This document shows positions 1-54,813 of a stretch of 54,813 bases of DNA, piece by piece (the first letter of the stretch is position 1; each line of letters opens with the position of its first letter). Made by a program: the position numbers and the translations under genes. The stretch covers positions 1 to 54,813 of the forward strand of contig JAQUPQ010000029.1 of the NCBI GenBank assembly GCA_028716525.1, written 5' to 3'. The notes beneath the pieces were generated by a model that did not search any database, was not told where the DNA came from, and saw only the letters and a program-made list of their open reading frames with translations. Source of the stretch: Terriglobia bacterium. Its GTDB lineage: Bacteria; Acidobacteriota; Terriglobia; JAIQFV01.

Positions 1-66
1 CAGCACATCTTTCACGCTCGGCGGCAACAAATACACTTGATCCGGACTGTACGGAAGAAATCTCAT
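1..66 (-). mobile_element. 5' end of an IS1182-like transposase gene (cut by window edge)
   Basis: The first 22 codons of a leftward gene are visible, beginning MRFLPYSPDQVYLLPPSVKD. This matches the N-terminus I know from IS1182-type DDE transposases, where an 'LPPS' motif follows a short F-x-P-Y segment. A ribosome site (GGTGAGGAG) lies just upstream of the ATG and a TATAAT-like box about 20 bases further on. The rest of the gene lies outside the window, so it cannot be said whether the element is intact. Family assignment rests on this short N-terminal match only. Confidence 0.6.
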
Positions 67-105
67 GACGGTCTCCTCACCGCCATTATACGCAACTGGC
101 AAGAG

Positions 106-127
106 AAGTTTTCACACAGACTCTGAA
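106..127. other. Candidate terminal inverted end of the IS element
   Basis: The segment around TTTTCACACAGACTCTG lies upstream of the transposase start and resembles terminal sequences of IS1182-type elements as I remember them. The other end of the element is not in the window, so neither the inverted repeat nor a target duplication can be confirmed. Confidence 0.3.
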
Positions 128-269
128 GGGGTTCTCTAAAAATGGAAGATTCCAGGTGACCCCGCAAGAACCGTCCCAACCTCTGTCTCAAGCGGATGGC
201 CCAGGGTTAATGCAGCCCCCGATTGGTGGTGACCCCACACAGCCGGAATCAAACAGTAGGGTAGATCCT

Positions 270-366
270 GTGGAACCCCTTCAGGGTTCGGGGGATTCAA
301 CGAGGATTCCAAACCCAGTCCCCCGCGGGGGACTGGGCTGATGAATGAATCCCTTTCAGGGTTTTG
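270..366. repeat. Palindrome cluster (CCCTTTCAGGG / CCCGCGGGGG type)
   Basis: Three palindromic units follow one another: one at 273-289 (GAACCCCTTCAGGGTTC), a perfect 24-base palindrome at 314-337 built on CCCAGTCC with CCGCGG at its centre, and CCCTTTCAGGG near 351-361. The same unit types recur at 36345-36569. The stretch 67-429 otherwise holds no credible gene. The long open frame on the minus strand across it is low-complexity translation of these palindromes. Confidence 0.6.
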
Positions 367-429
367 GCTAATTCGGGTTGTCAAACCCTTAACTTCGTGC
401 CATTCGTGGCTATCCCTATCGTTAAGTTT

Positions 430-921
430 ATGAAACAACCGATAAGACCTTTGCTTCTCTTGTGCGCATGCTTTGCATTTGGGCCAGGATCCCGCGTAAC
501 TTCCATGCTGGCGGGCGATTGCTTGTATGAGTGCGAGGGCCCGATCTGCTATGATTTTTCGAATAACTCATCAATGTGCTTGGAAATCAGGGCGAAGTGC
601 CAGAACACCTGCTCGAACAAAAGGTCATACGGCGCCATCGCTTATAGCGCCAAAGATAAAGGCGCCGGTTGGTCGTATGGCTGGAATGACCAAAGTAAAG
701 CCCAGAAGGTCGCTCTCGATAACTGCCACGCGCATGGCTCAGCCTGCAAGTCGATAGTTTGGTATTACAATAGCTGCGCCGCTGTGGCCGCAGACGGCAA
801 CATCGTCACTTGGGGAAGAGACTCGACAAAACGAAGGGCGCAACAAACCGCCCTGAGCGAATGCGCTAAAGCCGGCGGCAAAAAGTGCGCTATTGAAGTT
901 TCCCAGTGCTCGCTGAATTAA
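430..921 (+). CDS. Secreted DUF4189-type cysteine-rich protein
   Basis: This 163-residue protein starts at the ATG at 430, which gives a signal peptide (MKQPIRPLLLLCACFAFG); an upstream TTG in frame would bury it. The mature N-terminal part is cysteine-rich (six Cys within about 45 residues). The C-terminal part (YGAIAYS..GAGWSYGWN..KAQKVALDNC..) matches the DUF4189 pattern, in which small aromatic-rich repeats alternate with paired cysteines. Such proteins are exported and probably disulfide-bonded; no biochemical role is established that I know of. The gene stands alone between a palindrome cluster and a convergent hydrolase gene. No strong ribosome site precedes the start, so the exact start is less certain than the family. 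Confidence 0.65.
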   Translation: MKQPIRPLLLLCACFAFGPGSRVTSMLAGDCLYECEGPICYDFSNNSSMCLEIRAKCQNTCSNKRSYGAIAYSAKDKGAGWSYGWNDQSKAQKVALDNCHAHGSACKSIVWYYNSCAAVAADGNIVTWGRDSTKRRAQQTALSECAKAGGKKCAIEVSQCSLN

Positions 922-927
922 GGTTTT

Positions 928-1689
928 TCACCGTCGACCGGCTTTTTGAATGAAGCGATTGAAAATCCGTTGGGAGAGAGAGTCCTTTTCAAATCCCTTC
1001 TCGGGATGCCACTGCGTTCCCATCACGAAATGATTTTTTGACTTCAATTCGACGCCTTCGATGATTCCATCGGGCGCCAAAGCCGTGACCTGAAGTTCCG
1101 CTGCTGCCCGATCGATGGCTTGGTGGTGCGAGCTGTTCACGCGCACGACGGAGTGAGTGCCCACCAACGTTGAAAGAAGCGTTCCTGGCAAAACTTCAAT
1201 CCGGTGCGTGCAAAAGTTCTCAGGATTTGCTTTTGACGGGGCTCGGCGTGATAGCGCGTGCTCCAGCGCTTTGGGCCGCTGGCTGGGAATATCTTGAATG
1301 AGTGTGCCCCCGAGAAAAACATTGAGGGATTGCACCCCGAAACAAATAGCCAGAACCGGCATTTGGCGACGGAAGGCTTCCTCCAGAAGGAGGAAATCGG
1401 TTTTGTCGCGATCCGTGTGCACGTCGCCGCAAGCGGCAATCTTTCGGGCGCCATACCAACTCGGGTCGATATCCGAGCCGCTGCCCGAAAGTACAATGCC
1501 GTCGAGGCGATCAACAAGTTGAGCGATCGCCCCCTTGTCGGGAATCAGCGGAACCATGACGGCGGCGCCGCCCGCAGCGCAGACGGCCTGACTGTAATTG
1601 GATTGCAAATAGAAATGTTTTTGTGACGGATCGAGCCGCATCGAAATTCCGATTAAGGGTCGCCGCGCAGACCGTCGGGTTGATTTCAT
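928..1689 (-). CDS. Peptidase C26 / gamma-glutamyl-GABA hydrolase-like class I amidotransferase
   Basis: The 253-residue product has the class I glutamine-amidotransferase fold seen in PuuD-type hydrolases, which cleave gamma-glutamyl amides. Visible landmarks are PLIGISMR at the N-terminus, the oxyanion region LSGSGSDIDP, the nucleophile Cys116 in ICFGVQSLN, and His228/Glu230 in GTQWHPE, completing the triad at the usual spacing. The start at 1689 is supported by AGGAG a few bases upstream; the longer open frame reads into a GC-rich hairpin and is not credible. It could equally act on another gamma-glutamyl compound, since no polyamine genes are adjacent. Confidence 0.8.
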   Translation of the reverse strand: MKSTRRSARRPLIGISMRLDPSQKHFYLQSNYSQAVCAAGGAAVMVPLIPDKGAIAQLVDRLDGIVLSGSGSDIDPSWYGARKIAACGDVHTDRDKTDFLLLEEAFRRQMPVLAICFGVQSLNVFLGGTLIQDIPSQRPKALEHALSRRAPSKANPENFCTHRIEVLPGTLLSTLVGTHSVVRVNSSHHQAIDRAAAELQVTALAPDGIIEGVELKSKNHFVMGTQWHPEKGFEKDSLSQRIFNRFIQKAGRR

Positions 1690-1760
1690 GAAGTTCTCCT
1701 GTTGGTGATTGTAACCTGTACTGAAAAACTGTGAACTGCTCGAAAAAAGGTGTCGGGTGT

Positions 1761-1808
1761 CCCCGGCCCGTTCCCGGAGCGAAGCGCCGGGGCGGGCAGG
1801 TGCCGGGG
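1761..1808. repeat. GC-rich imperfect hairpin
   Basis: CCCCGGCCCG and CGGGCAGGTGCCGGGG face each other around a short GAAG-containing loop, giving nested self-complementary arms upstream of the amidotransferase-like gene. It may be a degraded REP-like element. Its function is unknown. Confidence 0.4.
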
Positions 1809-1840
1809 AGAATCTTTTGCTCAGAAAACATCCGGAAGGT

Positions 1841-1882
1841 TCTCTGCGCAGCCTCGGCGACCTCAGCGTCTCCGCGGTGAAC
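1841..1882. repeat. 'CTCTGCG..GCGTCTCCGCGGTGAA' word repeat fragment
   Basis: The words CTCTGCG, CCTC, GCGTCTCCGCGG follow one another in the same order and style as the right arm of the hairpin at 15085-15222. The remaining intergenic bases up to 2175 show nothing else I can name. Confidence 0.4.
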
Positions 1883-2175
1883 GGTCGTGCAAAGACCGAA
1901 TCATTTGTTTTCATGCTCCTGAGTGCGACTTGGGTGATAATTTCCTGCACCTTACCCCACCCTTGCTCTCCCGCAAAGCGGGACTCATCCAAGCGTCATT
2001 CGGTTTTCCCCGGACTCACGTCCGGGGCTAAAGATCTGCCGCCCTGACGGGCTTGCGTTGAGACCGTTCCTGAAATTTCTATACCCCGGGATAATCTCCG
2101 GTGTGGCGAAGAGCATGAGTAAATGCCTGATTGATCCACCATGGCGGATAGATCGGAGCGGCTACCAAAGCTCTC

Positions 2176-2517
2176 TCAATCTTTTATTCGTCTGCCGCCA
2201 AACGCATGAATAGTTCGAGTTCCTGCTTTGCACTTACCCCACTGCTCTGAGCCCTTTGGGATATACAACTCATCACCGGGATTCAACACAATTTCTCTTT
2301 CACCCAGATAGGCGGTGTATTCACCGCTTACACAAACCATATATTCGTCAAAGTCATGAGCATGTTTTTTAGAGACGCGGTCCGAGTGGCACTCCCAAAT
2401 AGCAACTTGTGAATCGTCCCTGCCTTGAAAATAATACCCTTCAATGTCATCCGTGTTTTGTTGTGAAGCAGAAATTCTATTCTTGAGATTCTTCATGAAA
2501 TCCGGAAAGTGTTCCAT
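2176..2517 (-). CDS. Single-domain cupin protein
   Basis: This 113-residue protein is a small cupin. The first cupin motif is visible as KKHAHDFDEYMVCVSGEYTAY (His, His, Glu metal ligands) and the second as ELYIPKGSEQWGKC, but the usual final histidine of the second motif seems replaced by Gln or Trp, so the metal site may be altered. GAGAGAGGA precedes the ATG. The substrate cannot be read from the sequence; members of this family range from isomerases to ligand-binding regulators. It lies immediately downstream of plsC on the same strand, 48 bases away, and may be co-transcribed. Confidence 0.65.
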   Translation of the reverse strand: MEHFPDFMKNLKNRISASQQNTDDIEGYYFQGRDDSQVAIWECHSDRVSKKHAHDFDEYMVCVSGEYTAYLGEREIVLNPGDELYIPKGSEQWGKCKAGTRTIHAFGGRRIKD

Positions 2518-2565
2518 GTCGTGTGTCCTCTCTCAAAAAAGGATCGCCCCCATTGTTTTCAGGGT

Positions 2566-3312
2566 CTAATTCTCTTTCATCGGCACAAAATCCTTCACGA
2601 TGATTTCTCGAACACGTTGAGCCAGTTCGTCGACGTTTCTGGCATCGTAATTCGATGTGTCAATCGGGTCGTGCACGATCATGTCCACGCGGCCGGGATG
2701 CAGGTGCCAGGAATTCTTAACCAATACGGCGCGTGTGCCGTTGAGTGTGATCGGAACGATGGGCACGCCGGCGCGAGTGGCCAGCAGAAAACTCCCGCCT
2801 TTAAAATCATGGATTGCCCCGTCCGGGGAGCGCGTTCCTTCGGGAAACACGATGACTGAAATGCCCGCTTTGACTCGCTCTGCGGCCGCGTAAAGGCTCT
2901 TCAGTCCGGACTTCGAACTCGACCGGTCAATCAGAATATGGCCGGAACGGCGCAGATGCCAACCGAGAAAAGGAATCGTCCGGAGCGAATTTTTTGCGAT
3001 GATGCGGCATTGTCCGGGAAGCTTCGCGAAGACGACCGGGATGTCGATATAACTTTGGTGATTAGCGACGAATAAATAAGTCTTGCCGGACTCCAGATTC
3101 TCCAGTCCCCGCACCGTGACCCGCGCCAGCACCGAGCACAACAAAAGTCGGGCCCACACGCGAGCACAAGCATGCTGTACCCGACCGGTTGGATCGAATA
3201 AAGAGGCCACGAACGACAGCGTTCCCATCACCAGCGTGTCGAGATAGATCAGCGGGATGGTGATGATGAGAGAGCGGGTATAGCTGAGTGCGTTATAAAT
3301 TCTTCGGAACAT
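2566..3312 (-). CDS. plsC: 1-acyl-sn-glycerol-3-phosphate acyltransferase
   Basis: The 248-residue product is an acyltransferase of the PlsC family, which adds the second acyl chain to lysophosphatidic acid at the inner membrane to make phosphatidic acid. Membrane segments occupy roughly residues 10-40. The catalytic HX4D motif is NHQSYID (His85, Asp90), the substrate-binding FPEGTRS motif follows at about residue 155, and the later VPITLNGT and FV segments are also typical. I chose the ATG at 3312 because it gives the family's usual N-terminus; the longer frame runs over the divergent polX gene. The two genes are divergent with about 110 bases between their starts. Confidence 0.88.
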   Translation of the reverse strand: MFRRIYNALSYTRSLIITIPLIYLDTLVMGTLSFVASLFDPTGRVQHACARVWARLLLCSVLARVTVRGLENLESGKTYLFVANHQSYIDIPVVFAKLPGQCRIIAKNSLRTIPFLGWHLRRSGHILIDRSSSKSGLKSLYAAAERVKAGISVIVFPEGTRSPDGAIHDFKGGSFLLATRAGVPIVPITLNGTRAVLVKNSWHLHPGRVDMIVHDPIDTSNYDARNVDELAQRVREIIVKDFVPMKEN

Positions 3313-3420
3313 GGGATCGAAAAGTGAGCGCGTGTGGCTGCAAAACCCTAGAATTCTATCGGAGGCGCCGGGGAAACGCAATTTGCAGCGCCTCCTGAAT
3401 TTTGATAAATTGCAAAGACC

Positions 3421-5202
3421 ATGGTCGACAACAAATCCATCGCCGAAGTATTCCATGAAATTGCGGATCTGTTGGAAATCAAGGGCGACAATCCGTTTCG
3501 CATCCGCTCCTACCGAAACGCGGCCATGGTGGTTGAGACCTATCCCGAGAGCTTTGACACTTTGGTGCGTGAGGGTACGACCGATCTTCAAAGCATTTCC
3601 GGCATCGGCGAGGCCATCAGCGGAAAGATCAAAGAGATCGTCGCCAGCGGCGACTGCAAAGCCCACCGCGATTTGTTGAAGCAGGTTCCGGGCTCGTTGC
3701 TCGAAATTATGCAGCTTCAAGGCGTGGGACCGAAGACCACGGCCCTGTTGTGGAAGAAAATGCACGTCAAGACGGTGGAGGATGTCGAAAAACTGGCCAC
3801 CGCGGGGAAGTTACGAAAACTTCCAGGGTTGGGCGAGAAGAGTGAACAGAAGATTCTGGAATCGATCCAGAACCGAAAGAAGTTTTCGGGCCGCCATCTG
3901 TTGAGTCAGGCCGAAGAAGCGGCGGAGGAGATCCTGCGTTATCTGGGAGCCAAACCCGGGGAAAAAGCAACCCGCAAAAGTTCCCGACGAACTGCGGGGG
4001 TGAATTTTTTTGCCGTCCCGGCGGGATCGCTGCGAAGAGCCCGGGAAACCATCGGGGACGTGGATATTTTGGTCACGGGAAAGAAATGCAGTGCCGTGAT
4101 CGATCGCTTTGTGAAATTCCCCGGGGTGGACTCGGTGCTGGCCCATGGTGATACGAAGGGTTCCGTTCGCCTGAAAACGGGCTTGCAGATCGATCTGCGG
4201 GCGGTTGAAGAAAAGAGCCTGGGCGCCGCGCTGCAATATTTTACCGGCTCCAAAGATCATAATGTGGCGCTTCGGACCCGCGCTCAAAAAATGGGATTCA
4301 CCATCAACGAGTACGGCCTGTTTGCCGTCGATCGAAAAGGTGAGAAAGAAAAATGGGTGGCGGGACGCACGGAAGAGGAAATTTACGAAAAGCTGAAGCT
4401 CCAATTCATTCCGCCGGAACTGCGTGAAAACCGCGGAGAAATCGAGGCGGCTGAAAAGAAATCCCTCCCCCGCCTTGTGGAGCTGGAGGACGTTCGCGGC
4501 GATTTGCACATGCATACGACCGAGACGGACGGCACGGCGTCGCTCGGCGAAATGGTGGAAGCCGCGCGGGGACGCGGATTGCAATATATCGCCATCACAG
4601 ACCACACCCAGTCCACTCGCGTGGCCAACGGTATGGATGAGAAACGCCTTGAAAAACAAATTCAAGCCATCGACAAGCTGCAGCGCCAGTTCAACGACAT
4701 TACTGTTTTTAAGGGCACGGAATGCGACATCCTGGCCGATGGACGGTTGGATTTGCCGGATTCCATCCTGGAACAATTGGATGTGGTCGTGGTGTCCATT
4801 CACTCGCACTTTCAACAATCGACCCGGGAAGTCATGGATCGCCTGGAACGCGCTTTCTCGAACCCCCATGTCCGAATATTCGCCCATCCCACGGGACGCC
4901 TCTTGTTCCACCGGCCCGCGTATGCCGTCGATCTCGAAAAACTGTTCGCCTTGGCCAAGAAATACAAGGTCTGCCTGGAACTGAACTCCCAGCCCGAACG
5001 GTTGGATTTGAATGATGTGGCTCTGCGTCGGGCGCCCGAGCTGGGGGTGCCCATCGTCATTTCGACGGATTCCCACGCCACACAACAGCTCGACTATCTG
5101 AAGTTCGGGGTTCGAACGGCACGACGCGGTTGGCTGGAGGCGAAGCATATTGCCAACACTCAACCCATGAAAACGTTCCTGAAAACCATATCGCGACATT
5201 GA
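3421..5202 (+). CDS. polX: Family X DNA polymerase with C-terminal PHP phosphoesterase domain
   Basis: At 593 residues this matches bacterial PolX, a gap-filling repair polymerase with proofreading activity. The N-terminal helix-hairpin-helix region (about 1-160) carries GIGEAISGKIKEI and GVGPKT. The polymerase palm shows GDVDILVTG near residue 212 and QIDLR near 260, holding the three metal-binding aspartates. The PHP domain starts with DLHMHTTETDG near residue 361 and continues with ITDHTQS, VSIHSH, FAHPTGR and ISTDSHA, which supply the metal ligands of the 3'-5' exonuclease and AP-endonuclease activities. The start ATG at 3421 gives the standard N-terminus (IAEVFHEIADLLEI). It is complete. 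Confidence 0.93.
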   Translation: MVDNKSIAEVFHEIADLLEIKGDNPFRIRSYRNAAMVVETYPESFDTLVREGTTDLQSISGIGEAISGKIKEIVASGDCKAHRDLLKQVPGSLLEIMQLQGVGPKTTALLWKKMHVKTVEDVEKLATAGKLRKLPGLGEKSEQKILESIQNRKKFSGRHLLSQAEEAAEEILRYLGAKPGEKATRKSSRRTAGVNFFAVPAGSLRRARETIGDVDILVTGKKCSAVIDRFVKFPGVDSVLAHGDTKGSVRLKTGLQIDLRAVEEKSLGAALQYFTGSKDHNVALRTRAQKMGFTINEYGLFAVDRKGEKEKWVAGRTEEEIYEKLKLQFIPPELRENRGEIEAAEKKSLPRLVELEDVRGDLHMHTTETDGTASLGEMVEAARGRGLQYIAITDHTQSTRVANGMDEKRLEKQIQAIDKLQRQFNDITVFKGTECDILADGRLDLPDSILEQLDVVVVSIHSHFQQSTREVMDRLERAFSNPHVRIFAHPTGRLLFHRPAYAVDLEKLFALAKKYKVCLELNSQPERLDLNDVALRRAPELGVPIVISTDSHATQQLDYLKFGVRTARRGWLEAKHIANTQPMKTFLKTISRH

Positions 5203-5221
5203 TCATCCAATCAGCCGGCGT

Positions 5222-5653
5222 ATGACCAACAACAATGTTTTCACGAGGCGAATGTCGACCGGATGGCGCGTGATGGCACTTTTGTTCGCGGGCATCTTGC
5301 TGTTGTTTGTCTCAAGACCTCTGCTGCGGGCGCAGACACAAGAACCGCAGGAACCGGACGAGAAAGAAGACGATAACAGTTTTGATCCTGTGCGAGCGGC
5401 TAAGGACATTACGGTAGGAGATTTTTATTTCAAGAAGGGAAGCTACGACGCGGCCATTTTGCGGTATCGGGATGCGACCCGCCATAAACCCAATTTCGCG
5501 CTGGCGTATTACAAGTTGGGACAGGCTTACGACAAGAAGCACGACAAAACCAATGCCATCGAAGCCTATAAGAAGTACTTGGAGATTCTGCCGAAGGGGA
5601 GTTATTCCAAGCATTGTCGCGAGCGAATTAAAAAGCTTGGAAAGGAAGCCTGA
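5222..5653 (+). CDS. Exported TPR-repeat protein
   Basis: The 143-residue protein has an N-terminal signal or anchor (about residues 18-37, ALLFAGILLLFVSRPLLRAQ), then an acidic linker, then two tetratricopeptide repeats (GDFYFKKGSYDAAILRYRDAT and ALAYYKLGQAYDKKHDKTNA). The repeats resemble those of BamD/YfiO-like periplasmic proteins, but it is too short to be BamD. It follows polX after 19 bases. A second ATG at 5252 with GAGG just upstream would give a shorter N-terminus with the same signal and is a real alternative start. Partner proteins are unknown. Confidence 0.7.
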   Translation: MTNNNVFTRRMSTGWRVMALLFAGILLLFVSRPLLRAQTQEPQEPDEKEDDNSFDPVRAAKDITVGDFYFKKGSYDAAILRYRDATRHKPNFALAYYKLGQAYDKKHDKTNAIEAYKKYLEILPKGSYSKHCRERIKKLGKEA

Positions 5654-5655
5654 GA

Positions 5656-5724
5656 AAGTGGGGACAGGCACCTACCATCCAATAATCCAGGGGATCGGTG
5701 AACTACCGGTGCCTGTCCCCTTTC
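5656..5724. repeat. REP-like inverted repeat, GGGGACAGGCACC family
   Basis: GGGGACAGGCACC (660-672 within the 5,000s) is perfectly inverted at 5708-5720, with AAAG/CTTT extending the stem. It lies directly after the TPR gene stop. A second member is at 15756-15813. It could work as a transcript-end hairpin, but its repetition with near-identical arms points to a dispersed REP-type element. Confidence 0.65.
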
Positions 5725-5749
5725 TTGCATCGAAAATTCGGAGCAGCCA

Positions 5750-6169
5750 ATGAATTTCCAACCGACATTATATGGATTCATTTTGATCCTGGAACGGGGA
5801 CAGGAAGTGATGTCCTCATTGACACGATTTGCAGAGGAACAAAATATTCGATCGGGATCCATCACGGGAATTGGGGCTGTTGAAAAGACCACAATGGCCT
5901 ACTTCGACCTGACCCAGAAGAAATATTTGCCGCAGGAATTTCCCATTTCCATGGAACTCGTGTCGTTGAGTGGAAACATGGCTTTGTTGAATGGGAAACC
6001 CTTTGTACACTGTCATGCCGTCATCTCGGGTCCCGACCTTGTGGCCCATGCGGGACACCTCATGAAGGCGACCATCTCAATCACCGGAGAGATTTACATC
6101 ACCGTGATGAAGAATGAAATTGTCCGGGGCCCGGACGAATTCAGCACGTTGAATCTAATCAAACTGTGA
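5750..6169 (+). CDS. PPC/DUF296-domain protein
   Basis: The 139-residue product consists of a single PPC (DUF296) domain, a trimeric fold first known from plant AT-hook proteins but in bacteria found alone. Landmarks are the N-terminal beta strand (LYGFILILERGQEV), SGSITGIGAV, and the metal-type histidine cluster PFVHCHAVIS..HAGHL typical of prokaryotic members. GGAGCAGCC precedes the ATG. Bacterial versions lack AT-hooks, so DNA binding should not be assumed; ligand or metal binding is as likely. Confidence 0.8.
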   Translation: MNFQPTLYGFILILERGQEVMSSLTRFAEEQNIRSGSITGIGAVEKTTMAYFDLTQKKYLPQEFPISMELVSLSGNMALLNGKPFVHCHAVISGPDLVAHAGHLMKATISITGEIYITVMKNEIVRGPDEFSTLNLIKL

Positions 6170-6199
6170 CAGTACAGGCTCAGTTGTTGTGAAACCCAG

Positions 6200-7066
6200 A
6201 TGACTCAAATGAAATGGAAAATCAAAAGTTGGGGTAGAACTTGGCTCAGTGTCTGGTTTAGCCTTTTTGCTGCGTGTCTTGCCGCCGTGGCATTCGGACA
6301 AGCTCCGACTGCAACGAGTGTTGCCAAGCCGGCCGCCCCGGTCGACGGCAAGCAGTTGCTCCAGGACATGATCAATGCGCTGGGAGGGCCGGCCTACCTG
6401 GGTGTGAAGAATGTGGTCACGAACGGGCGTATTTATGAAATCCGGGAGGGTCAGACCGTCGGGACAACCGTGTATCGGGACTTTATCGAGTATCCCGACC
6501 GGGTGCGCACCGAGATTGGAGAAAAGCGGGAACTCATTCTGATTAACAACCGCCTCAAGGGCTGGATCGTGGAAAAAGGCGTTACCCGCGACCAGACCGG
6601 ACAAGAGGTTTTGGAATTTCTTAAGACCCAGCAGCACGATTTCGACACTCTGATCCGCTGGCGTATCCAGCGCGAACCTTATGAGGTCAAGGTCGGCGAT
6701 GAGGTCACCATCGACAAAACCAAAACGCGGGAACTGGATTTGGTTTTTCCGGGGGTCGAAACCATCCGGTTGTTTATCGATGAAAATACCAAGCTGCCGG
6801 CCCAGTTTTCATATGAGATGGTTGACACGTCTGCAGTGCCGGCCGCTCCCACGGGCACTCCCGCGGCTCCACCCCCACGGATCACCCAGGATGTAACTCT
6901 CTGGAATTATCATCTCGTAGCCGGGGTGATGGTCCCATTTCATGCTTCCATTGCGCAGAAAGGGAAGAAGGTGGTGGATATCGTGATTGAGGAAGTGAAG
7001 TTCAACACGCGTCTCGACAACACCGTGTTCAGCCAGCCGGAAACGCCCAAGCGGAACAGAAGATGA
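6200..7066 (+). CDS. Secreted LolA-like protein, copy 1 of a tandem pair
   Basis: This 288-residue protein has a signal peptide (WFSLFAACLAAVAFGQA) and a mature part that looks like an outer-membrane lipoprotein-sorting (LolA/LolB-like) beta fold: MINALGGPAYLGVKNVVTNGRIY, DFIEYPDRVRTEIG, and a C-terminal PFHASIAQKGKKV..VKFNTRLDNTVF strand set. It is paralogous to the next gene (the segment ALGGPAYL..V..GR.Y and Y.KYPDR / YPDR is shared). A proline- and alanine-rich loop (VPAAPTGTPAAPPP) interrupts the fold. LolA itself is shorter and shuttles lipoproteins; this longer type is of unknown role. Confidence 0.6.
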   Translation: MTQMKWKIKSWGRTWLSVWFSLFAACLAAVAFGQAPTATSVAKPAAPVDGKQLLQDMINALGGPAYLGVKNVVTNGRIYEIREGQTVGTTVYRDFIEYPDRVRTEIGEKRELILINNRLKGWIVEKGVTRDQTGQEVLEFLKTQQHDFDTLIRWRIQREPYEVKVGDEVTIDKTKTRELDLVFPGVETIRLFIDENTKLPAQFSYEMVDTSAVPAAPTGTPAAPPPRITQDVTLWNYHLVAGVMVPFHASIAQKGKKVVDIVIEEVKFNTRLDNTVFSQPETPKRNRR

Positions 7067-7118
7067 TATCGTTAGAAGAAGTGTTTTTTCCCGGCAAAAG
7101 ACATAAGGAAGAGGTTTC

Positions 7119-7967
7119 ATGACAGGAAAAACAGACACATTTGCTTTGCGTCTCACGGGGAGACAGCGGCTGACTGGAGCGATGATTTTTCGGTCTATCG
7201 GACTGGCGAGCTTGGGCTTGTTGCTCTTATGGTGTGGTCATTCGCGGGCTGCGGCGTCACCGCTTCAGACGCCGAGCGCCAGCGATCCTGAGACGCAGGC
7301 GCGCAAGCTCATCGATCAAGCCATCGAAGCGTTAGGCGGTCCGGCCTATCTGGCGGTGCGCGATGTAACTCTGACCGGGCGTTTTTATCAGATCTATCAC
7401 GGCTCGGCTTCCGCTTCGACGATCTTTGTCGATTACTTCAAGTATCCCGACCGGGAGCGGCAGGAACTCGGCAAGAAAAGAGATGACATTGTCATTCACA
7501 ATGGTGATCAAGGCTGGGACGTCGATTTTCGCGGCGTGCATCCGATGACGCCCGACGACGTGCAAGGCTATCGCCAATCCCTGGAGCTCAGCATCGATCA
7601 CATTCTGCGCTATGAAATCAATTCCAAGAAATATCGCATTTATTATGAAGGCAGCGATATGGTCGAGGGAATCAATTACGACATCCTCACTTTGGAGGAC
7701 GCGCATCGGGAAGCCTTGCATCTCTTATTGAACGCCCGCACCCATCTGCCGGAAGTGCTCCGGTATCGCATCAAAGACCCCAAGAACGGCGGTGTGGACC
7801 ATTTTGAAAGCTGGTGGGCAAATTTTCAGCGCGTGGAAGGGGTGGTGTTTCCATTCCATCGGATTCGAATGCGGAATGGAGAACGTATCGGTGAAACTTT
7901 TGTGAATGACTTGAAATTCAATTCGGGTTTGTCGGATTCCCTGTTTGTTCCCTCCAAAACGAAATAA
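7119..7967 (+). CDS. Secreted LolA-like protein, copy 2 of a tandem pair
   Basis: This 282-residue paralog of the preceding gene shares AIEALGGPAYLAVRDV..GRFYQI, YFKYPDRERQELG and the C-terminal FPFHRIRMRNGERI..NDLKFNSGLSDSLF. A signal segment lies at about residues 25-45 (SIGLASLGLLLLWCGHSRAAA). AAGGAAGAGG precedes the ATG at 7119; an inner ATG at 7182 with GGAG would give a more usual signal-peptide length, so the start is uncertain. The two copies are 52 bases apart and divergent enough that the duplication is old. Confidence 0.6.
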   Translation: MTGKTDTFALRLTGRQRLTGAMIFRSIGLASLGLLLLWCGHSRAAASPLQTPSASDPETQARKLIDQAIEALGGPAYLAVRDVTLTGRFYQIYHGSASASTIFVDYFKYPDRERQELGKKRDDIVIHNGDQGWDVDFRGVHPMTPDDVQGYRQSLELSIDHILRYEINSKKYRIYYEGSDMVEGINYDILTLEDAHREALHLLLNARTHLPEVLRYRIKDPKNGGVDHFESWWANFQRVEGVVFPFHRIRMRNGERIGETFVNDLKFNSGLSDSLFVPSKTK

Positions 7968-7971
7968 AAAT

Positions 7972-8011
7972 GGCCCGGCGGAGCCCTCGAAATTCTGAGC
8001 TCCACCGGACC
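7972..8011. terminator. Hairpin between convergent genes
   Basis: GGCCCGGCGGAGC pairs imperfectly with GCTCCACCGGACC between the ends of the LolA-like gene and the convergent BON gene. No clear T-run follows on either strand, so termination is a guess from position. Confidence 0.35.
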
Positions 8012-8044
8012 ACCAAAAGGCTTATTCAGTGCCAAGTGGAAAGC

Positions 8045-8659
8045 TTAATCATGTTCCACTTGCAATTGATTGTTTACGCTGAACACACCGGGGACGCCCA
8101 TGGCGGCATTGTAAGCCAACTGGCTGTCCATCCGGCGCGCCACCACACCCTTCAACGTGACGTGTCCGCCGTCCACAATAATGTGAAGTGACGGATTGGC
8201 GTGGCTGGAGTACAGAAACACCGGCGAATCCAGCCGGAGGATGGCGCGGTAAACCGCGAAGCGCAATCGTTCGTCAAATGGAGAGGGCGGCAACACTTCG
8301 ATCTCGTTGGCCACCGACCGCACACCCTCCACCTTCATAACCGTCGACTGGGCATCGGATTTCGTAACCGGCTTCACGACTTCGCCGCGCAACACCACGG
8401 TCCCGTCCGGCGTCATTTCATACGATAACCAGTCGAACACGCCGTACCAGGGCAGCATGGCAAGGCGATGGCGGATTTGCTCCGACATTCGTCCCTGGCT
8501 CACGGCCTCACGACTGGACCGATCGTAAGTCAGTTGCGGCGATTTGTGCTTGTCTGTGGGCGAAGAACCCGGGGCTGCAAACACGTTGCCCGTCGATAAT
8601 CCCAAAGACAACAGCAGCGCCAGAAATCCCGCCAGGAAAGAGAAGCGTCTTTTTGTCAT
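8045..8659 (-). CDS. Periplasmic BON-domain protein
   Basis: The 204-residue protein begins with a signal peptide (FLAGFLALLLSLGLSTGNVFA) and contains two BON domains: about 60-125 (VVLRGEVVKPVTKSDAQSTV, VEGVRSVANEIEVL) and 130-204 (VTLKGVVARRMDSQLAYNAA, VPGVFSVNNQL). BON domains bind phospholipid membranes and occur in OsmY- and secretin-associated proteins. The start at 8659 has GGAGGTG four bases upstream; an ATG at 8674 lies inside that ribosome site and is unlikely. It is convergent with the LolA-like pair. Confidence 0.75.
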   Translation of the reverse strand: MTKRRFSFLAGFLALLLSLGLSTGNVFAAPGSSPTDKHKSPQLTYDRSSREAVSQGRMSEQIRHRLAMLPWYGVFDWLSYEMTPDGTVVLRGEVVKPVTKSDAQSTVMKVEGVRSVANEIEVLPPSPFDERLRFAVYRAILRLDSPVFLYSSHANPSLHIIVDGGHVTLKGVVARRMDSQLAYNAAMGVPGVFSVNNQLQVEHD

Positions 8660-8766
8660 AATGCACCTCCACATCTACACCTAAAATCGCTCCATATAGT
8701 TTAGACGAGGACCCACGCTGAAGGTTGTATGCAACCAACGGACGGTTGTATTTCTTTGTAATTCAA

Positions 8767-9378
8767 TTATTTACGCGCGGTTTTTTCTTCTGTCGGGAAA
8801 CGCCTGGGGAGGAACAGAAAAAGCAGCATGGTGACGCTCAAAGCCAACAAGTAGACAGGATAAATCAATACCGTCCATTTCCAATTGTCGACGGCAAAGA
8901 AGTTGAGGCTGTTGCCGACGAAAAAAAGGCTCCAGGCAAGGCGATCTTCACCCTCGGGACGGAGATAAGCCTTTCGAAGGGTCGGCAGGGCGCCCCAAAA
9001 ATCGATCAACAGATTCAAAAGGAGTGCGAAAAGCGGGCGGCTCGTGAGTATCCACAGCAGCAAACTGATTCCAGCTCCGGCGATGGAAAATTGATCCAGT
9101 CGCGACCATCCGCCTTCTCCAAATTTGAAGGACAATAAAGCAATGACGAACGGTCCGGCGACATAACTCAGCGGCACCCAAATGGTTTGACGCGCGCCTA
9201 CCGCATAGTAACTGGCCGCCAGGAGAGCGCCAACCACCGTCCAGATCCACCACGTCGCCCGGTTGGGTTTCGTTTGGCCACGGAGCGTGGTGAAAATATA
9301 GGGAATGAAAGCCATCAGCGCGATGAGACCGGCCAATCTTCCGGCTGCGGATCTGTGATTCAAGAGATTGAAGAGCAT
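8767..9378 (-). CDS. Multi-pass membrane protein with PQ-loop-like segment
   Basis: This is a membrane protein of about 203 residues with six or seven hydrophobic segments. The stretch IPYIFTTLRGQTKPNRATW followed by WTVVGALLAASYY resembles one PQ-loop-like repeat, in which a P-Y pair precedes a loop and a W-rich helix, and a similar arrangement (LIDFWGALPTLRKAYLRPEG) recurs near residue 140. That would fit a small transporter or receptor of the SWEET/PQ-loop type, but the likeness is by eye only. The start chosen is the ATG at 9378; in-frame upstream codons add a short basic extension. Confidence 0.5.
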   Translation of the reverse strand: MLFNLLNHRSAAGRLAGLIALMAFIPYIFTTLRGQTKPNRATWWIWTVVGALLAASYYAVGARQTIWVPLSYVAGPFVIALLSFKFGEGGWSRLDQFSIAGAGISLLLWILTSRPLFALLLNLLIDFWGALPTLRKAYLRPEGEDRLAWSLFFVGNSLNFFAVDNWKWTVLIYPVYLLALSVTMLLFLFLPRRFPTEEKTARK

Positions 9379-10028
9379 AAAAAACCGGACCCGCGCCGCG
9401 ACACTTCGTTGGTTCGGCAAAGGTTGGAGAAGAAACCATTCAGCATCAGTTCGCCGCGGCTTGGAGCCAAAATTATAGCTGAACTGGATTAGAAGTCGCG
9501 AAGAAACGAATGGCGAGCACGGTGACGATTTGGTGGCCTCGGTCGTTCCTCGGCCGAGGGGGATCTCTGGATATTCCGGATGAGAGCGTTCAAGAGGATT
9601 GGTATCGCCATATCCATCTGACTCGATTACAACCGTTGCACGCGGCTTTCCGGTGGCAACCTCTTATTCTTTCCTTCTCCACGACAAGGCTGACCCTTGC
9701 CGTGGAGCGAAATGTGAGTGGTGATTGGAATGAGTTTTTGGAAAGGCAAAGCCTTTCCAAAATAGTAAGCGGCGGAGCCGCTCTTTCCCTGATGTCTTGG
9801 TCGCTGATTATTGTATGAAGTTTCAGTCGTTCGCGAATCATAATGACAACAGAAATCCCCGGTCCAATTTGTGTCCCCTTATCTGTGGGCATGTACATCG
9901 AGCTAGTCAGGACGGTTCGTTCGCTTCGGTGATCCCCCAACCGGCTTTGTAGTTTACATCGTTCGCAAAAGTCGATTATGCTCTGCAGAATGGAACGCAT
10001 CCGGTACTTTTAGAATTGAGGGCGAGCT
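9379..10028. other. Gene-poor stretch with REP-like hairpins
   Basis: No open frame here looks like protein: those on both strands lack family features and run through palindromes. The stretch marks the left edge of the AT-richer accessory region. Apart from the tandem hairpins at 9736-9782 I see nothing nameable. Confidence 0.5.
9736..9782. repeat. Two tandem REP-like hairpins
   Basis: A perfect 12-bp stem with a 3-base loop (TTTTGGAAAGGC-AAA-GCCTTTCCAAAA, 9736-9762) is followed 5 bases later by AGCGGC-GGA-GCCGCT (9768-9782). Two adjacent short hairpins with fixed spacing are characteristic of bacterial REP units. No second copy was found in this window. Confidence 0.6.
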
Positions 10029-10406
10029 GTGAATTTCAAACTACCCATCGAGTTTTGGAAATGGCTGAAGCGCATTTGGGGTTTCCTAACCCGAATCGGT
10101 AGAATCAGGTTTTGGATTGATCAGCTTCAGCGACAGAAGGAATGGGCGCAGATCAGGGAGAACTACTTTTTGATCAATGCCCCTGGGGGAGCAATGGTGT
10201 ACAAGTCAAAGGGATCTCCAGAACACTATATTTGTCCTGCTTGCTATGCCAATAAACAGCATGGGATACTGCAGCCCGCTCGAGATTCGACAGGAGAATC
10301 CTATTGTCCAACTTGCAATGCTCGCTACCCTATCAACCCTCAAGAGTCGAGCACGGGGATTGTCCTTGACTCAGATGATAGTGAAAAGACCTCCGATGAG
10401 CTTTAG
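10029..10406 (+). CDS. Small protein with double-CxxC zinc ribbon
   Basis: The 125-residue product starts at GTG 10029 with GAGGGCGAG upstream. Residues 1-40 are basic and tryptophan-rich, forming an amphipathic segment; residues 65-105 carry CPACYANKQ and CPTCNARYP, a four-cysteine zinc ribbon; the tail is acidic (DSDDSEKTSDEL). I do not recognise a named family. Similar zinc-ribbon proteins occur in phage and mobile regions, consistent with the ORF6N gene downstream, but no function is claimed. Confidence 0.55.
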   Translation: MNFKLPIEFWKWLKRIWGFLTRIGRIRFWIDQLQRQKEWAQIRENYFLINAPGGAMVYKSKGSPEHYICPACYANKQHGILQPARDSTGESYCPTCNARYPINPQESSTGIVLDSDDSEKTSDEL

Positions 10407-10414
10407 CCTCTTCT

Positions 10415-10438
10415 AATGCCACGCAGATGAGTGGCATT
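10415..10438 (+). terminator. Hairpin after the zinc-ribbon gene
   Basis: AATGCCAC and GTGGCATT form an 8-bp stem just after the stop codon, followed by a T/G-rich but not continuous T tract. It is a weak terminator candidate. Confidence 0.4.
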
Positions 10439-10627
10439 TGCGTTGTGTTTCTTGGGGCGTGAGCGTGAAGTAATCGTTTGGTTGTGATTGCCAAGAAAGC
10501 AAAGCATCCTGTCACCAATTTGAATGTAATAATCTTGTTAAGTTGATGGTGAGACAGGGTTCTGTAGTGGCTGAAATGGATTGTCGATGGGTTTTCCGCG
10601 AGAGAGGCTTGCGTGAGGAGGAGGCAA

Positions 10628-11689
10628 ATGCCAAACGGCGCGCAAAATGAGTCCGGAAATGTTTTCTGGGTGATCCCTCGAGTTTGGAAGAATATCTTGA
10701 GCATAGAACCATTTCAGATGGGTTCCGATGAACAAATGCAGGATGTGATCTTTCGGTTCCTAATCCCGGACAGGATTGATACGCAAGTGTTTCTTTCGAA
10801 CATAATGGCAATCACAGACAGCTTCCATGATCTTTCCACCGAGTTGCTAAGCAGCTTTCAATTAAAAGATGATTCAATCGAACAAATCATGCATTCAGTG
10901 TCTCGCTCAGCAAGGATTTTTGCGATTCCAAATACTCCCCCCAACTATCCACTTTGGTTTGTAGCCGCATATCCGGACGTCTTGATGTGGTTGAGTCGTC
11001 AGATGAGCTCAACCCCAGAACTAAAGCTGAATAGTTTGCTAAGCACATCTGTCGGTTCTTCTGCAACCAGGAATTCACTTGTAGGTACACGGGATTCTTA
11101 CCTTGAACCCTCTCTTGAATTTCTCAGAAATCTTGTAGAAGAGTTCAAACGAAACACAGGGGCGAACTTGGAGGTGTCGTCGGATGAGATCGAAAGACTC
11201 CGGAAGCAAACAAAAGAATTTAGCGAAATGACAGGCTTCGAGGACAACTTTACTCTTATATCAACCAGTACAACAAAGTACTACTTGGAGTTAAAAAGGA
11301 ATTGGAATGGTTGCTTTGGAGATGAGGTTTCGCTGCTGGCTGCGGCTGGGTTGATGGATGCTCAATACTATGTCTTTGCAGAGAAAACAATCGAAATTAT
11401 GGAAATAGTCGCAATTGCAAAAGAAGCTGTGTCATCTGGCAGGATTCCACTTGCAAACTTTATTGTAAATCTGATTGCGAAGGAATCGGAGGTCGATTTT
11501 CCCGAATTAGATCGTGACCGACTTCATCGGGTATGTCTAGCGGCGAGAGATTTAATAGATCAAGTCATTCACAGGGAGAGTTGCGAGATAAATCTAGATG
11601 TGGAAGTTGCGAATGAAGTCAGAGTATTCATGCAAACACCGAAACTGCAATCCTTGAGGGAATCTCTCGGTATCAGGGTGCACAATTGA
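10628..11689 (+). CDS. Protein of unknown function in AT-rich accessory region
   Basis: This 353-residue soluble protein is not recognised. The ATG at 10628 has a strong ribosome site (GAGGAGGAGG), preferable to the in-frame GTG that lies inside that site. No signal peptide or membrane helix is apparent. It is predicted mostly helical, with a central serine-rich linker (SSTPELKLNSLLSTSVGSSA), a probable coiled-coil stretch (DEIERLRKQTKEFSEM) and a C-terminal acidic helical part (IAKESEVDFPELDRDRL). Codon use is AT-rich compared with the genes on both sides. The neighbours (zinc-ribbon protein, ORF6N antirepressor-like protein) suggest a horizontally acquired segment. Confidence 0.6.
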   Translation: MPNGAQNESGNVFWVIPRVWKNILSIEPFQMGSDEQMQDVIFRFLIPDRIDTQVFLSNIMAITDSFHDLSTELLSSFQLKDDSIEQIMHSVSRSARIFAIPNTPPNYPLWFVAAYPDVLMWLSRQMSSTPELKLNSLLSTSVGSSATRNSLVGTRDSYLEPSLEFLRNLVEEFKRNTGANLEVSSDEIERLRKQTKEFSEMTGFEDNFTLISTSTTKYYLELKRNWNGCFGDEVSLLAAAGLMDAQYYVFAEKTIEIMEIVAIAKEAVSSGRIPLANFIVNLIAKESEVDFPELDRDRLHRVCLAARDLIDQVIHRESCEINLDVEVANEVRVFMQTPKLQSLRESLGIRVHN

Positions 11690-11785
11690 AAAAGAGGCGA
11701 TCAACCACAAATGCCTCTCGTCGGAGAAACCGGTGGATATTATGTGGCATTCAGCAATGCGGAATCTGTACGCTCGATACCGCGC

Positions 11786-12304
11786 TCACCTCTCTTTCAC
11801 GTTGAATCCAATGACACGCCGTTTTGGCTCGGGGGAGGTCATAAGTTGGCGGATGGCATCGAACACACCCTTGAATTGCGCATCGTACTTCCGCTCCAAC
11901 TCGGCCAACTTCCGTGCCAAATCTTTGTTTGCCGAAAGCAACTCTCTCAACTTTACAAATGCGCGGACCACATGGACACCGGCCTGAATTGCCGCGGGAC
12001 TATTCAGAACATTGGCCGCCATGATGGCCCCATGTTCTGTGAAGACGTAAGGGAGTTTGCGTCTGCCGCCGTACCCCGAACTTGATGTTGCAATTTGCAA
12101 CATCAAGTTGGCGAATTCGGGACACGTCAAACGAAAACCAAAATCTTCAGGGAAGCGGTTTTGATTTCTCTTGACCTGCTGGTTTAATCGCGCCGTAGTG
12201 ACCTTGTAAATACGTGCCAAGTCAACATCGAGCATGACTCTTTGGCCGCGAATCAAATAGATTGATTTTTCTATCTGTTCGATGGGTACGAGGGATTCTT
12301 TCAT
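11786..12304 (-). CDS. ORF6N-domain protein (phage antirepressor type)
   Basis: The 172-residue product carries an N-terminal ORF6N domain: IYLIRGQRVMLDVDLARIY, TTARLNQQVKRNQNRFPEDF, GFRLT and YVFTEHGAIMAANVL are all characteristic. In phages and integrated elements this domain, related to KilA-N, is a DNA-binding part of antirepressor-like regulators. The C-terminal half is a charged helical region (LRELLSANKDLARKLAELE), likely a coiled coil for oligomerisation. The start at 12304 has AAGGAA upstream. It stands at the right side of the AT-rich accessory stretch and supports foreign origin. Confidence 0.82.
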   Translation of the reverse strand: MKESLVPIEQIEKSIYLIRGQRVMLDVDLARIYKVTTARLNQQVKRNQNRFPEDFGFRLTCPEFANLMLQIATSSSGYGGRRKLPYVFTEHGAIMAANVLNSPAAIQAGVHVVRAFVKLRELLSANKDLARKLAELERKYDAQFKGVFDAIRQLMTSPEPKRRVIGFNVKER

Positions 12305-12376
12305 TGGCAGTTCCTTTCGTTTGCTCCACAAGGCTCTCGCTTCGCTCCCTCTCGGAATTTCGCGGTGCATAGTTGA

Positions 12377-12592
12377 TTAGCGCACGGGCTCCCGCCCATC
12401 GGCAAGTCCAGTAATCAGGAAGTCGGGATATCGCAATCCTGCGTCGTTTTCTGCTTCTGTGTATACGATGAATGCCATGACGGCTACGAAGTCGGGGGAT
12501 AGGGGACCTGATTGCTTCAAGAAAGCTTGAATCGCACATACCCTACACGCCTCGACAGCGGAAATCAATTTGAATTTTGTGGCTGGATTCAC
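12377..12592 (-). CDS. Small hypothetical protein
   Basis: A 71-codon frame with a GTG start encodes VEACRVCAIQAFLKQSG followed by a hydrophobic segment (DFVAVMAFIVYTEAENDAG). No family is recognised and the ribosome site is poor. It sits just upstream of the ORF6N gene on the same strand. It may be a real small gene or chance. Confidence 0.25.
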   Translation of the reverse strand: MNPATKFKLISAVEACRVCAIQAFLKQSGPLSPDFVAVMAFIVYTEAENDAGLRYPDFLITGLADGREPVR

Positions 12593-12738
12593 CCACGTAG
12601 AGCTACTACCCGACAGACTTTACTGGAAGGCTTGCTAGATGACGCCCGCTCGATGACTGACAACGATCAAAATGAATAACACTTCCGCCCCCGTTCGCGA
12701 ACCCGAACCGAACCCTTGCAGTAATCCGATAGCCTCAA

Positions 12739-12779
12739 GAAAAAAAGCCCCGAATCCCGCCGAGGGACCCGAGGCTTTG
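12739..12779 (-). terminator. Rho-independent terminator of groES-groEL
   Basis: Read on the minus strand, AAAGCC and TCCC arms pair with GGGA and GGCTTT around a TCGGC loop (with a short internal mismatch), followed by a run of seven T. It lies about 25 bases past the groEL stop codon. Confidence 0.75.
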
Positions 12780-12801
12780 ATATACTTTCTTCGAGTCGTG
12801 C

Positions 12802-14442
<1,641 letters not shown>

Positions 14443-14497
14443 TTATTCTTGGTTGAAGTCCTTTTTCCTCCCCGAGGAATCTCCGGTTCGGGGCGGG

Positions 14498-14815
14498 CTA
14501 CTTTCCACCTTTGGCCGATTTGGCGGCGCCTTCGATGACGCCCAACACTTCGTCTTCGCGCAGGATCAGCACTTCTTGATCATCGATCTTGATTTCGTTT
14601 CCGGAATACTTGCCGAAAAGAATGGTGTCGCCGGCTTTCACATCCAGCGGAACCTTCGTTCCGTTTTCCAGAATCTTGCCATTGCCGACGGCAATGACTT
14701 CGCCTTGCTGAGGTTTTTCTTTGGCGGTGTCGGGAATGATGATTCCCCCCTTCACTACCTCGCCCTCCTCCAGGCGCTTGACGATGATGCGATCATGCAG
14801 AGGTCGAATTTTCAT
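14498..14815 (-). CDS. groS: Co-chaperonin GroES
   Basis: This 105-residue lid subunit of the GroEL chamber has the classic [16 protein letters not shown] start, the mobile-loop region ([18 protein letters not shown]), [14 protein letters not shown] and the ending EDEVLGVIE, with a short lysine/glycine-rich extension. It is the first gene of the groESL operon and directly follows the CIRCE element. Confidence 0.97.
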
Positions 14816-14925
14816 TTCAGGCTACTCCTTTCCTTAAGAATTTCCGTTGATACAGAGCTTGGGTGGAGCCACCACAGAGTTGAATAGTTGTAAGCGATTT
14901 TCTTTCAGTGGCTTACAGATCAAAT

Positions 14926-14952
14926 CTAGCACTCCACAGGTATGAGCGCTAA
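14926..14952 (-). promoter_or_regulatory. CIRCE operator (HrcA binding site)
   Basis: On the minus strand TTAGCGCTC, nine spacer bases, then GAGTGCTAG. This differs from the CIRCE consensus TTAGCACTC-N9-GAGTGCTAA at one base in each arm. CIRCE is bound by the HrcA repressor and controls groE operons. It lies about 110 bases upstream of groES and adjoins the -10 box of the promoter. Confidence 0.93.
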
Positions 14953-14953
14953 T

Positions 14954-14981
14954 ATATTAAGAGTATTTGCGGGAATGTCAA
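14954..14981 (-). promoter_or_regulatory. Sigma70-type promoter of groES-groEL
   Basis: On the minus strand a perfect -35 TTGACA (14976-14981) is followed after 16 bases by TAATAT (14954-14959). The CIRCE begins right at the -10, so HrcA binding would block RNA polymerase. Confidence 0.85.
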
Positions 14982-15084
14982 GTGAAGGTGCATCTTTTGC
15001 CCGTTTTGATCGAGCTTTTTGAGGGTGGCGATTTTCGGCTTGATATTTGAGTGATCTAATCCGCTACCTCAGAGAATGAGAAAA

Positions 15085-15222
15085 CGTACCGCGGAGACGC
15101 CGAGCAAACACAGAGGTTCAATGGCTGAGCAAAGACGGACTCATTCAATGCACCGGAGCGGCAAGTTCTAATCCCTGATTCCTCTGCGCACCCTCCGCGT
15201 TCTCAGCGCCACGGCGGTAAAC
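15085..15222. repeat. Word-repeat imperfect hairpin (ACCGCGGAGACGC type)
   Basis: The left arm (CGTACCGCGGAGACGCCGAG, then ACACAGAGG) pairs approximately with the right arm CCTCTGCGC..CCTCCGCGTTCTCAGCGCC..GGCGGTAAA. Each arm is made of near-repeats of short words. It fills most of the gap between the groES promoter and the PqqD-like gene. Related words occur at 1841-1882. Confidence 0.55.
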
Positions 15223-15337
15223 GGATCATCTGGGATGCTTCAAAAAACGAAGCATCTCGGGTACCAGACTTCGCGTTTAGGACTCATGCGAGGTCGATTT
15301 GTTCTCCACCTGTAACCCTTCACTCGCCACTTCCATA

Positions 15338-15688
15338 TCATTGAATTTTAAGAAGGTCTCCATTCTCCAACTGCTGCAGGAACCGGGTAATTCGATCGTA
15401 CAGCGGCTCAGCCTCTTCACCGAAGTGGTGTTTCATCTTCTCTCCGATGGTTTGAATTGATGTTTCTCCGTCACAACCCTTCCAAAAGAAACTGCCGAAG
15501 GCATCCAGTTTGACCCGAAAGAAGGGCCGGGACAAGCGAGGCTGCAGAACTCGGGCGGGCCAGCCCTTGCGAAACTTCGGCACCAGAACCGTGACGCGGC
15601 CCTCGGCATCCTCTTCCCATTCCATAAGCCGCAGGGGCCTCAATTCGTACAGATTCTTGTGTGCGCTCTTTTTTTGGGGAGATTTCAT
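15338..15688 (-). CDS. PqqD-like peptide-binding protein
   Basis: The product of about 116 residues resembles PqqD/RRE-type domains, small winged-helix proteins that bind precursor peptides: LYELRPLRLMEWEEDAEGRVTVLVPKF is followed by LDAFGSFFWKGCDGETSIQTI and a C-terminal helix FLQQLENGDLLKI. No radical-SAM or precursor-peptide gene is adjacent, so a role in peptide modification is not shown. The start at 15688 is chosen because upstream codons read into a repeat; the ribosome site is weak. Confidence 0.6.
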   Translation of the reverse strand: MKSPQKKSAHKNLYELRPLRLMEWEEDAEGRVTVLVPKFRKGWPARVLQPRLSRPFFRVKLDAFGSFFWKGCDGETSIQTIGEKMKHHFGEEAEPLYDRITRFLQQLENGDLLKIQ

Positions 15689-15755
15689 GGGCAAGAAAGA
15701 TTTTGCGGGTTCCGGCCAATGGAAAGACGGGAACCCGCAGTAGGTTTGAGGAGAA

Positions 15756-15813
15756 GGGACAGACACCAACATGATTTGTCATTCCGTGACCTTGGACGGA
15801 AGGTGTCTGTCCC
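15756..15813. repeat. REP-like inverted repeat, GGGACAGACACC family
   Basis: GGGACAGACACC (15756-15767) is perfectly inverted as GGTGTCTGTCCC (15802-15813). The arms differ at one base from those of the element at 5656-5724, which likewise sits just past the end of a gene (here the OPT transporter). Confidence 0.65.
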
Positions 15814-15820
15814 CAAGTAT

Positions 15821-17863
15821 TTACATCATGGCGCTTGGAGGCGCCGGCTCATCCGGACTCCCTGCGTTCTTGACCGGGAAGAAGATGAGCATGAACGCGA
15901 CAATCGCAAACATCACCAGGCTGGTGATGAAGCTGGGATGTTTGAACATTTGCCACGAGTTGATCTGGTGAAATGCCGGCTTATAGTCGAAGAATTTCAA
16001 GGTTGCGAAAACCAAGCCGACCAGCGCTTCTCCCGCGATCAACCCCGAGGCGATCAACACTCCGTTGTTAGTGGTGCGGGCGTTTTGCGCCTCATTGAAT
16101 TTTTTACGGCTGGAAATGCTTTCCACGATGCCCCGGAACACTCCGCCCACGAAAATTGCGAAGGTGGTTCCCAAAGGCAGGTACATGCCCACGCACACCA
16201 GCATGGGGCTGCGCACTTGAACCAGGATGAAACAAACGGCCATCAGCATGCCCACGATGATCAGCGGCCAGGCCATCTGTCCCCCGACGATGCCTTTTGA
16301 TAACAAGGCCATCAAACTGGCCTGGGGCGCCGGCAGGGCGGTACCGCCGAAGCCAATTCCCCCGGTGCGAATATCGCCCACGTGCAGCACCAGCAACGGG
16401 AAATACATCACCGCGCCCGCGAGAACGACGCCGATGAGATCGCCGGATTGCATCTTCCAGGGTGTGCCGCCGAGAATGTGTCCCACCTTCAAGTCCTGCA
16501 GCATCTCACCCGCCACCGCTGCCGAGACGCACACCACCCCGGCTACACCCAGCACGGCGGCGACTCCGAGATCTCCCTTCATCCCCAAAGCCACCATCAA
16601 GATTGCCGCGACAAGCAACGTGCAGAGGGTCAATCCGCTGATGGGATTATTGCTGGAGCCGATCATCCCGACCAGATATCCCGAAACGGCGGCGAAAAAG
16701 AAACCGGCGATGATCATGACAAACGTGGCCACCAGCGCCGCTGACGTGCTTTGGCTGAAATGTCGGTAGATGAAAAAGGTGAATATGCCCGCCAAGAGGA
16801 TGATGAACCCGACGATTTTCAGTTTGATATCTTTTTCCAGGCGATTTTCCGAAGCTTGAGCGGTAGCGGCACGCTTGGCGTCAGCCACGGAGCGCGACAA
16901 ACCGGCGAGCAAACTCTTGCGCATGCGATACAGCGTGTAGCCGGCGCTGACCAACATCCCCCCGATGGCGATGGGGCGGACGATGTTTTGCCACACGGCG
17001 GTGGACAGGGCGATCCAATAATCTGTTGGACTCAACCCGCTCTTGGGGATGGCGGCTTCGAATTGCGGTCCCAGAAAGTACAGCAGCAAAGGGACAAACA
17101 GCCCCCATGCCAGCAGACCGCCTGCAAAGTTCCATCCCGCCAGCTTTGGCCCGATGATGTAACCCACACCCATGTAGGCGGGGCTGACGGCGGGAGCCGA
17201 AAGTACGGCGCCGCCACTGCCGCTGACGGCGGCGGCTGTGTCTTTGATCTTCAGCCCGATGGACGTTTTGGCGAAACCCACGAAATGAACCCAACTGTCG
17301 GCGAAGGCTTTGAGGTTGCCCAAGGCCTGAATAACGGCTCCCAATCCCATGGCGCCAAACAAGTAGGCGGCGCCGGTTCCACCGCGGCGTCCGGCCTTGT
17401 GAATTTCAGATGCCGCCACGGATTCAGGAAAGGGCAACTCCGTGTCCTCCACCATGACGCGCCGCAACATGGTGACGAACATGATGCCGATGATGCCGCC
17501 CACGATCATGATGGCGGTGGATTCCAAATAGCGCTGCGTGGTGTCGAACCGGGTCCACACGCCGGCAATCAGAAACGCCGGGATCGTGAAGATGGCTCCG
17601 GCCGCCACCGATTCGCCGATCGAGCCGATCGTTCGAGCGATGTTTTCTTCCAGGATGCTGCCTTTCATCAATTTCAAGAGTGCCATTCCGATGACGGCCG
17701 CGGGGTAAGTGGCGGCAATCGTCATCCCGGCCTTCAAGCCGAGATAGGCATTGGCGGCGCCCAGAATGACGCACATGACCACACCAATCAAAACCGCGCG
17801 CAAGGTAAATTCCTTGAGATCGGTTTGGGCTGGAACGTAGGGTTTGAATTCCTTTTCTGCCAT
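15821..17863 (-). CDS. OPT-family oligopeptide (or metal-chelate) transporter
   Basis: The 680-residue inner-membrane protein has around 14-16 hydrophobic segments. It starts with EFTLRAVLIGVVMCVILGAANAYLGLKAGMTIAATYPAAV and later contains LGAVIQALGNLKAFADSW and SSNNPISGLTLCTLL (the NPISG motif), all typical of the bacterial OPT branch, which moves peptides or metal-peptide complexes with protons. AGGAGG precedes the ATG. It appears to be a single-gene unit; the M20 dipeptidase gene is divergent and upstream, which makes peptide uptake and hydrolysis a reasonable joint role (inference). Confidence 0.9.
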   Translation of the reverse strand: MAEKEFKPYVPAQTDLKEFTLRAVLIGVVMCVILGAANAYLGLKAGMTIAATYPAAVIGMALLKLMKGSILEENIARTIGSIGESVAAGAIFTIPAFLIAGVWTRFDTTQRYLESTAIMIVGGIIGIMFVTMLRRVMVEDTELPFPESVAASEIHKAGRRGGTGAAYLFGAMGLGAVIQALGNLKAFADSWVHFVGFAKTSIGLKIKDTAAAVSGSGGAVLSAPAVSPAYMGVGYIIGPKLAGWNFAGGLLAWGLFVPLLLYFLGPQFEAAIPKSGLSPTDYWIALSTAVWQNIVRPIAIGGMLVSAGYTLYRMRKSLLAGLSRSVADAKRAATAQASENRLEKDIKLKIVGFIILLAGIFTFFIYRHFSQSTSAALVATFVMIIAGFFFAAVSGYLVGMIGSSNNPISGLTLCTLLVAAILMVALGMKGDLGVAAVLGVAGVVCVSAAVAGEMLQDLKVGHILGGTPWKMQSGDLIGVVLAGAVMYFPLLVLHVGDIRTGGIGFGGTALPAPQASLMALLSKGIVGGQMAWPLIIVGMLMAVCFILVQVRSPMLVCVGMYLPLGTTFAIFVGGVFRGIVESISSRKKFNEAQNARTTNNGVLIASGLIAGEALVGLVFATLKFFDYKPAFHQINSWQMFKHPSFITSLVMFAIVAFMLIFFPVKNAGSPDEPAPPSAMM

Positions 17864-18351
17864 GAGTCCTCCTGAAGCAGGTTGGAGTTACTGCACCCGC
17901 CGATGCGGGAGACGCGCCGCCCGGGCCGGGCCTTGCCATTTCATGTGTTCATAAAGAAATGATGAGGTTGAGACGGGTGAAGGATGACGCTGCATGGGAA
18001 TTGGTTTTAAGTGTGATGGATGAAAATTCCAAAACTTGAAGCGAGCGGCCGTTCGAATGATCCGCCACTGGAGAAGCGGCGGTGCTGAAACCATCGCACG
18101 GTGAGCCGCATTCGAACCTCGCGAAACTATCATCGCGGCTGCGCGAGTGTCAAGCGGAAAAGCGGCCCGCTAATTCTCTCCAAACTCGATATTTGAGCGT
18201 CTTCAATATTGCCGGTGCTTTCTATCCCTATCTGTAATAGAATGCGAAACGCTTTGATTCGAAACGTAGAGTTCTACCTGAGTGTTGGTTATCCTTACAA
18301 TCCGCCGAGCTTTGTATTCTGCGAATTCATTAATACCTGAGGAGGTTCTTC
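17864..18351. other. Intergenic region between divergent transporter and dipeptidase genes
   Basis: About 490 bases with no credible gene. Promoters for the two divergent genes should lie here, but I see no convincing pair of -35/-10 boxes; GAGGAGG at the right end is the dipeptidase ribosome site. Confidence 0.5.
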
Positions 18352-19740
18352 ATGACTGCAGTAACCCCTGATGTGTTCGCCCGTCTCGACAGTTACGTCG
18401 AGAAGGTGCGACCGGAATTTGAAGAGAAATTTGCCGCGCTCGTCGAGATCCCGACAATTTCCATGGATCCTGAACATCAAGCCGATATGCCCCGCGGCGC
18501 CAATTTGGCCGCCGAACTGATGAGAGAGGCTGGCGCGTCCGAGGTTGATGTGATCCCGACCGACGGCAATCCCGTTATCCTTGGAAAGTTTATTACCGAC
18601 CCGTCCCATCCCACCGTGACTATTTACAACCACATGGATGTTCAGCCGGCTCAAGAACCGGAATGGACCCGCGAACCTTTCAAGTTTGACAAGCAAGGCG
18701 ACCGTTACTTCGGTCGCGGCACCACCGACGACAAGGGCCCGGGTATGACGGCCCTTTATGGAGCCCGCTACGCCATCGAAAACGGAATTCCCATCAACAT
18801 CAATTTGTTGTGGGAAATGGAAGAGGAGATCGGCAGTCCCAGCTTCGACAAATTTTTGAAGGCCAATGCGGCCCGCGCGGCTTGCGACTCCATTATCGTG
18901 AGCGACACCGAATGGATTGCGCGGGGATGCCCGGCCATTCCCTATGGGCTGCGAGGTGTGCAGGGTTTGACGGTGCATTTGGAAACCGCGGCCACCGACG
19001 TGCATTCCGGAACCGCCGGCGGCGCTGCCCGCAATCCCATTGCGGAGTTGGGCGCGCTGGTGAACGATTGCATGGATGTGAAAACCGGCAGGGTGAAAAT
19101 TCCGGGATTCTACAAGGACGTCGTGCCCCCGACCAAGAAGGAAATCGACAGCTTCTTGAAATCGGGTTTTACGGTCAAGCACTTCAAACAAGCCTTGGGC
19201 CTGAAGAAAATGCGCACGGAGAAAGCGCCCGAAGTTCTGAAACGCATCTTCGCCATGCCGACATTTGAGATTCACGGCTTGGTGGGGGGTTATACCGGCC
19301 CGGGCGTGAAGACGGTCATCCCGCCCCGCGCGGAGTTGAAAATTACCATGCGCCTGGTTCCGAAACAGAAGGCCGAGAAGATTTTCAAGCTCGTGTCGAA
19401 ATTCATCAAATCGAAGATCAAGGACGTGGTCATCAAGAAGGAAGGATCGCTGGAAGCTTACTTGGGCCCGTTCAGCGGCCCGCTGGCGGACGCCGGACGC
19501 CGAGCCATGAAGTTTGCCTTTGGAAAAGACCCGGCCTTCACGCGCGAAGGGGGATCCATCGGAGCGGTCGTGACGATGGAAAAGTATTTGAAGGCTCCGA
19601 TTTTGTTCCTGGGATTAAGTCTTCCGGAACACGGCTATCATGCTCCCAATGAAAACTTCGATTGGGAACAGGCTTCCGGCGGCATCAAGATGTTTGCAAA
19701 GTACTTCGACGAAATTTCGAGGATGCCGAGGAAGAAGTGA
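18352..19740 (+). CDS. M20-family dipeptidase (CNDP/PepV-like)
   Basis: This 462-residue protein is a zinc peptidase of the M20 family, closest by eye to the cytosolic non-specific dipeptidase type. Metal and catalytic motifs are YNHMDVQP (His, Asp), GRGTTDDKGP (bridging Asp), WEMEEEIGS (catalytic Glu and metal Glu), SDTEW and the final histidine in PEHGYHAPNE. The insert of about 110 residues in the middle is the dimerisation lid. A strong GAGGAGG ribosome site precedes the ATG. It is too long and of the wrong subtype to be the LysK hydrolase of the nearby LysW pathway. Confidence 0.87.
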   Translation: MTAVTPDVFARLDSYVEKVRPEFEEKFAALVEIPTISMDPEHQADMPRGANLAAELMREAGASEVDVIPTDGNPVILGKFITDPSHPTVTIYNHMDVQPAQEPEWTREPFKFDKQGDRYFGRGTTDDKGPGMTALYGARYAIENGIPININLLWEMEEEIGSPSFDKFLKANAARAACDSIIVSDTEWIARGCPAIPYGLRGVQGLTVHLETAATDVHSGTAGGAARNPIAELGALVNDCMDVKTGRVKIPGFYKDVVPPTKKEIDSFLKSGFTVKHFKQALGLKKMRTEKAPEVLKRIFAMPTFEIHGLVGGYTGPGVKTVIPPRAELKITMRLVPKQKAEKIFKLVSKFIKSKIKDVVIKKEGSLEAYLGPFSGPLADAGRRAMKFAFGKDPAFTREGGSIGAVVTMEKYLKAPILFLGLSLPEHGYHAPNENFDWEQASGGIKMFAKYFDEISRMPRKK

Positions 19741-19764
19741 AGCGGGCGTCGGGGATCGGGAATC

Positions 19765-19932
19765 AGGTTTGAGGTGTGAGGTTTGAAGTGTGAGGAACCA
19801 GGTCAAAGGTGCGAAGAAGATAGGAATGAAAGCTACCGATCAGAAAAATTCCTAATTCTTAATTCCTAATTAAGATTTGAATTAATATTCCCTGCGCCTT
19901 GTCTCGTACCTCGCACCTCGCCTCTCACACCT
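19765..19932. repeat. Word-repeat imperfect hairpin (GAGGTGTGAGG type)
   Basis: The left arm repeats GAGGTGTGAGG and GAAGTGTGAGG; the right arm carries CCTCGCACCTCGCCTCTCACACCT-like words in inverted sense and overlaps the lysZ stop codon. The middle contains a second set of words (TTCCTAATTCTTAATTCCTAATTAA). It lies between the convergent dipeptidase and lysZ genes. Confidence 0.6.
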
Positions 19933-20734
19933 ATTCAATAACTGTTCCATGCCCCGCGAGCGCCGCCCGGATGGGATGCTCCACACGGGCGTCGGCAAAG
20001 ACCACGCGCTGAACTCCGTTCTGCAAAGCCTCTTTAGCCCCCAAGACCTTCTTCTTCATGCGGCCGAGTGCGAACTCGGCAAAATGTTCGATCTCTTTCA
20101 GAGGAATCGAAGGAATCAGCGAGGTTTCATCGGCCACGTCGCGGAGCAGTCCGGGCACATTCGACAAAATCACCAAAGTTTCGGCTTGCAATGAAGCCGC
20201 AAGAATCGCCGCGGCGCGGTCTCCATCGACATTGATGGCTTCACCTTCGTAACTGATCGCCGGGGGAGTCAACACTGGAACATAACCGTTATCCAACAGC
20301 AAACGGATGAGTGGGGTGTTCACTTTCTCGACCCGGCCCGTATAATCATCGCGAACAATTTTTCTTTTCCCTTTCTCAACGATGGTGATGGAAGACTTCC
20401 GCGTCCCTTCCCAGAGACGCCCGTCGATTCCGGAAAGCCCCACCGCGTTGACTCCCAAACGCTGGAGTTTCTCCACAATCATTTTGTTAATCTTGCCACA
20501 GTACACCATCTCAAAAATCTCCAAGGTTTCGCGGTCGGTGTAGCGGGAGGTATAACCGGAAGCAGCGGTCAGGATGCGAGGGGGCTTGCCCAACTTTTCC
20601 GACAGGATATTGGTTTCTTCCGAACCCCCGTGGACGAGAACGGCTGTCTGCTTTTGTTGTAGCAGTTCTGCCAGGTCAGCACACACCGCGTCGTAGTTGA
20701 TTCCCTGCGCGCCCCCTACTTTAATGACCAACAT
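19931..20734 (-). CDS. lysZ: [LysW]-aminoadipate/[LysW]-glutamate kinase
   Basis: The 267-residue product belongs to the amino-acid kinase family (ArgB/LysZ). It phosphorylates the side-chain carboxyl of the amino acid that LysX attaches to the LysW carrier. Landmarks are MLVIKVGGAQG, VLVHGGSEETN, GVNAVGLSGIDG, PVLTPPAISYEGEAINVDGD (nucleotide and substrate site) and the C-terminal GRMKKKVLGAKEAL. The presence of lysW, lysX and lysY on the same strand decides for LysZ rather than an ordinary acetylglutamate kinase. It is separated from lysY by three unrelated genes and a MITE-like repeat, so it probably needs its own promoter. Confidence 0.85.
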   Translation of the reverse strand: MLVIKVGGAQGINYDAVCADLAELLQQKQTAVLVHGGSEETNILSEKLGKPPRILTAASGYTSRYTDRETLEIFEMVYCGKINKMIVEKLQRLGVNAVGLSGIDGRLWEGTRKSSITIVEKGKRKIVRDDYTGRVEKVNTPLIRLLLDNGYVPVLTPPAISYEGEAINVDGDRAAAILAASLQAETLVILSNVPGLLRDVADETSLIPSIPLKEIEHFAEFALGRMKKKVLGAKEALQNGVQRVVFADARVEHPIRAALAGHGTVIE

Positions 20735-20823
20735 GCCCAGTTCCCTTTCTTGTGAACATCCTAAGACCGCGTCCCGGGAAAACCGGCGTGTACAAAAATC
20801 AATGTCCGTTGACCTGGTGCAGG

Positions 20824-21144
20824 ATTCTATCGTCCCGCACGGCGTATAGGCGTCAAGCTAAGCAACGAAGGGATGATATTCATAAATTCCAGGCTCCAAG
20901 AATCAAATGCCAAATAAGCTCCAAAATCCAAATCCCAAACCAAGTGACCATTGCTCACTCCCAGTCCCACAGAGTAATTTTGTCGTGACTTTGAAACAAG
21001 ACGATGGCTTTCACAGCGTGGTTTGGCAACTTGGAATTTGGAACCTGGTGATTATTTGGAGTTTGGGCATTGGACCTTGGAATTTATTCATGTGTGTGTT
21101 GCTCCCTTAGGTTGACGCGCAAGCGCAGGGCGGGACGACAGAAT
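20824..21144. mobile_element. MITE-like element, copy 1
   Basis: A segment of about 320 bases has long imperfect terminal inverted repeats: the left begins ATTCTATCGTCCCGC and continues GGCGTCAAGCTAAGCAAC; the right end is the inverse of AATTCTGTCGTCCCGC with GCGTCAACCTAAGGGAGCAAC. The interior is about 94-95% identical to copy 2 at 36641-36960. The interior is itself roughly self-complementary (CCAGGCTCCAAG.. against ..CTTGGAATTTGG). There is no transposase gene inside. Confidence 0.7.
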
Positions 21145-21207
21145 TCTCTCTGAAACCGGAGTGCTTATTCGGCGCAGCCGTCCATTATGTGGTGATCGAG
21201 CTCAAGA

Positions 21208-21789
21208 TCAGTTCTTCCTTTGCAGAAATCGGAAGCGGTGATGGGGGCGATGCGTCTGCGGTTTCTCGTCCAGTTGAATCACGCTGATATTGCCGTCCAC
21301 TTCGAGGACCGCCAGGTGCACCTGCTGGAATTTCTCAATGCCGTGTTCGCGCAACGCGGCTTTGAGTTCTTCCTCCGTGACCCCTTCCCGACGCAAGCCG
21401 TCCTTGTTAAGGACCCCATCATAAATCAGCAGGGTTGCCGAACCCTCGATGCGACGTCGCCATTTCTTGCTGCGAAACACCATGCGGGAGAGCCCCATGT
21501 TTACTATCAATAACGTCATGGCGGCAATGAGGCCAGCCGTGAGTCCGTTGTACGGGCCGATCATGGCGTTCTGCACGGCGTTAGAAATCAGCAGAAGCAG
21601 GACCAGATCAAACGGAGTCATTTGCCCGACTTCGCGCTTGCCGGTCAGTCGAATTCCGATAAGCAGCACGACGTACACAATCACGGCGCGCACGATCAGA
21701 TCGACGATATCGATCCAGCCGACAGCAAAGGTGTCGCGAAAATGCCGCAACCATTGCTCCGGGTAAAGGCTCAAAGCCAGCAGGTACAT
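21208..21789 (-). CDS. DUF421 (YetF/YcaP-type) membrane protein
   Basis: This product of 193 residues has three N-terminal membrane helices (IVDLIVRAVIVYVVLLIGIRL, FDLVLLLLISNAVQNAMIG, AGLIAAMTLLIVNMGLS) and a soluble C-terminal domain with LLIYDGVLNKDGLRREGV and EELKAALREHGIEKFQQV, which define DUF421. The function is unknown; Bacillus members are linked to spore or envelope properties. The start at 21789 gives the usual N-terminus. It lies inside the lys gene block, yet has no known link to lysine synthesis. Confidence 0.85.
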   Translation of the reverse strand: MYLLALSLYPEQWLRHFRDTFAVGWIDIVDLIVRAVIVYVVLLIGIRLTGKREVGQMTPFDLVLLLLISNAVQNAMIGPYNGLTAGLIAAMTLLIVNMGLSRMVFRSKKWRRRIEGSATLLIYDGVLNKDGLRREGVTEEELKAALREHGIEKFQQVHLAVLEVDGNISVIQLDEKPQTHRPHHRFRFLQRKN

Positions 21790-21815
21790 TCCCACCGTCC
21801 TTGAAGACAAGATGA

Positions 21816-22478
21816 TTACTTGGAAGGTTTCAAAACTACACGCACCAACTCCGCGTTGCGATCCGGCTTGAGCGTTTCCTGAACAAAAGTTTCGTGATCC
21901 GGCGCGGAGGCCACTACCGAATAACTGCGGTCGCTTGAAAGCCACTTTTGGGTGCGGCCGGACGCGTCTGTGACTGCCGTCAAGGTTTCAATCTTATTTG
22001 GGGATGTGAATTTCAAAGTTGCACCGGGGATGGGTTTCCCGCTCGTATCACTCACCACGAAAAGAAGGTTCACTTCTTGAAGCGAGTCGCTCAGCTTGAG
22101 AGGCAGCTTCCAATAGAATTCTCGCTTGCCCCGCGTGTCGTAAATGGAAACGCGCTCTTTGGGGCCCATGGCATTGTGGTACATAGTTTGGACATCATAA
22201 TCAATCTCCGGGCTCAAGCCTCCGAACCGGAACTCGCCCTTGTCGTCGGTGATGTCCTGGGAGATCTTGCTGGTTTTGAGGTTCGTCAAATTCACAATGG
22301 CGGAAGGAATCGGCTGGTCGTCCTGATCGACCACCTGTCCGAGAACCAGCTTCGACGGTATCTTCGAGGGCTTGGGTTTCGGCGAGTTGGAGAACTGGGC
22401 GTTCGCAGCCGATGTCGGGAAAACCAGCAGGATCGCCGCTAAGAACAGGTAGTGGAATTTAACTCGGATTGTTTTCAT
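21816..22478 (-). CDS. Exported carboxypeptidase-regulatory-like domain protein
   Basis: A protein of 220 residues with a signal peptide (FLAAILLVFPTSAANAQ) and two carboxypeptidase-regulatory-like (Cna-B/transthyretin-type) beta domains: LVLGQVVDQDDQPIPSAIV..DDKGEFRFGGL, and LFVVSDTSGKPIPGATLKF..TDASGRTQKWL. Such domains are abundant in acidobacterial secreted proteins and are thought to aid stability or adhesion. Its ATG overlaps the stop codon of the upstream gene in an ATGA arrangement, so the two are translationally coupled. Confidence 0.75.
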   Translation of the reverse strand: MKTIRVKFHYLFLAAILLVFPTSAANAQFSNSPKPKPSKIPSKLVLGQVVDQDDQPIPSAIVNLTNLKTSKISQDITDDKGEFRFGGLSPEIDYDVQTMYHNAMGPKERVSIYDTRGKREFYWKLPLKLSDSLQEVNLLFVVSDTSGKPIPGATLKFTSPNKIETLTAVTDASGRTQKWLSSDRSYSVVASAPDHETFVQETLKPDRNAELVRVVLKPSK

Positions 22479-22876
22479 GGTTTTTTGATGGGAAGGATGA
22501 TGGAAATATCCTGGCGTTCGTCTTGCAGGATGGACACGGTTTTCGACGCCTCTTGGAAACCCTTCATTTCTGCGGAAACAATGTAATCCATTTTTCCAAT
22601 CGGCACCCGGAATGCGAACTCGCCCCCTTCGCCGCTCACGGTTTCCCACTTGGGTTTGGAGTCCGTCGCGCGCCGGCAGGTAATGCGGGCGCCGCGCAGC
22701 GACAGTCCATCATCACGAAAGACGCTTCCCTTGATGAGCGCATAGTCGGTGTTCTTGTCCTTTTTGGGCGGTTTGTCCTTTGCAAATCCTGTTGCAAAGG
22801 AAAGCAGAAGCGATAACCCGGCAAGGAGAATGACCCCTCGATGTCGAGGTCGAAATGAAAGCTGAAGCCGGTGCAT
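22475..22876 (-). CDS. Small exported carboxypeptidase-regulatory-like protein
   Basis: The 133-residue product has a signal peptide (VILLAGLSLLLSFATGFAK), a lysine-rich linker (KPPKKDKN) and one Cna-B-like domain (IKGSVFRDDGLSLRGARIT..GEGGEFAFRVPIG..IVSAEMKGFQEAS). It resembles the next gene in architecture and overlaps it by four bases; the pair likely forms a coupled unit acting outside the cytoplasm. Function is unknown. Confidence 0.72.
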   Translation of the reverse strand: MHRLQLSFRPRHRGVILLAGLSLLLSFATGFAKDKPPKKDKNTDYALIKGSVFRDDGLSLRGARITCRRATDSKPKWETVSGEGGEFAFRVPIGKMDYIVSAEMKGFQEASKTVSILQDERQDISIILPIKKP

Positions 22877-23000
22877 TAAACCCTCTCCTGTGGGTGCAGT
22901 TCAAAGAAATTTTAACCCAGATGAATGGAGGAAGGGAAATGCCTTTCACCAAGGGAGCCCATTTCGAAAGGTCTGCTCTTCGGTCGCTGCCCGTGAAGAA

Positions 23001-24086
23001 CTAAACGGGATGCAACCCGGGAAAACCGAGGCCGGTGGTTTCGTCGAATCCCAGCATGAGGTTCATGGCTTGCACGGCATTTCCAGCGGCGCCTTTCATC
23101 AAGTTGTCGATGGCCGCCATCACCACCAGCCGCCGGCCCGACTCGTCGGGCGGGCACTTGCCGGAGTCTTCCAGTTCAAATCCCATGTCGCAGTAGTTGG
23201 ATCCGATTAAGAGCTTCGGCTCAGGATACCGGTAGACTCCGCTGCGTTCTTTGACGATGCGAATGAACGGCTCCGCTTCGTAGCATCCACGATAGATCTT
23301 CCAAATCTCTTTTTCTTCAAGATCGGGGTTAACAAAAACGTGTGACGTGGAGAGGATTCCGCGAACGGCTTCAATGGCGGTGGCCGAGAAATAGATTTGC
23401 GGGGCCGGGCCGGCAAGCGATAGCTCCTGAATCATTTCCGCCGTGTGGCGGTGTCCCGTGGGTTCAAACGAGCGCACGCTGCCGCTGCGCTCGGGATGAT
23501 GAGACGCCAGGCTGGCCTTGTTGCCGGCGGCCGAGGAGCCGACCTTGGCTTCAATGAACACGCGTTTGTGATTCACCGCACCAGCCTTGAATAAAGGATA
23601 AAGGGAGAGAATGGCGGCGGTCGCCAGACAACCCGCACCCGTCACATAATTCGATTTTTTGATTTCCTCGCGATGCAACTCCGGAATTCCATACACAAAT
23701 TTTCCGAGCCATTGGGGATGGGCGTGGGAGTGTCCGTACCACTGATCGTAATCCGCAGCTTGGCGCAGCCGAAAGTCCGCGGAAAGATCGATGAGTTTCG
23801 GCGCCAATGACGCAAAATGCTCAATCCGTTTCATGGCTTCGCCGTGAGGCAGGCATAAGAACAACAGATCGCAACTTTTCAGCCCCTCCATCGACTCAAA
23901 TTTCAATGCCGTGCGTCGGCGCAGATTGGGGTGCACGGAGTGGACGAACTTGCCGGCATTCGATTCGCTGGTCACCCGGGTCACTTCGACTTGGGGATGA
24001 TCCAGCAGCAGTCGAAGCGTTTCACCGCCGGTATAACCGGAGCCGCCCACAATGGACACGCGCGCTTGTGTGTTGGCACGGGTCAT
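23001..24086 (-). CDS. lysY: [LysW]-aminoadipyl/glutamyl phosphate reductase
   Basis: The 361-residue product belongs to the ArgC/LysY family and reduces the LysW-bound acyl phosphate to a semialdehyde with NADPH. Visible features are the dinucleotide motif SIVGGSGYTGGETLRLLL, CLPHGEAM, LIDLSADFRL, the catalytic cysteine in YVTGAGCLATAA, KVGSSAAGNKAS and the C-terminal AIDNLMKGAAGNAVQAMNLMLG. Its position three bases downstream of lysX, and lysW nearby, supports LysY over a free-standing ArgC. Confidence 0.88.
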   Translation of the reverse strand: MTRANTQARVSIVGGSGYTGGETLRLLLDHPQVEVTRVTSESNAGKFVHSVHPNLRRRTALKFESMEGLKSCDLLFLCLPHGEAMKRIEHFASLAPKLIDLSADFRLRQAADYDQWYGHSHAHPQWLGKFVYGIPELHREEIKKSNYVTGAGCLATAAILSLYPLFKAGAVNHKRVFIEAKVGSSAAGNKASLASHHPERSGSVRSFEPTGHRHTAEMIQELSLAGPAPQIYFSATAIEAVRGILSTSHVFVNPDLEEKEIWKIYRGCYEAEPFIRIVKERSGVYRYPEPKLLIGSNYCDMGFELEDSGKCPPDESGRRLVVMAAIDNLMKGAAGNAVQAMNLMLGFDETTGLGFPGLHPV

Positions 24087-24089
24087 GGT

Positions 24090-24962
24090 CTATTTTGCCG
24101 CCAATCGCTTTTGCTCGGCCTGGCGTCCCACCGTCAGCAGATAATCGATCACCTTGGCGGGGATATTTATGCCGGTGGTTTCGATGGAATTGCGGAATTC
24201 CATGGTGTAGTTCACTTCATTGACTTGCAGTCCATTCCGGGTTTCAAACAAATCGATGGCCACCACACCGCCGCCAACCGCCCGTGCGGCCGCCAACGAA
24301 AGACGGTTGATCTCGTCCGTCACCGGGCAGTTCTCGGCCCGGCCGCCGCGCGCCGTGTTCGTGATCCAATGTTTAGAATAGCGGTAAATGGCGCAGATGG
24401 TTTCATCCCCGACCACGAAGCTGCGGATGTCGCGTTCCCGCTTGGGAATGTATTCCTGAATATAGAAGATGGAGTGGTGGTAGGAGCCGAGAATTTCCTT
24501 GTGCTCCAAGATGGTTTCCGCGGCATCCCGGTCGTTGATCTTGGAAAGCAATCGTCCCCACGAACCGACCGCCGGTTTAAGCACCACCGGGTAGCCCAAT
24601 TCTTCGATGGCGCGGATGGCGGAATCGGCGGTAAAGGCCAAATAGGTTTTGGGGCAGGGAACCTTCTCGCGAATGAGCGCCATCGTGGTGGAAAACTTGT
24701 TGCCGCAAACATCCGCCACATCAAAGCGGTTTACGGTTTCAACGCCGCTGTCATTCAAAACCTTGAGAGCATAAAGAGCGCGGGAGTGGTTGACGCACCG
24801 TTCCAGGACGACATCGTAATCGTACTGGGGATGGTGCAAATTGAATACCAGTTCCCGGTCGTCCAACACCTCATATTCCACTCCGCGGGAGCGCAGTTCA
24901 TCAAACAGCAGTTTCTCTTCTTTCCTAACAATGGAGCAAAGAACGGCGATTTTCATGGTCAA
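24090..24962 (-). CDS. lysX: LysW-dependent ATP-grasp ligase (LysX)
   Basis: The 290-residue ATP-grasp protein joins the alpha-amino group of aminoadipate (or glutamate) to the C-terminal glutamate of LysW. ATP-grasp features are [19 protein letters not shown], the [21 protein letters not shown] segment, [18 protein letters not shown] and the metal-binding [24 protein letters not shown]. Whether the substrate is aminoadipate (lysine) or glutamate (arginine/ornithine) is not decided by the sequence as I can read it. It starts about 120 bases after lysW and runs directly into lysY. Confidence 0.87.
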
Positions 24963-25079
24963 GCTTTCTTCGTCATAGATCTCAAAAAATAAAAAAGGGG
25001 CGAGAAGCAGTTGTTCTCATCCCCGGCGAACCACAGAGTCCTCGGACTGAAACTGTCGCGCCCGAGCCTGCACAATTAA

Positions 25080-25247
25080 TTACTCGCCCCAATCCTCTTC
25101 TTCTTCAGGGGCCAGCTCAAACTCAATGGGATCGAGTCCCACCACCTCGAGCTCAACGCCGCAATCGGGGCACGTGACGATTTCGCCCTTTTCAACATCT
25201 TCCTTCACTTCAATTTCGGCATCGCATTCTGGACAGGTTCCGTACAC
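25080..25247 (-). CDS. lysW: Amino-group carrier protein LysW
   Basis: This 55-residue acidic protein carries the growing amino acid on its C-terminus during lysine or arginine synthesis. It has a zinc-binding four-cysteine core (GTCPECDAE and [11 protein letters not shown]) and the defining C-terminal EDWGE, whose last glutamate is the attachment site. The GTG at 25247 is chosen because AGGAGGGG lies six bases upstream and it yields the family's usual length; a longer frame would contain that ribosome site. It is the first gene of the leftward lysW-lysX-lysY unit. Confidence 0.93.
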
Positions 25248-25352
25248 GATCGACCCCTCCTGGTTCACGTGGCTCTCATCAGAGAGGAGATCTTTCCGAT
25301 GAGGACCGGGCCCAATTCTGCGAGAATGAAAATTCTCAGCGAAAGCGCTAAA

Positions 25353-25381
25353 CTCTTAATGGAATTTTCTGAAGGTGTCAA
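25353..25381 (-). promoter_or_regulatory. Sigma70-type promoter of lysW-lysX-lysY
   Basis: On the minus strand TTGACA (25376-25381), 17 bases, TAAGAG (25353-25358). About 105 bases separate the -10 from the lysW start, leaving a leader in which short hairpins such as GAGAATTTTCATTCTC (25322-25337 region) can form. Confidence 0.65.
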
Positions 25382-25649
25382 GCGTAAATTGGGGGAGCAT
25401 TTCTCCCCGGTCATGGCTGCTTCGCTGGCGAGGATAAGGCATGTGGCTTGGTCAATCGGTCATCGCACGCATCGACCCTCAGGTGCAGCGCATGTTGAAA
25501 TTAAAAGAGCTCTCTGAGAGTTCCGTGAAAAGCACCTCAGCCACTTTAGTGAGCTCACAGGGCCTGACAAAGAATGAAACCGGCCATGCGCCACGCAAAG
25601 CCTCACTCGAGGTATGGTTGCTGTAATGTGCCCGGAATGGAACTTGGGA

Positions 25650-25677
25650 TTGACATTTCGAAGAATTTCATTAGAAT
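25650..25677 (+). promoter_or_regulatory. Sigma70-type promoter of the pheA leader
   Basis: TTGACA at 25650-25655, 16 bases, TAGAAT at 25672-25677. The leader-peptide ATG follows about 30 bases after the -10, with GCGAGGG as ribosome site. Confidence 0.75.
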
Positions 25678-25707
25678 GCCGTTTTTCATTGTAGCGAGGG
25701 CGAACTC

Positions 25708-25776
25708 ATGACGTCTTCCATGCACCGCACTGGTTTTAGTTTTGCATTCCGGTTTTTTACCGGAGGTGCGGGCTAG
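25708..25776 (+). CDS. pheL: Phe-rich leader peptide of the pheA attenuator
   Basis: A 22-codon frame from ATG 25708 to TAG 25774-25776 contains five phenylalanine codons within nine residues (GFSFAFRFF). GCGAGGG lies seven bases upstream. It is directly followed by a 12-bp terminator hairpin and then by the gene for prephenate dehydratase, the enzyme committed to phenylalanine. This is the layout of the enterobacterial pheL leaders, where ribosome stalling at Phe codons signals charged tRNA-Phe shortage. The symbol is given by analogy; there need be no sequence homology. Confidence 0.85.
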   Translation: MTSSMHRTGFSFAFRFFTGGAG

Positions 25777-25833
25777 CCGCTTGTGTCGCAAGGTTCCAGC
25801 CCGCTCCGACAGCTCGGAGCGGGCTTTTTAATT
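25761..25833 (+). promoter_or_regulatory. Phe attenuator: alternative antiterminator and terminator helices
   Basis: Terminator: AGCCCGCTCCGA (25798-25809), loop CAGC, TCGGAGCGGGCT (25814-25825), then TTTTT. Antiterminator: CGGA (25761-25764) and GCGGGCT (25768-25774) pair with AGCCCGCTCCG (25798-25808), with a GGT bulge, so it uses the same bases as the terminator's 5' arm. The antiterminator's 5' part overlaps the leader stop codon. A ribosome stalled at the Phe codons leaves it free (read-through); one that reaches the stop codon covers it (termination). Confidence 0.85.
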
Positions 25834-25834
25834 T

Positions 25835-26752
25835 ATGGGCAAAAAACGAATTCTTCAAGAACGTGTTGTGGTGAATCGAGCCGCCGGGGCACGCCGCGCG
25901 GCGGCGAGCTCTCGAATTGCTTTTCAAGGAGAACGCGGCGCCTTCAGCGAGCAGGCCGTTCATCAGCTGCTGGGGGCGCGCTGGTCGCTGCTTCCGTGCA
26001 GGAGTTTTGAAGAGATGTTCGAGGCGGTGGTCCGGGGGCGTGCTTTGGCGTGCGTGGTTCCCATCGAAAACACCTTGGCAGGGTCTATTCATAAGAACTT
26101 CGACCTGCTTTTGCGTCATCAATTACAGATTCTTGCTGAAACCAATGTGCGCATTGAACATCATCTGATTGCCCTGCCGGAAACACGGCTGAACGACATT
26201 CGAGAGATCACCTCGCACCCGGCGGCCTTGGATCAATGCCAGGCATTTCTGCGCCGCCATCCGCGTTGGGAGGTGGTAACGGGCTATGACACCGCCGGCA
26301 GCGTGAAGTCGCTGGTTCAGCAACATCTCTCGAAGTCCGCTGCCATCGCCGGATCTCTGGCGGCACGATTTTACAAGTGCAAGATACTGCGGAAAAACAT
26401 CGAGGATCATCGCCAGAATTTCACGCGCTTCTGGCTGCTGTCGAAGAGCCCCCGCGAACAATTACCTATGACACTTCGAAAGGAGCTAGGGGGAACCAGA
26501 AATAAGACCTCGATTGTGTTTTCGACCAAGAGCATTCCAGGGGCCTTATTCAAATGCCTCAGTGTTTTTGCCCTGCGCGATATCAACCTCAGTAAAATCG
26601 AGTCGCGGCCATTGGTCGGCCGACCGTTTGAGTACCTGTTCTATGTCGACTTTTTGGGAAATATTGATGAAAAACGCTGCCAAAATGCGCTGCGGCATCT
26701 GGGCGAAATCACGGACTTCTTGCGCGTGTTGGGATGTTATCGGGAGGGATGA
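25835..26752 (+). CDS. pheA: Prephenate dehydratase with ACT domain
   Basis: A monofunctional prephenate dehydratase (up to 305 residues) that converts prephenate to phenylpyruvate, the step towards phenylalanine. The catalytic part starts at RIAFQGERGAFSEQA and shows VPIENTLAGSI and the NFTRFWLLS signature (Thr-Arg-Phe). The C-terminal ACT domain (TSIVFSTKSIPGALFKCL..) carries the ESRPL motif that binds phenylalanine for feedback inhibition. There is no chorismate mutase domain. The ATG at 25835 is close behind the terminator and has no clear ribosome site; the first 26 residues are basic and outside the family, so an inner GTG start is possible. Confidence 0.88.
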   Translation: MGKKRILQERVVVNRAAGARRAAASSRIAFQGERGAFSEQAVHQLLGARWSLLPCRSFEEMFEAVVRGRALACVVPIENTLAGSIHKNFDLLLRHQLQILAETNVRIEHHLIALPETRLNDIREITSHPAALDQCQAFLRRHPRWEVVTGYDTAGSVKSLVQQHLSKSAAIAGSLAARFYKCKILRKNIEDHRQNFTRFWLLSKSPREQLPMTLRKELGGTRNKTSIVFSTKSIPGALFKCLSVFALRDINLSKIESRPLVGRPFEYLFYVDFLGNIDEKRCQNALRHLGEITDFLRVLGCYREG

Positions 26753-26759
26753 GAAATGC

Positions 26760-27025
26760 AGAGGTCAGTTGTCAGCCGTCAGCTTTCAGCGAACAGCTAT
26801 AAGCTCCAAGCTGTAAGCAAACAGACAGGAGTGACTAGTGGCGAGTTGTTAGTGGCAAGCCTGGTGCTTACCACTCAACCACTGGTCACCGGCTACTAGC
26901 CACTCGTCGCCTTGAACATTGCGCGCCAACACCAGAGCCCAGTTATGATTGCTTAAAGCTTCGGGCTTGGGGCTTATGGCTTTTGGCTGACGGCTGATAG
27001 CTGATAGCTGACAGCAAAGAAAGTG
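26760..27025. repeat. Nested word-repeat hairpin (CAGCTGATAGCTGA type)
   Basis: Outer arms: GTCAGCCGTCAGCTTTCAGC..AAGCTCCAAGCTGTAAGC on the left against GCTTAAAGCTTCGGGCTTGG..GGCTGACGGCTGATAGCTGA on the right. Inner arms: GTGACTAGTGGCGAG..TTAGTGGC (26831-26856) against CCACTGGTCACCGGCTACTAGCC (26879-26911). It fills the whole gap between pheA and aroF and ends just before the aroF start. Confidence 0.65.
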
Positions 27026-27038
27026 AGAAACTCAAACC

Positions 27039-28058
27039 ATGATCATCAGCATGAAAGCGGGTGCGACGCAAGCACAAGTCGCGCACGTCATTGAAAAAAT
27101 CGAAAGTTATGGGTACCAAGCCCACCCCATTTACGGGCAGGAGCGCGTCGTCATCGGCGCTATTGGAAACGGGCAGATGAAGGATCACATTCAATCTCTG
27201 GAATCGGCGCCGGGTGTAGACTCCGTCATGCCGATTTTGAAGCCGTTCAAGTTGGTCGGCCGCGAACTTAAAAAAGAGAAAACTTTTGTTCGTGTCGGAG
27301 ACAACATTGAAGTTGGAAATTCGCACTTCATTGTCATGGCGGGACCGTGCTCCGTGGAATCGCGCGAGCAGTTGATGACGACGGCCGTGGCGGTAAAGGA
27401 AGCCGGTGCGCAGATTCTTCGCGGCGGGGCCTACAAACCCCGCACCTCACCGTATGACTTTCAAGGGCTGGAAGAGGAAGGGCTGAAACTGCTCGCCGAA
27501 GCCCGTGAAGCCACCGGCTTGAAAGTGGTCACCGAGGTCTTGTCCGACGGACAAGTTTCACTGGTGGCCGAATATGCCGATATCGTACAGGTCGGGGCCC
27601 GCAACATGCAGAATTTTGCGCTGCTCAAAAAACTCGGCAAATGTGGGCGTCCCATTCTGCTGAAGCGGGGCATGAGTTCCACGGTTCGTGAATTCCTGCT
27701 GTCGGCTGAGTATATTGTCTCCGAAGGCAATCCCCATGTCATTTTGTGTGAACGCGGAATTCGCACGTTCGAGACCTATACGCGCAACACGCTCGATCTT
27801 TCGGCCGTCCCATTACTCAACGAGCTTTCGCACCTTCCGGTGGTCGTGGATCCTTCCCACGGCACGGGCAAACGCTCCCTCATCAAGCCCATGGCCAAGG
27901 CGGCGGTGGCCGCAGGAGCCGACGGCCTGTTGATTGAAGTTCATCCCAACCCGGAAGAAGCGTTTTCTGACGGACCCCAGTCGCTCCAACCTGCGGAGTT
28001 TGCGGACCTCATGCAGGCCGTGCGACAATACGCAGCGATCGAGAACCGCCGGATGTGA
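27039..28058 (+). CDS. aroF: DAHP synthase with N-terminal regulatory domain
   Basis: The 339-residue product makes 3-deoxy-D-arabino-heptulosonate 7-phosphate, the first step of aromatic synthesis. Residues 1-85 form a ferredoxin-like (ACT-like) regulatory domain ([20 protein letters not shown]..), as in the Thermotoga-type enzymes, where it gives feedback inhibition. The catalytic barrel shows [61 protein letters not shown] and [13 protein letters not shown]. It follows pheA on the same strand and may lie under the same attenuator, although the repeat between them could break the transcript. Confidence 0.93.
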
Positions 28059-28091
28059 ACAAAGAGCAATCCCAGTCGAGATGACCCGAGC

Positions 28092-28268
28092 GATGGAAAA
28101 ATTCCAGGCTCCAAGCACCAAAATCCAAATAAGCTCCACCTTCCAAGATTCAAATTTCACGGAAAACTTATGGGATGGCGAATTTCAAGTCTAGCCCTGG
28201 CTGGATTTTGGAATTTGGTGTTTGGGATTTATTTGGACTTTGGATTTTGGAGCTTGGGATTTATGCTG
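28092..28268. repeat. Word-repeat hairpin (TTCCAAGCTCCAA / TTTGGAATTTGG type)
   Basis: The left arm (AATTCCAGGCTCCAAGCACC, AAAATCCAAATAAGCTCC) is inverted on the right as repeated TTTGGAATTTGGTGTTTGGG and TTTGGATTTTGGAGCTTGGG. The same words occur in the interior of the two MITE-like copies, but the terminal repeats are missing here. It separates aroF from the AI-2E-type transporter gene. Confidence 0.6.
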
Positions 28269-28309
28269 GGTTCGGTTGATTCACCGGCCCACGCAGGGCC
28301 TCGAGCATT

Positions 28310-29317
28310 ATGATTCATCTTGAAAAGTACTTCTTCGCGCTGACCATTGTTGCGGCCCTGGTGTTGACGTTCTTTCTGCTGCGGCCTTTCTTTACTTACC
28401 TTGTGTTGGCCGGGGTGCTCACCTATTTTCTCCGTCCGGCGCAACGTTTTCTTCTTCGATACCTCCATAGCCGGGCGTGGGGCGCCGCCATTTTGATCGT
28501 CCTGGTGATCCTGCTGATTGTCCTGCCATCATTTTATCTGGCCATTCATCTGATCAATCAAGTCACCAGTGCCTACAACAGCTTTAAAGATGTCCACAGC
28601 CTTGACCGGCTGACCTCTTGGGTTCAACAAAAGACCGGATATGAAATCCAAGTTACCGCCTATCTGTTGAAGCTCCTGGCGAATGTCCGGGATTTCTTGC
28701 TGCAGGCGGCGCCCAATGTGCTGGGGTCGCTCGCGGAACTGGTGCTGGGCTTATTTGTGATGTTTTTTGTGATGTATTACGCGCTGCAGCAGCCCGGAGG
28801 GGTGGCTCGAAAGCTGGCTCATCTGATTCCTTTAGAACCAGGGTTGAAGGATCAGATGATCGAAGAAATTCACAGCGTTCTGGAAGGGGTGCTGTATGGA
28901 CAGGTTATCACGGCCATCGTCCAGGGATTCCTGGGCGGCTTGGGATTTCTGGTGTTCGGAGTGCCCAACGCCATTTTTTGGGGCGTCATGATGATGATCT
29001 TGTCGTTTATTCCGTTTGTAGGAACGCCGGTGGTGTGGGTGCCTGCCGGCATTGCGCTGATTATCGATGGGCGTTTGTGGCACGGTGTCGGGCTGCTGGC
29101 GTTTTCCGCCCTGGTGGTTGCCAACGTCGACAATGTCTTAAAGCCTCGACTGATCAGCGGCCGATCCAACATCCATCCGGCGGTCGTGATGATCGGCGTT
29201 TTAGGAGGCCTGAAATTGTTCGGCTTTATCGGCTTGATCATCGGTCCGCTGGTTCTGGCCTTGTTGATTCGCTTGGTGGAATTCTACGAAGAAGTGTACG
29301 TGCCGAAGCAGGCCTGA
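28310..29317 (+). CDS. AI-2E family transporter
   Basis: A 335-residue inner-membrane protein with about eight helices. N-terminal helices (FFALTIVAALVLTFFLLRPFF), a soluble middle part (RLTSWVQQKTGYEIQ) and the C-terminal EIHSVLEGVLYGQVITAIVQGFLGGLGF and PNAIFWGVMMMILSFIPFVGTPVVWVP are diagnostic of the family. Members export autoinducer-2 or, in others, act as Na+/H+ antiporters, so the substrate is open. It is followed after nine bases by the broken permease gene. Confidence 0.88.
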   Translation: MIHLEKYFFALTIVAALVLTFFLLRPFFTYLVLAGVLTYFLRPAQRFLLRYLHSRAWGAAILIVLVILLIVLPSFYLAIHLINQVTSAYNSFKDVHSLDRLTSWVQQKTGYEIQVTAYLLKLLANVRDFLLQAAPNVLGSLAELVLGLFVMFFVMYYALQQPGGVARKLAHLIPLEPGLKDQMIEEIHSVLEGVLYGQVITAIVQGFLGGLGFLVFGVPNAIFWGVMMMILSFIPFVGTPVVWVPAGIALIIDGRLWHGVGLLAFSALVVANVDNVLKPRLISGRSNIHPAVVMIGVLGGLKLFGFIGLIIGPLVLALLIRLVEFYEEVYVPKQA

Positions 29318-29326
29318 TCGGAATTC

Positions 29327-30529
29327 ATGCTCCCCGCTTTCCTGATTTTTCTTGGAACTTACATTGTTCTGGCGGTCGGGCGGCTGCCCGGATTTCGCGT
29401 GGATCGCACCGGCGCTGCCATCATTGGTGCCAGTTTCATGATCGCCTTCCGGGTCCTCTCGTTGGAGGAGGCTTTTCAGGCTATCAATTATGAAACCTTG
29501 ATACTATTGTTCGGGATGATGATCGTCGTGGCGAACTTGTGATTGTCCGGATTCTTCGCGGCGGTCAGCGCCTGGGTCGTGCGGCGTGCCCATCGTCCTC
29601 TAATGCTTTTAGGAGCGATTATCATCGTGTCGGGGGTTTTCTCTGCCTTCTTTGTCAATGACACTATGTGTTTGGTGTTGACTCCGCTAGTGTTGGAAGT
29701 CACGCTGCAGTTGAAGCGTCATCCCATCCCATACCTGTTGGCTGTGGCGATGGCATCGAATGTGGGCAGCGTGGCGACCATCACGGGCAATCCTCAGAAC
29801 ATGATGATCGGCGCATTCTCGCATTTGTCTTATCGCGCGTTTGCTGCCGTCCTTGCGCCGGTCGCCATGGTGGGCCTCGTCATGACGTTCGGAATGATTG
29901 CTTGGGTCTACCGGAGCGAGTTTTTCCACACTGCGCCAGTCGACATACCATCGCCGCGGGTTCGGGTGAATCGAGTCCTAATGTGGAAATCGCTTGCGGC
30001 CACAGCTGTCATGATTGTGTTGTTTTTTATGGGCTGGCCGGTGGCCAAAGTGGCTGTTGTGGTGGGTGCGGCTCTGTTGGTAACCCGACGCGTGAAACCG
30101 GAGAAAGTCTATCGTGAGATCGATTGGGCTTTGTTGGTGCTGTTCGCGGGGCTGTTTGTGGTTATTGCAGGAGCCGAGAAGGCGCTGATCTCTCAAGATG
30201 TAAAAAGTTGGATCGATCGCTTTCACTTGGATCGGGTGGGAGTTCTGACCGCGTTGACTGCACTTTTGTCGAACCTTGTGAGCAACGTCCCGGCGGTCTT
30301 GATGTTCAAGCCCTTTGTTTCGATTCTTCCCGATGCCAACCGGGCGTGGTTGACTTTAGCCATGTCGTCAACGCTGGCCGGCAACCTGACCTTGCTGGGT
30401 TCCATTGCCAATCTCATCGTGGTGGAGCGATCGCGCTCTAACGTCAGGATCTCCTTCATGGAATATCTCAAAGTCGGTGTGCCGCTGACTATTCTGACGT
30501 TGGTAATGGGCGCTCTTCTGGTCAGGTGA
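29327..30529 (+). pseudogene. Anion permease (ArsB/SLC13-like) interrupted by an in-frame TGA
   Basis: Translation runs for 71 codons (MLPAFLIFLGTYIVLAVGRL..LLFGMMIVVANL), meets TGA at 29540-29542 and continues in the same frame for 328 codons (LSGFFAAVSAWVVRRAHRPL..) to the end. The two parts together make one normal 400-residue permease: VSGVFSAFFVNDTMCLVLTP and ASNVGSVATITGNPQNMM are characteristic of the ArsB/NhaD-type anion transporters. In related proteins the position after ANL is, as I recall, usually arginine, so CGA to TGA is the simplest cause. The downstream part has no obvious ribosome site. It may be a recent nonsense mutation or a sequencing error. Confidence 0.8.
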
Positions 30530-30898
30530 AAAGCGGTATCCCTGCATTCATGCTTTTATTTCCCGATTTTACTCGGCAACTTAAGATGCTCAGTCCATAC
30601 GTTCTAGGATTCTAAGAAGCCATTATCTTGTCGCGATAACAATTCTTTACTCCAAATTTGGCGTTTGATATTATCCGTTGTGGTCCCCCCCCAACTGATC
30701 CTTTTATGTGCCTTGATCGTATCGGCTGGGAGTTTAGGAAGTTCATTCGAAGCAAGATCTAACTAGTTCACACCCCCCACACTAGTCGAGGCTGTTTCAA
30801 TATATTATCAAGGTAATTGCCTGCGGAATGTTGCGCGCTTTTTCGCAGACGCCAACCCTTCCCCCGACGATTGGTTTTGCCTTCCAGGAAAGGCCATC
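30530..30898. other. Intergenic region upstream of the giant secreted protein
   Basis: No gene is visible in about 370 bases. It contains the promoter candidate at 30646-30674 and an imperfect palindrome TTATC-N7-GATAA just upstream of it. Confidence 0.5.
30646..30674 (+). promoter_or_regulatory. Promoter candidate with a palindromic spacer
   Basis: TTTACT (30646-30651), 17 bases, TATTAT (30669-30674). The spacer starts with the perfect palindrome CCAAATTTGG, a possible operator. The start codon is a further 225 bases on, so this is tentative. Confidence 0.35.
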
Positions 30899-33800
30899 AT
30901 GCGATGCCATTCTTTCTCCAACAAAAGGTCCTTGCGAAAGCAATCCCGCTCCCTTTCCCTCCACCGAATGCTCCTGTTCCTAACGGTTCTCTTCATCCAT
31001 CCAGGCATTTTCAAAGCTGCGAGCGATATCGTCATTAGTCAAGTTTATGGCGGCGGAGGAAATTCCGGGGCCACCTATAAAAACGATTTCATTGAAATAT
31101 TCAATCGCGGCAGTATTGCGATGAGTTTATCTGGTTGGTCGGTGCAGTACACGTCAGCAACTGGAGCGGCATGGCAAGTAACCAACTTGACAGGCGTCAG
31201 CTTGCAGCCGGGTCAGTACTACCTCATTCAGGAGGCACAGGGGAGCGGAGGAAGCGCTAATCTGCCGACACCGGATGCCATTGGGACCATCACGATGGGT
31301 GCAACCTCCGGAAAAGTGGCATTGGTCAAGAACACTACAGCCTTGACGGGCGCTTGTCCCACAGCAGCCTCCATCGCCGATCTGGTTGGATTTGGAAACA
31401 CGGCGAGTTGCTTTGAGGGCAGCGGAGCGGCGCCCGCACCGGGCAACACGACGGCAATCATTCGCAATTCCAACGGTTGTGCCGACACCCACAACAACTC
31501 CTCTGACTTTGCGACGGGGACACCTAATCCACGAAATTCATCTTCAACGGTGCAGGTGTGCGGCGGCGGATCATCGACAGATCCGTGCGGTGTTGGGACC
31601 GCCAACCCGTCGGGCGTGCTGCCGGGCGACACGGTTCTTCTGACCGTAATCGTCACACCGGGAACCAATCCCGCCAGCACGGGACTGGCCGTCATTGCTG
31701 ACTTGACGGCGATTGGAAATAGCCCCACCCAATCTTTATTCGACGATGGCACACACGGCGACACCTCTGCTGGCGACAACGTTTTTTCCGTGGCCGTTTC
31801 CATTGCGCCAGGCGTTTCGGCCGGTGCGAAAAGTCTCTCTTTTATTGTCAGCGACAGCCAGGCGCGAAGTTCAACCGGATCAATCTCACTCACCATTCAA
31901 TCGCCACCTTTGGCGATTCATTCCATCCAAGGAAATGGATTGACTTCGCCTTTTACCGGAACGGTGGTCACCACGACGGGAATCGTCACCGCGGTGAAGA
32001 ATAACGGCTTCTTCTTGCAAACGCCCGATTCAGCCGTGGACGGCGATTCTGACACCTCCGAGGGAATTTTCGTTTTTACGGGTAGTTCACCGCCCTCAGC
32101 CGCTGCAGTTGGAAATTCAGTGAATGTGTCGGGCACAGTTCAGGAATTCGTTCCTGCTTCGGATCCCGCAAGTCCGCCGAGCACTGAGATCGGCGGGACC
32201 ATCAGCGTCGTTTTGAATTCGACAGGGAATTCACTTCCGGCCGCTATTCCATTGACAGGGGCCGACCTGAGCCCTAGCGGTTCAGCGGAACAACTTGAAC
32301 GGCTTGAAGGAATGCGCGTGCACGTCGAGTCTTTGACCGTTGTTTCTCCGACGCAAGGGAATATTGATGAACCTACAGCGACCGCTGTTTCCACGGGAGT
32401 GTTTTACGGAGTGATAACAGGAACCACTCGTCCCTTTCGAGAACCGGGCATCGATATTTTGAGCGCGCTTCCATCCGGCGCGCCCTGTTGTGTGCCGCGC
32501 TTTGACGGCAATCCTGAGCGGATTCGAATCGACAGCGATGGTCAAGTCGGCGCCAGCCCGCTTGAAGTCGCCGCGGGCGCGGTCCTTACGAGTCTGACGG
32601 GTGTTTTAGATTATGCTTCGAGAACTTACACCATCCTCCCCGATCCTGCTGCGCCTCCAACAGTCACGGGGATGGCTTCAGCAACGGCAGTACCGGCGCC
32701 TTCGAGCGATGAGTTCACGGTGGCCTCCTTCAATCTCGGACGGTTTTTCGATGCGGCTGATGACCCTCTCATCACGGAGCCGGTGCTCAGTTCGACGGCC
32801 TTCAACACGCGTTTGAGCAAGTCTTCTCTTGCCTTTCGCATGGTGATGCAATTGCCCGACATTGTTGGCGTAGAGGAAGTGGAAAATCTTGCGGCCCTCG
32901 AAAGCTTGGCGCAGAAGATAAATGATGATGCCGTGGCCGCGGGGATGACAAATCCTCAATATCAAGCTTTTCTGGAAGAAGGGAACGACCCGGGCGGCAT
33001 CGATGTCGGCTTCCTTGTCAGAAGCACCCGTGTCGCCGTAGTCGACGTGGTTCAGCAGGGGAAAGAAGAAACGTATGTCAACCCGTTGACCGGAGGGTCG
33101 GAGCTTCTGAATGACCGGCCGCCGCTAGTGCTTCGCGTCAACGTGACGTCTCCAGGTGGAGCGCTGTTCCCGGTGACCGTCATTGTGAATCACCTCCGCT
33201 CGATGTCGGCGATTGACGATCCAATCGACGGTCCGCGAGTTCGCGCCAAGCGCGCCGCCCAAGCGGAGTATCTGGCGAATCTCCTCCAAGCCCGACAAAC
33301 CGCAAATCCGGCCGAACAATTGATCGTGCTCGGGGACTTCAACGCTTTCCCCTTTAATGATGGATATGTCGATGTGATGGGGACACTGGTCGGCGCTCCT
33401 GCGCCCGGCCATGAAGTCGTGGTATCTACGCGCGATCTCGTCGAGCCGGATTTGAAGGTTCTTCTCAATTCCATCCCGGAGTCGGAGAGATATTCCTATT
33501 TACTCGACGGCAATGCTCAGGTGCTGGATCACGTTCTCGTTACTTCGAACCTGCAATCGCGCCTGCGCCGATTCGTGTTTGCCCGCAACAACGCCGATTT
33601 CCCTGAATCCTATCGGAACGATCCCGGGCGACCCGAACGCGTCAGCGATCATGACACGCCGGTTGCTTACTTCACTCTTCCAGCGCTTCTCGCCACGATG
33701 ACAAGCCTCGTGAGTTCAGCAAACCCATCACCCTTTGGCCAACCCGCCACTTTTTTGGCGACGGTGAATCCGGTTTCATCTGGGAGCACAACGCCGAGCG

Positions 33801-36106
33801 GCGCAGTGACGTTTTCCGATGGAGCCCAAATGTTGGGGACAGCTCCCCTGCAGCAAGGAACGGCCCGCCTCACCGTATCTACGCTTGCGATCGGACCACA
33901 TTCGATTACAGCCAATTATTCAGGTGACGCGACCTTCTCGCCCAGCAGCTCAAACCCGATTGCTGAAAATGTAATTGCGGCAGCCGACTTGGGGGTAACC
34001 ATCAACTCCGCGGCTTCATCGGTGAGAGGAGGGCAAACAATCAGTTTTCAAATCGACATAGCGAACAAGGGGCCCAATTCGGCCACGCAAGTGAGCCTAA
34101 ATGCAGATCTGCCTGATCACACTCTGTTCGCATCGTTGAATGCGCCGACAGATTGGTCGTGCACCGTTCCTGGGATTGGGTCAAGAGGAACAATCCGTTG
34201 TTCCACGAATGGCCTGGGCGCAACGCAGATCTCGCAAATCAATGTGACTGCACGGTTGGATTGTTCGTTTCCCGATAAGGGTCACATGACGAGTACCGCC
34301 TCGATCAGCGGCAATGAATTTGATCCGAATGGGACGAATAATCTGAGTAATGCCACGTGGGTGGCTTCAAATCCTGTAAGCATTTCTCCAGTGAACCAAA
34401 CGTTTGCGGCGAATGGCGGATGGGGAAGCGTTCGAGTGACGGCGCCGCTGGAATGCAATTGGCAGACGAACAGCAGTACCGCTTGGATTTCCGTGCGCTC
34501 CGGTGCGTTGGGTGTCGGGGATGGAACGGTTGATTATATTGTGACAGCGAACCATCAATCGAATTGGCGAAGCGGGACCTTGGGGGTTGGGGGAAAAACA
34601 TTCACGGTCATGCAGGCCGGCGGGTCGGGCGCCGGGGCCCAACTTTCAGTTTCGATTCCCGCAGGGGGAGTGGCCACATTTGCTACAAGTAACAGCACGG
34701 ATGATGTGAAAGGAGGATATGCAGTCATCTCACCCAATTTCAACAAGCGCTCGCTAAATCAGTTTGCGGGAGGAACATCCGAAAACCTCTTTGGAGTTGC
34801 TGTGATCTCGACCTCTCGGAATGGCATTGTCACGAGCGAAGCCGGAGTTTCGCGCGGTGTAATTACAAAGAAGGCGCGTTTAATGGTGCAGTTCGAAGAA
34901 GGTACAGAGCCGGATGATGGCGCGGATACGCCGGTTCCCGTCAATACCGGCATGGCACTAGTGAATTACGGCGTCGACACTGCCCACATCACATTTCAGT
35001 TGTTTGATCCCGGCGGAATGTTGCTCGTGACCGGGCAAGGCAGCCTGGAGTCCGGCGAGCATCGGGCATTTTTCATTGATGAGCTTCCCCGCCTGGCGCC
35101 GGATTTTGTGCTTCCTGTGGATTTCGCCTCCACAACGAAAATAGGATCTTTGGAAATCCAAAGCGACCAGCCGCTGGCCGTAACAGCTCTGCGATTGGTC
35201 CAGAATGAACGGGGCGATTCTTTGCTCACCACCACACCGGTCGCCGATATAAATGTCGCCCAGGCAACACAGAGGGCATACATCCCGCATTTTGTAGACG
35301 GGGGTGGATATCGCACCGTGCTGTATCTTTTGAATACCTCCGGCGGAGTGGAGTCCGGGGAAGTCAAGTTTTATGACGGAAACGGCGTTTTCCAGGACAT
35401 CCATGTACGAGGCCGTGTGCCGATGGCTCCGGGTGTTTTTGCTTACAACATACCTGCAGGCGGCTTGTGGGTCTTTGAGAGCGAATCAATACAAGAAGAA
35501 ACTCTTACGGGGTCCATCCACATCGAGCCCCATGCCTTTTCACCCGTCCCAAAAGTTGCTGGCCTGTTGAGGTCCTCCACTGGTGGTGTCGTTGTAACCG
35601 AAACCGGCTTGGCACCAGCTGAACCCTCCACACATGTCCGACTCTTCGTTGACCGTAGCCGCAACCACAACACCGGTGTGGCTTTTGCAGTGCCCGACGC
35701 TTCTCCATTGCTGCTTCATCTGAATGCATATATGGATGACGGGAACACTCCGTGGGGTTCCGCAGTGTTGGACGTGCCACCACGGGGTCATGCCGCGAAG
35801 TTTGTCGACGAAATAATTTCTTCCTTGCCCTCAAACTTCGTCGGTGTCCTGGATGTGACCTCCGACAGGCCCTTCGTCGCACTCACTTTGCGTTCTTTGG
35901 CGAATGCTCGGGGTGATTCGTTGCTGACTACATTTCCGGTGGCAGCCTATGGGCAATCCCCTCCGTTTCCGATTTTCTTCCCACAGATTGCTGACGGCGG
36001 AGGATTCATGACGGAATTCATTTTGCTCAATCCCACCGGGGCGCTCGAGTCTACCATCAGCCTTTTCGGCGATGAGGGGAAGCCACTGGAGACATTTAAG
36101 AAATGA
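30899..36106 (+). CDS. Giant secreted endonuclease-like protein (LTD, EEP, Ig-like, DUF11, BACON, repeats)
   Basis: The 1735-residue product has a long basic N-region and a signal helix (MLLFLTVLFIHPGIFKAAS). Domains in order: lamin-tail-like beta domain (about 43-190, DIVISQVYGGGGNSGATYKND..); Ig-like linker; an OB-like region; endonuclease/exonuclease/phosphatase fold (about 605-925) with FNLGRFF, GVEEVEN, VNHLRSM, GDFNAFP, LDHVLV and VSDHDTPVAYF, which supply the catalytic residues; a Big_3-type Ig domain (about 930-1025); DUF11 (about 1027-1155); BACON (about 1160-1245); and repeats with DGGGYRTVLYLLN and DGGGFMTEFILLNP. It resembles ExeM/NucH-type extracellular nucleases. The last repeat stops about 30 residues earlier than the equivalent internal one, so the C-terminus may be truncated. 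Confidence 0.82.
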   Translation: MRCHSFSNKRSLRKQSRSLSLHRMLLFLTVLFIHPGIFKAASDIVISQVYGGGGNSGATYKNDFIEIFNRGSIAMSLSGWSVQYTSATGAAWQVTNLTGVSLQPGQYYLIQEAQGSGGSANLPTPDAIGTITMGATSGKVALVKNTTALTGACPTAASIADLVGFGNTASCFEGSGAAPAPGNTTAIIRNSNGCADTHNNSSDFATGTPNPRNSSSTVQVCGGGSSTDPCGVGTANPSGVLPGDTVLLTVIVTPGTNPASTGLAVIADLTAIGNSPTQSLFDDGTHGDTSAGDNVFSVAVSIAPGVSAGAKSLSFIVSDSQARSSTGSISLTIQSPPLAIHSIQGNGLTSPFTGTVVTTTGIVTAVKNNGFFLQTPDSAVDGDSDTSEGIFVFTGSSPPSAAAVGNSVNVSGTVQEFVPASDPASPPSTEIGGTISVVLNSTGNSLPAAIPLTGADLSPSGSAEQLERLEGMRVHVESLTVVSPTQGNIDEPTATAVSTGVFYGVITGTTRPFREPGIDILSALPSGAPCCVPRFDGNPERIRIDSDGQVGASPLEVAAGAVLTSLTGVLDYASRTYTILPDPAAPPTVTGMASATAVPAPSSDEFTVASFNLGRFFDAADDPLITEPVLSSTAFNTRLSKSSLAFRMVMQLPDIVGVEEVENLAALESLAQKINDDAVAAGMTNPQYQAFLEEGNDPGGIDVGFLVRSTRVAVVDVVQQGKEETYVNPLTGGSELLNDRPPLVLRVNVTSPGGALFPVTVIVNHLRSMSAIDDPIDGPRVRAKRAAQAEYLANLLQARQTANPAEQLIVLGDFNAFPFNDGYVDVMGTLVGAPAPGHEVVVSTRDLVEPDLKVLLNSIPESERYSYLLDGNAQVLDHVLVTSNLQSRLRRFVFARNNADFPESYRNDPGRPERVSDHDTPVAYFTLPALLATMTSLVSSANPSPFGQPATFLATVNPVSSGSTTPSGAVTFSDGAQMLGTAPLQQGTARLTVSTLAIGPHSITANYSGDATFSPSSSNPIAENVIAAADLGVTINSAASSVRGGQTISFQIDIANKGPNSATQVSLNADLPDHTLFASLNAPTDWSCTVPGIGSRGTIRCSTNGLGATQISQINVTARLDCSFPDKGHMTSTASISGNEFDPNGTNNLSNATWVASNPVSISPVNQTFAANGGWGSVRVTAPLECNWQTNSSTAWISVRSGALGVGDGTVDYIVTANHQSNWRSGTLGVGGKTFTVMQAGGSGAGAQLSVSIPAGGVATFATSNSTDDVKGGYAVISPNFNKRSLNQFAGGTSENLFGVAVISTSRNGIVTSEAGVSRGVITKKARLMVQFEEGTEPDDGADTPVPVNTGMALVNYGVDTAHITFQLFDPGGMLLVTGQGSLESGEHRAFFIDELPRLAPDFVLPVDFASTTKIGSLEIQSDQPLAVTALRLVQNERGDSLLTTTPVADINVAQATQRAYIPHFVDGGGYRTVLYLLNTSGGVESGEVKFYDGNGVFQDIHVRGRVPMAPGVFAYNIPAGGLWVFESESIQEETLTGSIHIEPHAFSPVPKVAGLLRSSTGGVVVTETGLAPAEPSTHVRLFVDRSRNHNTGVAFAVPDASPLLLHLNAYMDDGNTPWGSAVLDVPPRGHAAKFVDEIISSLPSNFVGVLDVTSDRPFVALTLRSLANARGDSLLTTFPVAAYGQSPPFPIFFPQIADGGGFMTEFILLNPTGALESTISLFGDEGKPLETFKK

Positions 36107-36344
36107 CGAACAATGTCGTCCGGCATTGCAATTGGTTTGTCGTCCTGTTGAAAGCCGTTGTCCTCGATAATTTGCGGTCCGTGCATTTCTCTCGACATTG
36201 TATGGGTGCCTGGCGAGCTCTATAAAGGGGGATGTCAAGCAAGAACACTTCCCCCTCGTGAAGGGAGGGGAAAGTTTCATAACATCAATTTGGTCGTTGG
36301 TGGTTTCCATTGTGGATTACGACTGGGTTTTGGAAGCGATGCCA
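36107..36344. other. Gene-poor stretch after the giant protein
   Basis: No credible gene. A minus-strand frame ending inside the giant gene (beginning MSREMHGPQIIEDNGFQQDD) looks locally protein-like, but it overlaps a well-supported coding region and matches nothing I recognise. A short CCCCCTCGTGAAGGGAGGGG imperfect palindrome lies near 36252. Confidence 0.4.
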
Positions 36345-36569
36345 AGTCCCCCGCGGGGGACGCAGGCAGCGGCTTTTGGTGCGCTTGGAAAAGACCGACT
36401 TCGTTATGCGCATCAGGATGCCGCATTTGCCCGTTGGGCTTGGGCGCCGGCATCGAATTCTCCAAGATCGAATCTTAGATTGCCCTTTCAGGGCAAAAAA
36501 CCTAATTGAGAGAGGTTTTCGATCCCAGGGCGATGCCCTGGGCTATTGAAGATTGCCCTTGCAGGGCAA
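36345..36569. repeat. Second palindrome cluster (CCCTTTCAGGG / CCCGCGGGGG type)
   Basis: AGTCCCCCGCGGGGGAC at 36345-36361, TTGCCCTTTCAGGGCAA at 36480-36496, CCCAGGGCGATGCCCTGGG at 36524-36542 and TTGCCCTTGCAGGGCAA at 36553-36569. The units share their cores with the cluster at 270-366, 36 kb away. Confidence 0.6.
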
Positions 36570-36590
36570 TTCGGTTATTGGTTGTGGCGT

Positions 36591-36640
36591 AGTGAACATT
36601 ACAATTTCCAGCGGCAGAATGAGCATTACATTTTCTGGTA
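36591..36640. mobile_element. Possible IS end remnant
   Basis: Two direct repeats of the type GAACATTACAATTTCC and GAGCATTACATTTTCT lie side by side, as is usual at the multiple-repeat ends of IS21-type elements. No transposase is present. It directly abuts the MITE-like copy 2. Confidence 0.3.
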
Positions 36641-36960
36641 GCCGGGATCCCGCGGAGCACATAGGCGTCAACCTAAGCAACGGAGGGATGATATTCATAA
36701 ATTCCAAGCTCCAAGAATCAAATGCCAAATAAGCTCCAAAATTCAAATCCCAAACCAAGTGACCATTGTTTACTCCCAGTCCCACAGAGTAATCTTGTCG
36801 TCACTTTGAAACAAGGCGATGGCTTTCACAGCGTGGTTTGGCAACTTGGAATTTGGAATTTGATGATTATTTGGAGGTTGGGCATTGGACCTTGGAATTT
36901 ATTCATGTACTTGTTGCTCCCTTAGGTTGACGCGTATGGGCGGAGCGGGGCTCGATTCTT
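36641..36960. mobile_element. MITE-like element, copy 2
   Basis: The left end carries CCCGCGGAGCACATAGGCGT then CAACCTAAGCAAC; the right end is the inverse with GTTGCTCCCTTAGGTTGACG. The interior from GGGATGATATTCATAAATTC onward is near-identical to copy 1 at 20824-21144, in the same orientation. A 67-codon frame is conserved in both copies, but 8 of its codons differ in amino acid against about four silent changes, so it is not under protein constraint. Confidence 0.7.
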
Positions 36961-37335
36961 CAGCACCAACCAATCTGAGTACGCATGTCCCGGGCTAGAG
37001 ATCTTGGGTCCGTTTGCGACGGACTTCGACAATCGGAATTGAGCCTTCTGTCTAGTGATATATGTCCAGGTGTGACGCCTTTTATGGTGCTTTTATGCCA
37101 AGAAACGGGCTATCGCCTGCAACGATTTCACCCTCTTGATTCATTGGAGGTCTCTGCGGATTTAAAGAGAATTGGTCCATCGAAATGAGTTAATGTTGGC
37201 ACGAAAAAATTTAGGTTAAATATCTATCAAGGGAGAAATGCCCGCCGTAATCCGAAGACGCGTGTATGCACCACCCAGCCTCTCGCGCTTCTTGCGACTC
37301 GACATTTCCTGCATGCGAAGTCTATTCTTATCCTC
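36961..37335. other. Intergenic region upstream of the helicase gene
   Basis: About 375 bases with no gene or clear promoter that I can support. Confidence 0.4.
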
Positions 37336-39975
37336 GTGTCCTTGAGGATTGATTCCGAAAAAAAGCTCATATCACTCAGCGTCAAAGAGGTGGCGGCGCT
37401 GATTGCCGGGCCGGGGGCCATTGATGACGTGGCTTACGGCGTGGCCCGCATGACGCTGGGCCGTCTGGCGCATGAGTCTTATCAGGCCGAGCGCGCGGGC
37501 GAAGATAAATCGTTTCGCAAAGAGTTCTCCGTCAACCATTCCCTCCGCGTCGAGGACTTTGAGGTTTTAATCCGCGGGCGCATCGACGGTGTCTCAGAGC
37601 GCGACGGACAAACGCTGGTCGAGGAAATCAAGTCCACGCTCCGCACCCGCCAGGAACTGCTCCGGTACGACAGCACGAGTTTTGAGCGCTACAAACTGCA
37701 GCTCCAACTCTATCTCTTCTTTTTGTGGGCGAGCGGCATCAAGAATCTCAAAGGCACTCTGATTTTCATCAGCCTGGTCGACGACAGCCGCTATTCTTTT
37801 CCCATCGATTTTGATCCCTCCACCGTTGAATCCCTTCTCGAGGAAGCCCTGCGGCGCATTCTGACCGATTGGCGCGCCGAACAACAACGAGCCGTCCGAA
37901 AGCGCGAACTGGCTGCAAAAATAAGGTTTCCGTTTGCAGAAATGCGGCCCCACCAGCCTCAAATGATGGAGCGATATGAGGAGGCCTTGCTCCAACGGAA
38001 AGATGCTATGGTGTGTGCACCGACGGGCATTGGAAAAACCGTCGCGGCCCTGATGCCGGCGCTCCGATTTGCGCTCCTCCAAAATAAAAAGATTTTCTTC
38101 ATCACTTCAAAAACCACGCAGCAACAGTTGGTTCTCGATACCGTGAGGCAAATTCTTTCCACCGCCGGGGCCGAAAGCGAATCGCTGGGATTCAACGTCC
38201 TGGTCTTGCGCGCCAAAGAAAAAATGTGCGCCAACGAGGTGTGCTTCTGTCATCCCGACTTCTGCGAGTATTCCAAGAATTATTTCGTCAATCTTTCCGA
38301 ATCCAAATTGGTTGAGCATTTTTCTCAGCAGGCTTTGATGTTGCCGGATGAGATTTATCAGAAGGGCAGCACTCAGGGCGTGTGTCCGTTTGAATTGTCG
38401 CTGGAACTGGTGGATCGCGCGGATATGGTGATTTGCGATTACAACTACGTCTACGATCCGTGGGTGGCGCTGCAGTTGTTTTCGATGGGCGAACCTTATA
38501 ACAACTGCCTGCTCATCATCGATGAAGCTCACAATCTTTACTCCCGCGGTCGCGAATACTACTCGCCGGAACTGGAACGACAGCCCATCCAGATGCTGAA
38601 AGACTGGGCGGAATCCAAGCGGGCGCAGTTGGAGGAAGCGGATTCCGGTGGCACTGCGGAAGAGCCTACGGCGTTGGCGCTGAAGAGACATCTATCCAAG
38701 GCTCAGCGGGCTAAGCCTCGACAGGATCGATTGAAATTTGAAGAAGTGGAAGGAGGCAGGGATGTTGCTCTATTTGATCGATTGAGCGCCTTTTTTGCGG
38801 CCTTGGAAGATTATTTTGAACGATTGCACTCCTCCGGATCGGAAGAAGAAAGCCTACCCTCGGAGGAGAGAAAAAGCTTCATTACGCTCGACATCCGCTT
38901 CCTGACGAAACAGTGGTTTGAGCTGGAAGCGATGATGCTCGATTATTTTATTTTTCGAAAGCAGCGGAAAGAGATACGGCCCGACGATCCCTTCATTGAT
39001 TTTTATTTCAATTTCTCGCGTTTCCTGAGTGTGGCCACGATCGGCGGCGAGGAATTTTCGACAATATATGACGGTCTGGAGAACGCCGAGCGAATCAAGA
39101 TTGTGTGCAAGGATCCCTCCCGGCAACTGGCGGAACGAACACGCGGTTTTTATAACGCCCTGGCCATGTCGGCGACGCTCGCGCCCCTGGAATTCTTCCG
39201 GGATGTCCTGGGGTTTGAAAAATCGCGCACTCTTTCGTTGAGCCTGCCCTCGCCGTTTCCTCCCGAGAATCGCTTGATTGCGATTGTCCCGGAGGTGTTG
39301 ACAACCTACACGCAACGCGCGCGATTTTATGAAAAAATCGCCCGCCTCATTGAGGACGTTGTTCAGGTGCGGCAGGGAAATTATTTTGTTTTCTTTCCTT
39401 CATTCGATTTCCTGCTGGCGGTTCATAAGCATTTGGATCTCCCGGATTTTCAGGTGGTCATCCAGCAACGGGTCATGAACGACGGCGCCCGGGCCGCAGT
39501 GTTGCGCGCCTTGAGCCGCGCGCTGAACGGCGGTGGGGCAGGTGATGGCGATTCGTGCGTGTCGAAACCCACGGCGGTTCTGGCTGTGCAAGGCGGAATT
39601 TTTGCCGAGGGCGTCGATTATCCCGGCGAATCACTGATCGGCGCGATCCTGGTGGGCCCGGGGTTACCCCGCGTGACCTTTGAGCAGGAATTGATGCGGC
39701 GCTATTACGACGAGAAATTCGCCGACGTCGACGGGGGTGAGCGATCGCGCGGTTTTGCCTATGCCTATCTGTATCCCGGAATGAACCGTGTGGTTCAATC
39801 CGCCGGGCGCGTCATTCGCAGTGACACCGATCGGGGAGTGATCGTGCTGCTCGACCGCCGCTTTGCCCAGTCGCCCTACATCGATCTCCTGCCACCGCAT
39901 TGGTTCAAATACTCGCCGCAGGAACTCATTGTCAACGATGTGGTGGGGGCGCTGAAGAAATTCTGGAAGGAATAG
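37336..39975 (+). CDS. XPD/DinG-type iron-sulfur helicase fused to an N-terminal PD-(D/E)XK nuclease
   Basis: The 879-residue protein starts at GTG 37336. Residues 1-180 look like a Cas4/RecB-type nuclease domain: an N-terminal HExxx-like helix (GRLAHESYQAE), then RGRIDGVSERDGQTLVEEIKST, giving the D and E-x-K of the active site, and QLQLYLFFLW. The helicase follows with Walker A CAPTGIGKT (about 226-234), an iron-sulfur cysteine set (MCANEVCFCHPDFC at about 296-309 plus CPF near 349), DEAH in LLIIDEAHNLY (about 394), then MSATLAP, and the C-terminal GIFAEGVDYPGE and QSAGRVIRSDTDRG motifs. It would unwind and trim DNA 5'-3', probably in repair. Confidence 0.85.
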   Translation: MSLRIDSEKKLISLSVKEVAALIAGPGAIDDVAYGVARMTLGRLAHESYQAERAGEDKSFRKEFSVNHSLRVEDFEVLIRGRIDGVSERDGQTLVEEIKSTLRTRQELLRYDSTSFERYKLQLQLYLFFLWASGIKNLKGTLIFISLVDDSRYSFPIDFDPSTVESLLEEALRRILTDWRAEQQRAVRKRELAAKIRFPFAEMRPHQPQMMERYEEALLQRKDAMVCAPTGIGKTVAALMPALRFALLQNKKIFFITSKTTQQQLVLDTVRQILSTAGAESESLGFNVLVLRAKEKMCANEVCFCHPDFCEYSKNYFVNLSESKLVEHFSQQALMLPDEIYQKGSTQGVCPFELSLELVDRADMVICDYNYVYDPWVALQLFSMGEPYNNCLLIIDEAHNLYSRGREYYSPELERQPIQMLKDWAESKRAQLEEADSGGTAEEPTALALKRHLSKAQRAKPRQDRLKFEEVEGGRDVALFDRLSAFFAALEDYFERLHSSGSEEESLPSEERKSFITLDIRFLTKQWFELEAMMLDYFIFRKQRKEIRPDDPFIDFYFNFSRFLSVATIGGEEFSTIYDGLENAERIKIVCKDPSRQLAERTRGFYNALAMSATLAPLEFFRDVLGFEKSRTLSLSLPSPFPPENRLIAIVPEVLTTYTQRARFYEKIARLIEDVVQVRQGNYFVFFPSFDFLLAVHKHLDLPDFQVVIQQRVMNDGARAAVLRALSRALNGGGAGDGDSCVSKPTAVLAVQGGIFAEGVDYPGESLIGAILVGPGLPRVTFEQELMRRYYDEKFADVDGGERSRGFAYAYLYPGMNRVVQSAGRVIRSDTDRGVIVLLDRRFAQSPYIDLLPPHWFKYSPQELIVNDVVGALKKFWKE

Positions 39976-40151
39976 GCGGCCCGGCTTTTGCGCTTGAGGA
40001 GTGCTGCTCGAGATGGAAATCGTGAATCTAGAGTGAATCACCTTCCAAGAGTTGGCGACGAAGACTCCAACCCTTCCACGTTCCAGCACAATCGCGGGCG
40101 AAATGAACTGGAATTGTCATTCAAATTCGGGGTACTTGGTCTAACGAATAA

Positions 40152-40559
40152 TCAGATCAGCAACCAGGCTACCACTGCCGCAGCCACCAGCAGTTTCGCC
40201 AGCCATCCCAGGGCATGAGTCAATGTCACGAGCGGATGAACCTTCATCCACAAGTGTTGCGATACCAATATGGGAACAGGAATCATCAGCCATAAACCCA
40301 CGGCCATCTTCCAAGTTCTCACCCATTGAATAAAAGCTGTGCGGGAGCAGAGAAATACAAAGCAGAAGCAAGTGAGAAAACCCAGCAGGGTGGCAATCAC
40401 TACCGCTTGGGTTTCGCCCTTGCCTCCCTCTGGTCTCCGCCATACTTCAGGAAAAGCTTTATTCTTGTCGTGGAAGAGAATTCCGAAGAAAACCCAGTCC
40501 GTCAAGGTCGCGCCAATGCCCCCGGCCAAGGTTGCAAGGATAATACGCGTCCATTCCAT
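40152..40559 (-). CDS. DUF1761-like small membrane protein
   Basis: This product of 135 residues has four hydrophobic segments (RIILATLAGGIGATLTDWVF, VIATLLGFLTCFCFVFLC, MAVGLWLMIPVPILVSQ, LGWLAKLLVAAAVVAWLL). The pattern with TDW/WFGILF near the start resembles the DUF1761 family; function is unknown. AAGGAGGAGG lies nine bases upstream of the ATG at 40559. It is convergent with the helicase gene. Confidence 0.55.
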   Translation of the reverse strand: MEWTRIILATLAGGIGATLTDWVFFGILFHDKNKAFPEVWRRPEGGKGETQAVVIATLLGFLTCFCFVFLCSRTAFIQWVRTWKMAVGLWLMIPVPILVSQHLWMKVHPLVTLTHALGWLAKLLVAAAVVAWLLI

Positions 40560-40881
40560 TCGAAGACGCCTCCTCCTTAACAAACTTCAACCATCGTTGC
40601 TTGGAACACTTCCTCGCCCGTTGCGCATCCGTTCTAAGGCGGATTATGGGGGGAAGGATAAACGAAATGCAAGCAAAATATTGTGGTCGAGACTCCTAGA
40701 ACCCCAACATCTAGGTGCTTATTAGGGCACGTGAAGATTACCAGAAGGTGGGTTTGCGTGGGTGGATCGATAAAAAGTATTCGTCGGCTGCTGCGGGATT
40801 GGTGATTGTTCTCGGACCTTTACAGGCCGAAGGTTTTTCTGTTCAGTCTTCCTGCCGCAGGGGGCGGATTGCAGCAAGAAT
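40560..40881. other. Intergenic region
   Basis: About 320 bases between the DUF1761-like gene start and the kbl stop codon; I see nothing in it. Confidence 0.4.
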
Positions 40882-42093
40882 TCAGATGACCTTCAATTCT
40901 TTGCCGACGTGGACGAACTTTTCGACGCCCAAATTGAGATCCTCTTCGGAATGGGTGGCGGAGATCATGACGCGGATACGGGCTTTTCCAATGGGTACCG
41001 TCGGGAAGCCGATGGCCATCGCGAACACGCCTTCTTCGAAGAGGCGGCGGCTGAACTGTTGTGCCATTTTGGCATCGCCCAGCATGATGGGGGTGATGGG
41101 TGTTTCGCTGCGGCCGGTGTCGAATCCGGCGGCGCGCATCTTGGATTTGAAATAGCGCGTGTTGGTCCACAGTTTTTGCACCAGATCATCGGAGGCCTCC
41201 AGAATGTCGACCGCGGCGCTGCACGCCGCCACATCCGCGGGTGTCAGGGCGCTGGAGAATAGAAAGGGGCGGCCTTTTTGCCGGAGATGGTCAATGATGA
41301 CTTTCGTTCCTGCCACGAACCCGCCCACTACGCCGAAGGCTTTGGAAAGAGTACCCACTTCCACATCGACGCGACCGTGCATTTTGAAGTGGTCGACCGC
41401 GCCGCGCCCGTTGGTCCCGAGCACGCCTTCCCCGTGGGCATCGTCCACCATGATGAGAGCGCCGAAGCCTTCCGCAACCTCCACGATCCGGGCGAGTGGC
41501 GCGATGTCTCCATCCATCGAAAACACCCCGTCCGTAATCACCAGCGCCCGCTTTCCGTGGGCCGCCGGAGCGTGCTCCTTCAATTTTTCTTCCAGCGATT
41601 TGGGGTTGCAATGGTCAAAACGGATGATGGGTGCTCCGGAAAGCCGGCACCCGTCGATGATGGAAGCGTGGTTGAGTTCGTCGGAAAAAACCAGATCGTC
41701 CTTTCCGACCAGCGCGGGAATCGTCGCCAAATTGGAATTGAACCCGGATTGATAGGCGATGGTGGCCTCGACGCCCTTAAATCGCGCCAACTTTTCTTCC
41801 AGCTCATTGTGCAGCACGGTGTTGCCCGCGATGGTTCGAACCGCGGCCGGGCCCACCCCATAGGCGTCAATGGCTCTCTTGGCGGCGTCTTTCAGCTGGG
41901 GATGATTGGCGAATCCCAGATAGTTGTTGGAGCACAGGTTCAAGACCTTCTTGCCATCGACAGTGATCCATGCCCCTTGGGGCGATTCAATGGTTCGAAT
42001 ACGGATCAACAATCCTTCTCGTTCCAACCGGGCCTTTTCGTCCGTGATAAATTTCAGTTTATCGGGGTGTGAGGAAACATGAGGCTGAGTCAC
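40882..42093 (-). CDS. kbl: Glycine C-acetyltransferase (2-amino-3-ketobutyrate CoA ligase)
   Basis: This 403-residue PLP enzyme of the alpha-oxoamine synthase family splits 2-amino-3-ketobutyrate with CoA into glycine and acetyl-CoA. Motifs: [76 protein letters not shown], and the PLP lysine in [14 protein letters not shown]. Its length and N-terminus match Kbl, and the neighbouring tdh on the same strand, 55 bases upstream, decides against biotin-synthesis BioF. Together they form the threonine-to-glycine route. Confidence 0.93.
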
Positions 42094-42148
42094 AGGTCAC
42101 TCCCTTTCTAAAAATCAAGTCGTTCAGTCGGGGAATTGTGAAGCGGCA

Positions 42149-43204
42149 TTACGAAGGACCATCCGGGAGTAAAACCACCTTGCCGCTGTTGCCGGAGATC
42201 ATCAGATCCATGGCTTGGGCGTAATCTTTCAGCGGAAAGCGGTGTGTGATGAGGGGTCGGGGATCGACCAAGCCCGATTCCAGCAATCGCGCCGCCTTGT
42301 ACCAGGTGCCGAACATGGTGCGTCCCGTGATTCCCAGGACGTGAATGCCGCGCATGATGACCTCGGTATTGAGGTCGAGGGTCTGTTTATCATTGTAAAG
42401 TCCTAGCAGGGAGGCCCGGCCGCCCGGCGTCACCATGGCCAGGCCCTGATGCAGGGCTTTGGAGTTGCCGCTCATTTCGCACATCACATCGACGCCGTCG
42501 CCATGCGTCAATTCCAAAACTTCTTTGACGACGTCGGTCTTGGTGGGATTGAAGAGGTGCGTGGCGCCCATTTTTTTCGCGAGCGCCAGTCGATATTCAT
42601 TTACATCGGTTGCAATCAGCGTGGTGGCCCCGCAGGCCCGCGCCACGGCCACGGCGAACAATCCTACCGGGCCGCATCCGATCACGGCGCAGGTTTTTCC
42701 CGCGATTTCTTCGGATAGAACCGTGTCAATGGCATTCCCGAGGGGTTCCTGGATGGTGGCCACTTCCGGGGGCAAAGAGCGCGAATTCTTCCAGGCGTCA
42801 ACTTCCGGGATGCTCATGTATTCAGCAAAAGAACCATTGGTATCCACACCCAGAATTTTCAAATTGCGGCAAATCTCCGGCTTGCCGGTTTTGCACTGGA
42901 AGCACAAGCCGCAGGGGATGTGCGTCTCCGCGGAAACGTAGTCGCCCACCTTGATTGAAGAAACCTCGTGGCCCACTTCCACGACCTCGCCGGCCACTTC
43001 GTGACCCATGATTTGTGGGGGCTTGATGCGATGGGCCGCCCAATCGTTCCATTCGTAAATGTGTAAGTCCGTCCCGCAAATGGAGCAGGCAACGACCTTG
43101 ACCAGAACTTCGTGGGGACCGATGGTCGGAATCGGGGCTTCCCCCCACTCCGCGCCAAATTGGGGTTTTGTTTTAATGACGGCCTTCATCGTTCCTGCGG
43201 TCAT
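42149..43204 (-). CDS. tdh: L-threonine 3-dehydrogenase
   Basis: The 351-residue zinc-dependent, NAD-linked alcohol dehydrogenase family enzyme oxidises threonine to 2-amino-3-ketobutyrate. Motifs: catalytic zinc site CSICGTDLHIYEWNDWA and GHEVAGEVVEVG; structural zinc cysteines CGLCFQCKTGKPEIC; nucleotide fold CAVIGCGPVGLFAVAVARA. The ATG at 43204 has AGAGGAAT upstream and gives the normal N-terminus; the longer frame has no support. It is first in a tdh-kbl operon. Confidence 0.94.
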   Translation of the reverse strand: MTAGTMKAVIKTKPQFGAEWGEAPIPTIGPHEVLVKVVACSICGTDLHIYEWNDWAAHRIKPPQIMGHEVAGEVVEVGHEVSSIKVGDYVSAETHIPCGLCFQCKTGKPEICRNLKILGVDTNGSFAEYMSIPEVDAWKNSRSLPPEVATIQEPLGNAIDTVLSEEIAGKTCAVIGCGPVGLFAVAVARACGATTLIATDVNEYRLALAKKMGATHLFNPTKTDVVKEVLELTHGDGVDVMCEMSGNSKALHQGLAMVTPGGRASLLGLYNDKQTLDLNTEVIMRGIHVLGITGRTMFGTWYKAARLLESGLVDPRPLITHRFPLKDYAQAMDLMISGNSGKVVLLPDGPS

Positions 43205-43448
43205 GGGAATTCCTCTTGGGATAAGTATGAAGACATGATCTCCTGCGAAAGGTTCGACTCGACAAGACATCCATCTGCTCGAACCATGGGAGAGCAGCAA
43301 GACAATCTTAGCACAGCTTGCAGAAGTTGAGGGCTGTGGTCGTGAGAGAGACAACGTAGCGATCGAGGACGAAATGGCACGCCCCTATCCAGCAGCAACC
43401 CGGCTCGCGGGACTTGGCCGGCCGCCGAGCCGTACCCGGGTTATGTGA
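43205..43448. other. Intergenic region upstream of tdh
   Basis: Should hold the tdh promoter; no clear boxes are seen. The right part may include further decayed codons of the porin remnant. Confidence 0.35.
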
Positions 43449-43688
43449 CTTCGACGCCAGGGGACGAAACGTCGGAAGCTCTACGGCATCGAGAACAGTC
43501 GCGATCAAAATCTGGTGGTGGGGTTGCGAAAGCGCAATCAAACCTCTATGTTCAACACCCAATATAAACTCTCTCCCCAATTAACTTTTGCCCTAGAATA
43601 CCGGCAGGTGCAAACCGATGGGCACAAGCAGCTTCAGGCGAACCAAACACTGAACTGGTGGAATGTGGCGTTTTTCTATTCCTTTTAA
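43449..43688 (+). pseudogene. C-terminal remnant of an outer-membrane beta-barrel (porin-like) gene
   Basis: An open stretch of about 80 codons with no start codon ends with alternating beta-strand-like residues: KLYGIENSRDQNLVVGLR, then FNTQYKLSPQLTFALEYRQV, and finally NQTLNWWNVAFFYSF and a stop. The last residue is phenylalanine, as required for barrel insertion by the BAM machinery. The frame is closed upstream by TGA at 43446-43448. It looks like the last three or four strands of a porin whose front has been lost or frame-shifted. The next gene follows 18 bases later. Confidence 0.5.
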
Positions 43689-43706
43689 GGAGACGAGGTT
43701 GAGGTG

Positions 43707-44042
43707 ATGAGCGTGTCGCTCGAAACGGATCGCGGACCGGTGGCTCTCAATCCGTTTGTCGAGAAGCTGTGCGGAAATTTATTGTGGGGCATTCTCGAAT
43801 CGCTCCACGTTCCTGAAGACATTCACGCGGCGGAGATCGAAGTGTCCAGAGGGGTCCTCCACATTCGCGAGTCCGGAAATGAAATTCCCCTGGTCAATCC
43901 GTTTGCCAAAAACCTGCTCACGGAGTTGCTTACGGTGCTCCTCCGGAATCTCAAAGGAACAGAAGATATAAAAGCCGCAACATTCCGTATGAATCGTGGT
44001 TTAGGATCCGGAGAGCTGCCGGTTCCCGGGAAATCGGATTGA
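43707..44042 (+). CDS. Small protein with an internal duplication, unknown function
   Basis: The 111-residue product starts at ATG 43707, preceded by AAGGAGACGAGG further upstream and GAGGTG directly before. Two halves align by eye: VALNPFVEKLCGNLLWGILE..VPEDIHAAEIEVSRG and IPLVNPFAKNLLTELLTVLL..GTEDIKAATFRMNRG. No family is recognised. It is followed after nine bases by the MobB-like gene, and the two are probably co-translated, so it may be a partner of that P-loop protein. Confidence 0.6.
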   Translation: MSVSLETDRGPVALNPFVEKLCGNLLWGILESLHVPEDIHAAEIEVSRGVLHIRESGNEIPLVNPFAKNLLTELLTVLLRNLKGTEDIKAATFRMNRGLGSGELPVPGKSD

Positions 44043-44051
44043 GATAAGACC

Positions 44052-44717
44052 ATGAAGCTGGTGCTCGTCGGGGGTCACTCCCGCAATATTGGTAAAACTT
44101 CGGTGGCAGCGGGGCTCATCCGAGCCTTGCCGGAATATCAATGGGTCGCCGTCAAGATCACTCAATACGGCCATGGGATCTGTTCGATGAATGGAGAGCA
44201 TTGCGGCTGCTCACCCGGCGAGCATTCGTTTGTGATCACGGAGGAACAGGAGCGCGGGACGGGAACCGACACCTCCCGTTTTCTCGATGCCGGAGCTCGC
44301 CGATCTCTCTGGGTGCGGACCAAACAGGGAGAATTGTTTACCGCGCTGCCAGCAGTTCAAAAGGAAATTGAAGGAGCAGAAAGCGTCATCGTCGAGAGCA
44401 ATAGCCTTCGGCGGTTTTTGAAGCCGACCGTCTATCTTCAGGTTCTCGATCCTCGACAAGAGGATTTTAAGATTTCGGCTCAGCAGTTTTTTGACCTCGC
44501 CGACGCCTATCTCTTTGTCGTCCCCGATCGGAGCACTGCGGGTGTTCCACAACAAGGTCCCTGGATTAATGTTTCCCTTTCGCGCGAATTGGCTCGTGGC
44601 AAACTGTGTTTTACGGTTCATCCCCAGGAGGGATTTTTGAGTGGCGAGGTGACCGCCTTTGTGCGGGGAAAGCTGGGCGCAGCGGGCTCGTCACACTCCT
44701 TCGAGGGGATCAGCTAG
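44052..44717 (+). CDS. MobB-like P-loop nucleotide-binding protein
   Basis: The 221-residue protein has a Walker A motif at the N-terminus (VLVGGHSRNIGKTSVAAGLI) and a MobB-like order of elements: VAVKITQYGHGIC, where MobB has a Lys-His segment, then DTSRFLDAGARRSLW, then ESVIVESNS in the Walker B region. MobB binds GTP and assists molybdenum cofactor delivery. A Cys-Gly-Cys segment (GEHCGCSPGEH) is present and is not a MobB hallmark. No molybdenum genes are nearby, so only the fold is claimed. Its last eight bases overlap the end of the convergent rqcH gene. Confidence 0.6.
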   Translation: MKLVLVGGHSRNIGKTSVAAGLIRALPEYQWVAVKITQYGHGICSMNGEHCGCSPGEHSFVITEEQERGTGTDTSRFLDAGARRSLWVRTKQGELFTALPAVQKEIEGAESVIVESNSLRRFLKPTVYLQVLDPRQEDFKISAQQFFDLADAYLFVVPDRSTAGVPQQGPWINVSLSRELARGKLCFTVHPQEGFLSGEVTAFVRGKLGAAGSSHSFEGIS

Positions 44718-46422
44718 CCGGGCGGGCTGGAGGGAGTTTAGGCTCGACCAGCACAGACTGGAATTTCGAAAGAGTGACGAGACCGGGTTTGGCGCGGCGG
44801 GGTTTCTTGACAAACTTGCGCCGCGTCCAATGGACATTCACTTTGGGGGCGTTGCGGGCCTGGCTGAAGTAGGCCGCAATCCGGGCTGCCTCCAAAAACC
44901 CTTCGCTTTCCTCGAGGCTTTCCTTCCGACTGTTTTTCAGCACCACATGCGACCCGGCATAATCCGCCACGTGAAACCAATAATCATCAGGTTGTGCGTA
45001 GCGAGTGGTGACCCAATCGTTTTCTTTGCTGTTCCGTCCCACCAAAATCTCGCGTCCTTCGGCGCTCAAAAACACCCGGCATTTACGCCATTTTTTCCGG
45101 GGGCTGGCGGCCGCTCGTCCAAGGACCGACGGTGTGGGGGATGATCTCGCGGTCGGCGCTTCTACTCCCATGTGCAGTCGCCGGGAAATCGCTTTCAGCT
45201 CCTCAAGTGCCGGTGCGGCTTCGATTTCGATAAGCGCTTGCTCCAAATCGTGAATCTGATCGTGGATAGAATGTTGGCGCAACTGAATCTTCTCAACGGC
45301 ACGGCGCGCCCGCTTGGCTTTTTCATACAACTTCTGCGCATTGGCAACGGCGCTCAAGTGCGGGTCGAGCGACACGGTAATCCTGGGATGCCGGGGCTGG
45401 AAAAGATTAACCAACTCAACCCGGTGGGCATTCTTTGGAATGCGGTCCGGCTGGGCCAGGATCAAATCAGCGGTTTGCTGTGACTCGAGGTCATCGAGAA
45501 AGCGCTTGGACTCGGCAGAAAGTTTATCGTCCAGCTTCTGAAATTTTTTCAAATAGCTTTGAGCGGCCTTCCGCAGAGGCCGCCGCTCAGCCTCAATAGC
45601 CCTTGTTTGTAAATGGAATTCAAAAACACTTTTGATCGCCTCATTCATGGAGTTATAAGAGCCGGACTTACGGTCCGCCAAAGTTTCGAGTTCCAAGCCA
45701 AAAATGAAAGGGAGGGTCTCGCCCGATTCGTAGGTGGAGGGTTTCAAATCCAGTTTTTGGATGCGGTGGAGCATTTCACTGAGAAAGGGGGCAGGGCGGA
45801 CACGATTCCTTTTCGCGAGAAAACAGATTTCCTTGGCCACGATCAAACTCAGTCCACGGACTGCTTTGACCAAAGCTTGAGGCTCTGTCGGAAGCGTCAA
45901 ACGGGATGGGTCTTCGGCGGCGATGCGTTCCAGCGAGAGGCTTCCCTGATGCGAGGGCGGGCAATAGATGTCGTTGACGAGAAAATTTCGCCGGGCGGCA
46001 TAAGTCGTGGAAAAAGTCCCCAGGATGCGCGAGCGGACGTCCAACAAGTAAAGATTTCCCCAGCGCGGGGCCATCTCAGACACCAACGTGAGCTTTTCTG
46101 TCCCGCCATCAGCGCCGGTGTTCTCAAGATTGAAGAAGACAGTGCGCTCATCCAACGGTTTGAGAATCTCCTTAATCCGCGCTCCATTCAAGCGTTTTCG
46201 AAGCAGAGCGGCAAATGCAGCCGGCGGTTCTGAAGGCCAGCTCTGATCGGAAACGAAAAGGGCGGAAGGCTCTGCAAAATTAAAGACCAGATAGATCGAA
46301 CCCTCTCTATTCAACTCCAAAACCAAGGTGTCGGAGCTGGTCTGGAAAATCTGGACACAACGCCTGTCAATGAGCCGCGGATGAATTTCCTGAATGAGAG
46401 CTTGAAGCGCGAGATTATCCAT
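44710..46422 (-). CDS. rqcH: RqcH/NFACT ribosome quality-control protein (FbpA-like)
   Basis: The product of 570 residues is the bacterial relative of Rqc2/NEMF, which binds stalled 50S-peptidyl-tRNA complexes and directs alanine tailing. Order of domains: NFACT-N (LQALIQEIHPRLIDRRCVQIFQ..), helix-hairpin-helix region, a long coiled coil (about 270-400, LRKAAQSYLKKFQKLDDKL), then NFACT-R (RVFLSAEGREILVGRNSKENDW, DDYWFHVADYAGSHVVLKN). Where the family has Asp-Arg in NFACT-N, this protein has LDERTVFF, that is Glu-Arg or Asp-Glu-Arg. The start at 46422 follows the usual N-terminus; three earlier codons are possible. Confidence 0.88.
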   Translation of the reverse strand: MDNLALQALIQEIHPRLIDRRCVQIFQTSSDTLVLELNREGSIYLVFNFAEPSALFVSDQSWPSEPPAAFAALLRKRLNGARIKEILKPLDERTVFFNLENTGADGGTEKLTLVSEMAPRWGNLYLLDVRSRILGTFSTTYAARRNFLVNDIYCPPSHQGSLSLERIAAEDPSRLTLPTEPQALVKAVRGLSLIVAKEICFLAKRNRVRPAPFLSEMLHRIQKLDLKPSTYESGETLPFIFGLELETLADRKSGSYNSMNEAIKSVFEFHLQTRAIEAERRPLRKAAQSYLKKFQKLDDKLSAESKRFLDDLESQQTADLILAQPDRIPKNAHRVELVNLFQPRHPRITVSLDPHLSAVANAQKLYEKAKRARRAVEKIQLRQHSIHDQIHDLEQALIEIEAAPALEELKAISRRLHMGVEAPTARSSPTPSVLGRAAASPRKKWRKCRVFLSAEGREILVGRNSKENDWVTTRYAQPDDYWFHVADYAGSHVVLKNSRKESLEESEGFLEAARIAAYFSQARNAPKVNVHWTRRKFVKKPRRAKPGLVTLSKFQSVLVEPKLPPARPAS

Positions 46423-46493
46423 CGATGGCAACGATGATATCCGGAAGTGGGCGCGGAATCATCTGGAAATGAATTCCAAGGCGGATTAAGGGA

Positions 46494-47636
46494 CTACGAC
46501 TTGGGAGTGAGGGAGTGGGCGGAAACGGGATAGGTTCGTGAAATCCGATCGTGCCAGGCAAGGGCGTCGACATCAAAAAAAACCCAGATAAAGCCCAGCA
46601 ACAGGGAACCGGCGGAAACCAGATAACCCAGTGTTCGGAGCCCGATTTCCTTCCGCGTGGGCGTTTGCCCCCCAAAATTGATCAAGGTCAAACGCCGCCA
46701 GCTCATTCCAACCGTCTTTCCGTTGAATGCCGAGAAGAAGAACAAATAGGCGATGGCCAGCAAGATCAGGGCGAAGGATATCAAGATGATAGATTTGGGA
46801 TCCGGGTGGAGAGGCCAGTGTTTCTTATAGGCCAGTCCGAGGGCGGGACTGGCCAGAACAGCTCCGCTGAAGGCCAAAATCCAGATGTCGGCAAAGCCGG
46901 CCAGAAAACGTTCCCAAGTGTTGGCCGCCGGGTGGGGCAGCGATGAGGTCTCTTGTTCGGATGCGGCTCGACGGGGGGTTGGAGGAGCCTCAAAGAGCAA
47001 GGGTCGTTGAAACAACTCCGGACGCCGATACGTTTCCCGTTGCGCTTTAATGCGCTTCACCGAATCCGGAAGTTGAAATGAAGCAGGGGGTGGTGGCGCT
47101 GCCGCAGGCTCCTGAGGGTCCGCGGTGGCGCCTTTCTGCAGATCGAATGTCTCATCCAAAATCTTTTTCCCCGGCGAAGTCTCCTTCTTTATTTTCTCGT
47201 CGAGCAGTCCAAAAGCCTCTTCGGGTATCGGTGCCGGGGTCGGGGCTTGAGCCGGAAAGCGCAATTCCAAGTCGGCAGCGTCGTTGCCCAGGGTGTCTTC
47301 GGCGGCTTGATTCTCCCGGCGGGCACGGTACTGCTTCAGCTTCTCATTGAGCTCTTCGCGCCAGGGATGGTTTTCCGGAGGCGCACTGTGCTCCTCCGAC
47401 AATTCCAGCACAGGGGCTTCCTCGGGTCCTTTTTCTTCTTCGGGTTTGGGACCGGGGAATTCGATCAAGTTGTCGTCAGTAAAATCCAATGGAGAATCGG
47501 AAGCTGCAGACGGCTGGAGCGGATGGAATCCACAAGCCGTGCATCCGGAAACTTCGTCAAAATCTGAAAATCCACATTGAGGACAGTGCACGAAAGGAGT
47601 CGCTTTGGGTCCCGAGCCTCCCCTTGCCGGATGCAT
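46494..47636 (-). CDS. RDD-family membrane protein with N-terminal zinc ribbon
   Basis: A product of 380 residues: an N-terminal zinc ribbon (FVHCPQCGFSDF..CTACGFHP), a long acidic/proline-rich disordered middle, and a C-terminal RDD domain of three helices (ERFLAGFADIWILAFSGAVLA.., LISFALILLAIAYLFFFSAF.., GLRTLGYLVSAGSLLLGFIW) with TVGMSWRRLTLIN. RDD proteins are inner-membrane proteins of mostly unknown role, some acting as Na+/H+ antiporters. The start at 47636 has AGGGTGGGA upstream; an earlier ATG at 47675 is also in frame. It lies just upstream of rqcH on the same strand. Confidence 0.78.
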   Translation of the reverse strand: MHPARGGSGPKATPFVHCPQCGFSDFDEVSGCTACGFHPLQPSAASDSPLDFTDDNLIEFPGPKPEEEKGPEEAPVLELSEEHSAPPENHPWREELNEKLKQYRARRENQAAEDTLGNDAADLELRFPAQAPTPAPIPEEAFGLLDEKIKKETSPGKKILDETFDLQKGATADPQEPAAAPPPPASFQLPDSVKRIKAQRETYRRPELFQRPLLFEAPPTPRRAASEQETSSLPHPAANTWERFLAGFADIWILAFSGAVLASPALGLAYKKHWPLHPDPKSIILISFALILLAIAYLFFFSAFNGKTVGMSWRRLTLINFGGQTPTRKEIGLRTLGYLVSAGSLLLGFIWVFFDVDALAWHDRISRTYPVSAHSLTPKS

Positions 47637-48001
47637 GGCATCCCACCCTGCCAGGAAGTGATGCGGGATCTCCACAAAATAAGGACGTCAATGGATTCTA
47701 CAAAAATATTTCATTTCTAGCAAACCACTTCTGGGGAGAATCGATAAAATTCCGGGGCCGGAGAGCCCTGGCGTTTGAACTCCTGACCGAAGCCGTTGCA
47801 AGTGGCTGGAAACCGCCTGAAAGCGTGTTGAAAAGCCTATTCAATCATGTTAACGTAGCGGCGCTTTCATAGAGGGAAAGACCAACTCCGAACAGCTTTT
47901 TCAGTCCGCCGTTTCTTCATCCTGCAGGTTCAACGAACCCGCTGGGAGGGCACGAAGCGCGGGCCGCTTTCCCAAACCGAGTTCCATCTGAGCGAAGACT
48001 T
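47637..48001. other. Intergenic region before lptD
   Basis: About 365 bases between divergent genes with no gene or sure promoter visible. Confidence 0.4.
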
Positions 48002-50290
48002 GTGCTGCTGGTTTGCCTCAATATCACATTGAACGAGCTCCTCTATTCTGCGCCGAGAAGAAAGCGCCTTCTTGGATTTCTGCATTCCATCCTTTTTCTT
48101 GCGGTTTCCTTGACCCTATGGGGTTTTCTTTCTCCTGCCCTTTGGGGACAGACGCCGGCTTCCCCTTCGACGCCCGCACAACCTGTTCAACTCCTGGTCG
48201 GTGAAGACATTCTCACGATCAAAGCCGTCCACCAGGAACAAACCGAAAAGAACAAGTATCTTCTCAAAGGAAACGTTGAGATCGATTATCAGGATATGAA
48301 GTTCCTGGCGGACGAAATGACGTACGACGATCAAAGCGGGGATGTCGAGGCCACCGGACATGTTCACTTTGAACGCGCCGTGGAGCGGGTCGACGGCTCA
48401 CGCCTCAAGATGAATATGATTTCCAAGACCGGCGTCATTTTTGACGCCAAGGGGATTGCCCGTCCGGACTTATATTTTGAGGGGCGGGAAATTCATAAGA
48501 TCGGCGAAAACACGTACAAATTGATCGATGGAACGGTTACGGCGTGCAAAGGAGATGTGCCCAGGTGGTCGTTCAAGGCCAAGAGCGCCACGGTGAACGT
48601 TGAAAAAAGCGTGTTCATGCACGACGCCATGTTCCGTGTGAAGAAAGTTCCGGTTTTCTTTTCGCCCTACCTGGCCGCGCCGGTGACCAAACGGGAGCGG
48701 CAAACAGGTTTTCTGATTCCCAGCACCGGGTCGTCCACGCAGAAAGGCCGCACCTTCTCGGATGCTTTCTTCTGGGCCATCAACCGCAGCGCCGATCTGT
48801 TGTTTACCGGCGAATACTTTTCCTCGCGCGGCTGGGCTCAGGAGATCCAATTTCGCGCCCGCCCCAGCGCCGAAAACTTCATCAGCGTATTCGGCTTCCA
48901 CGTGAACGACCGACAGGGGCAGGGCGGGCAGACCGCCAAGGTGGGAGCCAGCTACAATTTTGCCAACGGATTCCGGGCCGTGGCGGATGTGAACTATGTC
49001 AGTTCGCTGACTTTCCGGCAGGTTTTCGGGGAGACCTTCAACTCCATCGTCTTGCCCGACCAAATTTCGCAGCTCTTTTTGACGCGCAACTCCGGGGAAA
49101 CCAGCCTGAATTTTTCGGTGGCGCGCGACGAAACCTTCTACCCCCAAGGCGCTGTAACGCTGCGGCGATTTCCTTCGGCGGAGTTTTCCATCCAGCCGCA
49201 CCTCTACGCGCATCTGCCCTTCTATTTTTCGATGGATTCTTCCGTCGACGGCATTCATCGGACCGATCCCAACTTTGAAACCGCCAACGTGTCCCAACGA
49301 TTTGATTTTGCTCCGCGCATCACGTTTCCCATTAAGAACTTCCTGGGCGGTTATTTCACGCCTTCGTTGGAGCTGCGCGACACGGTGTATCGCGAGCGGC
49401 TGCACTCCGTAAAGCCCGTCCAGGAAATGCTCAATCGATTGACCGGCGAATTCCGCCTGGATTTCAAGGGATTTGCTCTGGAACACATTTATGAACACAA
49501 GGGTGGATGGTTCGGGGACCGCTTCAAACACGTCATCGAGCCCGAGGTGTCGTATCGGATCGTGCGCGGCGCCACCGACATCGACCAGATCATCCGGTTT
49601 GACGAAAACGACGTGCTGGTGAACACCCAGGAAATCGAGTACGGGATTACCAACCGCATTTTTGCCCGCCGCGATTCCGGCTCCGGCCAGGCGCGCGAGA
49701 TCCTGAGCTGGAAGATTGCCCAGAAATATTATTTTGATCCGACCTTGGGCGGCGCCGTCGTGGCGGGGCGGCGCAACGTGTTTGATGCCCTGCAGGACTT
49801 GACCGGATTTGCGTTTGCCGACGGGCCGAGGCGTTTTTCACCCCTGGTCTCTCTGGTTCGGTTCAACCCCCGCGAAAATTTCAGCGCGGACTTTCAGACC
49901 GATTACGATACCCGGTTGCACCAGATGCGTAACGCCAGCGTGACCTCCACGATTTATGATTCGCGTGGATTTCTCGCCCTGACGTATTTTGTCACGCGGG
50001 AGCACGATCCCATTACCATTGCGTCTAGTCAGCTGCGCACCACCCTGGGATTTGGAAACTTCAACAAGCAGGGCGTCTCGGCGGCGTTCTCGATCGCCTA
50101 CGATTTGAAGCGCTCCACCGTGCTCAACAGCGTGGTGCAAATGGGGTATAACTGGGATTGCTGCGGCGTCATGGTGGAGTTTCGGCAGTTCAACATCGGG
50201 CTGCGAAACGAAACACAAACGCGTTTTTCCTTTTCGTTGTTAAACGTCGGCTCCTTTGGTAACTTAAAACGGCAGGAACGGTTGTACTGA
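48002..50290 (+). CDS. lptD: LPS-assembly outer-membrane protein LptD
   Basis: The 762-residue protein (GTG start) inserts lipopolysaccharide into the outer leaflet. A signal peptide (ILFLAVSLTLWGFLSPALWGQ) is followed by an OstA/LptA-like jellyroll (about 65-190: YLLKGNVEIDYQDMKFLADE, GDVEATGHVHFERAVE) and a large C-terminal barrel (VPVFFSPYLAAPVTKRERQTGFLIPS begins it). A cysteine in TVTACKGDVPRW and an adjacent CC pair in YNWDCCGVMVEFRQF near the C-terminus match the E. coli disulfide partners, except that the second N-terminal cysteine is absent. The exact start is uncertain because no good ribosome site is seen. Confidence 0.9.
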   Translation: MLLVCLNITLNELLYSAPRRKRLLGFLHSILFLAVSLTLWGFLSPALWGQTPASPSTPAQPVQLLVGEDILTIKAVHQEQTEKNKYLLKGNVEIDYQDMKFLADEMTYDDQSGDVEATGHVHFERAVERVDGSRLKMNMISKTGVIFDAKGIARPDLYFEGREIHKIGENTYKLIDGTVTACKGDVPRWSFKAKSATVNVEKSVFMHDAMFRVKKVPVFFSPYLAAPVTKRERQTGFLIPSTGSSTQKGRTFSDAFFWAINRSADLLFTGEYFSSRGWAQEIQFRARPSAENFISVFGFHVNDRQGQGGQTAKVGASYNFANGFRAVADVNYVSSLTFRQVFGETFNSIVLPDQISQLFLTRNSGETSLNFSVARDETFYPQGAVTLRRFPSAEFSIQPHLYAHLPFYFSMDSSVDGIHRTDPNFETANVSQRFDFAPRITFPIKNFLGGYFTPSLELRDTVYRERLHSVKPVQEMLNRLTGEFRLDFKGFALEHIYEHKGGWFGDRFKHVIEPEVSYRIVRGATDIDQIIRFDENDVLVNTQEIEYGITNRIFARRDSGSGQAREILSWKIAQKYYFDPTLGGAVVAGRRNVFDALQDLTGFAFADGPRRFSPLVSLVRFNPRENFSADFQTDYDTRLHQMRNASVTSTIYDSRGFLALTYFVTREHDPITIASSQLRTTLGFGNFNKQGVSAAFSIAYDLKRSTVLNSVVQMGYNWDCCGVMVEFRQFNIGLRNETQTRFSFSLLNVGSFGNLKRQERLY

Positions 50291-50453
50291 GATCCGGGCA
50301 TGCCCATGTACGCGGAAGGAGCAATGCCGATGAGCCTTCCTCAGTGGATTTTCCAAGTCGCCACCCTTCAATTGCCGGGACTTTCCCGTCTTCATTCCAC
50401 TCCGGGCCCAAGACCCGGGATTCACAATCGAAATCTTCATTAAGGAGACCCTC

Positions 50454-51179
50454 ATGTTTTGCCAATTTTGTGGTGCGAAGGTGGATTCCAACGTTCGATT
50501 TTGTCCCACCTGCGGCAAGCCCCTGGCGCCCGGAGCGGCCGGCCCCGCGCCTGGAGTTCTCCCGAATTACCAGCCGCCCATTCAACCCCCTCCCACCTTC
50601 ACGGCTCCTCCGGGAACGCATGCCCAGATCGGCCATTGGATTTCTTCCGGCTGGAACATCGTGAAAGCCGACTTGGGAACCTTCATGGTGATGAGCCTGG
50701 TGTTTGTGGTTCTCAATTCGGTGGTCCCGATTATTCTGCAAGGGCCGCTGATCGCCGGATTCTATATCGTCTGCGCGCGCAAGGTGCTATACGGACGTTT
50801 TGAATTTGGCGATCTTTTCAAGGGCTTCAACTTTTTCGTGGCCGCCTTGGTCGCCAGTATTTTGATCGCCATATTCACGTTCATCGGAACCCTCTTTTGT
50901 ATCATCCCGGGGCTGGTCCTGGCAGCCATGTACATGTTCACTTACCTGTTCATCATCGACAAGCGCATGGATTTCTGGCCGGCCATGCAGGCCAGTCATT
51001 CCATTGTTCGAAATGACTACTTCGGATTTACTTTGTTCCTGATCGCGGTCGTGTTGCTGAACATCGTGGGGTTGGTGTGTTGTCTGGTAGGTGTTTTGGC
51101 GACCATGCCTATTTTGTACGCGGCCGTCACCGTGGCCTACAAGGAGATAGTCGGCTTTGAACCCAACCCGAATTTCTGA
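50454..51179 (+). CDS. Membrane protein with N-terminal zinc ribbon
   Basis: The 241-residue product begins with a double-CxxC zinc ribbon (FCQFCGAKVDSNVRFCPTCG), followed by a Pro/Ala-rich linker and a membrane domain with about five helices from residue 75: LGTFMVMSLVFVVLNSVVPIIL, NFFVAALVASILIAIFTFIGTLFCIIPGLVL and FTLFLIAVVLLNIVGLVCCLVG. The segment GTLFCIIPGLVLAAMYMF resembles the DUF975-like and glycerophosphodiesterase-type membrane families. Function is unknown. AAGGAGA precedes the ATG. It is followed after 25 bases by the DUF2752 gene. Confidence 0.7.
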   Translation: MFCQFCGAKVDSNVRFCPTCGKPLAPGAAGPAPGVLPNYQPPIQPPPTFTAPPGTHAQIGHWISSGWNIVKADLGTFMVMSLVFVVLNSVVPIILQGPLIAGFYIVCARKVLYGRFEFGDLFKGFNFFVAALVASILIAIFTFIGTLFCIIPGLVLAAMYMFTYLFIIDKRMDFWPAMQASHSIVRNDYFGFTLFLIAVVLLNIVGLVCCLVGVLATMPILYAAVTVAYKEIVGFEPNPNF

Positions 51180-51204
51180 GGGAATGGGAAAGTGGTGAAC
51201 AACG

Positions 51205-51624
51205 ATGGCGCCAGGCTTATCCGCAAGGGTTTCTGAAGCGGTTCATGACGGATCGCTAGTCCAGGCAGCATTCAGCGGCGGTCTGCTGGTAACGCTTCAT
51301 TTTTTGGCCGTGCCCCTCGAGCCGAGATGGACCCTCTGTGCCTATGAACATCTCACAGGTCGGCCCTGTCCGCTTTGTGGATTGACACGGGCCCTGAGCT
51401 TGTTACTGCACGGGCAATGGGCGTCGGCCTTGCATTTCAATGTGCTGAGCCCGCTGGTCCTGGTGATGCTAGGTGGAATGTTGATCACCGCCCTGGCGCA
51501 ACTCTCAGGATATCGCCGGCGCCGTCCTTGGTTTTCGTCTGTCTGGAAGGGACGGGCCTGGACTGCAGTGTCGATTTTGTTTCTGGTTTACGGGGTCGTG
51601 CGGTTTTTCAAGCTGATGGTTTGA
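51205..51624 (+). CDS. DUF2752 membrane protein
   Basis: The 139-residue protein carries the DUF2752 signature CPLCGLTRALSLLLHGQWASALHFN, between hydrophobic segments (LLVTLHFLAVPL, PLVLVMLGGMLITALA, AVSILFLVYGVVRF). These small membrane proteins with a conserved CPxCGxTR are widespread and uncharacterised; the paired cysteines could bind metal or form a disulfide. It ends the plus-strand unit and is followed by a bidirectional terminator. Confidence 0.85.
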   Translation: MAPGLSARVSEAVHDGSLVQAAFSGGLLVTLHFLAVPLEPRWTLCAYEHLTGRPCPLCGLTRALSLLLHGQWASALHFNVLSPLVLVMLGGMLITALAQLSGYRRRRPWFSSVWKGRAWTAVSILFLVYGVVRFFKLMV

Positions 51625-51664
51625 GAGATTGTCAGCGCCTATTTTCGCAAGCGAACGTGGGATA

Positions 51665-51701
51665 AAAGCCCCCGGATTCTCCCGGCGAATCCGGGGGCTT
51701 T
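51665..51701. terminator. Bidirectional rho-independent terminator
   Basis: A perfect 15-bp stem, AAAGCCCCCGGATTC against GAATCCGGGGGCTTT, with a seven-base loop, flanked by A-rich and T-containing bases on either side. It lies between the DUF2752 gene and the convergent gatB. Confidence 0.85.
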
Positions 51702-51712
51702 CATGTTTCTGC

Positions 51713-53152
51713 TTATTCCTCGAGCACCTTCTTCATGACTTCGTTGACCACTTGCGGACGGGCACGTCCATGAGTGGCCTTCATGACTTGGCCCACAAAC
51801 CAGGCCAGATTTCCGGTCTTGCCGCTCTTGTACTTGGCGACGTTTTCCGGCGAGGCAGCGGCCACTTGGCGCGCAATCGCTTCAATGGAAGCGGCGTCGT
51901 TAATTTGGACTAATTTCTTTTCATCAATGATGGCCGCGGCGGTCTTGCCGCCGGCAAACATCTCTTCGAAGACGATCTTTCCGATCTTGCCGGAGATGGT
52001 TCCATCCTCAATCAAGTTCACCAGGTCGGCAATGTGAGGTGCAGTGACGCGGCATGTCTCAATCTCTTGGTTGGCCTTGTTGAGGGCCGCCGTCAATTCG
52101 CCCTTGATCCAATTCAAAAGCGGTTTGAAGTGTGGCGTCAGTTTAGCGGTCTCCTCATAAAACGCCGATGCGGATTTCGAAGAGGCCAGCCAAGCCGCAT
52201 CAGCCATGCTCAGCCCGTAGTCTTTCATGAAGCGTGCTTTCTTGGCTTCCGGGAGTTCCGGCATGGTGTGTAGAATCTTCTGCCGGTAATCCTCATCGAT
52301 TACCAAGGGAAGCAGGTCGGGCTCCGGAAAATAACGGTAATCGTGAGCTTCTTCCTTGCTGCGCATGGAATAACTCTTGCCTTCGTCGGAATTCCACAAA
52401 CGGGTTTCCTGAACAATGCGTCCCCCCGATTCCAGGATTTCAATCTGGCGGTGAAATTCAAAGTCGATGGCTTTTTGCACGAACCGGAAGGAGTTCAGAT
52501 TCTTGAGTTCCGTGCGTGTGCCGAATTCCTTTGAACCCTGGGGGCGCACGGAGACGTTGGCATCACACCGCAGATTGCCTTTTTCCATGTCGCAGTTGCA
52601 CACCGCGGTGGCTTCGAGGATGGCCTTGAGTTCCGTGAGGTAAGCATGTGCTTCGGCGGCGGAGCGCAAATCCGGCGCGGAGACAATCTCAATCAAAGGA
52701 ACGCCGCTGCGGTTGAGGTCGATGTAGCTTTTTTCGGAGCTGTCCGAAAATCCGTCATGGAGGGACTTACCGGCATCCTCCTCGATGTGAACGCGGATAA
52801 TGCCGATGGCTTTGCTGGAGCCGTCGACGGGGATCATCACCCGGCCGTCTTCCGAGAGCGGCTTGTCGTATTGGGAAATCTGATAGCCCTTGGGCAGGTC
52901 CGGATAAAAATAATTTTTGCGAGCAAACTGGGAAACGCGGTTGATGCGGCAGCCCAAGGCCAGCGCGGCGCGCGTGGCCAAACGAACCACTTCTCGATTC
53001 AAAACCGGCAGAGCGCCCGGCAGTCCCAGGCAGACCGGACAGGTGTTGGAATTGGGCGGGGCGCCGAATTCTGTCGAGCAGGAGCAAAAACACTTCGTCC
53101 GTGTCTGAAGCTGGGCATGCACCTCGAGCCCTATGATGGCCTCATAATCCAT
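51713..53152 (-). CDS. gatB: Aspartyl/glutamyl-tRNA amidotransferase subunit B
   Basis: This 479-residue subunit of GatCAB transfers ammonia to Glu-tRNA(Gln) and/or Asp-tRNA(Asn). The N-terminus is MDYEAIIGLEVHAQLQTRTK; the zinc-site cysteines (KCFCSCS.., NTCPVCLGLPG), PDLPKGYQISQYD, HIEEDAGKS, DLNRSGVPLIEIVS, CDMEKGNLRCDANVS and the C-terminal GatB/YqeY tail (AGGKTAAAIIDEKKL.., VGQVMKATHGRARPQVVN) are all present. The start at 53152 is the family's usual one, with GGGGAATC upstream. gatA and gatC are not in the window. Confidence 0.96.
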   Translation of the reverse strand: MDYEAIIGLEVHAQLQTRTKCFCSCSTEFGAPPNSNTCPVCLGLPGALPVLNREVVRLATRAALALGCRINRVSQFARKNYFYPDLPKGYQISQYDKPLSEDGRVMIPVDGSSKAIGIIRVHIEEDAGKSLHDGFSDSSEKSYIDLNRSGVPLIEIVSAPDLRSAAEAHAYLTELKAILEATAVCNCDMEKGNLRCDANVSVRPQGSKEFGTRTELKNLNSFRFVQKAIDFEFHRQIEILESGGRIVQETRLWNSDEGKSYSMRSKEEAHDYRYFPEPDLLPLVIDEDYRQKILHTMPELPEAKKARFMKDYGLSMADAAWLASSKSASAFYEETAKLTPHFKPLLNWIKGELTAALNKANQEIETCRVTAPHIADLVNLIEDGTISGKIGKIVFEEMFAGGKTAAAIIDEKKLVQINDAASIEAIARQVAAASPENVAKYKSGKTGNLAWFVGQVMKATHGRARPQVVNEVMKKVLEE

Positions 53153-53586
53153 TGCCGATTCCCCCATCGAGATATGAAGTGTAGCACAAGGATGATGAAA
53201 TCTCGGTCGCGCCAGAATCTCGACCCCAACCTGTGGTGGCGCGGCGGGGTAGAAGTGCCCGGTTGTGATGCGAATCACACACGCGGCAGTTTGACTTCTC
53301 TATTCTGTGAGCCGCTCCAAACCGTTCTTAAAGGAGCTAAAGGAGGCTGCCTTTAGACTCACATCGTTCGTCTTCATTTGACGCAAGTGGGTGGATTTTG
53401 TGAAAAGGCATCAAAGGGCTCCGGAGAATGTCTGTGTCGAGACATTTTTGAGATGGTGCGATGGGATACTTTGTACCCTGGGTGACAGAGAGGAATCGCT
53501 TTCGATCAACGCACGGTCGGGCTGCCCGGTCGGTGCGGATTTTGAAGGGTTGAACAAATCTGGACGTGCATTGGGGGAGCTGAAAG
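53153..53586. other. Regulatory region between divergent gatB and pilin genes
   Basis: About 430 bases. It holds a Crp/Fnr-type palindrome at 53264-53279 and no convincing gene; a frame across 53391-53586 has no family features. Confidence 0.45.
53264..53279. promoter_or_regulatory. Crp/Fnr-family-like operator
   Basis: TGTGA-N6-TCACA occurs exactly (TGTGATGCGAATCACA). This is the half-site pattern of Crp-type regulators. It lies 112 bases before the gatB start and 308 before the pilin start, followed on the plus strand by TTGACT. Which gene it controls is unknown. Confidence 0.5.
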
Positions 53587-54168
53587 GTGAATTGGGAACG
53601 GTATCGCTGGGGTTGGGTAAGAAAGTCGCCGGGTCTTTCCCTGGTGGAAACGATGACGGTACTGGCGATCAGCCTGGCCTTAGCCTCCGTAGCTGTTCCA
53701 AAAATTATTCAAACGGTGCAGCGTCAGCGTTTGAGCGCCACTTCCCGAAACCTGGCCGTAACCCTGCAGGCGGCGCGATTTGTGGCCATTCTGCGTCAGG
53801 GGATTTATGGAGTCCAGATCAACAACAACAACCATACATTTGAAGTGGTGCAATGGAACGGGTCCGCATGGCAGACCATGACCGTGGCAGGGCCGAACAA
53901 TTCCACGGCATACGATGCCTACTCCAATCGAAAGACCTTTAACAGCAATGTGACCATCACCACCAGCGGGGTGGGATCTGACAATGTGATCGCCTTCAAC
54001 GGCAAGGGAGAAGTGCTGGACTCAACGCAGGCCACTCCGACGGCATTTACCTCCGGCTCGACACTGCCCACAATTACTTTTTCAACGGCCGCCGGGAGCC
54101 GGGATCTTTTGCTGACGCGTTTCGGCAATATCCGCATCTTGAAGCATGGGTCCACCGTTCAAATGTGA
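53587..54168 (+). CDS. GspH/FimT-type prepilin (pseudopilin)
   Basis: The 193-residue product starts at GTG 53587. A short basic leader ends in a prepilin peptidase site, SPG before LSLVETMTVLAISLALASVA, with the conserved Glu at +5 and the long hydrophobic helix. The remaining part is a beta-rich globular domain (FVAILRQGIYGVQINNNN..), as in FimT/GspH minor pilins. Such proteins prime type IV pilus or type II secretion pseudopilus assembly. It is followed after 35 bases by a PilV-like gene, so this is the start of a minor-pilin operon that continues past the window. Confidence 0.82.
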   Translation: MNWERYRWGWVRKSPGLSLVETMTVLAISLALASVAVPKIIQTVQRQRLSATSRNLAVTLQAARFVAILRQGIYGVQINNNNHTFEVVQWNGSAWQTMTVAGPNNSTAYDAYSNRKTFNSNVTITTSGVGSDNVIAFNGKGEVLDSTQATPTAFTSGSTLPTITFSTAAGSRDLLLTRFGNIRILKHGSTVQM

Positions 54169-54203
54169 GAATAGCGCAGGCTGATTCATTCAGGGAGAGT
54201 GTT

Positions 54204-54812
54204 ATGAGATCAACCGCAAAGGAAATGCTGAAAAAGAGTTGCCAAGAGGCAGGAATGAGCCTTTTGGAACTCATGGTGGCGATATTACTGGTGGCCATCT
54301 CTTTTCTCGGGGTGGCCCGCGTGATGACCGTGGGTATGAGTTCCACGGCTAAGTCCAAGGTGGCCACCTCCACAGTCACCTTGGCGCAACAGGGCATTGA
54401 AACAATCCAAAGTCAGATGTTTGGCAGTATTGCCACACCCGCCGGATCCGATTATATGGATCAGGACGGCAATGCCGCAGACCCGGCGACAGGGACGGCC
54501 TATACCGCCTCGGATCCGCAAGTCCGATTTACCCGCACCATCACCGTTACGAATCTGAGCTCCATTGAAAAAGAAATTACCGTCACCGTGCAAGCGGCGC
54601 GTTCGAGCTTTGGGAATGCTCTGGATGTGACTGCCTTCACCACGCGACGGATGGATTTTGGACTGTCCGCTTCCGGCGGCAGCGGGGGATCTGGGGGCAG
54701 CGGAGGTTCTGGAGGGAGCGGGGGATCGGGCGGGGGCGGGAATGGAAATGGAAATGGTAACGGCGGGTGTAATGGAAACGGGAACGGTAATGGACATGGA
54801 CACGACGAGTAG
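54204..54812 (+). CDS. PilV-like minor prepilin with glycine-rich tail
   Basis: The 202-residue protein starts at ATG 54204, with AGGGAGAG upstream. The prepilin site is CQEAG before MSLLELMVAILLVAISFLG, with Glu at +5. The middle part resembles PilV-type minor pilins (VTLAQQGIETIQSQMFG, FTRTITVTNLSSIEKEITV). The end is unusual: about 25 residues of GGS repeats, then a GN repeat run and a His/Asp/Glu tip (HGHDE). The stop codon is two bases before the window edge. The tail may be a flexible surface segment. Confidence 0.78.
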   Translation: MRSTAKEMLKKSCQEAGMSLLELMVAILLVAISFLGVARVMTVGMSSTAKSKVATSTVTLAQQGIETIQSQMFGSIATPAGSDYMDQDGNAADPATGTAYTASDPQVRFTRTITVTNLSSIEKEITVTVQAARSSFGNALDVTAFTTRRMDFGLSASGGSGGSGGSGGSGGSGGSGGGGNGNGNGNGGCNGNGNGNGHGHDE

Positions 54813-54813
54813 A

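Follow-up and report, generated by a model that had tools for sequence, protein, structure and literature searches.

The element and its surroundings

The window, the whole stretch of 54,813 nucleotides analysed here, holds two of the four full copies of a 285-bp non-coding element. Among 101 neighbourhood genomes, including the genome that holds the window (G000), full copies were confined to G000. Two related genomes, G001 and G002, were used for comparison; G002 belongs to another genus of the same family, and all three are draft assemblies (C and L below denote contigs and loci). The features in the window are as follows.

20824..20844, left half of a split REP hairpin at copy 1 (REP-family match), with direct repeat CGCACGGCG at 20836-20844
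20842-21126, copy 1 in its 285-bp form, including the adjoining GCG/CGC
20845..21123, + strand, copy 1 of the MITE from CAT (here TAT) to ATG (here AAG), from the copy alignment
20845..20862, + strand, left terminal inverted repeat of copy 1, TATAGGCGTCAAGCTAAG (family form CATNNGCGTCAACCTAAG)
20882..21094, interior A+T-rich imperfect hairpin of TTCCAA/TTGGAA words, from fold and repeats
21106..21123, - strand, right terminal inverted repeat of copy 1, CTTGCGCGTCAACCTAAG on the - strand
21124..21144, right half of the split REP hairpin at copy 1, with direct repeat CGCAGGGCG at 21124-21132
36620..36656, + strand, left target half of copy 2, a GTAG-type REP and then loop GGA
36660..36938, + strand, copy 2 of the MITE from CAT to ATG (285-bp form 36657-36941)
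36942..36962, + strand, right target half of copy 2, loop GGA and then GCGGGGCTCGATTCTTCAGC

The window also encodes a protein of 1735 aa (30899-36106, +) with lamin-tail, endonuclease/exonuclease/phosphatase, Big_3_5 and DUF11 domains, and an XPD/DinG-like helicase of 879 aa (DEAD_2, Helicase_C_2; 37336-39975, +) preceded by a weak PD-(D/E)XK nuclease match.

An earlier sequence-only reading had described a gene-free, MITE-like element with inverted ends of about 45 bases and a partner copy about 15.8 kb away. The inverted ends are present (20824-20868 and about 21100-21144), the interval from 20735 to 21207 contains no ORF of 80 aa or more, and the partner region (36648-36949) is spaced 15,815 from copy 1. 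The interior identity of 94-95% given there was slightly too high, the measured values being 93.8% without the end 21 nt and 92.6% over the full 285 bp. The genomic search that it proposed yielded two extra full copies, on contigs C6 (95% identity) and C36 (94%). All four copies have the same length in the alignment, with pairwise identities of 92.6-97.2%; the element is short, non-coding and present in several near-identical copies at unrelated places. Terminal inverted repeats of the form CATNNGCGTCAACCTAAG are found, with few changes, at both ends of these four copies and of 19 related copies in G002. The name MITE-like is borne out by the four full copies, their terminal inverted repeats, the target duplications and the uninterrupted copies of the target repeat described below.

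The region 20824-21144 is one long imperfect hairpin with a strong fold on either strand, its z being about -7.7 against 100 shuffles, none of which folded as well. The interior was correctly described as a large imperfect hairpin. The repeated TTGGAATTTGG-like words reported within it are real; they are degenerate, 7 nt long (TTTGGAA and similar), and recur mostly at 7-nt spacing in 12 other G000 hairpins counted.

The outer ends are split REP hairpins

When the copies were aligned with their flanks, identity ended at TCCCGCnnn and the sequence beyond was private to each copy. Left and right flanks are nevertheless still complementary in copy 1, C6 and C36, despite differing between copies. 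Three bases remain unpaired within the long inverted repeat: GGA/GGA in copy 2, AAG/AAG in C6, ACG/AGG in copy 1 and TCG/CTT in C36. Direct repeats within an inverted repeat pointed to a target duplication. In copy 1 the direct repeats CGCACGGCG and CGCAGGGCG differ by one mismatch, and the right half shares a stretch of 15 identical bases with a REP on contig C14. In copy 2 the left flank (36620-36653) equals an intact REP (L223, contig C34) at 34 of 34 bases up to the loop, and by eye the right half, GCGGGGCTCGATTCTTCAGC, resembles the tail of a CGTC-like REP (GCGGGACTCGGTCTTCAGC). As the left flank thus belongs to one REP family (GGTAGCCGGGATCCCGCnnnGCGGGATCCCGG, below) and the right flank looks more like the tail of another ((n)TCTGTCGTCCCGCnnnGCGGGACT), copy 2 may be a recombinant or be seated in a hybrid REP.

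The match of a left flank to an intact REP, together with the copy-specific outer arms, assigns about 21 of the 45 end bases to the target, which leaves the others to the element. The outer part of each 45-base end is therefore a pre-existing REP-type hairpin split at its 2-3 nt loop. The 'long complex terminal inverted repeats' of the sequence-only reading are real as inverted ends, but about half of each is the REP hairpin arm of the target; the outer 21 bases or so, which had been counted as element, vary by copy and have intact relatives elsewhere in G000. This also corrects the reading of the two motifs quoted for the ends: GCGTCAACCTAAGGGAG is the terminal repeat of the element itself, and ATTCTATCGTCCCGC is part of the target hairpin.

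The motif TCCCGCNNNGCGGGA occurs at 43 sites in G000, against none for the reversed control, and these include at least two hairpin families, (n)TCTGTCGTCCCGCnnnGCGGGACT and GGTAGCCGGGATCCCGCnnnGCGGGATCCCGG. Hairpins of the (n)TCTGTCGTCCCGCnnnGCGGGACT family bracket Y1 transposase genes at L033 and L034. The target hairpins, with GGTAGCC or CGTC at one end, are similar to the CGTC- and GTAG-tagged REPs described by Di Nocera et al. 2013 (PMC3733652). That paper reports CGTC REPs as unlinked to transposases, whereas the CGTC-like ones in G000, which have a 3-nt loop and a stem of GTCCCGC, border Y1 transposase genes at two loci. At these two loci (L033, C5:74792 region; L034, C19:23113 region) the CGTC-like REPs form arrays around the transposase genes. 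Further REP-like hairpins, CCCAGGGCGATGCCCTGGG and TTGCCCTTTCAGGGCAA, lie beside copy 2 at 36480-36580.

A sister family and the direct repeats

A search of G002 with the end motif gave 51 hits, against 2 for the control, and these make 19 pairs, 18 of 268-285 bp and one of 159 bp. The interior of this family is unrelated to that of the window's element and is likewise palindromic. The four G000 and 19 G002 copies gave 23 copies in which direct repeats could be tested. An exact direct repeat of 9-10 bp centred on the hairpin tip is present in 13 of the 23, and 18 have one with at most one mismatch. Over 20,000 permutations with shuffled pairing the mean was 1.4 and the maximum 7, the observed 13 never being reached, and cross-pairing of flanks between copies gave a repeat in 20 of 506 combinations. 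Outside the repeat the flanks also pair copy by copy (121 of 207 at positions 4-12, against a permutation mean of 73.6 and a maximum of 107).

Target site duplication is thus seen over the 23 copies taken together, and is weaker in the G000 family, in which one of four copies is exact at 9 bp. That copy is C6; copy 2 has equal loops and is exact over 7 bp, copy 1 has one mismatch, and the loops of C36 are unequal. Four G002 copies are without an equal loop: in L286 the two loops are reverse complements of each other, L290 has one mismatch, and L295 and L301_8672 are unequal. A single stem base differs in L289, L294 and L297. The sequence-only reading had asked for exact ends and target duplications; the ends could be set by alignment, and the duplications are clear in the 19-copy sister family but appear in only some of the element's own copies.

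Insertion is at one fixed point of the REP, its dyad axis, L301_8672 and L295 being degenerate. The stems hit at this point are unlike one another (CCCGC-nnn-GCGGG, CCCCGAT-nn-ATCGGGG, GTCCCGCC-TA-GGCGGGAC and CCCAGGGC-ATC-GCCCTGGG), and the clearest targets in G002, L287 and L301_3343, are palindromes whose arms measure about 20 bp. L296, in GTCCCGCC-TA-GGCGGGAC, and L298, in CCCCGAT-CC-ATCGGGG, have very similar bodies with GCG or TCG before CAT. These bases follow the stem of the target, which indicates that GCG and TCG derive from it. Since the bases adjoining the element vary with the target stem, the duplication exceeds the loop and amounts to 9 bp where the loop has 3 nt and 10 bp where it has 2 nt. 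A copy with a variant end on G002 contig C68 shows GGGCATCGCCC, an 11-bp repeat, and splits a hairpin of the CCCAGGGCGATGCCCTGGG type; of its two sisters, C53 has unlike loops and the right end of C45 was not seen.

Within the terminal repeat, bases 4-5 vary much more than the others do. The entropy of base 5 on one side of the G002 family is 1.57 bits; the average across 275 aligned columns is 0.21 bits, and only one column reaches 1.4 bits. Both bases vary in the window's family too (8 ends). They look as if they had been rewritten often; by eye, no link with the target loop was seen in the 23 copies.

G000 also contains relatives with one end only, in which the same terminal repeat follows TCCCGnnn, at L096 (C73:387, C73:3701), L097 (C8:54257), L099 (C10:41570) and L100 (C9:96410). 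Three of them resemble the left half of the G002 family, which suggests that G000 holds relics of that family. In G002, group II intron sequence (Rfam RF00029; L305 and L306, positions 54-132; also L303 and L304) interrupts copies of the family and apparently adjoins an interior hairpin; the contigs break there.

Search for a transposase and for empty sites

The element itself contains no DDE transposase. Ends were searched for in G000 (one end form), G001 and G002 with up to 3 mismatches, and across 299 genomes of the class with up to 2. Matches were found in 23 of the 299, with only 1-3 per genome outside G000 and G002, and in the other genomes the reversed control gave similar numbers. The transposase with matching ends for which the sequence-only reading had suggested looking did not appear: among the end-bearing loci examined in G000, G001, G002 and the 299-genome set, none brackets a transposase, and no parent transposon with the same ends was found in the three draft assemblies. 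PF01609 has no match in G000, 7 in G001 and 4 in G002, and even with 4 mismatches allowed, none of the 11 DDE_Tnp_1 loci of the latter two carries such ends as a pair. The exact end pattern had no match in GTDB contigs, a set from which the genomes' own records may have been left out.

G000 has ten Y1_Tnp matches. The terminal repeat occurs in none of the ten loci (4.3-6.3 kb each), whose surroundings show REPs and not the ends of the element, and a REP-associated tyrosine transposase (RAYT) was rejected as the mover. An integron attC or tyrosine-recombinase reading was dropped by reasoning, as no attC-like core is apparent by eye and the left and right repeats are equal.

The proposed check for an empty site in relatives produced no clean orthologous site. 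G001 is contiguous across L301 8540-9123 but is without a 583-bp block, so that element and REP are both missing; four G001 paralogues of the repeat around L296 have neither the element nor the target hairpin, and the C53 region offered no usable orthologous site. Intact REPs elsewhere, as paralogous empty sites, are thus the only good stand-in.

Origin and mode of movement

The copies, their ends, the direct repeats and the palindromic, REP-like target are seen directly. Taken together they make it very probable that the element is a MITE with ends CATNNGCGTCAACCTAAG that inserts into REP hairpins. Members of the IS231 subgroup of the IS4 family have a DDE transposase with a YREK motif, and IS231A prefers GGG(N)5CCC. 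The ends CATNNGCGTCAACCTAAG are counted from CAT, and their consensus (CATNNGCGTCAACCTAAG/A) fits 8 of 8 bases of the signature CAT-------AA--TAA, which Table 1 of PMC2266710 gives for the IS231 subgroup together with direct repeats of 10-12 bp; the same table lists ISH8 with CAT ends and 10-bp repeats. The repeats here, mostly 9 bp, with 10 bp at 2-nt loops and 11 bp in one variant copy, come near the 10-12 bp range, at about one helix turn. Because the ends match the IS231 signature and the duplication is close in length to that of the subgroup, mobilisation in trans by an IS231-like DDE transposase of the IS4 family, absent from the assembly, is likely. MIC231 cassettes of the Bacillus cereus group, which are without a transposase and moved in trans by IS231A (PMC3913671), are similar in these respects; unlike them, the present element has no gene at all, a palindromic body, a REP hairpin as target and a probably acidobacterial host. 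Of the named relatives of a protein encoded in the window, the top two come from Acidobacteria MAGs (71% and 69%), and lower-ranked hits are spread over several phyla.

Insertion at a fixed point of a REP has precedents. According to PMC1525189, ISRm22 (IS4 family) enters REPs at the axis of palindromy, some copies having unequal repeats ascribed to recombination, and REP-aimed insertion sequences (ISRm22, IS1397, IS621, ISPpu9) insert at one fixed REP point. The likeness to ISRm22 lies in this fixed-point insertion at the axis, but ISRm22 has 6-bp repeats and its own transposase, whereas here a MITE enters several unlike hairpins. The same source describes REP-aimed insertion sequences of the IS3, IS110, IS256 and IS5 families, so the same insertion could be the work of another DDE family, or the duplication could be of the 2-3 bp loop only, with GCG/CGC owned by the element. 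We consider this possible and somewhat doubtful. L294 and L297, in which the loops are equal but the stem base adjoining the loop differs, fit it, while the very similar bodies of L296 and L298, preceded by GCG or TCG as in their targets, and the CAT-AA-TAA register that fits IS231 do not.

A giant REPIN, in which a RAYT would move two inverted REPs and the outer arms would belong to the mobile unit, would also present inverted repeats ending REP-like on a long hairpin, and the literature describes REP dimers within longer palindromes (PMC3733652). The Y1_Tnp matches in the genome, the resemblance of the outer arms to GTAG- or CGTC-tagged REPs and their symmetry in three of the four copies could be read in this way. 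However, the outer arms are unlike between copies that are 92.6-97.2% identical inside, so conserved REP ends are wanting; the loop is a direct repeat, which is not expected of a Y1 enzyme; and none of the ten Y1 loci links a RAYT to the terminal repeat as a shared flanking repeat. The REP here is target and not mobile unit, and a giant REPIN is improbable. Still less credible, to the point of being very improbable, is a structured RNA or regulatory hairpin under selection, immobile and with compensatory changes in its outer stems. It would account for the strong fold on either strand and for outer stems that vary by copy yet remain paired, but the window has no Rfam match, the bases interrupting the stem are direct repeats in most copies, the arms match REPs elsewhere, and the same ends enclose two unrelated interiors.

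Under the MITE reading, a non-autonomous transposon with its own ends CATNNGCGTCAACCTAAG and, as its body, a palindromic repeat from the host genome would enter the dyad axis of a REP-type hairpin by cut-and-paste, using a DDE transposase supplied in trans. The tip would be duplicated over 9 bp (3-nt loop), 10 bp (2-nt loop) or, in one variant, 11 bp, and the halves of the split REP would then look like extensions of the terminal repeats. As the target is intergenic, insertion is probably cheap for the host. Insertion falls exactly on the dyad axis in at least four unlike stems, which prompts the speculative and rather unlikely suggestion that the transposase picks its target by shape, the extruded tip of GC-rich hairpins, and acquires palindromes already resident in the genome as cargo, hairpins thereby spreading within hairpins. 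With several unlike hairpins sharing one point of insertion, it becomes testable whether a transposase reads DNA shape rather than sequence.

MITEs, IS231 cassettes and REP-aimed insertion sequences are each already known separately. In the openly available literature, mostly outside the subscription journals, no listed title or opening abstract describes a MITE that targets REP loops and has IS231-like ends. When a REP loop holds a mini-transposon with palindromic cargo, the whole reads as one large element with complex ends, and such nested palindromes can be mistaken for REPINs or RNA genes.

The interior hairpin as cargo

Hairpins similar to the interior but without terminal repeats occur at many places in G000 (39 BLAST matches, a count that takes in both arms and the four full copies). 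Most simply, the window's element would have captured a copy of a resident palindrome. The cargo of the G002 family is a different set of palindromes; two families with shared ends and unrelated palindromic bodies mean that end and target specificity were kept while the cargo was swapped. Of 26 published papers that contain the TTGGAATTTGG word, the 20 listed were all on other subjects.

There is a wider family of long A+T-rich intergenic hairpins with arms of degenerate 7-nt tandem words (TTTGGAA, TTTGGAT, CTTGGAG). Sites include about 28080-28265 of the window and, elsewhere in G000, C1:155472, C46:3993, C13:18179, C7:48304, C3:17676, C71:198 and others; weak matches indicate the family in G001 and G002 too. 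At L027 (C90:5112 region of G000) a run of N lies beside tandem AAATTCCAAGTTGGATCT words, perhaps part of a larger tandem array of hairpin words.

Follow-up and report, generated by a model that had tools for sequence, protein, structure and literature searches.

The closest described system to the locus analysed here is the pheL-pheA leader of E. coli K-12, which combines a short Phe-rich leader with a U-tract terminator just before pheA and an antiterminator that is blocked by a ribosome near the stop codon. Branched-chain (ilv) leader attenuators of the ilvB/ilvG type also exist in E. coli, and attenuators across bacteria have reportedly been surveyed by Lopatovskaya et al. in 2010. In the full text of the open literature, no account of Phe leader-peptide attenuation in Acidobacteria was found, and an earlier prediction in that 2010 survey is possible. 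Outside Proteobacteria, leader-peptide attenuators are known in Actinobacteria (PMC1262725) and as the His leaders of Firmicutes hisS (PMC2965389); both concern other amino acids and other phyla than the leader described below. Naville and Gautheret (2010) give leader peptides as then known only in Proteobacteria, Actinobacteria and, newly, Firmicutes, and report an assigned function for almost none of the attenuators predicted in Acidobacteria (PMC2965389).

The window, that is, the whole stretch of 54,813 nt of Terriglobia bacterium DNA that was analysed, shares with E. coli pheL-pheA the short Phe-rich leader, the U-tract terminator just before pheA, the antiterminator predicted to be blocked by a ribosome near the stop codon, and the modelled response to a ribosome mask. 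Compared to pheL, its leader is longer (22 versus 15 codons), the gap between stop codon and terminator is shorter (21 versus 46 nt), and the 1:2 protector hairpin, which is dominant in E. coli, is predicted to be weak. Judged from the sequence and from modelled folding, it is highly probable that a ribosome-mediated attenuator couples transcription of pheA, and perhaps also of the DAHP synthase gene that follows, to charged tRNA-Phe. This conclusion rests on anatomy, conservation, the match to operon content and a predicted folding switch; where transcription starts, that the leader is translated, the kinetics of folding during transcription and how the locus responds to Phe are the parts that we infer. 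The mechanism is of a known kind and is ordinary in itself. What look new, within the open literature, are its occurrence across Acidobacteriota and the way in which the choice of Phe or Val codons in the leader matches the operon. A Phe attenuation switch is apparently undescribed in this phylum, where candidates occur in at least nine families, and it would provide a concrete function for attenuators where the published survey had almost none (PMC2965389).

Anatomy of the leader region and its neighbouring genes

The features of the locus are as follows.

25650..25677, + strand: sigma70-like promoter, TTGACA-16-TAGAAT, with 11 of 12 consensus bases
25696..25699, + strand: Shine-Dalgarno-like GAGG, read directly, 8 nt 5′ of the leader ATG at 25708
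25708..25776, + strand: leader ORF of 22 codons, translated as MTSSMHRTGFSFAFRFFTGGAG, from ATG at 25708 to TAG at 25774-25776
25735, 25741, 25747, 25753 and 25756, + strand: leader Phe codons 10, 12, 14, 16 and 17
25744..25769, + strand: possible 1:2 hairpin across the last Phe codons, with the core TCCGGT...ACCGGA, from RNA folding
25761..25774, + strand: region 2, the 5′ strand of the antiterminator, CGGAGGTGCGGGCT, ending in the leader stop codon
25798..25809, + strand: region 3, shared by the antiterminator, as its 3′ strand, and the terminator, as its 5′ arm
25814..25833, + strand: region 4, the 3′ arm of the terminator (perfect 12-bp stem) and T-tract, with a T-rich tail
25835..26752, + strand: pheA, prephenate dehydratase (PDT and ACT), start codon uncertain; Pfam PF00800, E 2.6e-59, with a weak ACT match
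27039..28058, + strand: DAHP synthase, perhaps the second operon gene; Pfam DAHP_synth_1, E 2e-81

The initial annotation had placed a promoter, a leader, a terminator and an antiterminator in front of pheA, and all of them are found in the sequence. Its count of five Phe codons in nine can be tightened, as the translation holds all five in eight codons. The terminator (25798-25825) is, as had been described, a perfect 12-bp stem, with a 4-nt loop and a T-tract behind it that ends just before pheA, and it sits between the leader and that gene. The antiterminator pairs 25761-25774 with 25798-25808; its last paired base is the T of the TAG codon, so that the leader stop does lie inside the 5′ strand as proposed. 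The proposed register with CGGA is one of two near-equal registers, and folding prefers the other, in which GG.GCGGGCU pairs with AGCCCGC.CC. The duplex of regions 2 and 3 in the window leader has a dG of -20.6 (p = 0.019 against shuffles), and the 148-nt leader region as a whole folds better than its shuffles (z = -3.45). The window leader shows the marks of an amino-acid attenuator, namely a cluster of codons for the product amino acid, an intrinsic terminator and an exclusive antiterminator, together with a downstream gene, pheA, that makes the amino acid of the leader codons.

The upstream neighbours, a lysX-like gene and argC, are on the minus strand, and therefore the terminator before pheA closes no other operon. 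Downstream, the DAHP synthase gene follows pheA after a gap of 286 nt, and this gene order recurs in L003, L187 and L200. No Shine-Dalgarno sequence is present between the T-tract and the pheA ATG at 25835, and the sole GGAG near this start (25816-25819) is located inside the 3′ arm of the terminator, 15 nt from the ATG. Either pheA starts at a GTG at 25868 or 25871, or else the terminator also hides the ribosome site. The interval between pheA and the DAHP synthase gene contains, at 26755-27020, a large imperfect palindrome, CAGCCGTCAGCTTTCAGC ... GCTGACGGCTGATAGCTGATAGCTGACAGC, with a fold of -126 kcal/mol, which resembles a repeat or MITE-type element.

Predicted response of the leader to ribosome position

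In the proposed mechanism, transcription would start near 25684 and a ribosome would then translate the leader. With plentiful Phe-tRNA, the ribosome at the TAG codon (25774) would cover region 2, region 3 would pair with region 4, and this pairing would stop transcription at 25826-25833. With Phe-tRNA in short supply, the ribosome would stall at the first Phe codons, leaving region 2 free to pair with the emerging region 3, and the polymerase would read through into pheA.

These states were modelled by ribosome-mask folding, in which the transcript is folded before region 4 exists and the A site is placed at a chosen codon. In the window, region 3 is predicted to pair with region 2 with a probability of 0.81-0.86 when the A site is at Phe codons 10-14, of 0.67 and 0.52 at Phe codons 16 and 17, respectively, and of 0.00 when the ribosome is at the stop. 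The leaders of L003, L004 and L031 show the same behaviour, and E. coli K-12 pheL, as a positive control, gives an antiterminator probability of 0.66 with the ribosome at codons 6-12, which falls to 0.00 at the stop. The earlier suggestion that stalling at Phe codons would favour read-through agrees with this folding model. For three distant leaders (G475, G600 and G562), a coarser pairing measure showed no separation between the stalled and the stop state. The window and E. coli diverge when no ribosome is present: the antiterminator probability is then about 0.8 (0.81) in the window and 0.01 in E. coli. The 1:2 hairpin is present in the window, yet RNA folding favours the antiterminator without a ribosome, and the protector is accordingly modelled as weaker than that of E. 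coli. Because the folding energies are close, the no-ribosome difference should be regarded as a prediction rather than a result.

At equilibrium, the full-length leader always forms the terminator, whether the ribosome is stalled or not. Like every attenuator of this type, the switch therefore depends on co-transcriptional kinetics. A terminator that is strong alone and wins at equilibrium could also be constitutive, or be regulated by a protein or ligand, as with a riboswitch, a T-box or an RNA-binding protein, with the small ORF being incidental. This is very unlikely, because no Rfam family matches the leader of the window or the leaders of 14 related loci, and no riboswitch, T-box or other Rfam match is found in the window, in its leader or in those 14 loci. 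Moreover, the antiterminator overlaps the 3′ end or stop of the leader, and the leader codons match what the operon encodes, with Phe before pheA and Val before pheA-ilv, as expanded on below.

Phe leaders within the order and across Acidobacteriota

The sample of the order consists of three genomes, each a species, including that of the window. The initial annotation had named the lack of a conserved leader frame or stems in related genomes as a refutation; the outcome favours its interpretation, since 3/3 species keep both stems and the Phe leader frame as well as the promoter. The leader peptides are MHRLSCPFIFFFNFSPAAWEVG in L003 (G002) and MRRLSCPDVFIFNFSPAAWEVG in L004 (G001), the promoters of both genomes have the form TTGACT...TA[GA]AAT, and their terminator is GGCCCGCCAGTCC...GGATTGGCGGGC. 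Between L003 and L004, no change falls in region 2 or in the arms of the terminator, and the hairpin varies in its loop only, while the peptide carries four non-synonymous codon changes and one synonymous change, with Phe 10, 12 and 14 kept. Variation of the peptide with unchanged stems argues for an RNA switch with a codon sensor and not for a working peptide. The leader could otherwise be a functional small protein, or serve translational coupling or reinitiation into pheA: Acidobacteria commonly have short leader genes near structural genes, for which one report mentions a proposal of reinitiation (PMC4833913), and the leader stop in the window is 58 nt before the pheA ATG. We give such roles a very small probability, since the changes between L003 and L004 fall on the peptide and spare the stems, a terminator stands between leader and gene, and in L003 and L004 over 150 nt separate the leader stop from the gene start.

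The feature is not confined to the genome of the window, and leaders that fit a Phe attenuator are also found beyond this order. A phylum survey of 222 compiled upstream regions of pheA revealed Phe leaders with terminators in 12 genomes of 9 families, namely G000, G001 and G002 (f1), G004 (f3), G414 and G616 (f22), G475 (f32), G600 (f81, also L112), G442 (f36), G419 (f27), G484 (f34) and G562 (f35), so that, beyond the order, nine further Acidobacteriota genomes of eight other families have a Phe leader before pheA. The leader of G616 has a broken U-tract and was found by eye. In G475, the leader precedes a chorismate mutase-like frame and then pheA (aroH-pheA), and in G419, G484 and G562 it precedes a fused chorismate mutase-prephenate dehydratase gene. 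The other Terriglobia examined have no Phe leader, and most Terriglobia surveyed are without this leader. The layout of the Phe leaders is regular, with 21-34 nt from stop to terminator. The antiterminator begins inside the 3′ end of the leader in 12/12 cases, and the end of region 2 falls, relative to the first base of the stop, in the range from 17 nt upstream to 2 nt downstream. Compared with shuffles, the antiterminator pairing gives a Fisher p of 4e-8 over the 12 leaders (single values of 0.002-0.21), a figure that treats all of them as independent although G001/G002 and G414/G616 are not.

The covariance model of the Phe_leader family RF01859, with a match defined as above its gathering score (55 bits), exceeds the cut-off in 0/12 acidobacterial genomes, and the leaders are absent from its weak matches; the cut-off is exceeded in 1/14 control genomes, presumably E. 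coli. The findings as a whole point to use of the textbook Phe attenuation switch outside Proteobacteria, without detectable sequence relation to that of E. coli.

Phe-rich short ORFs do occur elsewhere in the genome of the window. In a sample of 1.65 Mb (39% of the genome), 7 short ORFs have at least five Phe in nine codons and 119 have at least four, and strong terminators number 114 when both strands are counted. Among the Phe-rich ORFs of this sample, the leader of the window alone has a terminator at most 140 nt away, which makes chance a poor explanation; it also stands before the gene for Phe synthesis, and a homologous leader is present in both sister species. A detector that combines at least three Phe in nine codons with a terminator of -20 kcal/mol or better matches 13/222 forward upstream regions, 1/222 reverse complements and 1/400 genome background pieces. 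The Fisher p for forward versus reverse is 8e-4, or 0.005 after removal of a duplicate, a sister species and the Val case G534. Since eight other families have similar leaders, at a rate that far exceeds those of the reverse complements and the background, a chance coincidence of a Phe-rich frame and hairpins before pheA has almost no probability left. Two of the candidate leaders for other amino acids in the same genome, L164 and L246, were rejected as the ends of larger genes.

Val leaders and the history of the proposed switch

In G623, G534 and G618, the leader before pheA is rich in Val, as in MLLLSNAVVTNPDVLVGVVVVVTVVRPTG, and has its own terminator and antiterminator; the genes behind pheA are there ilvB- or ilvD-like, as judged by eye from their translations. 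A Val-rich ORF with a terminator is located farther upstream of pheA in G602. With a threshold of at least five Val, the detector finds 4 forward cases and 0 in both reverse complement and background; it finds nothing for A, W and L, and for Ser more on the reverse strand than on the forward strand. A Val leader where pheA heads an ilv operon means that the leader codons follow the operon product. The Val-rich leaders before pheA-ilv in f56 and f84 share their layout with the ilvB/ilvG-type leaders of E. coli, from which they differ in having pheA as the gene next to the leader; the leader of the window differs from the E. coli type in being Phe-rich. Because leader codons follow the operon product, Phe or Val, within one phylum, Acidobacteriota could offer a natural series for the origin, loss and retuning of such switches.

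When the presence of a Phe leader is mapped as a label on a tree of 58 prephenate dehydratases, it requires at least 6 changes, compared to a mean of 8.5 for shuffled labels, suggesting that the Phe leader is partly inherited and has been repeatedly gained or lost. A more far-reaching account, which we regard as tentative and rather doubtful, would have the pheA switch of Acidobacteriota as widespread, repeatedly gained and lost, with codons set by operon content, and of a reduced form without a strong protector, whose untranslated leader, unlike that of E. coli, reads through.

Some minor observations were made on other upstream regions. The conserved short ORF ..NWLYQW..DFFFRGLLG before pheA in f4 was rejected as a leader, as it looks by eye like the C-terminus of an upstream, TetR-like regulator; many leaderless f4 genomes have, immediately upstream of pheA, a gene whose product ends in DFFFRGLLG (L005, L006, L007, L008, L010 and others). 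The short Phe ORFs of L074 (KSB1) and L109 (Neomarinimicrobiota) were set aside, being without the leader layout. The Val leaders of L195 (G618), L199 (G623) and L205 (G534) are about 20-180 nt before pheA and have GGCCATCATCC-type terminators, and the GGCCATCATCC...GGATGATGGCC type is common to four genomes of two families, these three and L211 (G602).
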